This document shows, piece after piece, positions 1-64,000 of a stretch of DNA of 64,000 nt (position 1 is the stretch's first letter; every line of letters begins with the position of its first letter). The DNA comes from Pseudomonadota bacterium (GTDB taxonomy: Bacteria > Pseudomonadota > Gammaproteobacteria > Xanthomonadales > Rhodanobacteraceae). The stretch spans positions 1 to 64,000 of the forward strand of contig JAJYSM010000008.1 in assembly GCA_021793575.1 (NCBI GenBank), read 5' to 3'. Below the pieces are notes generated by a model. The model saw only the letters and a program-made list of their open reading frames with translations, had not been told where the DNA came from and ran no database searches. The position numbers and the translations under genes were made by a program.

Positions 1-440
1 ACGCAGATCAAGGTGCTGTACTTCGATCGCAGCGGCTTCTGCGTGTGGGCCAAGCGTCTGGAGGCCGGTCGATTCCTCAGCGACTGGCGCTCGGTGCGCT
101 CGCGCGAGATGGATTGGACCGCACTGACTCGCTGGAGGTGCCGCCCTGGGCGTCTATGCTGCAGTCCAGGGATGCCACGATCCAGACGCTGCAGCAGCAG
201 ATCGAAGTGCTCAAGCACCAGCTTGACTGGTTCAAGCGTCAGCTGTTCGGGCAAAAGAGCGAGCGCCTGGCACCGCTGCCCGATCGGACCCAGCTGCATC
301 TGGGCGAGATGATGCCACTGCCGGCCACGCCGGCAGCGGAGCTGTCCCGCACGGTACCTGCCTACACGCGACGCATTGCCCAGCGCGACCTGGCCACCGA
401 CAGCGAGGCGGTACCCTTTTTCGACGCGTCGCGGGTACGT
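1..440 (+). mobile_element. IS66-family remnant: C-terminal piece of TnpB-like ORF (about 1-150) and N-terminal piece of TnpC-like transposase (about 156-440), truncated
   Basis: Translation TQIKVLYFDRSGFCVWAKRLEAGRF resembles IS66 Orf2/TnpB; IQTLQQQIEVLKHQLDWFKRQLFGQKSERLA resembles IS66 TnpC N-terminus; reading is lost before the motB stop. Confidence 0.75.
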
Positions 441-518
441 TCCGAGCGAACGGTGGCGATAACGTACGGGGCCACCGCCAAAGTGCGACGATCAGTACCC
501 GTCACCCGCTTCCCGTGC

Positions 519-1493
519 TCACGACTGCGCCGCCGCCGTTTTGCGGACGGCTGTCGGTGCGGGGTGTACCGGTGCGCTCGGCGCTGCGGGGGCGCCACTC
601 GTCCCGTCGGCCATTTCCTGTGACCGCGCGGCTTTTTCCGCTTGACTGGTCATCACGATGATGCTGATGCGGCGGTTGACCGGATCGCCGGGATTCGCCT
701 TGTCGAACGGCACCGCAGCGGCCAGGCCGACCACCCGGGCAACCTTGCCGGCCTGCAGACCACCGGCGATCAACGCCCGTCGCGCTGCATTGGCGCGATC
801 CGCCGACAGCTCCCAGTTACTGTAGTCGTGATTGCCACTGTACGGCGCGTCATCCGTGTGGCCGGCAATGCTGATCTTGTTCGGTACACTGTTGATGGAT
901 GCACCCAGCTCGCCAAGAATCTTCACGGTATACGGCTTGAGTGCGGCGCTGCCCAGATCGAACATCGGACGGTTGAGCTTGTCGACAATCTGGATACGCA
1001 GGCCTTCCGGGGTGATGTCCAGCAGCAGCTGATCCTTGAACGGCGCCAGCGCCTGACTGCTCTGGATCGCGGCATTCAGCTGTTTCATCAGTTCTTCCAG
1101 GCGCGCCTTCTCCTGATTGCGTGCCAGTGCCTCGGCGGCCTTGACGTCCTTCTTGACGATGGTAGCGCCGTGCTTGTCCTTGCCGGGACCGTGGGACAGG
1201 TCCATTGCGCCGCCAAGCTGGATCATGCTGTCGCTGGCACCGCCTGGCCCGAATTGCCCGGGTGGCGCCATCGTCGCCGTACCCGGCGTCATGCTGGGGT
1301 TCTTGAAGTATTCGGAAATTGCTGCGCGCTGCTCGCGCGTGCCCACGCCGAGCAGCCACATCACCAGGAAAAACGCCATCATCGCGGTGACGAAGTCGGC
1401 GTAGGCGACTTTCCACGCCCCGCCGTGGTGCCCGTGCTTTTGCCGCTTTCTCCGGCGCACAATGATCTGCGGCTGAAAATTCTGCTCGCTCAC
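519..1493 (-). CDS. motB: Flagellar motor stator protein MotB
   Basis: KHGHHGGAWKVAYADFVTAMMAFFLVMWLL N-terminal TM with plug region and C-terminal OmpA-like domain (ISIAGHTDDAPY). Confidence 0.96.
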   Translation of the reverse strand: MSEQNFQPQIIVRRRKRQKHGHHGGAWKVAYADFVTAMMAFFLVMWLLGVGTREQRAAISEYFKNPSMTPGTATMAPPGQFGPGGASDSMIQLGGAMDLSHGPGKDKHGATIVKKDVKAAEALARNQEKARLEELMKQLNAAIQSSQALAPFKDQLLLDITPEGLRIQIVDKLNRPMFDLGSAALKPYTVKILGELGASINSVPNKISIAGHTDDAPYSGNHDYSNWELSADRANAARRALIAGGLQAGKVARVVGLAAAVPFDKANPGDPVNRRISIIVMTSQAEKAARSQEMADGTSGAPAAPSAPVHPAPTAVRKTAAAQS

Positions 1494-2359
1494 GAGGGTG
1501 CTCCGGCGCGCGAACCCTTGAGATGATCTTCCAGATTCTGGAAGCTTGGCCGCGATTGCGCCGACAGCGACTTGCGCGCAAATTCAATCGCCACCTTGGG
1601 GTTGTAACCGCGCAGGCTGGCCATCAGCGCCACCTTGACGCACTCGAACGCCTTGCCATCTTCTTGCGCACGGTTTTCCATCGCCGCCGCCAGCGGGCCG
1701 AGGAAGCCGTAACACAACAAGATGCCCAGGAACGTACCTACCAGTGCGCCTGCAATGTGCTCGCCAATCCGGGACGTGTCACCTCCCAACTGCGACATGG
1801 TCGTCACGATGCCGAGTACCGCGGCGACGATACCGAAACCCGGCAGTGCGTCGGCCATCTTGTTCACCGCTTGCGCCGGCGCTTCCGCTTCAAGGTGGTG
1901 TGTCTCCAATTCCACTTCGAGCAGTTGCTCCAGCTCGTGCGGATTCATGCTGCCGCCCACGATCAGTCGCAGGCAATCGGTGATGAACTCGATCAGGTGG
2001 TGCTCGGCCAGCAACCGCGGGTAGGCAGAAAAAACCGGGCTGGATTCCGGCTCCTCGATGTGCGGTTCCAACCCGAGAATCCCCTCCTTGCGCATCACGC
2101 CGAAAATGTCGTAGAGCAACGAGAGCAGGTCGACGTAATCGTCCTTCTTGTAGGTGGGGCCCTTGATGAGGCCAGCCACCTCGCGCAGTGACGCTTTCAC
2201 GACCTTGCTCGGGTTGGCGGTGAGGAACGCGCCCACCGCACCACCGCCGATGATCATCAATTCGTAGGGTTGCCACAGCGCAAGCAATTGCCCGTGGGAC
2301 AGCACATAGCCGCCCAGCACGCTTACCAGCACCACCAACGAACCGATCAAGACCAGCAT
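1490..2359 (-). CDS. motA: Flagellar motor stator protein MotA
   Basis: MLVLIGSLVVLVSVLGGYVLSHGQLLALWQPYELMIIGGGAVGAFL is typical MotA; overlaps motB by 4 bp. Confidence 0.96.
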   Translation of the reverse strand: MLVLIGSLVVLVSVLGGYVLSHGQLLALWQPYELMIIGGGAVGAFLTANPSKVVKASLREVAGLIKGPTYKKDDYVDLLSLLYDIFGVMRKEGILGLEPHIEEPESSPVFSAYPRLLAEHHLIEFITDCLRLIVGGSMNPHELEQLLEVELETHHLEAEAPAQAVNKMADALPGFGIVAAVLGIVTTMSQLGGDTSRIGEHIAGALVGTFLGILLCYGFLGPLAAAMENRAQEDGKAFECVKVALMASLRGYNPKVAIEFARKSLSAQSRPSFQNLEDHLKGSRAGAPS

Positions 2360-2398
2360 GCTGACTCCCGCGTGAAATCCGCTATCTCCATCTATCGG

Positions 2399-2425
2399 AT
2401 ATCGGCCGGCGGATGCAGAAATTTA
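2399..2425 (-). promoter_or_regulatory. Sigma28 (FliA) promoter candidate for motAB
   Basis: Minus strand TAAA-N15-GCCGATAT (TAAATTTCTGCATCCGCCGGCCGATAT), ~40 bp upstream of the motA ATG. Confidence 0.75.
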
Positions 2426-2670
2426 GCGCCGGGACGTGTACAAAACGGTTTTGGCCTGCGGTCGGGAAATGCCCGCGCAGCAGCGCATGGCTTCCATGCG
2501 CAGCAGCCAGGCTGCATCAGGCCAGTCATTCAAGGCATGGGCCGCATGCGGGTGGCGAGCCCTGCGTCAGGCCCTGAAAACGGTTGCGCTGGAGAGGTGA
2601 CTGGTGGCCTGCTCAAAGGCCACGTTGGACCGTCCCGGAATACTTGGCCGGCAGCTGCGCGTGTGGGCAC

Positions 2671-3939
2671 TCAGCCTTCCGGTTTGGTGTCCGCACTGGC
2701 GTAGACCTGGTCGGCCCATTGCGTGGCTTCCAGATAGATGGTGGCCATCCGCTGGATGCGTTGCGGTTGTGCGTTCAGGCTGGTCAGCTTGCCCGCTTCC
2801 CACGCAAGAATCTGCTCCAGCAGGGGGGCGAGCGGGCCACCCCGACCGGTCAGTGCATCGCTGATTTCCGGCACCAGCCGCAGGTGGGCCAGCAGAAATT
2901 CCATCGGCGCGCACATCAGCGTATCGAGCAGTGAGAACAGGCCGACGGTAAAGGCCATTTCCTTCTGGGTGTTGGGCATGCCGATCGCCAGTTTTTCGCA
3001 CATCTGGGCGCGGATCAGTGCCGCACGCAACAGCTCTGGCGGGCGATCGTCCATGCTGCACAACGCCATGGTGTCGATCCAGTTGCGCATGCGCGTGACG
3101 CCGAAGAAAATCGCCGCCTGCTGTACCGAGTTCAGTTGCCGTGGCAAGGCGAAGTAGGCCGAATTGACGCAGCTCAGCAGCTTGTAGCTGAGCACCGCAT
3201 CATCACGAATGATGTTGCCCAATTCCACTGGCCCGGGATTGGTCTCCTGCAAGGTGCGCATCAATCGCAACATGCTCAGCCGGTTGGCGGTCAATACCGG
3301 TACCGCCATCGGTTGCGGAATCAACAGGTAGCGTCCCTGGATCGCCTGCAGCGGCAGCTCCATGCAGCGTTGGCAGGTGGCGTGATCATTGACCTGGCCG
3401 GCGATCACCCAGATGCCGCGGGCGTGCAACTGTTCGGTGCGTTGCTGCAGGACTTCCGGCGTCAGCAGGCTGGTGTCCAGCCGCACGAACTGCACGAGGT
3501 GCAGCAGGCTCTCGATGGCCAGACTGCCGTCCAGATCCAGATCGGCAGCGTCGAGCATGAGCTGGCAGCCGCGTTCGGCCATCTGTTGCAGACGTTTCAT
3601 CAATGGCGCATCGGTGGCCACATGCGTCTGCAGCACAATGCCCAGGCGCGGCTGATGCAACAGCACATCGGAATCTTCCGGCAGCAGTTCGACCGGCAGG
3701 TTCAGAAACGCGCGGTTGCCGCGCACCAGCCGCGTCAGCGCGCCATCGGTAATGGTGGAGAGCACGCTCTGCAGCAAAGTCTGCTCATCGCCCGGCTCGC
3801 GGTGAAACACGATCTCGTAGGCGAACAACTGACGTTCGCGGTTGAGCATCGGCACGCGCAGCACCGGCATCGGTATCGGCATCGGCTGAGCGGCGGCAGC
3901 CGGTGGGGTGGAAGTGGCGAAGGCTTTGAGTTTGCTCAT
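2671..3939 (-). CDS. HDOD-domain protein with degenerate EAL-like N-terminus (YuxH-type)
   Basis: FAYEIVFHR at EAL position, followed by HDOD-like LGNIIRDDAVLSYKLLSCVNSAYFALPRQLNSVQQAAIFFGVTRMRNWI. Confidence 0.8.
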   Translation of the reverse strand: MSKLKAFATSTPPAAAAQPMPIPMPVLRVPMLNRERQLFAYEIVFHREPGDEQTLLQSVLSTITDGALTRLVRGNRAFLNLPVELLPEDSDVLLHQPRLGIVLQTHVATDAPLMKRLQQMAERGCQLMLDAADLDLDGSLAIESLLHLVQFVRLDTSLLTPEVLQQRTEQLHARGIWVIAGQVNDHATCQRCMELPLQAIQGRYLLIPQPMAVPVLTANRLSMLRLMRTLQETNPGPVELGNIIRDDAVLSYKLLSCVNSAYFALPRQLNSVQQAAIFFGVTRMRNWIDTMALCSMDDRPPELLRAALIRAQMCEKLAIGMPNTQKEMAFTVGLFSLLDTLMCAPMEFLLAHLRLVPEISDALTGRGGPLAPLLEQILAWEAGKLTSLNAQPQRIQRMATIYLEATQWADQVYASADTKPEG

Positions 3940-4038
3940 GGTCAGTCATCGCGATGGGGAAGGAGAGATGCCTGGCGGGTGCCGCCGTCAGTGGCGGTGC
4001 CGCGCATCAGCTCGATTCGGCCGTGGGGTTTTCAGCTC

Positions 4039-4485
4039 TCATGCTTCAGCCAGGACGCGCGAATGCAGGCTGACATGCAGTTCGCCGTTGCGGCTGTAAA
4101 GATCATTTTTTCCACCATGCCCGGTCAGTATCGACAGCGCCTCGCGTACCTGGTGGAGACGCCGGGTGACCGTGCTGCCATTGCGCTGGTTGAGTTGCTG
4201 GCAGTCGCGTAGTGACTGCACCACCCGGGCCCAGGCCGGTTCTTGCGCGGTGGCCAGGGTGGGCGACTCGCGGCTCAGCTGCAGGCGCTCTGCATCGAGC
4301 TGTTCCATCTGCAGCATGAGCGCCAGCTTGTGCGCGCCGACCTGGTCGAGCGCTTCGGTATTGCCGCTGTCCAGCGCCAGCCGCTCGGTTGCAAGCGCCT
4401 GCGCCAGCTGATCGACGGCCTGCTGCATGTCATGCAGTACCGATGTCAGTGCGGCGCCAAGCTCGTCCTGCAGCTGCTGGCCCAT
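4039..4485 (-). CDS. flgN: Flagellar export chaperone FlgN
   Basis: Small alpha-helical protein immediately downstream of flgM; FlgN-like LNQRNGSTVTRRLHQVREALSILTG. Confidence 0.8.
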   Translation of the reverse strand: MGQQLQDELGAALTSVLHDMQQAVDQLAQALATERLALDSGNTEALDQVGAHKLALMLQMEQLDAERLQLSRESPTLATAQEPAWARVVQSLRDCQQLNQRNGSTVTRRLHQVREALSILTGHGGKNDLYSRNGELHVSLHSRVLAEA

Positions 4486-4488
4486 GGC

Positions 4489-4809
4489 TCAGACCTTGCC
4501 GCTGCCGCTGATCTGCTGCTCCAGTGCCAGCATGCGGTCAGCGATGCGAGCGGGGTTGACCTGGTAGCTTCCGCTGGCCAGCGCCTGGCGCACCTGCTCC
4601 ACCCGTTGCGGATCGATTGCCGAGGCGTCGTGATTGCGTGCAGCCTGTTGCAGTGCGCGGGCCGAGTCGGTCAGCTTGAGCTGGTCGCTGGCAGGGGACG
4701 CGACGCTGGCAGAGCCTGCCGAGGTCGCGGTTGATGCCGAACCATTGCCTGTGCTGCCGGTGGCCTGCGCGAATTGCGGCGTGCCGTTGTTGGAAATTGT
4801 GATACTCAT
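4489..4809 (-). CDS. flgM: Anti-sigma28 factor FlgM
   Basis: MSITISNNGTPQFAQ...DQLKLTDSARALQQ...RVEQVRQALASGSYQVNPARIADRMLALEQQ, FlgM signature. Confidence 0.93.
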   Translation of the reverse strand: MSITISNNGTPQFAQATGSTGNGSASTATSAGSASVASPASDQLKLTDSARALQQAARNHDASAIDPQRVEQVRQALASGSYQVNPARIADRMLALEQQISGSGKV

Positions 4810-4847
4810 AGGTCCGTTCTCTATGCGGTGTTGGCCCTGTGATTACC

Positions 4848-4874
4848 AGATCGGCCGTGGTTGCGGAAACTTTA
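4848..4874 (-). promoter_or_regulatory. Sigma28 promoter candidate for flgMN
   Basis: Minus strand TAAAGTTT-N11-GCCGATCT, matching TAAAGTTT-N11-GCCGATAA closely. Confidence 0.82.
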
Positions 4875-4933
4875 ATGCAGATTTGCGAGCAGGCGGGGGC
4901 AGCGCCAGGGTGGAGCGGTGGTTCCGTTGGTTT

Positions 4934-5662
4934 TCATGGCAATGCGACCACTTTGCCCGGTGCGCTGACCATCGCATCGATCACCCGGCCGGAACTGCTG
5001 TTGCGTACCCGCAGGCGGGCGCCATCGTCGCCGCTGCCCAGAGCCACGCCGGCGGCCCGCACCTCGATGCCGCCGAGTCTGGCAACCAGCTGCACCTGAT
5101 CACCGGCGCGAACGGTAAGTCGACCACCCAGTGCGCTGGGCGTCAGCACACTGCCGGCAGGCAGCGACCGCGCCAGCGTGCGACCGGTCAGCTGATCCAT
5201 GTTGTCCACGTAGCCATAGCCCAGCCGGGTGATGTCGCGGTCTTCCGCGCGCAGGTCGGCGGCATGCAGTCCGTCGCCGCGAAGCAGGGGGCGGGTGGTC
5301 ACCAGCACCTGGCGGAATAGCTGCATCTGCAAGGGTACGCGCACCGTCCAGCCACCGGCTTGCGGGCACTGCACCTGTACCGTCATGTTCGATTCCGGCG
5401 TGGCGTATCTGGCTACCGTGGCATGCAAGGGCACTTGGCAGTCGGCCAGGCGCAGACGCAGGTCAAGCGGCGTGGACTTGACCTCGACGCGATTGCCCGG
5501 CAATGCATAGCGTTCACGCAGCGCCTGCACGGCGGCGCTGCGCACGGCAGCGAGTGTCTGCGTGGGTACCGTCGGCGCGGCGAGGGCGTGTGCGTCGAGC
5601 AACTGGCCGGCGAGCCACAGCACGGCGAGTCGCGGGAAAATTGCAGGTGGCGGCTTGTTCAC
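4934..5662 (-). CDS. flgA: Flagellar P-ring assembly chaperone FlgA (GTG start likely)
   Basis: C-terminal SAF-like region [53 protein letters not shown] start overlaps upstream MCP stop. Confidence 0.9.
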
Positions 5663-6963
5663 GCGTCCACCAGCAAGGCGGTCAGCTGGCCCAGCAGCGC
5701 TTCGCGCCCGGACTCGAGTTGGCGCGACACCTGAGCCGCCTGTTCGAGCTGGCCGTCGCACAACAGGTTGACGAAGCGGGTGCTGTGTTCACGCAACTGC
5801 ATGCCCGCTTCATTCAGGGCGGCGTTGGCTGGCCGATCCTGATGCAGCGCAGTCAGGCGGGTGATGGTGCGGCTCAGTGCGTGGGTATCAAACCAGCGCC
5901 GATCCAGCGCGCCCGGTTCCTGCAAGGCAAGCTCCATCGCCTGGCGCAGGCTCAATGCCGCCTCGCGCACGCTCAGGCTCAGGCTGGCCAAATCATTGCC
6001 GGTCTCGCTTTCCAGCCAGTCCAGCCCCAGGCGGTGCGCGAGCAGTGCGGCGCGGTGGAGTGCCTCGGCCTGCCGGCGTGTTTCGGTTCCGCGCCGCTGC
6101 AGTGCGCCGAGCGCGGCCTGGGTCGCGGTGGCACGGGCATGCTGCACGTCGTGACTCTGCTGCAGGCTGGCGATTCGTCCGCTGGCCACATGCAGGGCTT
6201 CGTCACCCTGGCGCAGCGTGGTGCCGGCCGCGCCGACGCCGACCTGGGCACGTTCCAGCTGGCGCAGGCTGTGCTGCACGTCGCCGTCCAGCTGCAGCGA
6301 AAAATCGCCGATCGATCCGGTAACGGTTTCAATTTCGGTGGTGGCGAGCGTGGTTTTTTCGGCCAGCTGCTTGACTTCATCGGCGACCACGGCAAAGCCG
6401 CGGCCAGCTTCGCCGGCGCGCGCCGCCTCGATCGCCGCATTCAGCGCCACCAGGTTGGTCTGGTGGGCGATTTCCTGGACTACACCAGTGAGCTTGCGGA
6501 TCTGGGCGACCTGTTCGGCCAGTTTGCTCTGGTTGCGGTTCATCGCCGACAGCGCGCTGCGCAGCAGTCGCAGCTGGCCGTCCAGTTCGCTGACACTGCC
6601 GGCGCCGGCCGTGCCGGCCTTGCCGGCCTGCGCCAGATCGGCACCCACCTGCCGCAGCGCCGTCGAGATCCCGGCACTGCCATCCGTCAAACGATCGACG
6701 CTGCCGCGGCCTTCGATGGCGGCTTGGTCGAGCGCGGTCTGTTCACGCGACAGTTGCTGCACCGCGCCCAGCACCAGGCTTTGCTGCTCCATGGTCTGCA
6801 GCGCAACGGCCGCGGGCGGCCGTCTGACGACGCAGGCGAGCAATGGTGCGATGGCGCGTGCGGCGCGAGGGTATTTGCGTCTGAGCAAGGCGACCTGCGC
6901 GTCGTTGCCGTCGGCCGCGGCCCGCACCAGGGCGGCCAGATGCTGGTTCCAGATCAAGCTCAT
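5659..6963 (-). CDS. Methyl-accepting chemotaxis-like protein, no obvious TM segments
   Basis: MCP hairpin [44 protein letters not shown]; start MSLIWNQHL; no hydrophobic TM stretch seen. Confidence 0.85.
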
Positions 6964-7037
6964 GGGGCAGGCGTCACCTTGGTGATAGCGCGGAGTGCAA
7001 GCCAATGCATCGTCAAAAATGTTTGAAACTTGAGCAA

Positions 7038-7052
7038 GCAAGTCGCATGCCA
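7038..7052 (-). promoter_or_regulatory. Sigma54 promoter candidate for MCP-flgA
   Basis: Minus strand TGGCATG-CGAC-TTGC (GG-N10-GC). Confidence 0.75.
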
Positions 7053-7084
7053 CGCATTGTGGCCGCGGCACGTGTCGGGATCGC

Positions 7085-7111
7085 TCAAGTGCGCCGCATT
7101 CCCGCCGATAC
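7085..7111 (+). promoter_or_regulatory. Sigma28 promoter candidate for cheV
   Basis: TCAA-N15-GCCGATAC, ~50 bp upstream of cheV ATG. Confidence 0.7.
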
Positions 7112-7159
7112 GCCTTGCACCACTGCCGCTGCGGCGGTATCGCATTCCAAGGAACCTGC

Positions 7160-8098
7160 ATGGGCGGCACGCTGCTGGACAGGGTCGAACGGCATACCCG
7201 ACTGGCCGGGCACAATCGTGTGGCGATGCTGTTGTTCCGCCTGGGCGACGGGCAATTGTTCGGCATCAACGTGTTCAAGGTGCGCGAGGTGATGCGGCGT
7301 CCGCCACTGGAGCGCCTGCCGGGCGTGCACCCGTTGCTGGCTGGCAGTTGCAATTTCCGTGGGCAGACCATCCCGGTGATCGACCTGGCCGAGGCGCTCG
7401 GCTACGCGCCCCTGCGCGAGGTGGACTCGGCGCATCTGATGGTCACCGAATTCAGCCGTTCGGTGCAGGGGTTTCTGGTCGCGGACCTGCAGTACATGGT
7501 GCATTGCGAGGGTGACTCGCTGGTGGCGCCACCCAGCGCGCTGGGCTTTGGCGCGCGGGTGAACGCGGTCACCCGCATCCGTGGCGAGCTGCTGGCGGTG
7601 GTCGATGTGGAGCATGTGCTGGCCAGCATCGATGCGGCACCGGCCGAGCTGTCGATCGAGATGCGACGGGCGGCCGATGCCCGCATACCGCAGACGCGGC
7701 GGATACTGGTGGTGGACGACTCGCTGATTGCGCGACGTCAGTTGGTGAGCCTGTTCAAGCAGATGAATATCGAATGTGTGGTGGCCCAGGATGGCCGCGA
7801 GGCGCTCGAGCGTTTGCTGGCATTGGCTGAGGCGGAGCCCGGCGCGGGAGTCGGGCTGGTGGTTTCGGATATCGAGATGCCGCGGCTGGACGGCTATGCG
7901 CTGACGCGGGCAATCCGTGAAGCGCCGACGTTGCGCCGCCTGAAGGTCGTTCTGCATAGCTCGCTCAGCGGCATCTTCAACGAGGCGATGGTCAGAGAGG
8001 TCAAGGCCGATCGCTTCATCGCCAAGTTCCAGCCGGATCTGCTGGCGCAGGCGGTGCTGGACCTGTTGCCCGAAGTCACGGAAACGTCGACGGGCTGA
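7160..8098 (+). CDS. cheV: Chemotaxis coupling/response regulator protein CheV
   Basis: CheW domain ([36 protein letters not shown]) fused to REC domain ([20 protein letters not shown]). Confidence 0.95.
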
Positions 8099-8192
8099 AG
8101 TGCGTCAACAATCCGTCTTTCTTCCACTGGCGTGCTCATGGCGCGCTGGCAGCTGTGGCGCCAGCCCAGATGCAGCAAGGGTTCTGGCGTGG

Positions 8193-8207
8193 TGGCATGC
8201 AATTTGC
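8193..8207 (+). promoter_or_regulatory. Sigma54 promoter candidate for the flgB operon
   Basis: TGGCATG-CAAT-TTGC (GG-N10-GC) ~40 bp upstream of flgB ATG. Confidence 0.8.
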
Positions 8208-8247
8208 CACGACCTTCGTGCGGCGACTGCCACGCGGAGCGAAAGCG

Positions 8248-8652
8248 ATGAGTCTGACCCCTGACAATCTTTTCGGCATGCATACCCAGGCGCTGGCGCT
8301 ATGGCAGCGCCGCAGCGAGGTGCTGGCCAGCAACCTGGCCAACGCCGATACGCCCGGATACCTGGCGCGCGATGTCGATTTCCGCAAGGCGCTGGCGGCG
8401 GCGGGCGGCACTTCGGGCAGCTTGCCGATGCAAACGGATGCCTCTGGCCAGATCGGCGGCGCCAGCGCGCCGTCGGCTGCACCGCTTGCCTATCGCGTGC
8501 CGAGCCAGCCGAGCATGGACGGCAACACTGTCGATGAGCAGGTCGAGCAGGCCGACTTTGCCGCCAATGCCGTGCACTACCAGGCCAGCCTGTCCTTCAT
8601 CACCGCGCAGATCCGCATGTTGCGTGATGCGATCACGGGAGGCCAGGCCTGA
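8248..8652 (+). CDS. flgB: Flagellar basal-body rod protein FlgB
   Basis: RRSEVLASNLANADTPGYLARDVDF. Confidence 0.96.
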   Translation: MSLTPDNLFGMHTQALALWQRRSEVLASNLANADTPGYLARDVDFRKALAAAGGTSGSLPMQTDASGQIGGASAPSAAPLAYRVPSQPSMDGNTVDEQVEQADFAANAVHYQASLSFITAQIRMLRDAITGGQA

Positions 8653-9071
8653 TGTCGATGTTCTCGATTTTCAACGTGGCCGGCTCCGGCATGGCCGCCC
8701 AGTCGCTGCGGTTGAATACGGTCGCCAGCAACCTGGCCAATGCCGACAGCGTCGCCAGTACGCCCGCGGCGGCCTACCGCTCGCGCGAACCGCTGTTTGC
8801 CACGCTGCAGCAGCAGGCTGGCAGCAGCAGCGACGCTGCGGGTGCAGGCGTGCAGGTGCTCGGAGTCACCGAAAGCCAGGCCGCCATCCCGAGCCTCTAC
8901 GAGCCGGGCAACCCGCTGGCCGATGCCAGCGGCTACGTCTACGCCAGCAACGTCAATCCGGTCGACGAACTGGTCAACATGATTTCCGCCTCGCGTTCGT
9001 ATCAGAACAATGTCGAGGTGATGAACACCACCAAGCAATTGATGGTGAAAACCCTCGATATCGGCAAGTGA
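8652..9071 (+). CDS. flgC: Flagellar basal-body rod protein FlgC
   Basis: FNVAGSGMAAQSLRLNTVASNLANADS and EMVNMISASRSYQNNVEVMNTTK-like C-terminus. Confidence 0.96.
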   Translation: MSMFSIFNVAGSGMAAQSLRLNTVASNLANADSVASTPAAAYRSREPLFATLQQQAGSSSDAAGAGVQVLGVTESQAAIPSLYEPGNPLADASGYVYASNVNPVDELVNMISASRSYQNNVEVMNTTKQLMVKTLDIGK

Positions 9072-9087
9072 CGGAGCGGAGCGCAGC

Positions 9088-9762
9088 ATGAGCATCATCA
9101 ATACCAGCAATGCGGTGCCGGCCATGGGCTCGCCGGCGGCAAGTTCCGCAGTCAACCCGGCGGCTGCCGGCAGCCTGTCCCAGGCCGACTTCCTCAAGCT
9201 GATGACAACCCAGCTGCAGTCACAGGATCCGACCAAACCGGTGGACAACTCGCAATTCGTGTCCCAGATGGCGCAGTTCAGCCAGCTGTCGGCCACGCAG
9301 AACCTGCTCACTTCGGTGAATGGATTGAGCGGTACGCTAAGTGGCTCGCTGCAGACTTCGCAAATGCTCGGTTCGTCGAACCTGGTCAATCGCCAGGTGA
9401 TGGTGCCCTCGCCGACGGTCAATTACACGGGCAGCAGCGTTACCGGCGCCGTCAATGTCGGCAATCCGGGCAACGTCAGCGTGAGCATCCTCGACGCCAC
9501 CGGCAAGGCGGTGCGCACCATCAATCTTGGCAATCAGAACAGTGGCCTTGCCCGGTTCACCTGGGACGGCAAGGACGACAACGGCCATCCGGTGGCGCAA
9601 GGCACGTACGGACTGGCTGCAGGCAGCAATGGCAGCCCCCTGAATACGTATGCCGCAGGCACCGTGACGGCTGTCGGCTACGGCGGCAGCAGCGTGGGTA
9701 CCTACCTGCAGGTGTCTGGCGTGGGCGGTGTCCCGCTGAATCAGGTGGCGCAGATTCTCTGA
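9088..9762 (+). CDS. flgD: Flagellar hook assembly scaffold FlgD
   Basis: QADFLKLMTTQLQSQDPTKPVDNSQFVSQMAQFS. Confidence 0.96.
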   Translation: MSIINTSNAVPAMGSPAASSAVNPAAAGSLSQADFLKLMTTQLQSQDPTKPVDNSQFVSQMAQFSQLSATQNLLTSVNGLSGTLSGSLQTSQMLGSSNLVNRQVMVPSPTVNYTGSSVTGAVNVGNPGNVSVSILDATGKAVRTINLGNQNSGLARFTWDGKDDNGHPVAQGTYGLAAGSNGSPLNTYAAGTVTAVGYGGSSVGTYLQVSGVGGVPLNQVAQIL

Positions 9763-9802
9763 TCCACGGGTTCCACCCTTCCACTCACTCGAGGAACACA
9801 TC

Positions 9803-11020
9803 ATGGCTTTGAATACGGCACTCAGCGGAATCAATGCGGCGCAATCCGACCTCAATGTCATCTCGAACAATATCGCGAACGCCAACACGACCGGCTTCAA
9901 GGGGTCACGTGCCGAGTTCGCGGATATTTTCGCGGTTACCGGGCTCAATCTGAACTCCACCGCTACCGGCAGCGGCACGCGCCTGGAAGCTGTGGCTCAG
10001 CAGTTTGCCCAAGGGAGTATTGCAACCACTGGCAACAGCCTGGATTTGGCGCTCAGCGGCAACGGCTTTTTCACCATCAACAACGGCAACGGCATCAGCT
10101 ATACCCGCGCCGGCAATTTTCAGACCGACGCCAACAACAATGTGGTGACTCCCGGCGGTGCAAAACTGCAGGTCTATCCGCCCAACGGCATTGGCGGCTT
10201 CGATACCAGCACACTGACCAACTTGCAGCTCGCGAGCGCGCAGAGCAATGCCACCGCAACATCGCTGGTGACCATGACATCGAACCTGCCGGCGAGCGCG
10301 ACCGTGCCGGTCAACCCGTTCAGCACCACCGATGCGACCAGCTACAACGCGGCCACGCCGGTCACTGTCTATGATTCCCAAGGCGGCACGCACCAGGGCA
10401 CGGTGTACTACGTCAAGACCGCAACGAATGCCTGGAACGCAAACCTGTATGTAGATGGCAGCAGCGCCGGCACCCAGGCGATGACCTTCAATACGTCCGG
10501 CAATCTCGCTACGCCGGCCGGCGGCAACCTGGTATTTACCCCGGTCAATCTGGGCAATGGTTCCAATCCGTTGGCGCTGACAGTCAACGTGACCAACACG
10601 ACCCAGTTCGGAACCTCCTACTCAGCCGGTGCCATTACCCAGAATGGCTTTGCGGCAGGCACCTTCACCTCGATCGACATCGACAGCAAGGGTGTGGTGA
10701 CAGCGAACTACTCGAACAACCAGAGCACCAAGGTCGGCCAGCTTGCGCTGGCCAACTTTGCCAATCTGCAGGGACTGCGTCAGCTCGGCAACACCAACTG
10801 GGCGGCGAGCGGCGATTCCGGCGCCGCGGTGATGGGCACAGCGGGCAGCGGTCAGTTCGGCAGTGTGCAGTCCGGCGCGCTGGAGAGCTCCAATACCTCC
10901 GATACCACGGCGCAGCTGGTCAGCATGATCCAGGCGCAGCGCAACTACCAGGCGAATGCCCAGGTGCTTGGCACCGACAACGTCCTGGCTTCCACGCTGT
11001 TTACCGCGGTCTCCAGGTAA
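9803..11020 (+). CDS. flgE: Flagellar hook protein FlgE
   Basis: [43 protein letters not shown]. Confidence 0.96.
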   Translation: MALNTALSGINAAQSDLNVISNNIANANTTGFKGSRAEFADIFAVTGLNLNSTATGSGTRLEAVAQQFAQGSIATTGNSLDLALSGNGFFTINNGNGISYTRAGNFQTDANNNVVTPGGAKLQVYPPNGIGGFDTSTLTNLQLASAQSNATATSLVTMTSNLPASATVPVNPFSTTDATSYNAATPVTVYDSQGGTHQGTVYYVKTATNAWNANLYVDGSSAGTQAMTFNTSGNLATPAGGNLVFTPVNLGNGSNPLALTVNVTNTTQFGTSYSAGAITQNGFAAGTFTSIDIDSKGVVTANYSNNQSTKVGQLALANFANLQGLRQLGNTNWAASGDSGAAVMGTAGSGQFGSVQSGALESSNTSDTTAQLVSMIQAQRNYQANAQVLGTDNVLASTLFTAVSR

Positions 11021-11029
11021 TCCGCCGTC

Positions 11030-11770
11030 ATGGATCATTCTCTCTATGTGGCGATGACCGGGGCAACGCAGATCATGCTTGCCCAGGGTGCGGTCAGCAA
11101 CAATCTGGCGAATGCCTCCACGGTCGGCTTCAAGAGTGAGATGACGGCCTTCCAGAGCCTGCCTGTGCAAGGTGGCGGTCTGGCCACCCGGATCAATGCC
11201 GTGGCCCAGGGGCTTGGCCAGGATCTGGCGCAGGGCGCAACGAGAAGTACGGGTCGTTCGCTCGATGTGGCGCTGAAAGGCAGTGGCTGGATCGCCGTGC
11301 AGGCGCCCGATGGATCGGAGGGCTATACGCGCGCCGGCGATCTGCAGCTGACGGCAGACGGCCAGTTGACCGACGCCGCCGGCAATCCGGTCATGGGCAG
11401 CGCCGGTCCGATCAACCTGGCTAACAGCGCGCAGATCAGCATCGGCGACGACGGCACGATTTCCACCGTGCCGCTCGGATCCACGCCCAATTCGGTGGCG
11501 ATGGTGGATCGCATCCGGCTGGTCAATCCGGATCCGGCGCAACTGACGCAGGGCGGCGATGGACTCATGCACATGGCCAATGGCGGCCAGGCTGCGATCG
11601 ATCCCAACGTGCGCCTCACTGCAGGCGCACTGGAAAGCAGCAATGTCAACGTGTCGGGCGAGCTGGTGAAGATGATCGCCCTGTCGCGGCAGTACGACAT
11701 GCAGATCAAGTCGATCAAGAGTGGCGAGGACAACGCCGCCGCCGCCGCCAAACTTCTGCAGCTGGGCTGA
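11030..11770 (+). CDS. flgF: Flagellar proximal rod protein FlgF
   Basis: MDHSLYVAMTGATQIMLAQGAVSNNLANASTVGFKSEM. Confidence 0.95.
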   Translation: MDHSLYVAMTGATQIMLAQGAVSNNLANASTVGFKSEMTAFQSLPVQGGGLATRINAVAQGLGQDLAQGATRSTGRSLDVALKGSGWIAVQAPDGSEGYTRAGDLQLTADGQLTDAAGNPVMGSAGPINLANSAQISIGDDGTISTVPLGSTPNSVAMVDRIRLVNPDPAQLTQGGDGLMHMANGGQAAIDPNVRLTAGALESSNVNVSGELVKMIALSRQYDMQIKSIKSGEDNAAAAAKLLQLG

Positions 11771-11802
11771 CGTCCGGCGGCATCAACTCTCTGGAGTGAC
11801 AC

Positions 11803-12588
11803 ATGCTTTCTTCCCTTTGGATCGCCAAGACCGGCCTCGATGCGCAGCAGACGCGCATGGACGTCATATCCAACAACCTGGCCAATGCGAACACGACCGG
11901 CTTCAAGAGCTCACGCGCGTCGTTTCAGGATCTGATTTACCAGAACAAGGGCCAGCCCGGCGGCCAGACCACCGAACAGACCCAATCGCCATCGGGACTG
12001 ATGGTGGGTACCGGCGTGCGCGTGGTCGGCACCGAAAAGCTGTTTACCCAGGGCAACATCACGCAGACCGGCAACTCGCTGGACGTGGCGATCCAGGGCA
12101 GCGGTTTTCTGCAGGTCAGCATGCCCGACGGCACCACCGCCTATACCCGCGACGGCTCGCTGCAGACCGACGCCAACGGCCAGCTGGTGACCGCCGATGG
12201 TTATGCGATTTCGCCAGCAATCACCCTGCCGAGCAATGTGCAGAGCATCACGATCGGCAGTGACGGCACGGTATCGGCGACGACCGCCGGTTCGGCCACG
12301 GCGGTGCAGGTCGGCGCACTGCAGCTGGCGAACTTCGTCAATCCGGCCGGTTTGCAGTCGCAGGGCGGCAACCTCTACGTGGAAACCGCGTCCAGCGGCT
12401 CGCCACAAACCGGGCAACCGGGCCTGAGTGGCATGGGCACGCTGCAACAAGGATCGCTCGAGTCCTCCAATGTCAACGTGGTGGAGGAGATGGTGAACAT
12501 GATCGAGACGCAGCGTACCTACGAGATGAATTCCAAGGCGGTCAGCAGCGCTGACCAGATGCTGCAGGTTCTGACGAACAAGATATGA
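11803..12588 (+). CDS. flgG: Flagellar distal rod protein FlgG
   Basis: [47 protein letters not shown]. Confidence 0.97.
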
Positions 12589-13280
12589 GTATCACCATGT
12601 CATCGATCAACCCCATCCTGCGCGGGATCGTCATGGCCGGCTTGCTGGTGCTCGCCGGCTGCGCCTTGCAACCGGTGCGCGACGACTCGCACTGGGCAGC
12701 CACCGCGCCGATGCAGCAAGAGCAGGCGCCACCGGCCGACGGCTCGATCTATCACGAGGCACAGAGCATGGAGTTGTTCACCGACCCGCGTGCGCACCGG
12801 GTTGGCGACATCCTCACCATCATCCTGATGGAGAGTACCCAGGCCAGCAAGAAGGCCACCACCAGCACCAGCAAGACCGACAGCGTGGCCATCGCGGCGC
12901 CGACCATCCTCGGCCAGGCGGCTACCTTCGGCGGCAAGCCGGCAAGCATCGGTCTGAATGGCAAGAATGCGTTCGCTGGCGCCGGCACCAGCAGCCAGAG
13001 CAACCAGCTCACCGGCCAGATCACCGTCACGGTGTCGAGGCGCCTGTCCAACGGCAACCTGATGGTGCGTGGCGAAAAGTGGCTGACGATCAACCAGGGC
13101 CAGGAGCTGGTGCGCATCGCCGGCATCGTTCGTCCGCAGGATATCGGGCAAGACAACACGGTCGCCTCGACGCGCGTGGCCGATGCCCGGATCAGCTACA
13201 CCGGGCGCGGATCGCTCGCCGATGCCAACAGCCAGGGCTGGCTGGCGCGCTTTTTCAATTCCAAATGGATGCCGTTCTGA
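12585..13280 (+). CDS. flgH: Flagellar L-ring lipoprotein FlgH
   Basis: Lipobox [43 protein letters not shown]. Confidence 0.96.
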
Positions 13281-14554
13281 TGAAACCACGCCGGAAGATG
13301 GAGCCGTTCCCGCACGCACGCGCCCCTGCTGGCCAGGAGGTCGCGAGCCAGAATCAGGCAAGTGCAGCGTTCCAGCCGATGCGTGCGCCGGTCGAGCGGG
13401 ACAGCGGCGCGGCGCGCCGCGCGGCACTGCGCGAGACCTTGTCGCGCTGGCGCTCGACCACCGTGGGCATGCTGGCATGCCTGATGCTGGCGCTGGCTGC
13501 CCCCGCACATGCTGACAAGATCCGCGATCTGGTCTCGGTAGGCGGTGTGCGCAGCAACCAGCTGATCGGCTATGGCCTGGTGGTGGGCCTGGACGGCAGT
13601 GGCGATCAGACCACGCAGACGCCATTCACCACGCAAAGTCTGGAAAACATGTTGCAGCAGTTCGGTATCACGGTGCCGGCGAATGCGCGCCCGCAGCTGA
13701 AAAACGCGGCGGCGGTGATCATCACCGCCGATCTGCCGCCGTTTGCCAAGCCTGGCCAGAACATCGACGTCACCGTGGCCTCGATCGGCAATGCCAAGAG
13801 CCTGCGCGGTGGTCAGTTGCTGATGTCGCCGCTGCGCGGTGCCGACGGCAATGTGTACGCGATCGCGCAGGGCAGCGTGGTGATCGGAGGCGCCAGCGCG
13901 CAGGGCAAGAGCGGCTCCAGCGTGCAGATAAACAGCACCGACGCCGGACGCATCCCGAACGGAGCCTCGGTCGAACGCAGCGTGCCGACCTCGTTCGGCA
14001 ACAGTGGAAACATGATGCTCAATCTGGATACGCCGGACTTCACCACGGCCGCGCGCATCGCGCAGGCCATCAATCATGTTTACGGTGCCGGTACGGCGGC
14101 TGCCGTGGACGGTGGCACGGTTTCGGTGCGCGGGCCGCAGGATGCGTCACAGAAGGTCGCCTGGCTCGGTGCCATCCAGAGTCTGGATGTCGATCCCGGC
14201 AGCCCGCCGGCGCGCGTGGTCATCAATTCGCGTACCGGCACGGTGGTTATCGGTTCGGACGTGCGGGTGAGTGCCGCCGCCGTCGCGCACGGCGGGATCG
14301 AAGTGACCATCAGCGAACAACCGCTGGTCAGCCAGCCGGGTCCGTTCAGCGGCGGCAAGACGGCGGTCGTGCCGAGCAGCAACGTCCAGATCAGCGAGGG
14401 CAGCGGGCACATGTTCAAGTTCGGCCCGGGCGTGAGCCTGGATACCATCGTGCGTGCGGTCAACCAGGTCGGCGCCGCGCCGAGCGACCTGATTTCGATC
14501 TTGCAGGCGCTCAAGCAGGCCGGCGCGCTGCATGCGGAACTCGTGGTGATCTGA
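13280..14554 (+). CDS. flgI: Flagellar P-ring protein FlgI
   Basis: [47 protein letters not shown]; start overlaps flgH stop. Confidence 0.96.
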
Positions 14555-15546
14555 TGGCGATCGGCGGCGACAACGCGATTCAGAGTGTCAACACCTGGAC
14601 TGACCTGTCCGGCTTCAGCGCGCTGCGCCAGCGTGCGCAGACCGACAGCAAGGCGGCGTTGCCGATCGTCGCCAAGCAATTCGAATCCATCTTCACCCAG
14701 ATGATGCTGAAGTCGATGCGCGACGCCAACTACGGCGATCCGCTGTTTGACAGCCAGTCCGGCAATGCCTGGCAAGGGCTGTTCGATCAGCAGCTCTCGG
14801 TAACCCTCTCGGCGCAGGGCCATGGGCTCGGTATTGCCGACATGCTGGTTCGCCAGCTGGGCGGGTCGACCGCGGGCCCCGCCGTGCCCGGCCAGTCGCC
14901 CGCCACCACGGCGGCGAGCCCGTCGGCTGCCGTGCCTTCCACCGACGACTGGCAGAAGCGTCTGGGATCGGTGCTCAGTGCGGCAGGTGCGGCGGGGCAG
15001 GCCGCCTCCCGCATGATTCCCGGGGGAGCCACCTACGCCAACGCCGCGCAGTTCGTCAGCGAGCTGGCACCTTACGCATCCAAGGTTGCCCAGAAACTGG
15101 GTGTGTCGCTGCGAGCCGTGCTGGCTCAGGCCGCGCTGGAGACCCAGTGGGGCAAACACATGCCGGCACACGCGGACGGCAGCAGCAGCAACAATCTGTT
15201 CGGCATGAAGGCTGGCGCCAGTTGGGCGGGCGGGCGCGTCAACGTGCCGACGCTCGAGTTCGAGGGTGGCGTGCCGGTCAGGCGGCAGGCGCAGTTCCGC
15301 TCCTACGCCACCCCGGCAGCGTCCTTCGAGGATTTTGCGCGACTGGTTGGCGAGAATCCCCGCTATGCCGGCGCCCTTGGCAAGGGTGACGACGTGCTCG
15401 GTTTTGCGCGCGGGCTGATCAACGGCAGCTACGCCACTGACCCTGCCTACGCCACCAAGATCGCCGCCATCGCCGACAGTCCGGTCATGCGCCAGGCATT
15501 GGCGGCGCTCAAGAATGCCGTCCATTTGCCGACTACTGCAGAATGA
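14554..15546 (+). CDS. flgJ: Flagellar rod-binding/muramidase protein FlgJ
   Basis: Rod-binding KQFESIFTQMMLKSMRDANY plus glucosaminidase-like QAALETQWGKHMPAHADGSSSNNLFGMKAG. Confidence 0.95.
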   Translation: MAIGGDNAIQSVNTWTDLSGFSALRQRAQTDSKAALPIVAKQFESIFTQMMLKSMRDANYGDPLFDSQSGNAWQGLFDQQLSVTLSAQGHGLGIADMLVRQLGGSTAGPAVPGQSPATTAASPSAAVPSTDDWQKRLGSVLSAAGAAGQAASRMIPGGATYANAAQFVSELAPYASKVAQKLGVSLRAVLAQAALETQWGKHMPAHADGSSSNNLFGMKAGASWAGGRVNVPTLEFEGGVPVRRQAQFRSYATPAASFEDFARLVGENPRYAGALGKGDDVLGFARGLINGSYATDPAYATKIAAIADSPVMRQALAALKNAVHLPTTAE

Positions 15547-15564
15547 AGCGCGTAGGAATTGCCC

Positions 15565-17442
15565 ATGGCTAACATGCTCAGCACCGGCATCTCGGGCCTG
15601 AATGCCGCCCAGGTGGCGCTCAATACGGTTGGCAACAACATCAGCAACGCCAACACCGCCGGCTACAGCCGGCAGGTGGTGCAGCAATCCGAAGCCATCT
15701 CGCAATCCAATGGCCGTTACACCATCGGCACCGGTGTCGACGTGGTGGCGGTGCAGCGCGCGTACAGCCAATACCTGACCAGCGCGGTGTGGAGCAGCAA
15801 CGCCAGCCTGCAGCATGCAACCTCTTACAACAATTTGGCGAGCACGCTCAACGGCGCGCTCAGCGGAAGCGGGAACCTGCAGGGATCGCTTGACAGTTTC
15901 TATGGCGCGTTCAGCACCGTAGCCAATGCACCCGGGAGCACATCCGGTCGCCAGGCACTGCTCGGCAGCGCCAACGCGCTGGTCACCGTGTACAACACGC
16001 TGGGCCAGCAGTTGGGCAGCCAGCAGACTCAGATCAACAGCCAGATCAAAAGCACCGTCGCCAGTATCAACAGCGTCATCGGCAATATCGCGAATATCAA
16101 CCAGCAGATCCGCCAGGCCAGTGGCACGGGTCAGCCGAATGCCTTGCTCGACCAGCGCGATGCCCTGGTCAGCACGCTATCGGGCTATCTCGGCGTATCT
16201 GCCGTCACCGAGGGCGATGGCACGGTCAGCGTGTACTCGGCGAGCGGCCAGGCGCTGGTCAGCGGCAGCAACGCGTACCAGCTGTCGAGCGGCGGCACGG
16301 TCTACGATCCCGCCCGCAGCAATGTTTTCGACAGTTCGGGCAATGACATCACCAGTCGCCTGAGCGGCGGTTCGCTGGGCGCGTTGCTGGACTATCGGGG
16401 CAATGTGCTCGATTCCGTGCAGAACCAGCTGGGTCAGGCCGCCGTGGCGCTTGGGTCAAGCGTCAACGCCCAGCAGGCCAAGGGACTCGATCTCAATGGC
16501 AAGCAGGGCAGCGCCATCTTCAGCGTGCCGCAGCCAACGGTACTTCCCGCCAGCAGCAATCTGGGCAGCGCCAGCGTGGTGGCCAGCATCAGCGATGTTT
16601 CCAGGTTGACGGCGTCTGACTACACCCTCAGTTACAACGGCAGCCAATGGAAGCTGCAGACCACGGCGGGGCAGAGTGTGCCGCTCACCACCAATGCCAG
16701 TGGCAGCCTGTCGGCGGACGGACTCACGTTCAACCTGTCCGGCGCGGCGCAGGCCGGCGACAGTTACCAGATCCAGCCGACCCGCAACGCCGCCACCGGG
16801 CTGGCGCTGAGCATGACGAATCCTGCCGGGATAGCGGCAGCGGCGGCGCTCAGCGTCGCTGCGGGCAGCAGCAATACGGGGGCGGCGACGATCGGTTCGA
16901 TCAATGTGTCCGATGCCACCAATCCGGCCCTTTTGAACAATGCCACGGTAAGTTTCAGCACGCCGACGGCGTATCAGGTCACCGACGCCAGTGGCAGCGT
17001 GCTGGCAAGCGGCAGCTATGCCGCGGGACAACCCATCACGGCCAATGGCTGGAGCCTGACGCTTGCCGGCACACCGGCGGCTGGGGACACTTTCAATGTG
17101 TCGGCCAATACCAACGGCTTGAATGACAACAGCAACGCACTGAGCCTGGCGGCGCTGGCAAATGTCGGCGTGCTCAATGGCGGCACGACCTCGGTGCTGG
17201 ACAGTTTTGCCGGGCTCACCACCCAGATCGGCAATGTGGGAAGTCAGGCGGCCACCAACCTGACCACGCAGACCAGCCTCAACCATCAGGCGGTATCTGC
17301 CCAGCAGAGTCTTTCCGGTGTCAACCTGGATGAGGAAGCTGCGAACCTGGTCAAGTATCAACAGGCGTACCAGGCCTCGGCGCAGATCATCGCCGCCTCC
17401 CAGACCATCTTCAGCAGCCTGCTGACCGCCGTCCAGAGGTAA
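15565..17442 (+). CDS. flgK: Flagellar hook-associated protein FlgK
   Basis: MANMLSTGISGLNAAQVALNTVGNNISNANTAGYSRQVV; C-terminal NLVKYQQAYQASAQIIAASQTIFSSLL. Confidence 0.96.
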   Translation: MANMLSTGISGLNAAQVALNTVGNNISNANTAGYSRQVVQQSEAISQSNGRYTIGTGVDVVAVQRAYSQYLTSAVWSSNASLQHATSYNNLASTLNGALSGSGNLQGSLDSFYGAFSTVANAPGSTSGRQALLGSANALVTVYNTLGQQLGSQQTQINSQIKSTVASINSVIGNIANINQQIRQASGTGQPNALLDQRDALVSTLSGYLGVSAVTEGDGTVSVYSASGQALVSGSNAYQLSSGGTVYDPARSNVFDSSGNDITSRLSGGSLGALLDYRGNVLDSVQNQLGQAAVALGSSVNAQQAKGLDLNGKQGSAIFSVPQPTVLPASSNLGSASVVASISDVSRLTASDYTLSYNGSQWKLQTTAGQSVPLTTNASGSLSADGLTFNLSGAAQAGDSYQIQPTRNAATGLALSMTNPAGIAAAAALSVAAGSSNTGAATIGSINVSDATNPALLNNATVSFSTPTAYQVTDASGSVLASGSYAAGQPITANGWSLTLAGTPAAGDTFNVSANTNGLNDNSNALSLAALANVGVLNGGTTSVLDSFAGLTTQIGNVGSQAATNLTTQTSLNHQAVSAQQSLSGVNLDEEAANLVKYQQAYQASAQIIAASQTIFSSLLTAVQR

Positions 17443-17447
17443 TCGAC

Positions 17448-18674
17448 ATGCGCCTTTCCACCAGCTGGATGTACCAGCAGTCGCTGGGCAGCCTGCTCAA
17501 CCAGCAGAGCACCCTAGCCACGACCCAGAATCAGGTGTCCACCGGCAAGCGCATCAATGTGGCGTCGGACGACCCCGCGGGCGCGGGCCAGATCATCAGC
17601 CTGAGCCACATACTGGCTTCCAATGCGCAGTATTCCAGCAACATCGACAGTGCCAACAGCCGGCTTTCCACTGAGCAGACGGTGCTGAGTTCGGCGGGCA
17701 ACCTGCTCGACAGCGCTCGTTCGATGGCGATTCAGGGCATCAACGGCTCGCTGTCCGCCAGTGATCGTGCCGGCATGGCGACGCAACTGACACAAATGCG
17801 TGACCAGCTTGTCCAGCTTGCCAATTCCACCGACAGCAATGGCGATGCCCTTTTTGCGGGCACCAGCACCACCACCGCGCCGTTCGCGAAGAACGCGGCC
17901 GGGGTGGTGAGCTATGCCGGCAATAATGCGACGTTGATGGCATCCCTCGGCGCGGGACTGCAGATCCCCACCAGTGATGCCGGCAGCGCTGTTTTCATGG
18001 ACGTCGCATCCGGCAATGGCACGTTCACGGCCAGCGCGGGCAGCAGCAACACCGGCACGCTGGTCGTGGGCGCGAACAGCGTGAGCAATGCGGCCGCATG
18101 GAACAGCGCCAGCGCGGCAAGCGGCGGCGGTTACACCATCAGCTTCGGCGCCAATGGCAGCTGGACGGCGGCTGACGCCCACGGCAATCCGGTGCTCGAC
18201 GGCAGCGGTGTCCCGGTCGGCGGCACGTATCAGGATGGCGGCACGGTCAGCTTCAACGGCATGTCGATCACGATGAGCGGCACGCCTGCCGCAGGCGATA
18301 CCGTCGGCGTCAAGGCGGGCGGCAACCAGGACATCTTCACCACGCTGGGCAACATGATCACGGCGCTGCAGGGCAGCGGCAACGCTACCGTGCTCGCCAA
18401 CAGCCTCAACCGGCAGATCGAGTCGCTGGACCAGGCGAAGGGGGTGGTGACCAGTACCGAGGTGGCCATCGGCGGGCGCCTGAATACGCTCGGCCAGCAG
18501 AAGACCACGTACCAGGATCTCAATGTGACCTATCAAGGCGCACTTTCCGGCGTGCAGAATGTGGACGTCTATACGGCCATAAGCAATTTGTCGTCGCAGT
18601 CGGTCGCGTTGCAGGCATCGCAGCAGGTGTTTGCCAAAGTGGGTTCGATGAGCTTGTTCAACTACATCAAGTAA
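17448..18674 (+). CDS. flgL: Flagellar hook-associated protein FlgL
   Basis: MRLSTSWMYQQSLGSLLNQQSTLATTQNQVSTGKRI. Confidence 0.95.
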   Translation: MRLSTSWMYQQSLGSLLNQQSTLATTQNQVSTGKRINVASDDPAGAGQIISLSHILASNAQYSSNIDSANSRLSTEQTVLSSAGNLLDSARSMAIQGINGSLSASDRAGMATQLTQMRDQLVQLANSTDSNGDALFAGTSTTTAPFAKNAAGVVSYAGNNATLMASLGAGLQIPTSDAGSAVFMDVASGNGTFTASAGSSNTGTLVVGANSVSNAAAWNSASAASGGGYTISFGANGSWTAADAHGNPVLDGSGVPVGGTYQDGGTVSFNGMSITMSGTPAAGDTVGVKAGGNQDIFTTLGNMITALQGSGNATVLANSLNRQIESLDQAKGVVTSTEVAIGGRLNTLGQQKTTYQDLNVTYQGALSGVQNVDVYTAISNLSSQSVALQASQQVFAKVGSMSLFNYIK

Positions 18675-18834
18675 AGCGGTCACTGATGACGATGACGCCG
18701 GTGCCAAACCTGCATCCAGTGGGCCGATCGCGGAGCGGGCCCGGGTCGGAGCCGGGCGGATCCTGCGGCGGGCATGAAACGGGAGTCCGCAGTCTTTCCT
18801 AACGGCAACGTCGAAAAAAAGCCATAGCCAGCGC

Positions 18835-18861
18835 TCAAGTATTTTCAGCCGGCGCCGAAAA
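18835..18861 (+). promoter_or_regulatory. Sigma28 promoter candidate for fliC
   Basis: TCAA-N15-GCCGAAAA, ~100 bp upstream of fliC ATG. Confidence 0.7.
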
Positions 18862-18959
18862 ACTCTTTGAGGCGGATGGCTTTCCTGCAATGGAACCTTG
18901 CCGCCGGGATGCAGAAAGTCCAAACAATCCGGCAATCGGTTTCCTTTGAGGAGATACCC

Positions 18960-20414
18960 ATGACACTGAGCATTTACACCAACATCAACTCGCTGACCGC
19001 GCAGAACAATCTCACCAAGTCGCAGAGCGCCGTGTCCCAGGCGACCGCGCGTCTGTCCTCGGGCCTGAAGATCAACAGCGCCACCGACAACGCGGCCGGC
19101 TATGCGATCTCGACCAACTTCACCACCCAGATCGGCGGCCTCGGCCAGGCGAGCTCCAACGCCAGCGACGCGATCAACCTGGCGCAGACCACGCAGTCCG
19201 CACTCAGCCAGGTCACCGCGAACCTGCAGGCGATCCGCGATCTGGCGGTGCAGTCGGCCAACGGCAGCTATACCAACGCCGACCGCGCCTCCATCGACAC
19301 CGAAGTGCAGCAGCGTCTGGCGGAAATCACTCGTATCGCCAACCAGACCGATTTCAACGGCCAGAAGGTATTGAACGGCTCGCTCGGCAACCTGAGCTTC
19401 CAGGTCGGTGCCAACGTCGGCCAGACCATCAGCGTGAACGTGAGCCAGGGCGTCAAGACCAGCCAGATCGGCGCCGTCGCTGAAGTCTCGGGCGGCACGG
19501 TTCCGCCGGCGGCATTTACGCCGACCTCGGGCTCGGTCACCGGTTCGGTGGCAGCCACGACGTCTTCGGCCTATACCTTCAGCGTCGACGGCCACAGTGT
19601 CACGACGTCCGCGAGTGATACCACGGCGGCCCTGCTGCAGACCGACGTGCAGAACCAGTTGAACACCGCTGCCCCCGGTGCCTACACGGTCAGCAACACG
19701 GCCGGTGTGTTCAAGATCACCAGCACCGCCACCGGCACCGCGTCGACGGCACCGGTGATTGCCGGCGGCGCCGGCGCCACCAGCTTCATCGGCGGTGCGC
19801 CGGTCTCGGTGGCAGGCGCCGCCAACAATCTGGGCAGCGAAGGCCTGTCGATCAACGGCACGGCGATCAGCCTCACCGGCGTGACCAGCCTGCAAGGGCT
19901 GTCCGACGCCGTCAACGCGGCTAATATCTCGGGCGTCACCGCGGCGGTGAATGCGGCCGGTACCGGCCTCAATTTCTACTCCAGCGACGCCACCAAGGGC
20001 CTCAATATCGCCGATACGGGTGCGCAGGTGGTTACGGCTACGGCGACCAACGGCAATGGCGGAGGCGCATATACCGCCGGCACCACGGCAGCGGTAGCTG
20101 GCAGCCTCGCCAACGGTACCGTGGGCACGGTGGACGGTGCCAATGACCTGATCTCGCGCATCGACGTGGCGCTGAACACGGTCAGCAACTTGAACAGCAC
20201 CCTGGGCGCGATCCAGAACCGCTTCCAGTCGACCATTTCCACCCTCGGCGCGCAGCGTGACAACCTGGCCTCCTCGCAGAGCACGATCCGCGACGCCGAC
20301 TTCGCGGCGGAGACCGCCAACCTGGCCAAGGCGAACATCTTGCAGCAGGCGGGTATCTCGGTGCTGGCCCAGGCCAACTCGCAGCCGCAGCAGGTGCTTA
20401 AGCTGCTGCAGTAA
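18960..20414 (+). CDS. fliC: Flagellin FliC
   Basis: MTLSIYTNINSLTAQNNLTKSQSAVSQATARLSSGLKINSATDNAAGYAIS and C-terminal ANILQQAGISVLAQANSQPQQVLKLLQ. Confidence 0.97.
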   Translation: MTLSIYTNINSLTAQNNLTKSQSAVSQATARLSSGLKINSATDNAAGYAISTNFTTQIGGLGQASSNASDAINLAQTTQSALSQVTANLQAIRDLAVQSANGSYTNADRASIDTEVQQRLAEITRIANQTDFNGQKVLNGSLGNLSFQVGANVGQTISVNVSQGVKTSQIGAVAEVSGGTVPPAAFTPTSGSVTGSVAATTSSAYTFSVDGHSVTTSASDTTAALLQTDVQNQLNTAAPGAYTVSNTAGVFKITSTATGTASTAPVIAGGAGATSFIGGAPVSVAGAANNLGSEGLSINGTAISLTGVTSLQGLSDAVNAANISGVTAAVNAAGTGLNFYSSDATKGLNIADTGAQVVTATATNGNGGGAYTAGTTAAVAGSLANGTVGTVDGANDLISRIDVALNTVSNLNSTLGAIQNRFQSTISTLGAQRDNLASSQSTIRDADFAAETANLAKANILQQAGISVLAQANSQPQQVLKLLQ

Positions 20415-20424
20415 CCGTCACCGG

Positions 20425-20451
20425 GCCTGTCGCGCTGACTCCGCGACAGGC
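20425..20451 (+). terminator. Stem-loop downstream of fliC (10-bp perfect stem), candidate terminator/attenuator
   Basis: GCCTGTCGCG-CTGACTC-CGCGACAGGC, starting 11 nt after the stop; no T-tract. Confidence 0.5.
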
Positions 20452-20615
20452 TCGAGCCAGGCTTTGAAACGGTCGGGCGGCATCATGCAACAGCATCGCC
20501 GCCCGATCGACCGGAGCCACCGGCAAAGCCCTTGCTTGCAACTGCGAGGTTTTTGCCGGTGACTCGTGGCCCGCGCCCTCAAGGGCAGGGCAGGATCCAC
20601 CCAGCGAGATTCGCC

Positions 20616-22058
20616 ATGACCACCAGTGCCACATCCGGCAGCAGCCTGAGTTCGTTGCTCAGCTCATTGACCAGCCCATCCACTCCCGGCGGCACGTCAA
20701 GCCCCGGTCAGGGCATTCTCAGCTCCGCCGGTATCGGCTCGGGTCTGAACGTCACCGCGATCGTGACTGCCCTGGTCAACGCCCAGCAGGCAGCGCCGCA
20801 GGCGCAGATCACCCGGGCGACCGCGCAGGACAACAGCACCTTGTCCGCTCTCGGCACGCTGAGCAGCACGCTCAATGCGCTGCAGACGGCGGCGGTCGCA
20901 CTGACCAACACCAGCACGTACAACAGCTACACCGCATCGCTGGCCAATCCCGCCATCGGCACCGTCAGCACCTTGAGCAATGCCCAACCGGGCAGCTATG
21001 CCTTGAATGTGACGCAGCTGGCCACGGTGCAGCAACGCACCAGTGCGGCCTATGCCGGCACCGCCGCGATTGGCAGCGGCACGCTGAATATCGGCGTGGG
21101 CAGCAGCAGCGTCAGCATCAACGTTTCGGCTACCGCTACCCTGCAGGACATTGCCACCGCGATCAATGGCGCTGCGGGCAACCCCGGGGTGACTGCCACG
21201 GTGATCAATGGCACCAACGGCTCGCAGCTGTTGCTGAGCTCCAACAAAACCGGCATCGCCAATGGCTTCACGATCAGCACCGCCAGTGGCAGCAGTTCCG
21301 GCCTCGCGAGCCTGGCGACCACATTGAATACGGCGGGCAGCAGCGAAGCCAAGGATGCGCAACTGACGCTCAACGGCATCGCCGTCGACAGCGCCAGCAA
21401 TGCGGTCAGCGGCGCCATCGGCGGCGTGACGGTCAACCTGGCGACGCTGGGCAACACCACCCTGAGCGTGACGCAGGACACCAGCAGTACGGCGACCGCC
21501 ATCCAGGCTTTCGTGACTGCCTACAACAGTTACGCCAGCTCGATCAGCTCACTTTCCAGCTACAACTCCACCACCCAGGTGTCAGGCCCCTTGCTGGGTG
21601 ATTCCACCCTCAATTCGGTACAGAGCCAGATTTCCGCCGCCCTCAGCCAGAGCGTTCCCGGCAACAGCATCGGCTCACTGGCCAGCCTCGGTATCACCCG
21701 TCAGGCCGATGGCACGCTGGCGCTCAACTCGACCACGCTGAACAGCGCGCTCAGCGCAAATCCCGCGGCGGTCCAGGATCTGTTTTCCGGAACCAGCGGT
21801 TATGCGACCCATCTCAATGCCGTCATGGGCATATTCACTTCCAGCACCGGGATCATCGCGACCCGTCAGCAGAGCATCACCAGCAGTCTGAGCAAGCTTT
21901 CGACCCAGCAGACGGCGTTGAACGCACGCATGGCGGTCTATCAGCAGCAGTTGCAGGCGCAATACACCAACCTCGACACGTTGATGTCCAGTCTGAACAA
22001 CACCAGCAGCTTCCTGACGACCATGCTGGCCCAGTTGAACAACCCGTCAAAGCCGTGA
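20616..22058 (+). CDS. fliD: Flagellar filament cap protein FliD
   Basis: ISSAGIGSGLNVTAIVTALVNAQQAAPQAQITRA and FliD C-terminal pattern. Confidence 0.95.
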   Translation: MTTSATSGSSLSSLLSSLTSPSTPGGTSSPGQGILSSAGIGSGLNVTAIVTALVNAQQAAPQAQITRATAQDNSTLSALGTLSSTLNALQTAAVALTNTSTYNSYTASLANPAIGTVSTLSNAQPGSYALNVTQLATVQQRTSAAYAGTAAIGSGTLNIGVGSSSVSINVSATATLQDIATAINGAAGNPGVTATVINGTNGSQLLLSSNKTGIANGFTISTASGSSSGLASLATTLNTAGSSEAKDAQLTLNGIAVDSASNAVSGAIGGVTVNLATLGNTTLSVTQDTSSTATAIQAFVTAYNSYASSISSLSSYNSTTQVSGPLLGDSTLNSVQSQISAALSQSVPGNSIGSLASLGITRQADGTLALNSTTLNSALSANPAAVQDLFSGTSGYATHLNAVMGIFTSSTGIIATRQQSITSSLSKLSTQQTALNARMAVYQQQLQAQYTNLDTLMSSLNNTSSFLTTMLAQLNNPSKP

Positions 22059-22075
22059 TCTGACAGGAGACCGAC

Positions 22076-22507
22076 ATGACCAACGGATACATGCGCAAAG
22101 CCAGCGCGATCTACCAGCAAAACAGCGTGCGCGGCAGCGTCGAGGGTGCCGACTCGCACCAGCTGATCGGCATGTTGCTGGACGGCGTCATCGACCGGAT
22201 CAACCAGGCGCGCGGGCACCTGACGCATGGCAATGTGGCGGCCAAGGGCCGCAACATATCGGGTGCGCTCGCCATTGTCGGCGAACTGCGCGACAGCCTG
22301 GATCACAAAGTGGATCGCAACCTCAGCCAGCGGCTGGATGCGCTCTATCAATATGTGACGGGCATTCTGCTGCAGGCGCAATTGAACAACGATCTGGCCG
22401 GGCTGGATGAGGCCGTCAGCCTGCTCACGCCGATCCGTGACGGCTGGCAGGCGATACGCGGCACCTATGTGTCGCGTCCGCAGCTGGCATCGGGGGCTGT
22501 GCGGTGA
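22076..22507 (+). CDS. fliS: Flagellin export chaperone FliS
   Basis: YQQNSVRGSVEGADSHQLIGMLLDGVIDRINQARGHL. Confidence 0.95.
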   Translation: MTNGYMRKASAIYQQNSVRGSVEGADSHQLIGMLLDGVIDRINQARGHLTHGNVAAKGRNISGALAIVGELRDSLDHKVDRNLSQRLDALYQYVTGILLQAQLNNDLAGLDEAVSLLTPIRDGWQAIRGTYVSRPQLASGAVR

Positions 22508-22809
22508 GCGACCGCGTGCCAGACCATCTGGAGCGCGCCATGTGGGTGAGCGTGCAGATGCTGGAGGCCGCCGAAACAGGCAACTGGTCGGGCGTGGTCG
22601 CGCTGCGGCTGGAGTACCAGGATCTGCTGCGGCGCGACCATCCGGCGAATGAAGCGACCCGTCAGGCGCTGCTTGTGCTGCAGCAGCAGAATCAGGATTT
22701 GCTGGAGCTGGCCGGTCACGCGCGCGCGGGCATTGCGCGCGAACTGGGTCAGCATCGCCAGACGCATCGTGCGTTGAATGCCTACCTGGTGTCCGCTCGC
22801 ACGCCTTGA
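22504..22809 (+). CDS. fliT: FliT-like flagellar chaperone
   Basis: Position directly after fliS, small helical protein; sequence support weak. Confidence 0.6.
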   Translation: MSDRVPDHLERAMWVSVQMLEAAETGNWSGVVALRLEYQDLLRRDHPANEATRQALLVLQQQNQDLLELAGHARAGIARELGQHRQTHRALNAYLVSARTP

Positions 22810-22964
22810 ACAGGCGCCGGGCGACAGCCGTGTCGCCGAAGCATGGCTTGCCGCTATCGTACGAGGATGATGCACCGCTGGTTTCAGGGTGCCCGGCCAT
22901 GCGCTTGCTGCAGTCGTGGTCGACTCGGTAGCAGCGCGTGGATCATGTGCAAGGCGGATATCTC

Positions 22965-23519
22965 ATGCAAGACCAGGCGTGGCAGGCATTTTCCGGGCGG
23001 GTGAGCTGCGAAGGCCAATGGCACTTCGACTGCGTGCCGATCGAATGGCCGTTGCCGGCTATCGAGACCAGCCGCCGCGCCGACCGCAATGCGAACACGC
23101 TGGCGGTGATGGCGGCCCTCGAGGAGCGGCGCGCCGAGCAGGCTGAGGACGACAGCCCGCTGATGCAGGAAATGCTGCGGATGGACGCCAAGCTCAACGC
23201 GCTGATCGACATCGTCAACCAGCTGCTGGTGCCAGTCAGTTCCCTGCCGTCGCGGCAGCCGCTGCGCTTCAACGCGGTCGGCGCGATTCTGCCGGCGGCA
23301 CTGGTTCCGCCCGGCGAGGCGTTTCTGCTGCGCCTGCGTTTTGACACGTGCCTCAGTCTGCCACTGGAGCTGGTGGCGCGACCGGAAAAGCCATTGGACG
23401 AAAGTCGGATATTCGCGGTGTTCGCCCCGCTGAGCGACGCGCTGGGTGACGCAATCGAACGGCTGGTTTTTCGCCATCACCGACGCAAAGTGGCAGTGGC
23501 GCGTCAGTTGACAATTTGA
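22965..23519 (+). CDS. PilZ-like (probably atypical) domain protein
   Basis: RQPLRFNAVGAILPAALVPPGEAFLLRLRFDTCLSLPLELVARPEK resembles atypical PilZ proteins next to fleQ; SD-like AAGGCGG upstream of ATG 22965. Confidence 0.6.
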   Translation: MQDQAWQAFSGRVSCEGQWHFDCVPIEWPLPAIETSRRADRNANTLAVMAALEERRAEQAEDDSPLMQEMLRMDAKLNALIDIVNQLLVPVSSLPSRQPLRFNAVGAILPAALVPPGEAFLLRLRFDTCLSLPLELVARPEKPLDESRIFAVFAPLSDALGDAIERLVFRHHRRKVAVARQLTI

Positions 23520-23545
23520 TCTCTTCGTGAGCGCCACAGACCTCG

Positions 23546-23561
23546 TGTGATGCAGTTCACG
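23546..23561. promoter_or_regulatory. CRP/Clp-type binding site, copy 1
   Basis: TGTGA-TGCAGT-TCACG (9/10 match to TGTGA-N6-TCACA half-sites). Confidence 0.6.
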
Positions 23562-23589
23562 CTCTTCGTGGTGACGCCCGCAGACCTCG

Positions 23590-23605
23590 TGTGATGCAGT
23601 TCACA
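23590..23605. promoter_or_regulatory. CRP/Clp-type binding site, copy 2
   Basis: TGTGA-TGCAGT-TCACA, perfect TGTGA-N6-TCACA. Confidence 0.7.
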
Positions 23606-23808
23606 TTGCCGAAAATTGGCGTGACGTGGACGTGAAGCCGGCAGCGCGCAGGCCACGCCCGTTACCCCCTGCGAGAGTGCCGACAATGCGCCTGCAACTT
23701 CATGCAGTTACGCGATAGGTCCGGCACCAACCCCCTGCCGCGAATACGTGCATGCGCTGGTCAGCAAACCGGCGGCTGACGTTTTGCTGGCGCTGCAGCC
23801 GTCAAAAC

Positions 23809-23823
23809 TGGCCTCCTTTTTGC
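23809..23823 (+). promoter_or_regulatory. Weak sigma54-like site upstream of fleQ
   Basis: TGGCCTCCTTTTTGC: GG-N10-GC kept, rest diverges from TGGCACG-N4-TTGC. Confidence 0.35.
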
Positions 23824-23930
23824 CTTCCCTTGATCAAGCCGGTGACGGAAAGTCGGCACGATGAGGGCAGGCCCGCAGGAAGCATGGGTCTGGCCGCAAT
23901 GCAGTAGCGGCGTACAACAGGGGCATAGCG

Positions 23931-25358
23931 ATGCAGAAATTCAATTTCCTGGTCATTGAATCCGATCAGAGGCGGGCAGAGTCAGTCATTTCAGCGTTGT
24001 ACTTCTTGGGATACCGACCGCAGCACGGGGCCGATTGCGACAGCACGGACGAGTCCACTCACGCCTGGCGCGGGGTATACATCGGCGGCATTGGCGAGGT
24101 GGCCGAGGCAGAGCGCCAGTTCGCGCTGCTTGGCGCAGTATCGGCACAGATGCCGATATTGCTGGCCAGCGACTCGGCCTGGGCCGAGCGCTTCGGCGCA
24201 GCATCCTCGCTGGCGGCCGCCCGGGTGACCGAAATCGAATTTCCATTGCGCTACGAACAGCTGGCCGAGGCCATGCGTGTCGTGCAGACGCGCCTGCCCG
24301 GAGGCCAGTCAGGCGGTGCGCGCTTTGTCGGCCAATCGGCACCGATGACCCGCGTCAATGCCCTGATCCGCCAGGTGGCGCCGTTCGATTCGAGCGTGCT
24401 GGTGCTGGGCGAATCGGGTACCGGCAAGGAAATGGTGGCCCGCGCCATTCACGAGAACTCGCCGCGCCGCGACCAGCCGTTTGTCGCCATCAACTGCGGG
24501 GCGATTCCGGCCGAGTTGCTGGAAAGCGAACTGTTCGGGCATGAAAAGGGCGCGTTCACCGGCGCGATCAGTGCGCGCAAGGGACGCTTCGAGATGGCCG
24601 AGGGCGGCACGCTGTTTCTCGACGAGATCGGAGACATGAGCCTGCCGATGCAGGTGAAGCTACTGCGCGTGCTGCAGGAGCGCGTGTACGAACGGGTGGG
24701 CGGCAATCGCAGCCAGCGCTGCGACGTCCGCATCATCGCCGCAACCCATCGCAATCTGGAACAGTCGATCGCACACGACCAGTTCCGCGAGGATCTCTAC
24801 TATCGCCTCAGCGTGTTCCCGCTGGAGTTGCCGTCGCTGCACGAACGGCTGGAGGATCTGCCGGTACTGGTGAGCGAGTTCAACAAGCGACTGGTGCGCC
24901 GCGGCTTGGGCATGGTGCGTTTCAGTGATGGCGCGCTGCAGGCGCTGCGCGCCTATCCGTGGCCGGGCAACGTGCGCGAACTGTCCAATCTGGTCGAACG
25001 CATGGCGATTCTGTATCCGCATGGCGAGGTGCGCGCCAGCGATCTGCCGGAAAAATACCGCGGCCGGATGGTCAGTGATGAAGTGCGTGGCGCGGCGCTG
25101 CTGACGCTGATGGAAGATCGCGCGCTGTCGGCACCGGAGCACAGCATGCACACGATGCCTGGCGGGTTGGGTCTGTTGCCGGAGGACGGGCTGGATCTGA
25201 AGGATCACCTGGCCGATATCGAGGTGGGGATGATCCGTCAGGCGCTTGATGCGACCGGCGGCGTGGTGGCGCACGCCGCCCGGCTGCTGCGGATGCAGCG
25301 CACCACGCTGGTGGAAAAGCTGCGCAAGTACGGCCTGCAGAACGGCTTGGCGGCCTAG
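23931..25358 (+). CDS. fleQ: Sigma54-dependent flagellar master regulator FleQ
   Basis: [18 protein letters not shown] Walker A, GAFTGA motif, [12 protein letters not shown] Walker B, C-terminal HTH ([25 protein letters not shown]). Confidence 0.93.
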
Positions 25359-25522
25359 CAGCCTGTCGGACTTTGGTCGGCCGGGCTGCAAATCCGGCTG
25401 CGCGGCCCATCTTTCCGTCGATTCTTGCCCCATAGAACCACTATGGGGCGGCGAACCGTCGAAAATCTGGTCTCGCTCAACCAGATTTTCGCCTCGACCA
25501 CCAAAGCCCGACAGGCTGCTAG
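25355..25522. repeat. MITE/REP-like palindromic element with 23-bp terminal inverted repeats and internal hairpins
   Basis: CTAGCAGCCTGTCGGACTTTGGT (25355-25377) vs inverted ACCAAAGCCCGACAGGCTGCTAG (25500-25522), one mismatch; internal GCCCCATAG/CTATGGGGC and CGAAAATCTGGT/ACCAGATTTTCG. Confidence 0.8.
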
Positions 25523-25537
25523 TGGCACGGGTTGTGC
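25523..25537 (+). promoter_or_regulatory. Sigma54 promoter candidate for the fliE operon
   Basis: TGGCACG-GGTT-GTGC (GG-N10-GC), ~40 bp upstream of fliE ATG. Confidence 0.75.
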
Positions 25538-25577
25538 ACTCTGCTCCTTGTCTACCGTCATGTGCTGGAAATCCGTC

Positions 25578-25907
25578 ATGAGTCAGATCGACGTCAACAA
25601 CCTGCTGTCCCAGATGCGCCAGATGAGCGCCACCGCGCGCGCGCCTGAAACGGCGTTCGGGGCAGCGCCCGCGGCCGGCGCACAAAGCGACTTCTCCGCG
25701 CTGCTGAAACGCTCGATCTCCGCGGTCGGGCAGACCCAGATGGAAGCTGGCCGCATGGCGGCGAGCTTCGAGCGCGGCGATCCGGGGGCGGATCTTGGAC
25801 GCACGATGATTGCGGTGCAGAAGGCTGACCTGTCACTGCGAACGATGGTTCAGGTAAGCAACAAGCTGGTCGCTGCGTACAAGGAAATCATGAACATGCC
25901 GGTCTGA
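25578..25907 (+). CDS. fliE: Flagellar hook-basal body complex protein FliE
   Basis: DFSALLKRSISAVGQTQ...AVQKADLSLRTMVQVSNKLVAAYKEIMNMPV. Confidence 0.95.
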   Translation: MSQIDVNNLLSQMRQMSATARAPETAFGAAPAAGAQSDFSALLKRSISAVGQTQMEAGRMAASFERGDPGADLGRTMIAVQKADLSLRTMVQVSNKLVAAYKEIMNMPV

Positions 25908-25955
25908 CGGCTGCAGCACCGCGCCCCTCTCACCCCCTAGCCAACGAGCAGCCCC

Positions 25956-27650
25956 ATGGCCGACAACGCCATCGCGACGACCCAGAACAACGGCGCGCGC
26001 CTGGACCCCTTCAAGCAGCTTGCCGGCAGTCCGGTCGCACGCCAGTTGTTGCTGCTGGTGGCGGTGGCTGCCGCGGTCGCATTGGGTGTGGCCGTGGTGT
26101 TGTGGTCGCGTGGGCCGAACTATGGCCTGCTGTATGCGGGGCTGGCCCAGAAGGACGCCGCGGCGATCACCCAGCAATTGCAGGCCAGCAACACGCCTTA
26201 CCAGCTCAGCAGCGACGGTTCGTCGATCATGGCGCCGGCCGCCGACTTGGCAGCACTGCGCCTGAAACTGGCCGGCCAGGGCTTGCCGCAGGGGCTGGCC
26301 AGCAGCAGCGCCGCCGGCGCCGCTGACTCGCCGTTCGGCATGAGCGACCTGGCCGAGCGCACCCGTTATCAGCAAATGCTGGAGACCGACCTCGGCACCA
26401 CGATCAGCGGGCTGCAGTCGGTGCGTGCCGCGCGCGTGCATCTGGCCTTGCCCAAGCCCTCGGCATTCATCCGTGACAACCGGGCCGCCAGCGCGTCGGT
26501 ACTGGTCACGCTGTACCCGGGCCGCCAATTGGACTCCGGCCAGGTCGCGGCGATCGTGCATCTGGTGGCATCCAGTGTTCCGGACCTCGATGCCCGCCAG
26601 GTGTCGGTGATCGATCAGCAAGGCCAGCTGCTGACCAGTGATTCGGACAGTCCCACGGCGGTCGGTGATTCCCGGCTGCGCCTGGCGACCCAGATCGAGA
26701 ACACCTACGCGGCACGCATCGAGGCGCTGCTGACGCCGCTGGTCGGTCCCGGCAGAGTGCATGCCCAAGTCTATGCCGACCTGGACTTCAGCCAGACCGA
26801 GAAGGCCACGGAAACCTTCGATCATGATCATCCGGCTCTGCGCAGTGAACAGACCAGTACCGAGCAGCATACGGCCGGCGCAGGTCCGGGCGCTGTGCCC
26901 GGCGCGCTCAGCAATCAGCCGCCGGCCGTGGTGGCACAGCCGACTGCGGCCAATCCGGCGGCGGGCAAGTCCGCCCCGGCGACCACCACGGCAGCGACCG
27001 TCAGCCCGAGCGAGAGCAGCAGCAGCGCCACCCGCAATTACGAACTGGATCGCACGATCAGTCACGTCAGCGATCCGGCTGGCCGGGTGTCGCGCCTGAC
27101 TGTGGCCGTGGTGGTGGACAACAAGCTGGCCAGGGTGGCGAACGATCCTGCCGGGGATGCCGGCAAGGCGCCCAAGAGCGTGCCGTTTACCGCGCCGGAG
27201 CTGCAGCATCTGACCGAGTTGACCAAGAACGTGGTGGGTTTCGATGCAGCCCGCGGCGACAGTGTCAGCGTAATCAACGAGCCGTTCCAGCATGGGCCGG
27301 CCAGCGAGGATCTGCCCCCACAGCCGCTGTGGCAACGCCCCGGCGTGATGGATCTGATCAAGCAGGGACTCGGCATCATGCTGGCCTTGCTGGTGGCGTT
27401 CGGGCTGTTGCGGCCGCTGCTGAAGGGGCTGCTGCGAAGTGAGGCCCGGGCGCAGGCATTGCCGGCACCGATGCCAAGGATTTCCGTGCGTGTCGACGAC
27501 GATATGCCGGCTGGCGAAGATGCCCGGCTGCCGGCATCCGCCGCGCTCGCCTACGAGCAACGCATTGGCCAGGCGCGCCGCATGGTCGGTGAAAACCCCA
27601 AACAGGTGGCACAAGTGGTGAAGAGCTGGGTGAGCGCAGATGGCAGCTGA
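25956..27650 (+). CDS. fliF: Flagellar MS-ring protein FliF
   Basis: YGLLYAGLAQKDAAAITQQLQASNTPYQL and C-terminal FliG-binding region. Confidence 0.96.
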   Translation: MADNAIATTQNNGARLDPFKQLAGSPVARQLLLLVAVAAAVALGVAVVLWSRGPNYGLLYAGLAQKDAAAITQQLQASNTPYQLSSDGSSIMAPAADLAALRLKLAGQGLPQGLASSSAAGAADSPFGMSDLAERTRYQQMLETDLGTTISGLQSVRAARVHLALPKPSAFIRDNRAASASVLVTLYPGRQLDSGQVAAIVHLVASSVPDLDARQVSVIDQQGQLLTSDSDSPTAVGDSRLRLATQIENTYAARIEALLTPLVGPGRVHAQVYADLDFSQTEKATETFDHDHPALRSEQTSTEQHTAGAGPGAVPGALSNQPPAVVAQPTAANPAAGKSAPATTTAATVSPSESSSSATRNYELDRTISHVSDPAGRVSRLTVAVVVDNKLARVANDPAGDAGKAPKSVPFTAPELQHLTELTKNVVGFDAARGDSVSVINEPFQHGPASEDLPPQPLWQRPGVMDLIKQGLGIMLALLVAFGLLRPLLKGLLRSEARAQALPAPMPRISVRVDDDMPAGEDARLPASAALAYEQRIGQARRMVGENPKQVAQVVKSWVSADGS

Positions 27651-28650
27651 TCAGTCCCACGTTGGCGGTGCGCAAAGCGCGGCGATCCTGCTGCTGACGC
27701 TCGGCGAAAAAGATGCGGCCGAGGTGCTCAAGCACCTCAGCGCGCGGGACGTGCAAGCGGTCGGCTCGGCCATGGCAGCGCTGTCTGGCGTGTCGCGCGA
27801 ACAGGTCAAACAGGTGCTGGACAAGCTCGATGGCGACATGGCCAGCCATACCTCGCTCGGCGTCGGCACCGAGGAATACATCCGCAAGATCCTGATCAAT
27901 GCACTGGGCGAGAACAAGGCCGGTGGCCTGATCGACCGCATCCTGCTCGGTCGCAGCAGCAAGGGGCTGGAATCGCTCAAATGGATGGAGAGCCGCGCGA
28001 TCGCCGAAATGATCAACCAGGAGCATCCGCAGATCATCGCGCTGGTGCTGGCACATCTGGAGCCGGACCAGGCGGCCGAAGTCATCGGCTATCTGCCGGA
28101 GCGCGTGCGCAGCGATGCGGTGATGCGCATTGCGACACTCGATGGCGTGCAACCGCATGCGTTGAACGAGCTGGACGAGGTGATGGAGCGTCAGTTTTCC
28201 GGCAACACCAAGAAGCTCAAATCCGCCACGGTGGGCGGCATCAAGGCGGCGGCGGATATCCTCAATGCGATGGACAGCAGCCGTGAGGCCGAGTTGATTG
28301 CAGCGATCCGCAGCCACGACGAAGTATTGGGCGGCAAGATCGAGGAGCTGATGTTCGTGTTCGAGGATCTGGCCGGCCTCGACGATCGCAGCATGCAGAC
28401 GCTGCTGCGCGAGGTTCCGTCAGGCACCCTGATCACCGCACTCAAGGGCACCGAGCCGGACATGCGCGAAAGGATCTTCGCCAACATGTCCAAGCGTGCC
28501 GCCGACATGATGCGCGATGACCTCGAGGTGAAGGGGCCGGTACGCCTGAGCGAAGTCGAAGCGGCACAGAAAGAGGTCATGGCGACCGCCCGCAAACTCG
28601 CCGACGCCGGACAGATCACCCTGTCATCGGGCGGTGAGGAGTTTGTCTGA
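27640..28650 (+). CDS. fliG: Flagellar motor switch protein FliG
   Basis: AAILLLTLGEKDAAEVLKHLSARDVQAVG; ALKGTEPDMRERIFANMSKRAADMMRDDLEVKGPVRLSEVE. Confidence 0.97.
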   Translation: MAADQSHVGGAQSAAILLLTLGEKDAAEVLKHLSARDVQAVGSAMAALSGVSREQVKQVLDKLDGDMASHTSLGVGTEEYIRKILINALGENKAGGLIDRILLGRSSKGLESLKWMESRAIAEMINQEHPQIIALVLAHLEPDQAAEVIGYLPERVRSDAVMRIATLDGVQPHALNELDEVMERQFSGNTKKLKSATVGGIKAAADILNAMDSSREAELIAAIRSHDEVLGGKIEELMFVFEDLAGLDDRSMQTLLREVPSGTLITALKGTEPDMRERIFANMSKRAADMMRDDLEVKGPVRLSEVEAAQKEVMATARKLADAGQITLSSGGEEFV

Positions 28651-29279
28651 TGATCAGTGCCGGCAGTGATGCCGCATCGGGCATCCAGCGCTGGGAGTTG
28701 CCGCACGTCGGCATCCTGCAGCCCGCATTGCGGGCTGTCACGGCGGCGCCGCAACCGACCGTGCGCGAACTCGAGGCGATCGAACGGCAGGCGCGCGAAG
28801 AAGGTTATGCCGCCGGTCGTGCGGAAGGCTTGCTGGCTGCGCAGCAGCAGTTGCGCGAGCAGATGGCCCGACTGGACGCGCTGTACCACGCGGCGGCATT
28901 TCCGCTGCAGGCGCTCGATCAGCAGACCGAGCAGGAGCTGGCGCGGCTGGCGATGCTGGTGGCGCGCCGGGTGATCGTGCATGAGCTGCAAGTGTCGCCC
29001 GGGCTGATCCTGCAGGCCGTGCGCCAAGCGGCGGCGGCACTGCCCGCCGCCACCAGGGAGCTGCGCGTGCACCTGCATCCGGACGATCTGGCCCTGCTGC
29101 GTGAAGCCGGTGCGGCGGAATCACACTGGCAGCTGCTCGCCGATCCGCTGCTGGCACGCGGCGACTGCCAACTGGAAAGTGAACGCTCACGGCTCGATGC
29201 GCGGGTGGATACCCGGCTGGCCGCGGTGATCGACGGCGTGTTGGGCGAGGACAGCGTCGACGACGAGGCCGGCGCATGA
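28650..29279 (+). CDS. fliH: Flagellar export ATPase regulator FliH
   Basis: EIERQAREEGYAAGRAEG-type glycine repeat region and position between fliG and fliI. Confidence 0.9.
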   Translation: MISAGSDAASGIQRWELPHVGILQPALRAVTAAPQPTVRELEAIERQAREEGYAAGRAEGLLAAQQQLREQMARLDALYHAAAFPLQALDQQTEQELARLAMLVARRVIVHELQVSPGLILQAVRQAAAALPAATRELRVHLHPDDLALLREAGAAESHWQLLADPLLARGDCQLESERSRLDARVDTRLAAVIDGVLGEDSVDDEAGA

Positions 29280-29319
29280 AAAGCCGCCAACCATCCACTC
29301 ACCCCGCAGGAGCGCACTT

Positions 29320-29391
29320 GTGGGAGCGGCTTCAGCCGCGATGCGCTTGCTCTGACCAAGCCAGGAGCATCGCGGCTGAAGCTGCTCCCAC
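29320..29391. repeat. REP-type palindrome
   Basis: GTGGGAGCGGCTTCAGCCGCGATGC (29320-29344) and inverted GCATCGCGGCTGAAGCTGCTCCCAC (29367-29391), one mismatch. Confidence 0.85.
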
Positions 29392-29412
29392 GGACGGTGT
29401 GGGGAGCGGCGC

Positions 29413-30780
29413 ATGAACACGGACGCCATGCTTGCCGCGCGGCGTGCGCGCTGGCAGCAGCAGCTTGCACGCCGCAGCGCACGTGCCGACACGATCCGCA
29501 CGTTGACCGTGGAAGGCAGCCTGCGCCGGGTCGTCGGGCTGACGCTTGAGGCCGAGGGCTGCGAGGCGGCGCTCGGCGCGCGCTGTCTGGTGGATACGGC
29601 CGACGGCGTGCAGCTGGAAACCGAAGTCGTCGGGTTTGCCGACGAGCGTCTGCTGCTGATGCCGGTGGGCGACATGCACGGTGTGCTGCCCAATGCACGG
29701 GTGCGCCCGTGTGGTCACAACGGCGGGCTGCCCGTCGGCAGCGCACTGCTGGGCCGGGTGATCGGTGCCGATGGCGTGCCGCTGGACGGGCTGGGTCCGC
29801 TGGACGTGGACGACCATGCCGCGGTCAAGCGCGAGCCGATCAATCCGATGTCGCGCAAGCCGATCGACGCGCCGCTGGATGTCGGCGTGCGCGCGATCAA
29901 TGCCTTGCTTACCGTCGGTCGTGGCCAGCGACTGGGACTGTTCGCCGGTTCCGGCGTCGGCAAGTCGACCCTGCTCGGCATGATGACCCGTTATACGAAT
30001 GCCGATGTGGTGGTGGTCGGGCTGATCGGCGAGCGCGGCCGCGAGGTCAAGGAGTTCGTCGAGCAGACGCTGGGTGAAGAGGGGCGTCGCCGCGCGGTGA
30101 TCGTCGCCGCACCGGCCGACGCGCCGCCACTCAAGCGGCTGCGTGGCGCGCAGTACGCCACCGCGATCGCCGAATGGTTCCGCGACCGCGGTCATCGGGT
30201 GCTGCTGTTGATGGATTCGCTGACCCGCTACGCCCAGGCACAGCGCGAGATCGCGCTGGCGATCGGCGAGCCACCGGCCACCAAGGGCTATCCGCCATCG
30301 GTATTCGCGATGATGCCGGCGCTGGTCGAGCGCGCCGGCAACGATGCCGACGGGCGTGGTTCGATCACCGCGTTCTACACCGTGCTGACCGAGGGTGACG
30401 ATCATCGGCACGATCCCATCGCCGATGCGGCGCGGGCGATTCTGGACGGCCATATCGTGCTGTCGCGCGATCTTGCCGAAGCCGGACATTACCCGGCGAT
30501 CGACATCGAGGCGTCGATCAGCCGCGTGATGCCGGCCGTGGTGTCACGCGAGCATCTGCGCGCGGCACAGCGCTTCCGTCAGGTCTATTCGGCCTACCGC
30601 CAGCAGCGCGACCTGATCGCGGTGGGCGCGTACCAGAAGGGTTCCGACCCCCAGGTCGATCAGGCGATCGAGCTGTGGCCGCAACTGCGTGGATTCCTGC
30701 AGCAGGAGGTCGATGAACCGACGACCCTGGAGGCGGCCATCGAGCTGCTCGATGCCCTCGCCGAACAGGTCGTCGCATGA
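29413..30780 (+). CDS. fliI: Flagellum-specific ATPase FliI
   Basis: [41 protein letters not shown]. Confidence 0.97.
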
Positions 30781-31202
30781 TTTCCCGCGCCCTGCAATTG
30801 CAACCGGCAGTAGATCAGGCCCGGCAGCGCAGCGAAGAGGCCCTGACGAAAATGGCCATCCAGCAGCAGCAGCTGGCCAAGGCCGAGCATCAGTTGAGTG
30901 AATTGCAGCGCTATCGACTGGAGTACGCAACGGGCGGTGATGGCGCATGGACGGTGGGCGCTTTGCTCAATCGGCAGAAATTCGTCGAACGCATCGATCA
31001 GGCGATTGCACAACAGAACGCCGAAACCGCCCGTCTGCAGAGGCAGTTCGAGCTGGTGCGCGGCCGCTGGCATCAGGCGCATGCCCGCGAAAGTGCCCTG
31101 GCCAGTGTCGTCGAGCGCTACCACACGCAGGAGCGTGACGCCGAGAGTCGCCACGAACAGGCGGAAAGCGATGAACGCATGCAATACCGCAGGTCACGCT
31201 GA
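30777..31202 (+). CDS. fliJ: Flagellar protein FliJ
   Basis: Coiled-coil protein overlapping the fliI stop; [16 protein letters not shown]. Confidence 0.85.
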
Positions 31203-31265
31203 TGTTTCCTGGACTGCCGGTTGCCCCTGTGGGTTCGCCCGTGCACATGCGGCGGGCGTGTCTGG

Positions 31266-31286
31266 CGATGCGATGCATGCGCATCG
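31266..31286 (+). terminator. Terminator/attenuator-like hairpin between fliJ and fliK
   Basis: CGATGCG-ATGCATG-CGCATCG followed by GATTTTG. Confidence 0.4.
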
Positions 31287-31311
31287 GATTTTGTGAAGGA
31301 GGGTATGCATC

Positions 31312-32433
31312 ATGACCACCACCGCGGCGTTGCCCGCAGCCGTTGCCACCTCGGCCGCCGCGGCAGCGCCTGGCGCACCGCGCACGGGCGGCCTGACCGA
31401 TTCACGCGACCCGTCGGGAACGGCAGGTCATTTCGATCATCAGCTGGATGCCGCGCGGCAACGGCATGAGTTGCCGAAGGATGCCGCTAACCCCACCACC
31501 GTGCCGCCAGCGCCAGCGCCAGCACAAGCACCAGCACCAGCACCAGCACCAGCACCAGCACCAGCACCAGCACCAGCACCAGCGCCAGCGCCAGCCGGCA
31601 TTGAGTCGCTGCCGGCGGCAGCTGATGCGCATCGGCAGGCCAGGGTTCCGCAGGACACGGCCGCTTCGGCACTGGCGGGCGCCATGCTGGCGCTGCTCGG
31701 CCCCGCAGTGGCGGTCAGCACCCCGCGCGCGGTGGCTGCGGCCATCACCACCGCTACCGGCGCCGTCGGGCGGGAAGGCGAGGGCAAGCCCGTGGCCGCC
31801 GATGCCAAAACGGCGGCGCTGCTGCAACTGGGCAACCCGGACAGCCCGATCGCGGCGGCCACCGGCGCGCTGGCGGCCGCCGTCGGCAGTTTCCCGGCGA
31901 TGGCCGGTGCGGCGCGACCCCGCGATGTTTCAGCGCTGGATTCAGCGAGTGCCATGGCGCAGGCGGTGGCGCTGTCGGTACCCGGTGCGCATGCCGCGCC
32001 GCTGACCCCGCACATACTGCAGTTGCCAGCGGCGGTGGGCAGCCCTGCCTTCGGCCACGATCTTGGCCAACAGGTGGCCTGGCTGGGTGGTCAGGATCTC
32101 AAGCAGGCGCGCATCCGCCTGCATCCGCAGGAGCTGGGCCAGCTTGATGTGAGTGTCAGCGTGACCCAGGGTCGGGTCGATGTGGTGTTCAACGCGCAGC
32201 ACCCGGCCGCCGTCCTCGCGGTACAGCAGAGCCTGGCCGACCTCGGCCATCTGCTGGCCCAGCACGGACTGCATCTCGGTCATGCCGAAGTTGGCCAGCA
32301 GGATCGCAGTGACCGGCGCCCGCACGGCAGGGCGGCGTCGAACGCGACGGTCCTGGCGCATGCGGATGAAGTCCATGCCGGCAGCCTGTCGCCGGTACTC
32401 GGCGCCATCGGCCTGCTCGACACGTTTGCCTGA
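31312..32433 (+). CDS. fliK: Flagellar hook-length control protein FliK
   Basis: C-terminal ARIRLHPQELGQLDVSVSVTQGRVDVVFNAQHPAAVLAVQQSLADLGHLLAQHGL. Confidence 0.92.
   Translation: MTTTAALPAAVATSAAAAAPGAPRTGGLTDSRDPSGTAGHFDHQLDAARQRHELPKDAANPTTVPPAPAPAQAPAPAPAPAPAPAPAPAPAPAPAGIESLPAAADAHRQARVPQDTAASALAGAMLALLGPAVAVSTPRAVAAAITTATGAVGREGEGKPVAADAKTAALLQLGNPDSPIAAATGALAAAVGSFPAMAGAARPRDVSALDSASAMAQAVALSVPGAHAAPLTPHILQLPAAVGSPAFGHDLGQQVAWLGGQDLKQARIRLHPQELGQLDVSVSVTQGRVDVVFNAQHPAAVLAVQQSLADLGHLLAQHGLHLGHAEVGQQDRSDRRPHGRAASNATVLAHADEVHAGSLSPVLGAIGLLDTFA
31527..31580 (+). repeat. Hexanucleotide tandem repeat (AGCACC)x9 within fliK, flanked by AGCGCC variants
   Basis: Nine perfect AGCACC units encoding a Pro-Ala tract. 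Confidence 0.95.
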
Positions 32434-32621
32434 GAGGCGGCAACCGGACGGCCGGCGTGGCGCGGCTGCGGCAGCGTGACATGCCGCCATCCCGTCACCC
32501 TGCCGCGCCCGTCGCGATTGCGTCGCGGCAGACGGGTGGCAGGCGTCAAGAAAGTGCCGTGGCGTCCGCCGGCACCCACGTGGATCGCTGAAAACCAAGC
32601 CTGGACAATGACTTCGTGCGA

Positions 32622-32637
32622 TGGCACGTGGCTTGCA
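32622..32637 (+). promoter_or_regulatory. Sigma54 promoter candidate for the fliL operon
   Basis: TGGCACG-TGGC-TTGCA, consensus match. Confidence 0.88.
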
Positions 32638-32708
32638 TTTGATTGGCCCAAGCCCCCCGACAAGGGGCCTCGCGTCGAACAGAAACATCCATCCAGGTTG
32701 AGGTTTTC

Positions 32709-33218
32709 ATGGTTGAGGACGAACAGGAACCCGCGGTCGAAGTGCCGGTGCCGCGCAAGCGCCGCTTGCCGCTGCTCATCGGCGGTGCGGTGGTGCTGGC
32801 GCTGGTGCTGGGCGGGGGCGCCTGGCTGATGTTGCGTCCTGCTGCCGCTGGCGGCAAAGGCGCCGCCAAGGCCAAGAGCGGGCAGCCGACGGAGACCAAG
32901 ACCGAACTGTACCTGGCGCTGCAGCCGCCCTTCGTGGTCAATCTGCGCGGGGATGACTCGGTGCGCTACCTGCAAGTGGGGATCACCTTGATGGCCCACG
33001 ACGCCTCGGCCATCCAGGCGGCCCAGAATGCCGATCCGGTGATCCGCAACGCGCTGGTGCTGCTGCTCAGCAGTCAGGACAGCAAAAGCATCGGCGATAC
33101 CGCAGGCCGCCAGAAGCTGCAGGCGCAGGCGCTGGCCGCGGTGCAGAAGATTGTCCAGGAACGGCTCGGCCGACCCGGTATCAAGGCGCTTTATTTCACC
33201 AGTTTCGTGATGCAGTGA
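32709..33218 (+). CDS. fliL: Flagellar basal body-associated protein FliL
   Basis: N-terminal TM and YLALQPPFVVNLRGDDSVRYLQVGITLM. Confidence 0.93.
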   Translation: MVEDEQEPAVEVPVPRKRRLPLLIGGAVVLALVLGGGAWLMLRPAAAGGKGAAKAKSGQPTETKTELYLALQPPFVVNLRGDDSVRYLQVGITLMAHDASAIQAAQNADPVIRNALVLLLSSQDSKSIGDTAGRQKLQAQALAAVQKIVQERLGRPGIKALYFTSFVMQ

Positions 33219-33234
33219 CCGGGATGCCGAGCCT

Positions 33235-34251
33235 ATGAGCGATCTGCTTTCACAGGATGAAATCGACGCCCTGCTCAATGGTGTCGAAGGCGGCGATGTT
33301 GCCACCGGCAATGACCAGCCGGTGCCGGTCGATGCGGTGTTGTCGTATGACTTCACCCAGCAGGATCGCATCGTGCGCGGCCGCCTGCCGACGCTCGAAA
33401 TGGTCAACGACCGCTTCGCACGGTTCTTCCGCACGGGTGTATTCAATGTGCTGCGCAAGACCTGCGATGTCTCGGTGCTCGGTGTGAAGATGGTCAAGTT
33501 CACCGAATACGTGCATGGGCTGGCGGTGCCGACCAATTTGAACCTGGTACGCATCAAGCCGCTGCGCGGCACCGCGCTGGTGGTGTTCGAGCCGCGGCTG
33601 GTGTTTACCGTGATCGATAATTTCTTCGGCGGCGATGGCCGCTATCACGCACGCATCGAGGGGCGTGACTTCACGGCCACCGAAAACCGCGTGATCCAGA
33701 TCATGCTGGTCGAGCTGTTTGCCGCGATGACCGAGGCGTGGGCGCCGGTGCTGGAACTGCAATTCGAGTACCAGAATTCGGAGATCAATCCGCAGTTTGC
33801 CAACATCGTCAGCCCGACCGAGACCGTAGTGGTGTCGCGTTTCCAGGTCGAGCTGGACGGCATCGGCGGCGAGATCCACCTGACCATGCCGTACGCGATG
33901 GTCGAGCCGATCCGTACCCTGCTCGACGCCGGTGTGCAGAGTGATCGCGTCGACCGCGATGGCCGCTGGGCGGAATCGCTGCATGAGGAAATCCTGGACG
34001 CCGAAGTCGGGCTCAGCTCGCTGCTGCTGGAAACCCGGCTCAGCATCGGCGAGTTCCTGCATTTGCGGCCGGGTGACGTGATTCCGGTACAGCTGCCCGA
34101 GCTGACCACGGTATACGCCGAAGACGTGCCGCTGTTCCGCGGCTATTACGGCCAGTCCAACGGCCTCAATGCCGTCCGTTTCCACGCCCAGGCCAGCCGA
34201 CGCGAGACACGTCCGGTGGCCGACCACTTCACCGGAAAGAATCCGCTATGA
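33235..34251 (+). CDS. fliM: Flagellar motor switch protein FliM
   Basis: LLSQDEIDALLNGVEGG CheY-binding N-terminus; DRIVRGRLPTLEMVNDRFARFFR. Confidence 0.97.
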   Translation: MSDLLSQDEIDALLNGVEGGDVATGNDQPVPVDAVLSYDFTQQDRIVRGRLPTLEMVNDRFARFFRTGVFNVLRKTCDVSVLGVKMVKFTEYVHGLAVPTNLNLVRIKPLRGTALVVFEPRLVFTVIDNFFGGDGRYHARIEGRDFTATENRVIQIMLVELFAAMTEAWAPVLELQFEYQNSEINPQFANIVSPTETVVVSRFQVELDGIGGEIHLTMPYAMVEPIRTLLDAGVQSDRVDRDGRWAESLHEEILDAEVGLSSLLLETRLSIGEFLHLRPGDVIPVQLPELTTVYAEDVPLFRGYYGQSNGLNAVRFHAQASRRETRPVADHFTGKNPL

Positions 34252-34595
34252 ACCAGTCAGCTCCTGGCGCTTTTGCCGAATCGAGCGAACGCGTCGAATC
34301 CACTGCGCTGCGTGATGCGACGGGCGAGGGTGGTGAAGTCAATCTCGACATGATCCTGGATGTGCCGGTCACGCTGGCGATGGAGGTGGGGCGTACCCGC
34401 ATCAGCATCCGCAATCTGCTGCAGCTGAATCAGGGTTCGGTGGTCGAACTCGACCGCGCCGCCGGCGAGCCGCTCGACGTGTTCGTCAACGGCACCCTGG
34501 TGGCGCATGGCGAGGTGGTGGTGATCAACGAGAAGTTCGGCATTCGCCTGACCGACGTGATCAGCCCGGCCGAACGCGTGCGCAAGCTGCGCTGA
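34248..34595 (+). CDS. fliN: Flagellar motor switch protein FliN
   Basis: MILDVPVTLAMEVGRTRISIRNLLQLNQGSVVELDRAAGEPLDVFVNG. Confidence 0.97.
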   Translation: MNQSAPGAFAESSERVESTALRDATGEGGEVNLDMILDVPVTLAMEVGRTRISIRNLLQLNQGSVVELDRAAGEPLDVFVNGTLVAHGEVVVINEKFGIRLTDVISPAERVRKLR

Positions 34596-34984
34596 TGGGC
34601 ACGCTGGCATTCCTGCTGGTGGCCCCGCCGGTGGCCGCGCCCGACATCCATGTCGGTGGTGAACTCGCGCGGGTGATACTGAGCCTGCTCGGCATCATCG
34701 CGCTGATTCTTGTCGCCGGCTGGCTCAGCCGCCGGCTGCAGCAGCGACCGGGGGCATGCGGCCGCCGCATCCGCTGCATCGAGACGTTTTCAGCGGGCGC
34801 GCGCGACCGCCTGTTGCTGCTCGACGCCGATGGCAAGCGACTGCTGGTCGGCATCGGCCCGGGCGGCATGCGCACGCTGCATGTCTACGAAGGGGTGGTG
34901 AGCGCACCGGCTGAAGCGCCACCGCCCACCGCACCGTTGCCCGGATTTGCCGAACTGCTCGCCCGCTGGAAGCGCACGCCATGA
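34595..34984 (+). CDS. fliO: Flagellar biosynthetic protein FliO
   Basis: Short TM protein, [26 protein letters not shown]; position fliN-fliO-fliP. Confidence 0.9.
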
Positions 34985-35808
34985 GCACGGCCGGCCGGCA
35001 GATACTGCGCAGTTGGCTGCTGCTTGCGCTATGGCTGCTGCCGTTGTGCGCGATTGCGGCAGCGCCGGCAACCGGCGTCACCATGCCGGCGATGCCCGCA
35101 TTGACGATGCCGCAGTCGCTTGTGCCGATCACGGGTATCCCGGTGCTGACCGTGCACAATGCCCCCGGTGGCGTGCAGAACTGGACGCTGTCGCTGCAGG
35201 TGGTGGTGCTGATGACGGCGCTGACCCTGCTGCCGGCGATCCTGCTGATGATGACGGCGTTCACCCGCATCATCATCGTGCTCGGATTTCTGCGGCAGGC
35301 ACTGGGGACACAATCGACGCCGCCGAACCAGGTGCTGCTGGGACTGGCGCTGTTTCTCACCTTGTTTGTGATGTCGCCGGTACTCAACCGTGCCTATGAC
35401 GATGGGGTGAAGCCGTACATGGGCGGTCAGCTCACCGCCGAGCAGGCGTTGCCGGCGGCGGTGGCACCGTTCAAGCGTTTCATGCTCGACCAGACGCGGG
35501 ATGCCGACCTGCAGCTGTTCACCCGGCTGGCGAAGGAAAAACCTTATGCCAGCAAGGCCGATGTGCCGTTCAAGGTGGCGATGCCGGCGTTTCTCACCAG
35601 TGAGCTGAAGACCGCGTTCCAGATGGGCTTCCTGTTGTTCATCCCGTTTCTGATCATCGACCTGGTGGTGGCGAGCGTGTTGATGTCGATGGGCATGGTG
35701 ATGGTCTCGCCGATGATCATCTCGCTACCGTTCAAGATCATGCTGTTTGTGCTGGTGGATGGCTGGACGCTGCTGCTGGGCACGCTGGCGGGGAGCTTCT
35801 ACACGTGA
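34981..35808 (+). CDS. fliP: Flagellar export gate protein FliP
   Basis: [41 protein letters not shown]. Confidence 0.97.
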
Positions 35809-35854
35809 GCATGTTCTCGATGGCCGCTGCGGATTTCTGTCTTGCGGGTGGCAG

Positions 35855-36617
35855 GGCGAAGAGCCTTCGTTCGCTTGCACCTGTAGGAGCGCACCTTGTG
35901 CGCGATGCTCTTGCTGCGTACTGGACGAAGAGCTTCAGGGCGAAGAGCTTTCGCCCTCCTGCGGAGGCCGAGTCACTTTCTCTTTGCGTGGCCAAAGAGA
36001 AAGTAACCCAAGAGAAAGGCCACCCCGCTTACGCGCCTTGCGGGCATCCTGCCCGCAAGGTTCGCGGCCGGGTTACGGGGCTTGTCGACAGGGCATCCTG
36101 CCCTGACGCCAAACTGGTTCGCATCCCTGCGAACCACCCTGCGGGCTTTCCTCCACCCGCCCGCCGCTTCAGATGGGTCCCCGGTAGAGCAGCGGGCCAT
36201 CGTGGCCCGCACTTGGTGATGAAGCTGAAAAACAACAGCAAGAGCGAAGTGTCGCGCTGCCGTGCTCCGGCTCTTCTGAAAAGTGCGGGCCACGATGGCC
36301 CGCTGCTCTACCCGGGGCCCCTGTGCGGCGGTGAGTCGGGGTCGACAGGCCGCGAAGCGGGCATCGACAGGGATGTCGATGCCTTTTCGCACGGGCAGGA
36401 TGCCCGTTCGAAAAGCCCGGCTCACGGACTTGCCGGGCAGGAGCCCGGCAAGCGCCAAGCGGGGTGCTCTTTCTCTTTGGTTACTTTCGCTTTGAGCACG
36501 CAAAGAGAAAGTGACTCGGTCGCCGCAGGCGATCGACCGCTCTTCGCTTTGAATACGACAAGAGCATCGCGCACGGAGTGCGCTTCTGCAGGTGCGGGAG
36601 GGCGAAAGTTCTTCGCC
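35855..36617. repeat. ~760-bp nested quasi-palindromic element with REP-like ends and internal mini-hairpins
   Basis: Outer arms 35855-~35932 / ~36541-36617; mid arms 35970-~36046 / ~36433-36517; exact 30-bp inner arms 36185-36214 / 36281-36310. Confidence 0.9.
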
Positions 36618-36652
36618 ATTCCTTCAGCGAACCGCAACGCAGGTACATGCGC

Positions 36653-36922
36653 ATGACGCCTGAAACGATCATGACGATTGGTCAGCACGCGCTGTATGTG
36701 GCGATGTTGCTGGCCGCGCCGCTGCTGCTGACGGCGCTGGCCGTGGGCCTGCTGATCGGCGTGATCCAGGCGGCCACGCAGATCAATGAGCAGACCCTGA
36801 GCTTCATTCCCAAGCTGATCGCGATGGCGCTGGTCGCGCTGGTGGCCGGGCCGTGGATGCTGCGTGTGCTGGTGCAGTTCACCCATCAGCTGATCGTCGG
36901 GCTGCCGGATGCGATCCGGTGA
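36653..36922 (+). CDS. fliQ: Flagellar export gate protein FliQ
   Basis: MTPETIMTIGQHALYVAMLLAAPLLLTALAVGLLIGVIQAATQINEQTLSFIPKL. Confidence 0.97.
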   Translation: MTPETIMTIGQHALYVAMLLAAPLLLTALAVGLLIGVIQAATQINEQTLSFIPKLIAMALVALVAGPWMLRVLVQFTHQLIVGLPDAIR

Positions 36923-37689
36923 TGGTGCTGGATCTGGCGCAGCTGTCGATCTGGCTGGGCAGCCTGTTCTGGGCGCTGGGTCGGGTGGCGGGCTTGTTTC
37001 TGGTGGCGCCGGTGTTCAGCGCCAAGATGATGCCGGTGCGGATACGGGCCGGGCTGGTGGTGGTGTTGACGATGGTGCTGGCGCCGCTGGCACCGGCGAC
37101 GATCAACCCGTTAAGCGCGAGCGGTATCGCGACGATGGTCAGCCAGGTGCTGATCGGCGCCGCCATGGGGTTCACCTTGACGCTGGTGTTCGAGGCCGTG
37201 TCGTTCGGTGGCGAACTGGTGGCGCAGAGCATGAGTCTGGGTTTTGCCGAGATAGCCAATCCGCAGGGGGGCGCAAGCTCGCCCGTGCTGAGCGAGTTCT
37301 ACCTGCTGCTGGTGACCCTGCTGTTTCTGGTGATGAATGGCCATTTGCGTCTGATCGCCCTGCTCGCCGACAGCTTTCACAGCCTGCCGCCGGGCATGCC
37401 AACAATCAATGCCAACGGCTTGCATGCCGTCGCCGCCTTTGGCGCCGAGTTGTTTTCCGGTGCGGTGCGGGTGGCGCTGCCGGCGATGACGTCGCTGCTG
37501 GTGGTGAATATCGGATTTGCCGCGATCAGCCGTGCGGCACCATCGATGAACCTGTTCGCGGTGGGTTTGCCGATTACGGTTTCGCTCGGTTTCATCGCGT
37601 TGTGGCTGGCGCTGCGCAGCTTGCCGGGCGCCTTCGAGGCACTGCAGGGACACGCCTGGTCGCTGATGCGCGAGCTGGTCGGGAGCTGA
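36922..37689 (+). CDS. fliR: Flagellar export gate protein FliR
   Basis: FWALGRVAGLFLVAPVFSAKMMPVRIRAGLVVVLT; SMSLGFAEIANPQGGASSPVLSEFY. Confidence 0.96.
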   Translation: MVLDLAQLSIWLGSLFWALGRVAGLFLVAPVFSAKMMPVRIRAGLVVVLTMVLAPLAPATINPLSASGIATMVSQVLIGAAMGFTLTLVFEAVSFGGELVAQSMSLGFAEIANPQGGASSPVLSEFYLLLVTLLFLVMNGHLRLIALLADSFHSLPPGMPTINANGLHAVAAFGAELFSGAVRVALPAMTSLLVVNIGFAAISRAAPSMNLFAVGLPITVSLGFIALWLALRSLPGAFEALQGHAWSLMRELVGS

Positions 37690-37693
37690 GCCG

Positions 37694-38833
37694 ATGGCGG
37701 AGGATAGCGAGCAGGAAAAAACCGAACAGCCGTCCGAAAAACGGTTGCGCGAATCGCGCGAAAAAGGCGAAGTGCCGAGCTCGCGCGACTTGTCCGGCGC
37801 GATGGTGGTACTGGCCGCGGTGGCGGTGCTGATGAACGACGGTCAGGCCGCGTTGCGCCACGCCACGCGCATCTTCTCACTCGGTCTGAACTACGGCCGG
37901 GAAGCCCTGTTCTCCGACGCATTGCCGGCGCGGGCGCTGCATCAGGCGGCAGGCGAGGCGCTGGCGCTGTTCGCACCGGTGGCGCTGGCGACCCTGCTGG
38001 CCACGCTGGCCGCGCCACTGCTGCTGGGTGGACTCAACTTCAGTGCGCAGGCGTTGCAGCCGAAGTTCGAGCGGCTCGACCCGATCAAGGGGCTGGGGCG
38101 GATTTTCGCCATGCGCGGACTGGTCGAGCTGGGCAAGGCGCTGCTCAAGCTGCTGTTCATCGGAGCGGCCTTGCTGCTGCTGCTGCGCCATTGGCAGGGG
38201 CAGTTGCAGGCTACCGGCAGCGGTACGGTCGGCGCGGGCATCGCGTTGTCGATCAGCCTGATCGGTAACGCGGCGCTGTGGTTCGGCTGCCTGCTGGGCC
38301 TGATCGGTGGCATCGATGCGGTCTACCAGAAGTTTGATTACTCCAAACGCCTGCGCATGAGCAAGCAGGAACTGCGTGACGAGCACAAGGAAAGCGAAGG
38401 CAACCCCGAACTCAAGTCGCGCGTTCGCCAGGTGCAGCAGCAGCAATCGCGTCGCCGCATGATGCAGGAGTTGCCGCAGGCCGACGTGGTGGTGGTCAAC
38501 CCCAGCCACTTTGCGGTGGCCTTGCGCTATGACGACGACCGCATGGGTGCGCCGCGGGTGATCGCCAAGGGTGTCGATCTGCTGGCGCAGCAGATCCGCC
38601 TGGTCGCCGGCAGCCATCGGATTCCGCTGGTCGAGGCGCCGCCGCTGGCACGTGCGCTGTATGCCACCACCGAACTGGGTCGGGAAATTCCCGCCGCACT
38701 GTATGTCGCGGTGGCCCAGGTGCTGGCCTATGTCTATCAGTTGAAACAGGCCGCCGCACACGGCGAGCCACCCCCACCGGCACCTGCCCCTGAGGTCGAT
38801 CCCGACCTGATGGGCCCTTATCGTGATCAATGA
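37694..38833 (+). CDS. flhB: Flagellar export switch protein FlhB
   Basis: DSEQEKTEQPSEKRLRESREKGEVPSSRDL; NPSH cleavage-site motif in VVVVNPSHFAVALRYD. Confidence 0.97.
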   Translation: MAEDSEQEKTEQPSEKRLRESREKGEVPSSRDLSGAMVVLAAVAVLMNDGQAALRHATRIFSLGLNYGREALFSDALPARALHQAAGEALALFAPVALATLLATLAAPLLLGGLNFSAQALQPKFERLDPIKGLGRIFAMRGLVELGKALLKLLFIGAALLLLLRHWQGQLQATGSGTVGAGIALSISLIGNAALWFGCLLGLIGGIDAVYQKFDYSKRLRMSKQELRDEHKESEGNPELKSRVRQVQQQQSRRRMMQELPQADVVVVNPSHFAVALRYDDDRMGAPRVIAKGVDLLAQQIRLVAGSHRIPLVEAPPLARALYATTELGREIPAALYVAVAQVLAYVYQLKQAAAHGEPPPPAPAPEVDPDLMGPYRDQ

Positions 38834-38839
38834 CAGGCC

Positions 38840-40939
38840 ATGGACATGACGGGCGCAAGCGCATTCGGCAATTTCAGGCAGATGGCCCGGCGCGGCATCG
38901 GTGCGCCGGTGGCCGTGCTGGTGATGCTGGCCATGATGATGCTGCCGTTGCCGCCGTTCCTGCTGGACATACTTTTCAGCTTCAACATCGCGTTGTCGCT
39001 GGTGATCCTGCTGGCGGTGATCTATGTGATGCGACCACTGGAATTCGCTGCGTTTCCCACGGTGGTGCTGATGGCGACGCTGTTGCGGCTGGCGCTGAAC
39101 ATCGCCTCTGCCCGCGTGGTGCTGCTGCATGGACACGATGGCCCCGGCGCGGCGGGCAAGGTGATCGAAGCGTTCGGCGAGTTCGTCATCGGCGGCAATT
39201 TTGCGGTCGGTCTGGTGGTGTTCGCGATCATCACCATCATCAATTTCGTGGTGGTGACCAAGGGTGCCACCCGCGTGTCCGAGGTGACTGCGCGTTTCAC
39301 CCTCGATGCGATGCCGGGCAAGCAGATGGCGATCGATGCCGACCTCAATGCCGGCCTGCTGACCCAGGAACAGGCGCGCGAGCGTCGTCAGGAGGTGCGC
39401 GAGGAAGCGGATTTCTACGGCTCCATGGATGGCGCCTCCAAGTTCGTGCGCGGTGACGCCACCGCCGGCATCCTGATCCTGATCATCAACATCGTCGGCG
39501 GCTTCTTTGTCGGCGTATTGCAGCACGGCTTGTCGCCCGGCGAGGCAGCCAGGACCTATACCCTGCTGACCATCGGCGACGGCCTGGTGGCGCAGGTGCC
39601 GGCGCTGATGCTGTCGGTGGCGGCGGCGATCATCGTCACCCGCGTTTCCAAGTCGCAGGACATGGGCAAGCACCTGTTCGGTCAGGTGTTCGGTCAGCCG
39701 CGTGCGCTGGCCGTGGCCAGTACGGTGCTGACCGTGATGGGGCTGATTCCGGGCATGCCCAACATCGCGTTTCTGCTGCTCGGCGCCAGCTGCGGCGGAG
39801 CTGCGTGGCTGCTGTTCAAGCGTCAGCACGAAACCCGCGAAAAGCTGGCCGAGACCGTCGCCGACATGCCGGCGCCCTCGGCGTCGGCCGAGCGCCTTGA
39901 GCTGGGCTGGGAAGATGTCGCCAGCGTCGATCCGCTGGGGCTGGAAGTGGGCTACCGGCTGATTCCGCTGGTGGACACGCATCAGGGCGGTGAGCTGATG
40001 GGGCGGATCAAGTCGGTGCGCCGCAAGCTGTCGCAGGAACTGGGTTTTCTGGTGCCGGCGGTGCATATCCGCGACAACCTGGATCTGGGCCCTAACACGT
40101 ATCGCATCACCTTGATGGGCGTGCCGATGGGTGAGGCCGAGGTACACAATGACCGCTTGATGGCGATCAATCCGGGCCAGGTGCATGGCACCCTGCCGGG
40201 CATCGCCACCCAGGACCCGGCGTTCGGCCTGGAAGCGGTATGGATCGAGAACAGCCAGCGCGAGCTGGCGCAGAGTTACGGTTACACCGTGGTCGACCCG
40301 GCCACCGTGATCGCCACCCACCTGTCGAACATCCTGCAGGGTCATGCGCACGAGCTGCTCAGCCATCAGGACGTGCAGCAGCTGCTGGACCGCCTTGCCG
40401 GCACGGCGCCGAAGCTGATCGAGGATCTGGTGCCCAAGCGGCTGTCGCTCGGCGCGGTGGTCAAGGTGCTGCAGAACCTGCTGGCCGAGCGGGTGCCGAT
40501 CCGCAATATGCGCAGCATCGTCGAATCCTTGGCGGAGCATGCGGGGCAGAGTCAGGATCCCGGCGTTCTGACCGCCGCCGTGCGCGTCGCGCTGGGCCGG
40601 CAGATCCTGCAGGAGATCACCGGGCTGGGTACCGAAGTGCCGGTGATCACGCTTGCGCCGGAGCTTGAACAAATCCTGCTCAGTTCGCTTGCCAGTGGCG
40701 GCGGCGTGGCCGGCGCGGCGGTGGAACCGGGACTGGCCGACCGTCTGCAGCAAAGCGTGGCCGATGCCGCGCGCCGGCAGGAAGTGAGCGGCGAACCGGC
40801 GGTACTGCTGGTCGCGCCACAGTTGCGGCCATGGTTGGCGCGCTTCACCCGCCATGTGGCACAGAACCTGCACGTGCTTGCCTACAACGAGGTGCCCGAC
40901 AACCGCCGGGTGCGATTGGTACAGGCATTGGGGCGCTGA
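38840..40939 (+). CDS. flhA: Flagellar export protein FlhA
   Basis: FPTVVLMATLLRLALNIASARVVLLHGHDGPGAAGKVIEAFGEFVIGGNFAVGLVVF. Confidence 0.97.
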   Translation: MDMTGASAFGNFRQMARRGIGAPVAVLVMLAMMMLPLPPFLLDILFSFNIALSLVILLAVIYVMRPLEFAAFPTVVLMATLLRLALNIASARVVLLHGHDGPGAAGKVIEAFGEFVIGGNFAVGLVVFAIITIINFVVVTKGATRVSEVTARFTLDAMPGKQMAIDADLNAGLLTQEQARERRQEVREEADFYGSMDGASKFVRGDATAGILILIINIVGGFFVGVLQHGLSPGEAARTYTLLTIGDGLVAQVPALMLSVAAAIIVTRVSKSQDMGKHLFGQVFGQPRALAVASTVLTVMGLIPGMPNIAFLLLGASCGGAAWLLFKRQHETREKLAETVADMPAPSASAERLELGWEDVASVDPLGLEVGYRLIPLVDTHQGGELMGRIKSVRRKLSQELGFLVPAVHIRDNLDLGPNTYRITLMGVPMGEAEVHNDRLMAINPGQVHGTLPGIATQDPAFGLEAVWIENSQRELAQSYGYTVVDPATVIATHLSNILQGHAHELLSHQDVQQLLDRLAGTAPKLIEDLVPKRLSLGAVVKVLQNLLAERVPIRNMRSIVESLAEHAGQSQDPGVLTAAVRVALGRQILQEITGLGTEVPVITLAPELEQILLSSLASGGGVAGAAVEPGLADRLQQSVADAARRQEVSGEPAVLLVAPQLRPWLARFTRHVAQNLHVLAYNEVPDNRRVRLVQALGR

Positions 40940-40970
40940 GCTTAAGGAGTGGGTTGTGATGAAGAGCTTG

Positions 40971-41098
40971 AAGCGGGAACGGGGAACGGGGGCCGAGGAA
41001 GGTGCCGGCTGCGGCGCACCCGTACTCGCGGCCCTGCATGCAGTTGCAGGTCGCCTAGTCGCCGGCGTTCCCCGTTCCCCGTTCCCCGTTCCCCGCTT
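40971..41098. repeat. Short inverted-repeat element with GTTCCCC heptamer tandem repeat (x4 at 41067-41094)
   Basis: AAGCGGGAACGGGGAACGGGG at left vs inverted (GTTCCCC)4GCTTTC at right. Confidence 0.75.
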
Positions 41099-41119
41099 TC
41101 ACACGCGGAGCAAGCACGC

Positions 41120-42424
41120 ATGAAGATCAAGCGATTCGTCGCAGCGGACATGCGCCAGGCCATGCGCGAGGTGCGCGAGGAGCAGGGGCCGGAGGCGGTG
41201 ATCCTGTCCACGCGCCGGATCGAGGAGGGCATCGAGGTGATCGCCGCGATCGATTACGACGAGTCGCTGGTGCGCGAAGCGGCAAGGCATGGTGCGCCGT
41301 GGGCTGATGCGGACGCCCCGGCCGGCGCTGCCCCGGCGGACACGGCACCGGCGGTGACAGCGGCCCGTGTCGTGCCGGCGGCACAGCCGCCGCGGCTGCC
41401 GCGCCTGCCGGCGAGCGCCCCGCTGCTGGCGGCAGTGCCGCCGGCGCCGGTCGCAGCGGTCAGCGAGCCGCTGCCGATGCATCCGCTGATGGAGCGCGCG
41501 GTGCAGGACACCGCCCGCATGCGGACCGAGCTGGGCGGCCTGCGCGAGATGCTGGAGATCCAGCTGTCGAGCCTGGTCTGGAACGACATGGAGCGACGCC
41601 AGCCGCTGCAGGCACGCGTGCTGCGCGAAATGACCCGGCTTGGCATCGAGGCGGATGTGGCGCGCCGTCTGGTGGCCGAGCTGCCCGAACAGATCAATGC
41701 CGAACAGGCGCGTTATCTGCCGCTGGGCATGCTCAGCCGCAGCCTGCTGGTGAGTGGCCGCGATCTTTCCGATGGCGAAGGCATCACCGCGCTGGTCGGG
41801 CCCACCGGCGTGGGCAAGACCACCACCATCGCCAAGCTCGCCGCCCGGGCAGTGCTGCGCCGTGGCGCGGAGCAGGTGGCGCTGGTCAGTACCGATCACT
41901 ACCGCATTGGCGCCGCGGCACAGCTGGAGCATTACGGCCGGCTGCTCGGCGTGCGCGTCTATCCGGCCTACGACGCGGAAAGCCTGCGCAAGGTGCTGGA
42001 GTTGCTGCGCGGACGGCACACCGTGCTGATCGATACCGCGGGCGTGGCCGGCAACGATCCGCGCCTGTCGCAGCAGATGGAGATTTTCTCCGGTGCGGGT
42101 GAAGTGCGCGCCTGCCTGGTGCTGGCGGCGAACGCGCAGGCGCAGTCGCTGGAGGAGGCGGTGCAGGCCTATCGCCCGCTGCAGCCGAGCGCCTGCATCC
42201 TGACCAAGCTGGACGAGGCGCCCAACCTGGGTGGCGCGCTGTCGGTGCTTATCCGTCACCGACTGTCGCTGGACTACACCACCGACGGCCAGCGCGTGCC
42301 CGAGGACATCGCCAGTGCGGACGCGCGCGTACTGGTGTGCCGTGCCGCGCAGTCGCTGAAAGGCCACGCGCCGGACGACGGCCTGATGGCCGAACGCTTT
42401 GGTCTCGCGGTGGCCAGCGCATGA
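41120..42424 (+). CDS. flhF: Flagellar placement GTPase FlhF
   Basis: MKIKRFVAADMRQAMREVREEQGPEAVILSTRRIEEGIEVIAAIDYD; GPTGVGKTTTIAKLAARAVL. Confidence 0.96.
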   Translation: MKIKRFVAADMRQAMREVREEQGPEAVILSTRRIEEGIEVIAAIDYDESLVREAARHGAPWADADAPAGAAPADTAPAVTAARVVPAAQPPRLPRLPASAPLLAAVPPAPVAAVSEPLPMHPLMERAVQDTARMRTELGGLREMLEIQLSSLVWNDMERRQPLQARVLREMTRLGIEADVARRLVAELPEQINAEQARYLPLGMLSRSLLVSGRDLSDGEGITALVGPTGVGKTTTIAKLAARAVLRRGAEQVALVSTDHYRIGAAAQLEHYGRLLGVRVYPAYDAESLRKVLELLRGRHTVLIDTAGVAGNDPRLSQQMEIFSGAGEVRACLVLAANAQAQSLEEAVQAYRPLQPSACILTKLDEAPNLGGALSVLIRHRLSLDYTTDGQRVPEDIASADARVLVCRAAQSLKGHAPDDGLMAERFGLAVASA

Positions 42425-43365
42425 GCGGAGTACTCGCGATGGACCAGGCCTGGGGCCTGCAGCAGATGTTTTCGGCGGTGGTCGGTCGAGGTGAGCCGCC
42501 GCTGCCCACCCACCAGGCCAGCAGCCTGCTGACCGCGGCAACCCCATCGCGCCGGCGCTGCCGCGCGATCACCGTGGCCGGCGGCAAGGGCGGCGTCGGC
42601 AAGAGCACGGTGGCGGTGAATCTCGGCATGTCGCTGTCGATGGCCGGGCATGACGTGATGCTGCTGGATGCCGACATGGGGCTGGCCAATGTCGATGTGC
42701 TGCTCGGACTTGCGCCGTCGCGCCACATCGGCCACCTGCTGGACGGCCACTGCGCGCTGGTGGATCTGCTGCTGGCCGCGCCGCACGGGCTGCGGGTGAT
42801 TCCCGCCGGCTCCGGCGCGCGTCGGCTGGCCCAGCTGGGCAGTGCGGAACATGCGGCGATCATCCGTGCCTTCGACGAACTGGCGCAGCCGCCGAAATAC
42901 CTGCTGGTGGATACGGCTGCCGGGTTGTCCGACAGCGTGGCCATGTTTGCTGCCGCTGCCGACGATGTCGTGCTGGTGGTATGCGACGAGCCCGCCTCGA
43001 TCACCGATGCCTATGCGTTGATCAAGGTGCTCAGCCGCGACTTCGCGGTGCGCCGCTTTCGCATGGTCGCGAACATGGTGCGCAACGAAGGCGAGGCCAG
43101 GCAGTTGCATCACAAGCTGTCGCGGGTGAGTGACCGCTTCCTCGATGTGGTGATCGAATTCAGTGGCTGGGTGCCGCATGACGAGCGGCTGCGCCAGGCC
43201 ATCAGGCAGCAAAGCGCGGTGGTCGACCTGTGGCCTTCCAGCCGCTCGGCGCTGGCATTCAAGCAATTGGCGGGTGCGGTCGATAGATGGGAAGAACCCG
43301 AACGCGCAGGCCTCGACCGGATCGCCTTTTTTGGTGGCCGGGTGACAGCAGCGGCAGGGGACTGA
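42421..43365 (+). CDS. flhG: Flagellar number regulator FlhG/FleN
   Basis: ITVAGGKGGVGKSTVAVNLGMSLSMAGHDVMLLDADMGLANVDVLLGL. Confidence 0.95.
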   Translation: MSGVLAMDQAWGLQQMFSAVVGRGEPPLPTHQASSLLTAATPSRRRCRAITVAGGKGGVGKSTVAVNLGMSLSMAGHDVMLLDADMGLANVDVLLGLAPSRHIGHLLDGHCALVDLLLAAPHGLRVIPAGSGARRLAQLGSAEHAAIIRAFDELAQPPKYLLVDTAAGLSDSVAMFAAAADDVVLVVCDEPASITDAYALIKVLSRDFAVRRFRMVANMVRNEGEARQLHHKLSRVSDRFLDVVIEFSGWVPHDERLRQAIRQQSAVVDLWPSSRSALAFKQLAGAVDRWEEPERAGLDRIAFFGGRVTAAAGD

Positions 43366-43366
43366 G

Positions 43367-44098
43367 ATGAGCGTGGCATCGGAATATCTGCAACATTCCC
43401 GCGAAAGTGCCGACGAGCTGGTGCGTCGGCACGCGCCGCTGGTACGACGGATCGCCTATCACCTGATGGGGCGGCTGCCGGCCAGCGTCGACGTGGGTGA
43501 TCTGGTACAGGCGGGGATGATCGGCTTGCTGGAAGCGGCACGTCACTTTGCGCTTGATCGCGGGGCGAGTTTCGAGACTTACGCGGGCATCCGCATTCGC
43601 GGCGCGATGCTCGACGAATTGCGCCGCACGGACTGGACGCCGCGCTCGGTGCATCGCAAGACCCGCGAAGTGGCCGAAGTGATCCGGCAGATCGAGACCG
43701 AAACAGGTGCCGAGGCCGGCGATGCCGAGGTGATGAAGCGGCTCGGCATCAGCGCCGACGAGTACCACCAGGTGCTCGCCGATGCGGCCTGTGTGCGGTT
43801 GCTCAGCCTGACTGCGCCGGATGACGGCGAGGAAAGCTCCGCGCTGGATGTCGCCGACGAGGCTGGCCTGAACCCGGCCGAGCATATCGAGCGCGATGGC
43901 ATGCGCGAGGCGCTGGTCGAGGCGATCGGCGGCCTGCCCGAGCGGGAGCAGCTGGTGATGTCGTTGTACTACGAGCAGGAGTTGAACCTGAAGGAGATCG
44001 GCGCCGTGCTCGGGGTGAGTGAGTCGCGGGTCTGTCAGATCCACGGGCAGGCCGTGATCCGGCTGCGCGCACGGATGAGTGGCTGGCGCGACGGATGA
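43367..44098 (+). CDS. fliA: RNA polymerase sigma28 factor FliA
   Basis: LVRRIAYHLMGRLPASVDVGDLVQAGMIGLLEAARHF; LGVSESRVCQIHGQAVIRLRARM. Confidence 0.97.
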   Translation: MSVASEYLQHSRESADELVRRHAPLVRRIAYHLMGRLPASVDVGDLVQAGMIGLLEAARHFALDRGASFETYAGIRIRGAMLDELRRTDWTPRSVHRKTREVAEVIRQIETETGAEAGDAEVMKRLGISADEYHQVLADAACVRLLSLTAPDDGEESSALDVADEAGLNPAEHIERDGMREALVEAIGGLPEREQLVMSLYYEQELNLKEIGAVLGVSESRVCQIHGQAVIRLRARMSGWRDG

Positions 44099-44175
44099 GG
44101 CGATGCTGCGCAAATTTCTGAGGCATGGCGCACTGGCCGGTACAGTGCAAGTGGAGAAGGTGTTTGGACAAGAAC

Positions 44176-44571
44176 ATGAAAATCCTGGTGGTGGACGATT
44201 TTTCCACCATGCGGCGGATCGTACGCAACCTGCTGGTCGAACTGGGCTTCAGCAATCCGCTGATCCAGGAGGCCGATGATGGCGAAAACGCGCTGGTCAT
44301 GCTGCGCAACCAGCCGTTTGATCTGGTCGTCACCGACTGGAACATGCCGAACATGAGCGGCATCGACCTGCTGCGCGCGATCCGCGCCGAGGCCGCGCTG
44401 AAGGGCCTGCCGGTGCTGATGGTCACCGCCGAGAACAATCGCGACCAGATCATCGCCGCCGCCCAGGCGGGCGTGAATGGCTACATCGTCAAACCATTCA
44501 CCGCGATTACGCTGAAGGAAAAACTCGGCAAGATCTTTGAACGGATCGCCGCCAGTGGAGCGAGCGCATGA
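44176..44571 (+). CDS. cheY: Chemotaxis response regulator CheY
   Basis: [43 protein letters not shown]. Confidence 0.97.
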
Positions 44572-45209
44572 GCGCCATGCTTCCGCTGGCAAACGACGAT
44601 ACCCTGCCGCCCGAACTGCGCGACCTGTTGAACAGCCCCGATGGCGCCACCTTCGAGCAGGCGCTGGACGTGATGGTGCGCCAGCGCGAGCAGCGCCTGT
44701 TCCGGGCGCTCGGCCAGCTCGCGCGCGACCTGCACGATGCGGTGCGCCGGCTCGGCGGCGAGCTGGTGCAGGAGGGCGTGCCGGGCATCGTTGCCGACGC
44801 GCGCCAGCATCTGCAGGAGGTGCTGGAGATGAGTGCGCTGGCGGCCCATCGCAGCCTGGATTTTGCCGAACGCATGCGACCGCAGGCCGAGTCGCTGGCC
44901 CAGCATGCCGGCGAAGTGCTGGCGGGCAACGACGGTGGCGCTGCCGCCGCCGTGCTGGCGCGCGAGGCCGGCGCGTTTGCGCACAGCTGCAGCAACGGCC
45001 TGGCCGACATGGTGCTGGCGCAGTCATGGCAGGATCTGAGCGGGCAACGGATCAAGAAGGTCGCCAGCTTCATCGGCACGGTGGAGTCGTCGCTGCTGGA
45101 ACTGGTGCGTCTCACCGGCGCGCTGGCGGGCATCGAAGCGCCGGCCAGCGTGGTCAAGGTGTCCAGCCAGGACGACGCTGACCGCCTGCTCAGCGAATTC
45201 GGGTTTTGA
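44568..45209 (+). CDS. cheZ: Protein phosphatase CheZ
   Basis: [22 protein letters not shown] (CheZ active-site region D/Q) and terminal [12 protein letters not shown] CheY-binding helix. Confidence 0.95.
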
Positions 45210-45211
45210 AG

Positions 45212-45479
45212 AGAGCCTGCTTATGGTCCCCAAGCACCCCGCGTTGTCATCGAGTGGCTGCCAGGTGGTAGTGCGTGGCGCAGCGCCTGACTGGCCGTCA
45301 GGTCAAGCCGCGCGCTGCCGCATGGCGGCCACTCGATGGCAACCCGAAGGGCCGGGTCTGTTTGCCCGCATGCCGGCGTCATCACTCAGTCGTGGACGGA
45401 CGTCCACTCCTTCGTTCTTCCTTGGCCTGCGCGCAAACAGCTCCCGGCGCGGGGCGCTTGGGGACCATAAACAGGCTCT
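45212..45479. repeat. MITE-like element with 32-bp terminal inverted repeats between cheZ and cheA
   Basis: AGAGCCTGCTTATGGTCCCCAAGCACCCCGCG vs inverted CGCGGGGCGCTTGGGGACCATAAACAGGCTCT, two mismatches; internal ATCGAGTGGC/GCCACTCGAT. Confidence 0.85.
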
Positions 45480-45485
45480 GGCGCG

Positions 45486-47357
45486 GTGAACACGGAGTTC
45501 GACAGCGAGCTGCGCCAGGATTTCCTGGTCGAGGCCGGCGAGCTGATCGAGCGCCTTGGCGAGCAGCTGGTCGGGCTGGAGACGGCGCCGGACGACAGCG
45601 AGCTGCTGAATGCGGTATTTCGCGCATTCCACACGGTCAAGGGTGGCGCCGGCTTCATGGCGATCGAGCCGATGGTGCTGCTGTGCCATCACGCCGAGGA
45701 TCTGCTCAACGAGGCGCGCAACGGCAACGTGGTGCTGGGCGCGGCGTACATGGACGCATTGCTCGAAGCGCTCGATCTGCTCCACGGGATGATGGCGGCG
45801 CTGGGCGCCGATATGCCGTTGGAGATGCCGCCTGCGGCCTTGCTGCAGCGCCTGCTGCCGGCCATCGCCGGCCCGGTCGCGGCACCTCCGCCGAGCGCAG
45901 CGACCGCGGGCGCGGTGATCGACGACAGCGAATTCGAGGCGCTGCTCGACAATCTGTATGGTACTGGCGCGCCGGGCCTCACCGAGGCGGCTCCACTCGT
46001 CAGCGCGATGCCGGCGGCGGCCGGTGCCATCGGCGACGATGAATTCGAGGCTTTGCTGGACGCGCTGCACGGCACGGGCGTGTCGCCGGGCGCGGGGGTG
46101 TCGCCGGCATCCGCGCCGACGCCTGCGGCGGCCCGGCCGGCAGCGCCGATCACCGCTCCCGCGCGGCATGCGGCACCGGCGGCCGAGACCACCGTGCGGG
46201 TGGATATCAGCCGGCTCGATGTGCTGGTCAACCGTGCCGGTGAACTGGTGCTGGTACGCAACCGGCTGCTCAGCCTGGCGGCGAGCCAGGGGGACGAGGC
46301 GCTGGCGACGGCTGCCAATGAGCTGGATCGGGTCGCCGACGAGTTGCAGACCGCGGTACTGGGCATGCGCATGCAGCCGGTGGGTCGGCTGTTCCAGCGC
46401 TTCCCGCGCATCGTGCGCGATCTTGCCCGCCAGCTCGGCAAGGAGGTGGAGCTGGTGCTCGAAGGCGAGGGCACCGATCTTGATCGCAGCCTGGTCGAGG
46501 CGCTGGCCGATCCGCTGATTCACCTGCTGCGCAATGCGCTGGATCACGGCGTGGAAATGCCGCAGGAGCGCGAGCGTGCCGGCAAGTCACGCAAGGGTCG
46601 GGTGTGCCTGGCGGCAAGCCAGCGCGGCGAGCGCATCACGATCTCGGTAAGCGATGACGGCCACGGCATGGATCCTCACATCCTGCGCCGCAAGGCGGTG
46701 GAAAAGGGCCTGCTCGACGCGACGCAGGCCGCGCGCCTGACCGAAACCGAATGCTACGAGCTGATCTTCCGCCCCGGTTTCACCACCGCCGCGGCGATCT
46801 CCGACATCTCCGGTCGCGGCGTGGGCATGGACGTGGTGAAAACGCGCGTGGCGGAACTCGGCGGCACCCTGCAGGTGCGTTCAAGGCTGGGTCACGGCAG
46901 CGAGCTGGAGCTGACCGTGCCGCTGACGCTGGCGATACTGCGCGTCTTGATGGTACGCGTCGGCACGCGCCTGTTTGCGCTGCCGCTGAGCAACATCGAG
47001 GAAGTGTTCGAACTGGTCGAGGGCCAGGATCGCCTGCTCGACGGGCGGCCGGTCGCTGCGTATCGCGAACGCGCGCTGCCGTTGGCCAACCTGGCCAGCT
47101 GGGCCGGCGCATCGACAGCGACGGGCCGGCACGTGGTGGTGCTGCGGATCGGCCATCTGCAGATGGGTTGCCTGGTGCATGCGGTGCTGGGGCGCGAGGA
47201 TGTGGTGGTCAAGCCACTCGGCCCGCTGTTCGAGGGCGTTCCGGGCATTGCCGGTGCCACCGTCACCGGCGATGGCCGCCTGGCCCTGGTACTGGATCTG
47301 GCCGGCCTGTCCGACGGCGCGGGGCAACTGCTGCCGTCCCTGCAGGCAGCCGGCTAG
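45486..47357 (+). CDS. cheA: Chemotaxis histidine kinase CheA (flagellar; GTG start)
   Basis: FRAFHTVKGGAGFM Hpt, [42 protein letters not shown]. Confidence 0.95.
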   Translation: MNTEFDSELRQDFLVEAGELIERLGEQLVGLETAPDDSELLNAVFRAFHTVKGGAGFMAIEPMVLLCHHAEDLLNEARNGNVVLGAAYMDALLEALDLLHGMMAALGADMPLEMPPAALLQRLLPAIAGPVAAPPPSAATAGAVIDDSEFEALLDNLYGTGAPGLTEAAPLVSAMPAAAGAIGDDEFEALLDALHGTGVSPGAGVSPASAPTPAAARPAAPITAPARHAAPAAETTVRVDISRLDVLVNRAGELVLVRNRLLSLAASQGDEALATAANELDRVADELQTAVLGMRMQPVGRLFQRFPRIVRDLARQLGKEVELVLEGEGTDLDRSLVEALADPLIHLLRNALDHGVEMPQERERAGKSRKGRVCLAASQRGERITISVSDDGHGMDPHILRRKAVEKGLLDATQAARLTETECYELIFRPGFTTAAAISDISGRGVGMDVVKTRVAELGGTLQVRSRLGHGSELELTVPLTLAILRVLMVRVGTRLFALPLSNIEEVFELVEGQDRLLDGRPVAAYRERALPLANLASWAGASTATGRHVVVLRIGHLQMGCLVHAVLGREDVVVKPLGPLFEGVPGIAGATVTGDGRLALVLDLAGLSDGAGQLLPSLQAAG

Positions 47358-47362
47358 ACGCC

Positions 47363-48103
47363 ATGGACCTGGTCAGCATCATCGGCACGATTCTGGCCTT
47401 CGTGGTCATCATCGTCGGTACCATCCTCAAGGGCTCCACGGTCGGTGCGCTGCTGAATCCGGCGGCGTTCGTGATCGTGTTTTTCGGCACGCTTGCCGCC
47501 CTGCTCGTGCAGAACCAGGGCAAGGTACTCAGGCACGCGCTGCAGATGCTGTCGATGATCTACAAGCCGCCCCGACACCAGCCCGCCGACCTGATCAGCC
47601 GGATCGTCGGCTGGAGCGAAATCTCCCGGCGCCAGGGTCTGCTCGGGCTGGAGCCGCAGATCGAGACGGAAGGCGATCCATTCATCGTCAAGGGGCTGCA
47701 ACTGCTGGTCGATGGCAGCGAGCCGGAGGCGATCCGCAGCGTGCTGGAAGTGGATCTCGATACCCGCGAGGCGATCGACCTGGCCGGTGCCAAGGTGTAC
47801 GAGAACGCCGGCATCTACTCGCCCACGCTGGGCATCATCGGTGCCGTGATGGGACTGATGGCGGTCATGCAGAATCTGTCCGACCCGAGCAAGCTCGGTC
47901 ACGGCATTGCCGCCGCCTTCGTGGCGACCATCTATGGCGTGGCGCTGGCCAACATGTTCATGCTGCCGATGGCGGCGCGGCTGAAGGGCTTGATCGGCCA
48001 GCAGACGCGGATGCGCGAGATTCTGATCGAAGGGCTCGTGTCGATTGCCAAGGGCGACAACCCGCGACAGATCGAGTCCACGCTGCAAGGTTATCTGTCA
48101 TGA
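47363..48103 (+). CDS. motC: Flagellar motor stator protein MotC (MotA/PomA paralogue)
   Basis: MDLVSIIGTILAFVVIIVGTILKGSTVGALLNPAAFVIVFFGTLAALLVQ. Confidence 0.94.
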   Translation: MDLVSIIGTILAFVVIIVGTILKGSTVGALLNPAAFVIVFFGTLAALLVQNQGKVLRHALQMLSMIYKPPRHQPADLISRIVGWSEISRRQGLLGLEPQIETEGDPFIVKGLQLLVDGSEPEAIRSVLEVDLDTREAIDLAGAKVYENAGIYSPTLGIIGAVMGLMAVMQNLSDPSKLGHGIAAAFVATIYGVALANMFMLPMAARLKGLIGQQTRMREILIEGLVSIAKGDNPRQIESTLQGYLS

Positions 48104-49017
48104 GGAAGAAAAAGCACGAAGAGCACGTCAACCACGAGGCCTGGGCGATTCCGTATGCCGATCTGATGACCCTGCTGCTGGCTTTCTTCGTGGTGATGTA
48201 TGCGGTCTCGGTGGTCAACGAGGGCAAGTTTCGGGTGATGTCGGAGTCGATGACCGAGGCATTCAACGGCGGCAGCCAGGTCATCGCGTCGCCGTCGCCG
48301 GACAAGCGGGCGGCGCCAGCCGCATGGCCGTCGCTGCTGCAGCCCACCTCCACCTTCGACGCGCCGCTGGCGCCCCTGCGGGCGCCGCTTCCGCTGCGCC
48401 GCACCGCCGCACCGCCAGCGGCGCGCGACAGCGAGCGGCCGTCCACGCTCAAGCGGATCGAGGGTCAGGTGCGCCAGGCGTTGCAGCCGTTGATCGACAA
48501 GCAGCTGGTGGTCTTGCGGCGCACGCCGGATCGGCTGGAAATCGAGATTCGCACCGACATCCTGTTTCCCAGCGGGGTGGCGCGGCTGTCGCCTTCAGCG
48601 GGTCAGGTGCTCAGCCAGCTGGCGTCGATCCTGGCGCCGTTCGCCAACCCGCTGCGGGTCGAGGGATTCACCGACGACGTGCCGATCAGCACGCCGCTGT
48701 ATCCGTCCAATTGGGAGTTGTCCGCGGCGCGTGCGGCAAGCGTGGCACGCCTGTTTGCCGGGCACGGCGTGCGGCCCGACCGGCTCGGCATTCTGGGCTG
48801 GGGCGATGTGCGTCCGCTGGCCAGCAATGCCACGGCCGCAGGGCGCAATCAGAATCGGCGGGTGCTGGTGGTCGTGGAGAACGACCAGCCGGCGTCGAGC
48901 CGTACCCGCAGCGCTGTCGCCAAGGTCGGCGCAGCCCTGGCCGGGACCGCATCCGCGCTGCCGGCCATGCACGTCAGCGCCCCCGACAACACCGTCTTGC
49001 CCGAGCAAATCCGATGA
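48100..49017 (+). CDS. motD: Flagellar motor stator protein MotD (MotB paralogue)
   Basis: MRKKKHEEHVNHEAWAIPYADLMTLLLAFFVVMYAVS plus OmpA-like VEGFTDDVPISTPLYPSNWELSAARA. Confidence 0.94.
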   Translation: MRKKKHEEHVNHEAWAIPYADLMTLLLAFFVVMYAVSVVNEGKFRVMSESMTEAFNGGSQVIASPSPDKRAAPAAWPSLLQPTSTFDAPLAPLRAPLPLRRTAAPPAARDSERPSTLKRIEGQVRQALQPLIDKQLVVLRRTPDRLEIEIRTDILFPSGVARLSPSAGQVLSQLASILAPFANPLRVEGFTDDVPISTPLYPSNWELSAARAASVARLFAGHGVRPDRLGILGWGDVRPLASNATAAGRNQNRRVLVVVENDQPASSRTRSAVAKVGAALAGTASALPAMHVSAPDNTVLPEQIR

Positions 49018-49045
49018 CTGGTCCTGCTGATTGTGGAGTGATTGC

Positions 49046-49531
49046 ATGAACGCTTCGGTTGCCGCAGCGGATCTGCGTGAACAGCACTGGCTGTCGTTCC
49101 AGATCAGCAACCAGCTCTACGCGGCCCCCTTGATCAAGGTCAGCGAAGTCATCCGCCAGGGCGAGCTGACACCGGTGCCGGGGGCCGCTGCCGATCTGCT
49201 GGGCATCCGGCATTTGCGCGGACGCATCATCCCCGTGCTGGATGGCCGCCTGCGGCTTGGCCTGCCAGCCGATCAAGCCGGCGACCCGGCACGCATTCGC
49301 ATCGTGATGCTGTCGCACGCCGATCAGCTGGTGGGTCTGCGGGTGGATGCCGTGGGCGAGTTGCTGTGTACCGACGACGCGCAGATCGCGCCGCCACCGC
49401 CCGGGCGGGCCAGTCGCAGCGACGATCCGGTCAGCGGCGTATTGTCCTGGCAGGGTGGTTTCGTCGCGTTGCTCGACGTGGGCCGACTGTGCCGGTTGAT
49501 GTCGATGCGGGAGAGCGATCATGTGGCTTGA
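49046..49531 (+). CDS. cheW: CheW-domain coupling protein
   Basis: WLSFQISNQLYAAPLIKVSEVIRQGELTPVPGAAADLLGIRHLRGRIIPVLDGRLRLGL. Confidence 0.93.
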   Translation: MNASVAAADLREQHWLSFQISNQLYAAPLIKVSEVIRQGELTPVPGAAADLLGIRHLRGRIIPVLDGRLRLGLPADQAGDPARIRIVMLSHADQLVGLRVDAVGELLCTDDAQIAPPPPGRASRSDDPVSGVLSWQGGFVALLDVGRLCRLMSMRESDHVA

Positions 49532-49874
49532 AATCGTTGCGGGCATGCTGGGGCTGCTGGGGCTGCTGCAGTTTCTGCTGCTGTTTCTGCTGTGGCGCCG
49601 GATGCGCCAGTGGCAGCAGCGGGCCGATGCACTCGCTCACGGCGCGGCTTACGCCTGCACCGATGTGCCGACCTCGATGCTGGTGGCTGTGCTGGGACGG
49701 CTGGAGCAGCGCCTTGACCAGCTCGAGCAGCAATCGCCGCCGCCCAGGCGTTCGTATGATCTGGCCCAGCAATTGGCCCGCGAAGGTGCCGACGTGGAGC
49801 AGCTGATCACCCGCTGCGGGTTGTCGCGCGATGAGGCCCGGCTGGTGCGGCAGTTGCATCCGGCCAATCAATGA
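49521..49874 (+). CDS. DUF2802 family protein
   Basis: N-terminal TM and C-terminal SYDLAQQLAREGADVEQLITRCGLSRDEARLVRQLH; position after cheW as in Pseudomonas. Confidence 0.75.
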   Translation: MWLEIVAGMLGLLGLLQFLLLFLLWRRMRQWQQRADALAHGAAYACTDVPTSMLVAVLGRLEQRLDQLEQQSPPPRRSYDLAQQLAREGADVEQLITRCGLSRDEARLVRQLHPANQ

Positions 49875-49955
49875 TCACACCGGCCGCCCGCGCCGCGTGC
49901 GCATCGGCAGGCAGGCGCCGGGATGACCGCGTCACCGGACTACCCGGGCGTACCG

Positions 49956-51005
49956 TCAAGGCAGGGCGTTTTCCTCAAGCGGAAACTGGTTGTGCAACTC
50001 CCGCTGGCATCGGCTCAGCAGCGCCGGAGCAAAGCTGTCTGACCAGCAGTGGCTGAGATCAAGCTGGGGGTCGATCCGCCCGTGTTCGCTCAACAGCTGC
50101 ACGGTCGCCAGCAGGTCGGCCATCGACAACGCCGCGCCCAGGGGCGATGGGGCGGTCGATTTTTCGGTGTTGAGACGTTCTTTCAGTGCCTCGATGATCG
50201 GGGCTGGCAAGTCCCAGTAGCGTGCCGCCTGCAGCGACAATTGCGCGGCGAGCCGTGCGCAGCTGGCGAGAAAGCCGGAGGACAGCGCTGCGGCGGGAGC
50301 CGGCATCAACTGGTTGAGCAGGCGGATCACGGCGCCGGTGCCGCTGTGGCAGGAAATGCCGGCCAGATAAGCCTCAAACGTATCGCAGCCACTGCTGCGG
50401 CCGAGCAGGGCGCATGCGTAGGCGCAGCGCTCGGCATGATCCCACAGGCGTTCGCCGGCGACATGGCCGAAGGTGCCGGTATTGGCCTGCAAAATTGGCT
50501 TCATGGAGTGCTGGATCAATACCCGGCGCAGGCCATCCTGGCCGAGCAGCAGGATCGCGTGCTGCAGGCTTCGAATCGGTTGCACGGAGCGGTAATGCAC
50601 GCTGCCGGTCACCCGCATGACTTCACCGACCATCAACGGATCGCGGCCGACCAGCGCGGTCAGTTGACGACCGGCGACATTGTCGTTTTTCAGCATGCGC
50701 AGCAGTTGCGGCAATACGCTCGGAAGGCGCGGCAGGCTGCGGATATCAAACCGTGCGCTCAGCAGTTCCAGCCGCTTGAGTGTGGCCAGCTCGAACGCAG
50801 TGGGTTCGTCCGCGTCACGGTCGGGCAGGCTGAACACGAAGCGGTGGAAACGATCCTCGATTTCCGCCAGCGACATGACTGGCTGGGTCGGTTGGAGCAT
50901 GCCCGGTGCATCCACGGGCACACCGATCGTCGCTGCGACGACGGGTCGCGCGCGTTTTACGATCGCTTTTCGGCGGAAAAAGAAGCGCCGCCACAGGCTC
51001 CTCAT
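49956..51005 (-). CDS. HDOD-domain protein
   Basis: LPRLPSVLPQLLRMLKNDNVAGRQLTALVGRDPLMVGEVMRVTGSVHYRSVQPIRSLQHAILLLGQDGLRRVLI; upstream ATG at 51029 also possible. Confidence 0.8.
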   Translation of the reverse strand: MRSLWRRFFFRRKAIVKRARPVVAATIGVPVDAPGMLQPTQPVMSLAEIEDRFHRFVFSLPDRDADEPTAFELATLKRLELLSARFDIRSLPRLPSVLPQLLRMLKNDNVAGRQLTALVGRDPLMVGEVMRVTGSVHYRSVQPIRSLQHAILLLGQDGLRRVLIQHSMKPILQANTGTFGHVAGERLWDHAERCAYACALLGRSSGCDTFEAYLAGISCHSGTGAVIRLLNQLMPAPAAALSSGFLASCARLAAQLSLQAARYWDLPAPIIEALKERLNTEKSTAPSPLGAALSMADLLATVQLLSEHGRIDPQLDLSHCWSDSFAPALLSRCQRELHNQFPLEENALP

Positions 51006-51114
51006 ATCATGTGCCCTGCACTCCCGCACCGCTCAAATGCGCGCGGGCCATGCCTCGCTATCGGCGTCGGCTGGGAGAAATTTAGCCGGCCGCCGGGTCA
51101 GGCGCCGGCGTGTT

Positions 51115-52209
51115 TCAGGCACGCCGCTGCGCAAAGTCATCGAGCAGCCCGGCCAGCTGCTGCACCGCCTGCGTGCTGACCGCGTTGTAGAGCGAGGCAC
51201 GCAGGCCGCCGATCGAACGGTGACCCTCCAGGCCGGAAAAGCCCGCTGCCTGCGCCTCGGCAAGGAACAGCTCGTGATGCGCCGGGACGCGGAAGCGAAA
51301 GGCCACGTTCATCGCCGAGCGCGCCGCCGGATCGGCGTGGATCTCGATCATGTCCGGGTGCCGCTCCAGCGCCTGATACAACATGGCTGCCTTGCCCAGG
51401 TTGATCTTCTCCATCGCGTCCACGCCACCGATCTCGTCGCGCAACCAGCGGCTGACGAGATTGAGCACGTAGATCGAGAACACCGGTGGCGTGTTGTAGT
51501 TCGAGCCATGTTCGACATGGGTCCGGTAGTCCAGCATCGGTGGCAGTCCGGCGGGGATGCGCGACAACATCGCGTCGTCGATCAGCACCAGGGTCACCCC
51601 GGCCGGGCCGAGGTTCTTCTGCGCGTGGGCGTATACCATCGCGTAGTCGCCGATATCGAAGCGGCGCGACAGGAAGTCCGAGGACATGTCCGCGATCAGC
51701 GGTACCCCATTGGAGCCGGGTGCGTCGCGGAACTGCAGGCCTTCCACGGTCTCGTTGCTGATGAAGTGGAGGAACGGCGCGTGCTCCGAGCGCTCCAGCG
51801 ACGACCACGCGGGCAGACGCCGGTAACCTCCGGCGACGCCATCCCACACGATGCGGGAGCGGACGACGGCTTCGGCTTCGCCGATCGCCTTGCGGCTCCA
51901 GTAACCGGAGGCGACAAATTCAGCCGGCGCCCGGGCGGCGGCCGCGAAGTTCATCGGAATCATCGAAAACTGCAGGCTGCTGCCACCCTGCAGGAACAGG
52001 ATGTGAAAGCGCTCGGGAATGTCGAGGAAGCGGCGAATATTGTCCTGCGCCTCCTGCAGCAAGGCCCGGAACCAGTCCGAACGATGGCTCATGCCAAGGA
52101 TGGAAATGCCGGTATCCGGCAACGCGGTGATCGCGCGCTGGGTCTGATCCAGCACCGAGGGTGGCAACGCGCCCGGGCCACCGGAGAAATTGAGCAGGTT
52201 GGACAACAT
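51115..52209 (-). CDS. SerC-family (phosphoserine aminotransferase-like) PLP enzyme
   Basis: LNFSGGPGALPPSVL, GISILGMSHRSDWF, HAQKNLGPAGVTLVLI (PLP lysine), GHRSIGGLRASLYNAV. Confidence 0.88.
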   Translation of the reverse strand: MLSNLLNFSGGPGALPPSVLDQTQRAITALPDTGISILGMSHRSDWFRALLQEAQDNIRRFLDIPERFHILFLQGGSSLQFSMIPMNFAAAARAPAEFVASGYWSRKAIGEAEAVVRSRIVWDGVAGGYRRLPAWSSLERSEHAPFLHFISNETVEGLQFRDAPGSNGVPLIADMSSDFLSRRFDIGDYAMVYAHAQKNLGPAGVTLVLIDDAMLSRIPAGLPPMLDYRTHVEHGSNYNTPPVFSIYVLNLVSRWLRDEIGGVDAMEKINLGKAAMLYQALERHPDMIEIHADPAARSAMNVAFRFRVPAHHELFLAEAQAAGFSGLEGHRSIGGLRASLYNAVSTQAVQQLAGLLDDFAQRRA

Positions 52210-52231
52210 GAGGGGAGCGTGATCCGTGTGA

Positions 52232-53497
52232 TTAGACAACGGGTTCAGCGTGTCGACGCAGCATGGCGTGGAACGCGCTGAAAACTTTGTGCATCTGTGC
52301 CGCCTTGTAGGGATACAGCGCGCGATCATCCATGGCGTGGATCACCAGCGCATTGGCCATCTCGAAGATGAGCAGTTCGCCAGCCGCGGTTTCCGCACAG
52401 TCGAAGCCGACGTAATCCAGGCCGAAGCGCTGTTGCACGGCGCGCAGGGCATCAAAGTGCCTGCGCGCGAAATCGTCGTCGAAGTGCGCCATCAGCCGCG
52501 CCTCTTCGGCGCGTCGGGCCAGGTCGGCCTGCATTTCCGCATACGGGTAATGCACCATCCAGTGCTGCGAAATCCCCATGTGGCAGACGTAGGGGCGTCC
52601 CTCGATCAGCACCACGCGGTACTTGCGGAACAGGCCATCGGCCGAGGCGTAGTCGATGAAGCTGGCGACGAAGAACTGCTCGGCAGCGACCTGCTGAAGA
52701 TAGGCCGCGATGTCGGCAGGCGTGTCGATCCGGCACAAGTCGGTACCGGCATGCGAGCCGAGCGGTCGCAGGATGATCGGAAACCCGATCTCCGGCAGCA
52801 GCGGAGCATCTGGCTGCGCCGTAGCGGCCAGTGCCAGCAGTGCCGCACGCTCGATGCGGCGGGTGGTGGCCATGCGCAGCCCGGGTACGTCGCGCAGCAC
52901 CTCGCAGGCCGCGCTGCGCGAGAGCCGGGGAATGCGCTGCGGGTCATTCAGAACCGGGCGCGGCCAGCCCTCCAGATAGTCGGCCAGGTGGGTCAGCGTC
53001 GGGCCATGCGCATCCGCCTCGCTGATTGCCACGAACACCAGATCGTGCGACGGCAGCCGCGCTGGCCACGGCAGGCCCGGCCCCACATAAAGCACGTCGA
53101 TGGCAAACCCGGCGTCGTCGAGCATGCATTCCACTGGCGTGTTCGCCATCAGATCGCCCGGCGTCTTGATGACTAGCAGCCGGACCTCCGCGTCATCCGT
53201 GCCGGCGATGCGGAACAGCTGCTGCAGCTTCAGCGCTTCACCCAGCACGGCCAGCCCGTTTTCCTTCTGGAAACGCAGCTGCTGGATCAGGGCCAGGTCG
53301 AGCATCGCGTAGGCATCCCGGTCGCACTCGGCGCGCTGGATCAGTCCGGGCACATGCACGGTCAGATCCTCTTCGTGGAAAGCTGCCCGCAACAAGGCCG
53401 ACAGCCCCAGCAAGGGCGGCGGCGATGACGGCACGTCGCTGGCGGAAAGCACGGGCGCAAGCGTGGCCGTGCCGGAGGGGTGATCACGCATGGGCAT
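52232..53497 (-). CDS. ATP-grasp/RimK-like protein with helical N-terminal region
   Basis: GFPIILRPLGSHAGTDLCRIDTPADIAAYLQQVAAEQFFVASFIDYASADGLFRKYRVVLIEGRPYVCHMGISQHWMVHY; FGLDYVGFDCAETAAGELLIFEMANALV. Confidence 0.75.
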   Translation of the reverse strand: MPMRDHPSGTATLAPVLSASDVPSSPPPLLGLSALLRAAFHEEDLTVHVPGLIQRAECDRDAYAMLDLALIQQLRFQKENGLAVLGEALKLQQLFRIAGTDDAEVRLLVIKTPGDLMANTPVECMLDDAGFAIDVLYVGPGLPWPARLPSHDLVFVAISEADAHGPTLTHLADYLEGWPRPVLNDPQRIPRLSRSAACEVLRDVPGLRMATTRRIERAALLALAATAQPDAPLLPEIGFPIILRPLGSHAGTDLCRIDTPADIAAYLQQVAAEQFFVASFIDYASADGLFRKYRVVLIEGRPYVCHMGISQHWMVHYPYAEMQADLARRAEEARLMAHFDDDFARRHFDALRAVQQRFGLDYVGFDCAETAAGELLIFEMANALVIHAMDDRALYPYKAAQMHKVFSAFHAMLRRHAEPVV

Positions 53498-53977
53498 AAG
53501 AGGCGAAACCGATGCCGCCCGCTGGCGGCGCAAGGACAACGGTTGATGGGTACCGAAACGCTGCGCCGGCCGCCGATCCAATGACGGCAGGCAGTTTCAA
53601 GGCCAGACTGCAACCGCGCACAGACGTGGCACCACCTTGGTCACGCCGAACGGGCGCCAGCGCCAACTATCTGGCACCTCGTTGTCATTCATGCACGATC
53701 CATGCCGCCGAACCGGCCGGCGACGCAAGCCGGCGTCCATCCATTCGCGCAGGGATCCCGCTATCTATGCCGTGCGTGCCCAACTCGCACTCTGATATCC
53801 CCCGGCGCGACATCGCTGGCTGCGGTCGCTGCCGGATTCCGACGGCGACGGAGATCGACGGTACTCCGTGTGCAGCGCTTCAAGCTGTTTGCGACGACGT
53901 GCGCCGCAAGGGCGGCAACCGATGCCGGCGCGCGGGTTGGCACGCCACGCTGCGGATGCGCGGAAGAGCCGGAACGG

Positions 53978-54235
53978 TCATTCTGCGGCGGCGTCGTAGA
54001 CCGTGGCCAGCACGGAGGCGGCGGCGGCATACAGCAGCGTGGGGACGTCTTCGCGCAGGCGCAGGGCCGCAAGCAGGGCGGCGATCTGCGGATCATGATG
54101 CAGCGGTATGCCGAGCGAACGGGCGCGCGCCAGCAAGGTATCCAGCGACTCGGCCGGCAGTGGCTTGATCTCATGCGAACCATCGGCCAGACGCAGGCTG
54201 ACCAGGCGCCGGGCCGGCGGGAGTGGCGTGTTCAT
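53978..54235 (-). CDS. FlhX-like protein (FlhB C-terminal domain homologue)
   Basis: ARSLGIPLHHDPQIAALLAALRLREDVPTLLYAAAASVLATVYDA resembles FlhB-CC; no NPxH site. Confidence 0.78.
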   Translation of the reverse strand: MNTPLPPARRLVSLRLADGSHEIKPLPAESLDTLLARARSLGIPLHHDPQIAALLAALRLREDVPTLLYAAAASVLATVYDAAAE

Positions 54236-55368
54236 GCGGTCGCCTGCAGCAACACGGCGCTGTACTTGCCCGAGGGTTGTGGCAGGCCGACCTGGCAGCT
54301 CAGCTGGTCGAGCAGCACGCCGCACGCCGCCAGCCGCTGGCGCAGGGGGGTGAACTGGCGCTCCAGCCGCTGGGCGGTCTGCGCGGATTCGGCCCACAGT
54401 CGCACGGATAGCCGCAGGCCGCGCAATTGCAGCTCGCCCTGCAGCGGACCCAGGGCTGGCAGATCCAGCGCAAACCCCAGGGTCCAGCTCTGGGTGCCGT
54501 CGACCGTGTCCTGGATGAACTCCAGCTGCAGCTGCAGCACGTCACGACCGCCGTCGCCCTGCAGCGGGATCTCGATCATCCAGGCCAGCATGGTGCCCGC
54601 TTCCAGCTGGGTCACTTCCAGCCGTGCCAGCGCGCCCTTGACGTCGCCGTGCAGACGCTCCAGCAGCGGGTTCACATCATCGTCGGCGAACAGCGGCAGC
54701 GGCAGTCGCGCCTGCGCCTGCAGGCCTCGTTGCAGCAGGGGTGGTGCCGTGCCGGCACGGTTCGACAGCGGGGGTGGCTGCGCCCGTTGATCGAGCAGCC
54801 CGGCCAGCCGCAGCAGTGCACCTTTCCAGTCGTCTTCGAGCAGCGCCGGCAGGTTGCCCTGCGCGTGAGCCAGTTGGGATTCGAGAAACAATCCACTGTG
54901 GCTGATCGCCAGGCGCAATCCCTCACCCTGAGTGATTTCGGCGGGGCTGCGCATGCCTTGTTCAAGCCCGGCCAGCGCGGCGCGCAGGTTTGGCGGCAGC
55001 TGACGCAGCATCGGCCGCTGGGCCAGCGCGCCGAGCGTCGCCAGCAGCGGCGCATAGCCATTCTGCTGCGGCAAGCGTTCACGCAGGGCGCGCTGCAGCA
55101 TCGGGTCGGTGGCCTGGGGCAAGAGCACCTCCAGCAGCGGCTGTGCGCCAAGGCTCAATACCCTTACCTGGAATTGCGCCGGCAGCTGGTTACCGGTGAC
55201 TGCGGCTTCCGCGGTCAAGGCGCCGATCTGCAACACCAGCAGTCCCTGCGGGCTCACCCCCAGCGGTCGCGCCGACAGCACGCTGCCGATACGCCAGCTC
55301 TGCGCGGTGCTGCCGACGGCGGCGCCGGCCCATGTGAGGGCAGCGAGACTGGTGGGTTGGATGATCAA
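54232..55368 (-). CDS. Second FliK-like protein (start uncertain; TTG at 55368 proposed)
   Basis: C-terminal FliK-like LGFALDLPALGPLQGELQLRGLRLSVRLWAESAQTAQRLERQFTPLRQRLAACGVLLDQLSCQVG; overlaps flhX-like gene. Confidence 0.7.
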   Translation of the reverse strand: MIIQPTSLAALTWAGAAVGSTAQSWRIGSVLSARPLGVSPQGLLVLQIGALTAEAAVTGNQLPAQFQVRVLSLGAQPLLEVLLPQATDPMLQRALRERLPQQNGYAPLLATLGALAQRPMLRQLPPNLRAALAGLEQGMRSPAEITQGEGLRLAISHSGLFLESQLAHAQGNLPALLEDDWKGALLRLAGLLDQRAQPPPLSNRAGTAPPLLQRGLQAQARLPLPLFADDDVNPLLERLHGDVKGALARLEVTQLEAGTMLAWMIEIPLQGDGGRDVLQLQLEFIQDTVDGTQSWTLGFALDLPALGPLQGELQLRGLRLSVRLWAESAQTAQRLERQFTPLRQRLAACGVLLDQLSCQVGLPQPSGKYSAVLLQATA

Positions 55369-55539
55369 GGGTAGGCCTGCGCTGGCTCGCTTGCTGTGGT
55401 TTCGAATGGGCTCGTCCTCAGGACACATCGGCCGCGCGCGGCCAAACTTGAGCGCGGGTTCCACCGCTGTCTGCCGCGATGCCTGGTGCGCGGTCAGCAA
55501 AGGCCGCCGGCCTGCGGCGGCGTGGATCCGGAATACCCC

Positions 55540-55566
55540 TAAAGCGATCGCCGTGTTGGTCGATAA
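55540..55566 (+). promoter_or_regulatory. Sigma28 promoter candidate for the second chemotaxis operon
   Basis: TAAA-N15-GTCGATAA (one mismatch to GCCGATAA). Confidence 0.68.
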
Positions 55567-55647
55567 GTCCGTTGCGAGCACAGATTGCGACAGCGGGGTG
55601 GTGGCGTGGCGGGTAAACGAACGGCGAAACGACGAGGTGCCAGCGGC

Positions 55648-56019
55648 ATGCCACCAGCGGCGAGCGTGGAGCCGCTGCAGGCCGCGCTGGTGATCAGCGC
55701 GGCGGTGGCTGAGCCCGCGGCCGACGTGACCGCCGCGCCGGTCGCGCTGGTGTTGCCGGCCGATTGCCGCATCGCCGCGCAGGTCGCCCTGAAGCAGGCG
55801 CTGATGGAGGCGCTGGAGACGGACGCCATCGTGCTGGACGGCCGCGCGGTGGAGCGCGCCGACACCGCCGCCCTGCAGTTGCTGACACTGTTTCAGCGCG
55901 AGGTGAAGGCGCGCGGCAGCTGCTTGAGCTGGTGTGGTGCGAGTGATGCTCTGAACGAGGCGGCCGGCCTGCTTGGCCTGACGCAGATACTGGAATTGCC
56001 AGCCGCAGCGCTGGCCTGA
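55648..56019 (+). CDS. STAS-domain protein
   Basis: VALVLPADCRIAAQVALKQALMEALETDAIVLDGRAVERADTAALQLLTLFQREVKARG; in-frame upstream start at 55585 possible. Confidence 0.78.
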   Translation: MPPAASVEPLQAALVISAAVAEPAADVTAAPVALVLPADCRIAAQVALKQALMEALETDAIVLDGRAVERADTAALQLLTLFQREVKARGSCLSWCGASDALNEAAGLLGLTQILELPAAALA

Positions 56020-56033
56020 CTTGGGGTAGCAGC

Positions 56034-56396
56034 ATGGCAAATATTCTTGCGGTAGACGATTCGGCTTCCATGCGCGGCATGGTGGCCTTCACCCTGCGCG
56101 GTGCCGGGCATGCCGTGACCGAGGCCGAAAACGGCCTGCTGGCGCTGGATGTGGCTCGCGGCGGCGCCTTCGACCTGGTGCTTGCCGACGTCAACATGCC
56201 GGTGATGGATGGCATCAGCATGGTGCGCGAGCTGCGCGCGATGGACGCCTACCGCGGCGTGCCGATCCTGATGCTGACCACCGAATCGCATACCGAGAAA
56301 AAGATGGAAGGCAAGGCGGCCGGCGCCACCGGCTGGCTGGTCAAGCCGTTCGATCCGGAGCAGCTGCTGGCCACCGTCAAACGCGTGCTGGGCTGA
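56034..56396 (+). CDS. cheY2: CheY-like response regulator
   Basis: MANILAVDDSASMRGMVAFTLRGAGHAVTEAENGLLALD. Confidence 0.95.
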   Translation: MANILAVDDSASMRGMVAFTLRGAGHAVTEAENGLLALDVARGGAFDLVLADVNMPVMDGISMVRELRAMDAYRGVPILMLTTESHTEKKMEGKAAGATGWLVKPFDPEQLLATVKRVLG

Positions 56397-56404
56397 AATC
56401 CGTC

Positions 56405-58435
56405 ATGAGTGCGGTCGACCTGTCCCAGTTCCACAAGACCTTTTTCGATGAGAGTCGGGAAGGGCTTGATGCGATGGAAGCGGCGCTGCTGGCGCTGGAT
56501 GCCGGCTCGGCTGATACCGAGCTGGTGCACACGATTTTCCGCGCGGCGCATTCGATCAAGGGCGGTGCGGCCACGTTCGGATTCACCGACGTGGCGGCGT
56601 TCACCCATGTCGCCGAATCGCTGCTGGAGGAAGTGCGCAGCGGTCGTCGCCCGGTGGATGCGGAGCTGACCGAGCTGTTGCTGCGTTCGGTCGATTGCCT
56701 GCGGGTCATGCTCGACCGCTCCAGCAGCGGGCAGCCGGTGGTCGACGCCGCAAGCGAGGACCTGCGTGCCGAGCTGGTACGGCTGGTCAGTGGCGCAACC
56801 GCGGCGGTGGCGACGCCGGTCACGTCGGCGGCGGCCAACGTGACCGGCTGGGAGATCGTTTTCACCGCGCTGCCGCACCTGCTGCAGACCGGCAACGATC
56901 CGCTGCGCCTGTTCCGTGAACTGCAGCAGCTCGGCCGGCTGGAAGTGGTGCGTGCGTTCATCGTCGATGCTGCGCCGGAGCGGCTGGCCGAGGTCGATCC
57001 GACCGCGTGCTATCTCGGTTGGGTGCTGCATCTGCATGGCAACGTGGCGCGCGCTGACGTCGATGCGGTATTCGACTGGCTCGACGGTGATTGCGAGCTG
57101 GTGATCCATCCGCTGGCGGAGCCGCCCGTGGCGACCGTTGCCGGCGTGCTGGCCGCGGCGGAAGGGTCGCCGTCGCCGCTGCCGCTGCCGCTGCAGCGAA
57201 GGCGTGCAACGGATACCGCCGCGGGATCGAAGCCTGAGTCCGCCGCCGTATCAGTCGAGGGCAGCTCGATCCGGGTGGGCATCGACAAGATCGATGCGTT
57301 GATCAACATGATGGGCGAACTGGTCATCACCCAGTCGATGCTCAGCGAAATCGGCGAGACCTTCCAGCCGTCCCAACTGACCCGCCTGCGCGAGGGGCTG
57401 GTGCAGCTGGAGCGCAACACGCGGGAACTGCAGGAAAGCGTCATGCGCATCCGCATGCTGCCGATCGGTTCGATTTTCAACCGCTTTCCGCGGCTGGTGC
57501 ATGACCTGGAGCGCAAGCTCGGCAAGCGGGTCAAGCTGGAATTGCATGGCGAGCACACCGAGCTGGACAAGACGGTGCTGGAGAAAATCGGCGATCCGCT
57601 GGTGCATCTGGTCCGCAACGCGATCGACCACGGGCTGGAATCGCCCGAGCGGCGCCGGGCTGCCGGCAAGTCCGAAACCGGCACGCTCAGGCTCGATGCG
57701 TATCACGAGGGCAGCAATATCGTGGTGCAGATCAGTGACGACGGCGCTGGCCTGAATCGCGAGGCGATCATCGCCAAGGCCTTGCACAGCGGCCTGATCA
57801 ACGCCAGCCAGGAGCTTGGTGATGCGGACGTGGCCGAGCTGATTTTCCAGCCGGGCTTTTCCACTGCGGCCGCGGCCACCGACCTCTCCGGCCGTGGCGT
57901 GGGCATGGATGTGGTCCGCCGCAATGTGCGGGATCTCGGCGGCAGTGTCGGTGTGCGCAGCGTCAGCGGCAAGGGCAGCACCTTCACGATCGCGCTGCCG
58001 CTGACGCTGGCGATCATCGACGGGCTGGTCACGGCGGTCGGTGACGAGCGTTACATCGTGCCGCTGATTTCGATCGTCGAATCGCTGCGCCTGCGCAGCG
58101 ATTCGGTGCGCAGGATCGCCGGCGGTGGCGAGGTGTTCCATTTTCGCGATGCCTACCTGCCGATTCTGCGTCTGCACCAGGCTTTTGCCTGCGCTGATGC
58201 AGTCACCGACATCGAGCGCGGCATTGTGGTGGTGGTCGAGGAGGATGGCCGCCGTGTGGGTCTTTTGGTCGATGACCTGCTGGGCCAGCAACAGGCGGTG
58301 GTCAAGTCGCTGGAAGCCCATTATCGCCGCGTGCAAGGTGTCTCCGGCGCCACCATTCTGAGTGACGGTTCGGTCGCTCTGATTGTCGACGTGGGCGGCG
58401 TGGTGCGGCTGGGGCGGCCCTGCAAGGCGGCCTGA
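56405..58435 (+). CDS. cheA2: Chemotaxis histidine kinase CheA (second)
   Basis: [57 protein letters not shown]. Confidence 0.95.
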
Positions 58436-58533
58436 AAGCAGGTGTCACCGAGGTGATGGTGGCTGCGACGCCGTCTCGATCCCGGCGTTGCCGCCGCGCG
58501 GTCTCTTTTTTTGAATGCATGCGAGGTTGGTCA

Positions 58534-60228
58534 ATGAAGCAATGGTCGTTCCAGCACCTGAGTCTGAATGCGCGGCTGGCGTTGGTGGTGGCCGTGGTGG
58601 TGGCCGGCCTGGTCAGCCTGACGCTGTTGAATGCGCGCGATAACCGCCATCAGCAGATGGCGGGGCTCGAACACACGCTGGACAGCGAGGTTCAGTCGGC
58701 GATTGCCGTGGCCAGTTCCTTCCAGGCACGTGCGCTCAAGGGCGAGCTCAGCGAGGCGGATGCACAGCGCCAGGCACTCGCCCAGATTCATGACATGCAG
58801 TGGGACGGCGGCGCCGGCTATCTGTTTGCGTTCGATACCGACATGGTGTTGCGCATGCATCCGCTGCTGCCGAAGCTGCTGAACAAGAGCGTTCGCGACA
58901 TCACGGATCACAACGGCCTGTATATCTTCCAGATGATGAATGCGGTCGATCTCAAGGATGGCCATGGGTTGACCCGCTATGTGTGGCCCAAGCCGAATAC
59001 CAAGACCATCGTCGGCAAGATCACCTATACGCAGCTATACAAGCCGTGGAATATGAATTTCGGTGCGGGTGCCTACTACGATGATATCGACGCGGCGGCT
59101 CGGCAGGCACTGATCGTCGGCCTCGGCCAGGCGGCCCTGGTCGGCCTGCTGGTGATCCTGATGGTATGGCTGGCGATGCGCAGCATCCGTCGAAGCATCG
59201 GCGGCGAGCCGGGGTTCGCGGTCGGGATGGCGGCGCGGATTGCCGAGGGCGATCTGCACACGGGCGACGCCGATCAGGTGTTTGCAGGTGGCAGCCTGCT
59301 CGATGCACTGGCGCGGATGCGCGTCAGGCTGACCGGCATCGTCGGCGAAGTGCAGCGCGACTCGCAGGCGGTCAGCTCGGCGGCGCAGCAGATGGCCCAC
59401 GGCAACGACGACCTGAGTCAGCGCACGCAGGAGCAGGCGTCGAGCCTGGAGGAAACCGCGTCCTCGATGGAGCAGATGACCTCGACCGTGAAACAGAATG
59501 CGGAGAACGCCAGCCATGCCAACCAGCTGGCGCGCGGCGCCCGCGAACAGGCCGAGCGCGGTGGCGAAGTGGCGGGCCGGGCGATCGTGGCGATGGGCGA
59601 GATCAACGCCTCCAGCCGCAAGATCGCCGACATCGTGGGCTTGATCCAGGAGATCGCGTTCCAGACCAACCTGCTGGCGTTGAACGCGGCGGTGGAGGCG
59701 GCGCGAGCCGGCGAGCAGGGTCGCGGCTTTGCGGTGGTCGCCACCGAGGTGCGCAGCCTGGCGCAACGCAGCGCCGGTGCCGCGAAGGAGATCAAGGGCC
59801 TGATCGAGGACAGCGCGGAAAAGGTGCGCGGTGGCTCCGAGCTGGTCAACCAGTCCGGCAAGGCGCTGGCCGAGATCGTCGACAGCGTGAAGAAGGTCAC
59901 CGACATCGTCGCCGAGATTGCCGCGGCCAGCCAGGAGCAGTCGGCCGGCATCGACCAGGTCAACCACGCGGTGATGCAGATGGACGAGATGACCCAGCAG
60001 AACGCCGCGCTGGTGGAAGAGGCGGCGGCCGCCGCCCGCGCCATGCACGAACGGGCCGAAGCGTTGCAGCGTCAGATGACGTTCTTCCGTCTGGACGACG
60101 GCCGTGCGGCAGCCGCGCCGTCCGGTGCCGCCGCGCCGCGCGTGGCGCCGGTGCCGCACAAAGTCGCCGGGCCGGTCGGGCGGGCGCGGCCGGTCACCGC
60201 CATCGGCGGTGCGTGGACAGAGTTCTGA
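58534..60228 (+). CDS. Methyl-accepting chemotaxis protein, Cache-like sensor
   Basis: [34 protein letters not shown] sCache-like region; [36 protein letters not shown] hairpin; C-terminal WTEF. Confidence 0.95.
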
Positions 60229-60407
60229 CGCCACGCCGCTGACTCCGGCGGGTTGCTCCCGCCCCTGCAGCGGGACGGCAGGGCGATCGCGCGGGGCGGT
60301 TCCGGCCGCCGCCACGCATCGTGGTTCCACTCAAGTTTCCGCCTACGGCGCCGACACAGTCAGGGCAACGGGACGTTCGCCGATGTCCGTCACGAGGTCA
60401 CAGGTCC

Positions 60408-60914
60408 ATGCACGAAAGCAACCCCTCCGCGGTACCGCAGTTGCAGCAGCTCACCTTCAACCTCGCCGGTGAAGAGTACGGCGTGGATATTCTGAGCGTG
60501 CGCGAAATTCGCGGCTGGTCGCGGGTCACCCGCATTCCGCAGACGCCCGATTATCTGCTCGGCGTGTTGAATCTGCGCGGCGCGATCGTGCCGATCATGG
60601 ATCTGCGCCTGCGCTTCGGGCTGCAGCGCGAAAGCTACGGCGACAACACGGTGATGATCATCGTCGCCGTCGCCGAGCGGCTGTTCGGCATCGTGGTGGA
60701 TGCGGTGTCCGATGTGGTCGACATCGACCAGGCGGCGATCAAGCCGGTGCCTGACATGGGCGTGGTGGTGGACACCCGTTACCTGAAAGGTCTGGCCACG
60801 CATGCCGAGCGCATGCTGATGCTGCTGGACGTGGAAAAGCTCATGCGTCCGGAGGACGTGCAGATACTGGATGCGGCCCTGCCGGCGGTCCAGCAAGTTG
60901 AAGTCGCCGCCTGA
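60408..60914 (+). CDS. cheW2: Chemotaxis coupling protein CheW
   Basis: LTFNLAGEEYGVDILSVREIRGWSRVTRIPQTPDYLLGVLNLRGAIVPIMDLRLRFGL. Confidence 0.96.
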   Translation: MHESNPSAVPQLQQLTFNLAGEEYGVDILSVREIRGWSRVTRIPQTPDYLLGVLNLRGAIVPIMDLRLRFGLQRESYGDNTVMIIVAVAERLFGIVVDAVSDVVDIDQAAIKPVPDMGVVVDTRYLKGLATHAERMLMLLDVEKLMRPEDVQILDAALPAVQQVEVAA

Positions 60915-60927
60915 CCCGGGAATCAAG

Positions 60928-62679
60928 ATGAAGATGAAGACTTTTGCGGCACGCCTGTCCAGCCTCCTCGCACTGACGGTCAAGGCGCGCCTGATCGGCG
61001 TGCTGGCGCTGTTGTTCGTGATGTTGCTGGTGGGCGCCTGGATGGGGCTTGGCGGCATGGCCCGCGCCAACGAGAGTGCACGCCAGATCTATCAGGGCGA
61101 GTTGCTGCCACTGACCAGCCTCAACGAGGTGGCGCGCAATTCGTTGCGCGACTTCATTGCGCTGAGCGAGGCGGCGTTCCACCAGGGCGACAAGGCGATC
61201 ATCAAGCAGAAGCTGGCGGATGTCGCGCAGTTGCATGCGCAGGATGCCGTGCTGCTGAAGAAGCTGGATGCCGCGGCGCTTTCGCCCGCAGTGAAGAAAC
61301 AGCTGGCAGCGTTCGAGAGCGCCCGCGCGGACATGGACTCTTCCATGTCCGAAGTCACCGATGCGCTGGGTCAGGGTGGTGACGGCGCGAACAGCGCGCT
61401 GTATGCCGACGTGCTGCCGAATGTGGCGATCATGAGCTCGGAGATGAACAAGCTGATCGCGATGCAGGTCGAGGAAAGCCGGCAGCAGTACGCGTCGGCG
61501 GTTGCCAGGTATCAGCTTGTACGCAACCTGGCGTTCGGCGCGCTGGGTGCCGGCATGCTGCTGGCGGCACTGATGGCGTACTTTCTGGTGCGCTCGATCG
61601 TCGGCACGCTCAACCGGGCGGTGCGCGTGGCCAACGCGATTGCGCAAGGGCAGCTGGGTCACCGCATTGTCACGCGACGCAAGGATGAGCTGGGTCGCCT
61701 GCTGGACGCCTTCAGGGTGATGGATGAGCGGCTCACGCTTACCGTCGGCGAGGTGCGTCGGGGGTCCGATTCTGTCAGCGTCGCGGCGCAGCAGATGGCC
61801 CACGGCAACGACGACCTGAGTCAGCGCACGCAGGAGCAGGCGTCGAGCCTGGAGGAAACCGCGTCCTCGATGGAGCAGATGACCTCGACCGTGAAACAGA
61901 ATGCGGAGAACGCCAGCCATGCCAACCAGCTGGCGCGCGGCGCCCGCGAACAGGCCGAGCGCGGTGGCGAAGTGGCGGGCCGGGCGATCGTGGCGATGGG
62001 CGAGATCAACGCCTCCAGCCGCAAGATCGCCGACATCGTGGGCTTGATCCAGGAGATCGCGTTCCAGACCAACCTGCTGGCGTTGAACGCGGCGGTGGAG
62101 GCGGCGCGAGCCGGCGAGCAGGGTCGCGGCTTTGCGGTGGTCGCCACCGAGGTGCGCAGCCTGGCGCAACGCAGCGCCGGTGCCGCGAAGGAGATCAAGG
62201 GCCTGATCGAGGACAGCGCGGAAAAGGTGCGCGGTGGCTCCGAGCTGGTCAACCAGTCCGGCAAGGCGCTGGCCGAGATCGTCGACAGCGTGAAGAAGGT
62301 CACCGACATCGTCGCCGAGATTGCCGCGGCCAGCCAGGAGCAGTCGGCCGGCATCGACCAGGTCAACCACGCGGTGATGCAGATGGACGAGATGACCCAG
62401 CAGAACGCCGCGCTGGTGGAAGAGGCGGCGGCCGCCGCCCGCGCCATGCACGAACAGGCTGGCGAACTGACCCGCCAGGTGGGTTTCTTCCAGTTGAACC
62501 AGGACAAGGACGCGGTGGCGGCAGCGGAATCCGCCGCCGCACGCATGCACAAGACGGTCGCGGCCGAAGCCGAGGCGGTGTTTGCCGCCGTGCGCAGCGC
62601 AGCGCCGGCACCGGCGCGACCGGCACGCGCCAGTGCCGATGCCGCCAGCAGCGCCGCTGGCGTGTGGAAGGAATTCTGA
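60928..62679 (+). CDS. Methyl-accepting chemotaxis protein, four-helix-bundle-type sensor
   Basis: N-terminal TM, 4HB-like periplasmic region, HAMP-like, MCP hairpin; C-terminal WKEF. Confidence 0.95.
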   Translation: MKMKTFAARLSSLLALTVKARLIGVLALLFVMLLVGAWMGLGGMARANESARQIYQGELLPLTSLNEVARNSLRDFIALSEAAFHQGDKAIIKQKLADVAQLHAQDAVLLKKLDAAALSPAVKKQLAAFESARADMDSSMSEVTDALGQGGDGANSALYADVLPNVAIMSSEMNKLIAMQVEESRQQYASAVARYQLVRNLAFGALGAGMLLAALMAYFLVRSIVGTLNRAVRVANAIAQGQLGHRIVTRRKDELGRLLDAFRVMDERLTLTVGEVRRGSDSVSVAAQQMAHGNDDLSQRTQEQASSLEETASSMEQMTSTVKQNAENASHANQLARGAREQAERGGEVAGRAIVAMGEINASSRKIADIVGLIQEIAFQTNLLALNAAVEAARAGEQGRGFAVVATEVRSLAQRSAGAAKEIKGLIEDSAEKVRGGSELVNQSGKALAEIVDSVKKVTDIVAEIAAASQEQSAGIDQVNHAVMQMDEMTQQNAALVEEAAAAARAMHEQAGELTRQVGFFQLNQDKDAVAAAESAAARMHKTVAAEAEAVFAAVRSAAPAPARPARASADAASSAAGVWKEF

Positions 62680-63561
62680 GTGAACGCCGTCCTCGGCATG
62701 CGCGATGGCGAGGCCCCTGCAGCAGTCAGCAGCGGACCGGTGCTGGGCGATGCCGAGTTCCAGTTTCTGCGCGGCTTTGTGCTGCAGCAGTGCGGCATCG
62801 CGCTGGGCGAGCACAAGCATCAGCTGGTGCAGGGTCGCCTGCTGCGCCGCCTGCGCGCGCTGGGGCTGAACAATTTCGAAAGCTACTGCGAGCTGCTGCG
62901 GCGCGATCCGAATGCCGAGCTGGGTGAGCTTGCCAGCGCCATCAGCACCAATGTCACGGCATTCTTCCGCGAAGTGCACCATTACGATCTGCTGTCGGGC
63001 GAATTGCTGCCGCGCTGGCTGCAGGAGCGCCGCCGCGACGGCGACCGCCTGCGCATCTGGTCGGCCGGCTGCTCCACCGGCGAGGAACCCTATGCCCTGG
63101 CGATGGTGCTGGCCGAGGCGCTGGAGCAGCACCCGGGCAAGGTCGATGCGAAGATCCTGGCGACCGACCTGTCGCCGCAGGCGCTGGAAACCGCGCGCCA
63201 AGGCGTGTATCCGCTGGAGCGGATCGCCGGGATCAGCGCGGAGCGTTGCCGCCGCTGGATGCTGCGCGGCGCCGGTGAATACGAGGGCCTGGCCAGCGTG
63301 CATCCGCGGCTGCGCGAGCTGGTCAGTATCCAGCCGTTGAACCTGCTGCACGAGTGGCCGATGCGCGGGCCGTTCGACGCGATCTTCTGCCGCAACGTGG
63401 TGATCTATTTCGATCAGCCGACCAAGCAGCGCCTGTTTCGTCGCTACGCCGAGCTGCTGCCGGTGGGTGGCTATCTGTTTCTGGGCCACTCCGAATCGCT
63501 GCACGGCATCAACGATGACTTCGAGCTGATCGGTCGCACGGTATACCGGAAGCGCGCTTGA
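62680..63561 (+). CDS. cheR: Chemoreceptor methyltransferase CheR (GTG start)
   Basis: IWSAGCSTGEEPYALAMVLAEAL; DAIFCRNVVIYFDQPTKQRLF; FLGHSESLHGIN. Confidence 0.97.
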   Translation: MNAVLGMRDGEAPAAVSSGPVLGDAEFQFLRGFVLQQCGIALGEHKHQLVQGRLLRRLRALGLNNFESYCELLRRDPNAELGELASAISTNVTAFFREVHHYDLLSGELLPRWLQERRRDGDRLRIWSAGCSTGEEPYALAMVLAEALEQHPGKVDAKILATDLSPQALETARQGVYPLERIAGISAERCRRWMLRGAGEYEGLASVHPRLRELVSIQPLNLLHEWPMRGPFDAIFCRNVVIYFDQPTKQRLFRRYAELLPVGGYLFLGHSESLHGINDDFELIGRTVYRKRA

Positions 63562-64000
63562 TGGGGCTGCTGACCGCCAGCGAGACGGCGACGGCCGGCT
63601 GCGCGCCGGTGCTGCCCGGTTTCGAGCATCTGCGTCGGTATTGGGATCCGACGCAATCGTGCATGACGGTGAAAGTGCTGCCGGGCGAGTTCTACGTCAG
63701 CCGGCAGGAAGAGCTGGTCACCACGGTGCTAGGTTCGTGCATTTCGGCCTGCATCCACGATCAGCGCCGCGGCATTGGTGGCATGAACCACTTCATGCTG
63801 CCCGAGCCGCTGGGCGAGCGCGACAGCTGGTCAGCCACCACAGGCCGTGCGGCACGCTACGGCAGTGATGCGATGGAGCAACTGATCAACGCGATTCTGG
63901 GCGCCGGCGGCCAGCGTGCCGATCTGCAGGTCAAGGTGTTTGGCGGCGGTCGCGTACTGGCGCAACTCACTGACATCGGCCAGCGCAACATCGATTTCGT
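63561..64000 (+). CDS. cheD: Chemoreceptor glutamine deamidase CheD (cut by window edge)
   Basis: VLPGEFYVSRQEELVTTVLGSCISACIHDQRRGIGGMNHFMLPEP; QVKVFGGGRVL. Confidence 0.93.
   Translation, partial: MGLLTASETATAGCAPVLPGFEHLRRYWDPTQSCMTVKVLPGEFYVSRQEELVTTVLGSCISACIHDQRRGIGGMNHFMLPEPLGERDSWSATTGRAARYGSDAMEQLINAILGAGGQRADLQVKVFGGGRVLAQLTDIGQRNIDF

Follow-up and report, generated by a model that had tools for sequence, protein, structure and literature searches.

Known repeats and GGA-loop RNAs

REP, BIME and REPIN sequences are extragenic, are based on GTAG-tagged REPs and consist of palindromic units of 20-40 bp (PMC3733652, PMC3116915, PMC2817692). One of these reports also describes, in other bacteria, GTAG dimers within long palindromes, as well as GTAG units in degenerate form, linked to unrelated stem-loops (PMC3733652). 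MITEs are short non-coding repeats with inverted ends. A different group is formed by the RNAs bound by CsrA/RsmA, for which the consensus is ANGGA within hairpin loops (PMC6028588). The CsrB repeats read CAGGA(U/A/C)G and the CsrA SELEX consensus is RUACARGGAUGU, with the hairpins obtained in that selection mostly having 4 base pairs or fewer (PMC7652899). In Xanthomonas, the RsmA-binding sRNA RsmU derives from a 3' UTR and contains GGA motifs (PMC7694677).

Here we describe an insert between fliP and fliQ in a genome of the Rhodanobacteraceae. With about even confidence, we consider it a non-coding, dispersed, composite repeat of REP/BIME-like type, that is, a hairpin array made of inverted half-units of ~270 bp with around six hairpins each. 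As with REP/BIME, the element is extragenic, present in many copies, composed of palindromic units in opposite orientations, found between convergent or tandem genes, and GTAG-tagged at its inner arms and outer neighbours. Unlike REP/BIME, it is an ordered array of ~600 bp and ~12 hairpins, it has A(N)GGA(N) loops, its sites are held across species, and the GTAG tag is limited to the h6 inner arm and the outer neighbours, being absent from h1-h5. Because the tag is partial and no RAYT with flanking repeats was found, we file the element as REP-like and not as a member of the REP family. The GTAG dimers and palindromes mentioned above share with it the combination of REP units with longer palindromes in large numbers; their sequences are other ones, and neither 47-nt loop insertions nor GGA loops are described in the excerpts of that report (PMC3733652).

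The fliP-fliQ gap and its inverted arms

The window, meaning the whole analysed stretch of 64,000 nucleotides, contains fliP at 34981..35808 (+ strand; PF00813, E=3.7e-81) and fliQ at 36653..36922 (+ strand; PF01313, E=1.6e-29). A preliminary description placed a quasi-palindrome of ~760 bp between them, at 35855-36617, and allowed that its arms might align no better than chance. The palindrome is present, and the gap region matches its own reverse complement with 71% identity over 763 bp (E=3.7e-95), which puts it well beyond chance. The fold of the + strand has -426 kcal/mol, compared with -260.5 (sd 7.2) for 20 shuffles.

All three nested sets of arms were located. The outermost pair (35850-35933/36539-36622) has 84 nt and 73% complementarity, the following pair (35934-36030/36457-36553) 97 nt and 85%, and the third (36164-36214/36281-36331) 51 nt and 88%. 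The claim that the inner arms are exact over 30 bp around a centre of 66 nt agrees with the measurement. Two points of that description hold in part. The nested sets exist, but they arise from two inverted half-units and their long-range pairs are not maintained. The outer arms do carry REP-like cores, but these are neighbours outside the conserved core of a 59-copy alignment.

The same description had similar sequences give spurious ORFs in related genomes, and no Pfam family matched the ORFs of this element. A protein-coding insert, using the 283-aa ORF at 35805-36656 or antisense ORFs, was rejected: the ORFs are present, but the simple codon model used for gene calling calls no gene inside the copies, and the length changes between copies are not multiples of three. 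This reading is contradicted by these results and is extremely improbable.

Organisation of the element

In the alignment of 59 copies, the core element spans 602 bp, from AAGAGCTTTCG at ~35943 to GCTCTT (consensus CGAAAGCTCTT) at ~36544, and conservation falls beyond these limits. AAGAGCTTTCG and CGAAAGCTCTT are the terminal inverted repeats of the core. Between them lie two half-units of ~270 bp in inverted order. The left one (35943..36214) has its GGA-loop strand on the - strand, reading outward from the centre, and the right one (36282..36544) on the + strand. They are separated by a variable centre (36215..36280), which has the lowest conservation, with a mean identity of 0.71 among the copies at the fliPQ site.

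Each of the twelve hairpins shows covariation. In the left half-unit these are h1 (35956..35966), h2 (35972..36007; CTTTCTCTTTG...CAAAGAGAAAG), h3 (36037..36059) and h4 (36089..36105), the last two with loop ATCCT (AGGAT on the - strand), and h5 (36115..36136), with loop ATCCCT (AGGGAT on the - strand). Next comes the GTAG-tagged, REP-like inner arm (36185..36214, + strand), which contains h6 (36192-36210). The arm search identified its inverted copy at 36281..36310 (- strand), containing h6r (36285-36303). The right half-unit continues on the + strand with h5r (36360..36383; loop AGGGAT), h4r (36391..36407; loop AGGAT) and h3r (36429..36452; loop AGGA), followed by h2r (36480..36515) and h1r (36520..36532), which, like h1 and h2, have no strand assigned.

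A GTAG REP-like sequence adjoins the core from outside (35882..35913, + strand) and has other copies in the same genome. Both this sequence and its inverted partner (36559..36591, - strand), also located by the arm search, are poorly conserved. The element is cleanly separable into conserved and non-conserved parts.

Copies and taxonomic range

The preliminary description expected a repeated element of related genomes, with a sequence unique to this site as the contrary outcome; homologous copies are in fact many. The genome itself has a second near-full copy (C23, 80%) plus several fragments. Matches are found in all 45 genomes of the genus Rhodanobacter, some with ~10 full copies, and at E<=1e-10 in 132 of the 182 genomes of the family, spread over 20 of its 26 genera. 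In a sample of 281 genomes of the class, matches are limited to the genome itself and three others, where the match covers no more than 55-67 bp of the mid-arm module. The plasmid collection gave a single partial match of 97 bp, in an Aeromonas record. Solo half-units also occur elsewhere.

No earlier description of this repeat family was found in the literature searched, and among the papers listed for the exact hairpin letters all were unrelated. The repeat is new in its size, architecture, loop motif and module insertion, and represents a large and apparently undescribed repeat family of one bacterial family.

Some related sequences were observed beyond the family. The ~60-bp mid-arm module (CTTTCTCTTTGGTTACTTT...) is present without the rest of the element in other gammaproteobacterial families (L142, L143, L144). 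Arrays of the hairpin GGGCAGGATGCCC are found in Cyanobacteria, Planctomycetota, Verrucomicrobia and other phyla (L237, L240, L246, L267, L288 and others).

Local hairpins and long-range pairing

The local-hairpin and nested-palindrome structures were both scored on one alignment of 56 copies. The twelve local hairpins are paired in 98.6% of the cells, and 61 of their 98 base pairs have changes on both sides. Two-sided changes occur in 703 cells, where shuffles give 210 (sd 13). Covariation reaches 0.370 against 0.142 when shuffled, a value attained by 0 of 500 shuffles, and sliding the hairpin partners, as a control, abolishes the signal. For the nested long-range pairing there is no excess of covariation in these copies (0.080 vs 0.092, with every shuffle equal or higher). 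Within one copy, the stems of a left hairpin and of its right-hand partner show no agreement beyond expectation.

As only the local hairpins covary and partner stems do not match beyond expectation, the giant palindrome is seen as a consequence of the two inverted half-units, and the hairpins as what is maintained. The same evidence led us to discard the idea that a giant hairpin or cruciform is the unit of function.

Among the stem changes in the alignment, two-sided cases far exceed wobble intermediates, which is expected if one arm serves as the template of the other. Gene conversion or template switching inside the hairpin, selection, or both may remove mismatches in the stems. At the fliPQ site, the linkers are more conserved than the fourfold-degenerate sites of fliP and fliQ (0.91 vs 0.855, in 32 of 36 comparisons), which is a modest sign of constraint.

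Conserved linkers together with covarying stems would also suit a structured non-coding RNA or a nucleoid-protein site that is not related to CsrA. No Rfam family matches the element at the gathering score, however, and the centre is variable, the halves are duplicated and also found solo, and their orientation is random. We consider this reading very unlikely.

Genomic placement and insertion sites

Copies lie between convergent genes in 25 cases, tandem genes in 30 and divergent genes in 2. Under the REP/BIME-like reading, copies would come to rest downstream of stop codons, since these positions tolerate strong stem-loops. At 44 of the 61 loci, forming 11 groups, both flanks are orthologous between species, so the insertion positions are old, and most copies are probably static at present. 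Copies at different sites of the same genome (e.g. G040) nevertheless cluster in the tree and share stem alleles. This partial resemblance to other copies of the same genome is concerted evolution.

These fixed sites bear on a classical MITE, in which a transposase would act on the terminal inverted repeats AAGAGCTTTCG/CGAAAGCTCTT. Such repeats are indeed present, and the element is a compact non-coding unit with several copies per genome. On the other hand, the sites are common to species and not scattered, no autonomous partner was seen, and solo halves lack one end. Unlike in MITEs, there is also an internal hairpin chain under pairing constraint. We regard a MITE as unlikely.

The fliP-fliQ junction

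Full or partial copies occupy the fliP-fliQ junction in 17 of the 26 genus genomes that have both genes on one contig; outside the genus, four genomes show the same. The view that the element separates two otherwise coupled genes is borne out by ten other genomes, in which fliP and fliQ retain an overlap of 4 bp (ATGA or GTGA); others hold different repeats in the gap. One such repeat (CCCTCTCCCC...GGGGAGAGGG) lies in the fliP-fliQ gaps of seven loci from other genera (L149, L152, L154, L157, L160, L162, L167). Since other genera carry a different repeat there, the junction collects repeats repeatedly, and it is a permissive or recurrent site and not a unique one.

Both edges of the insert keep ATGA, as a target-site duplication would, although gene function demands ATGA there anyway. 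The element would exchange translational coupling for a separate initiation of fliQ, and we infer an effect on fliQ expression. Positions of the fliP-fliQ type would also illustrate how a conserved translational coupling can be broken and subsequently restored by way of a separate start. Within transcripts, the elements may act as orientation-independent barriers that attenuate read-through and protect 3' ends. A scan for promoter-like sites and terminators found nothing above chance.

GGA loops and CsrA/RsmA

In h3-h5 and their partner hairpins, GGA (TCC on the opposite strand) is retained in the loop, with the preceding and the following base free. The variants seen are AGGAT, AGGAA, AGGAG and AGGAC, and ANGGAT with G, T, A or C as N. 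The C-G pair closing these loops is nearly invariant. Each half-unit has three to four hairpins with A(N)GGA loops, a loop type absent from the 44 other comparable hairpins of the 64-kb window. Such strict A(N)GGA(N) loops, together with linkers conserved somewhat beyond the fourfold sites, speak against the REP/BIME-like reading, as they indicate that something reads the loops. The A(N)GGA(N) loops of most core hairpins look like candidate docking sites for CsrA/RsmA, and the h5r sequence ACAGGGATGT fits the SELEX core ACARGGAUGU (consensus from PMC7652899).

The main rival to the REP/BIME-like reading is accordingly a dispersed CsrA/RsmA decoy, which is compatible with a REP-like origin. Here, the outward strands of the half-units would be transcribed as RNA arrays, and their A(N)GGA hairpins would titrate RsmA or mark the host mRNA. 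We hold this to be possible, though doubtful. In its favour, A and GGA are fixed in the loops while the positions free in the consensus vary freely, CsrA is encoded in 45 of the 45 genus genomes, the RsmZ model RF00166 gave nothing over the cut-off in the genome itself and 20 relatives, and RsmU offers a Xanthomonas precedent for a 3' UTR sRNA with GGA motifs (PMC7694677). Stems here are long, however, compared with the mostly 4 or fewer pairs of the SELEX hairpins (PMC7652899), and the scan of the element revealed no promoter-like site.

If the outward strand works as RNA, that GGA strand is where G-U mismatches are expected. The alignment does show such a preference, at 26 vs 6 positions and in both halves (p=0.0005, a value that is optimistic because the copies are related), and at 15 vs 2 positions when h2 is left out. 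When solo halves and other genera were scanned as a small independent set, the bias did not recur (4:4 and 7:7). It is also not significant in a motif scan of all loci (22:11 at best), and loci from other phyla show it reversed. Solo halves near tandem genes have GGA on the sense strand in 10 cases and on the antisense strand in 9, with some of these loci coming from other phyla, so that no strand preference relative to genes is seen. With the wobble bias unreplicated and the solo halves at 10:9, the evidence for use of an RNA strand is mixed.

Arrays of AGGAT-loop hairpins also occur in other phyla, where 12 of 20 genomes have no CsrA match. This too speaks against CsrA/RsmA arrays, although the loops differ, as those of other phyla also vary at G (e.g. 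AAGAT) and have no ANGGAT forms.

Like the CsrB/RsmZ sRNAs and RsmU, the element has multiple hairpins with GGA loops; unlike them, it is dispersed, forms an inverted double array and has longer stems. A decoy would resemble CsrB in its mode, but the element cannot be called a member, as there is no family homology. A wider version, in which tens of vertically kept copies across the family would be CsrA/RsmA-binding hairpin arrays in their outward strands, serving as scattered decoys or landing pads, evolving in REP-like fashion and growing by GGA-loop modules entering loops, seems to us rather unlikely.

Should the GGA loops bind RsmA, the decoy sites of a regulator could spread by way of a repeat. 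Flagellar motility is under CsrA/RsmA control elsewhere, and one copy of the element sits in the flagellar export-gate operon, which would be relevant if the decoy reading is true.

Module insertion and transposases

A 47-nt module (CGGGCAACCGCTCCTGCGTTGCCTC...CATCCATGCCGTCG) was found in the loops of seven loci (L041, L053, L074, L100, L101, L102, L214). Its fold comprises two hairpins whose loops are of TCC type, giving GGA on the opposite strand, and the module enters between T and CC of the loop in one constant orientation. When the flanks are rejoined without the module, a hairpin with a perfect stem results in seven cases, with at least 5 different stems. The element thereby documents a hairpin module entering hairpin loops, and this precise insertion into differing hairpins points to a loop-targeted spread at the DNA level. 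Under the REP/BIME-like reading, the repeats would have arisen and grown as DNA, through insertion of hairpin modules into other hairpins or recombination between them. Two further loci (L207, L273) look like recombinants of two insertions of the 47-nt module.

In contrast to REPIN/RAYT systems, arrays of the hairpins border none of 29 Y1 transposase loci retrieved from the genus, nor either of the two in the genome itself. In nine genus genomes Y1 transposases gave no match, though elements are present. A RAYT as present-day partner was rejected on these grounds.

Elsewhere, genomes of Akkermansiaceae and Opitutaceae (G481 and G482; L289, L296) have many partial matches to the Y1 transposase domain, at least 42 in each and mostly within ORFs of 350-430 aa. 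Five GGGCAGGATGCCC hairpins surround a Y1 transposase gene in a genome of Chloroflexi (L402, 697-1917), an arrangement that would fit a transposase-repeat pair.
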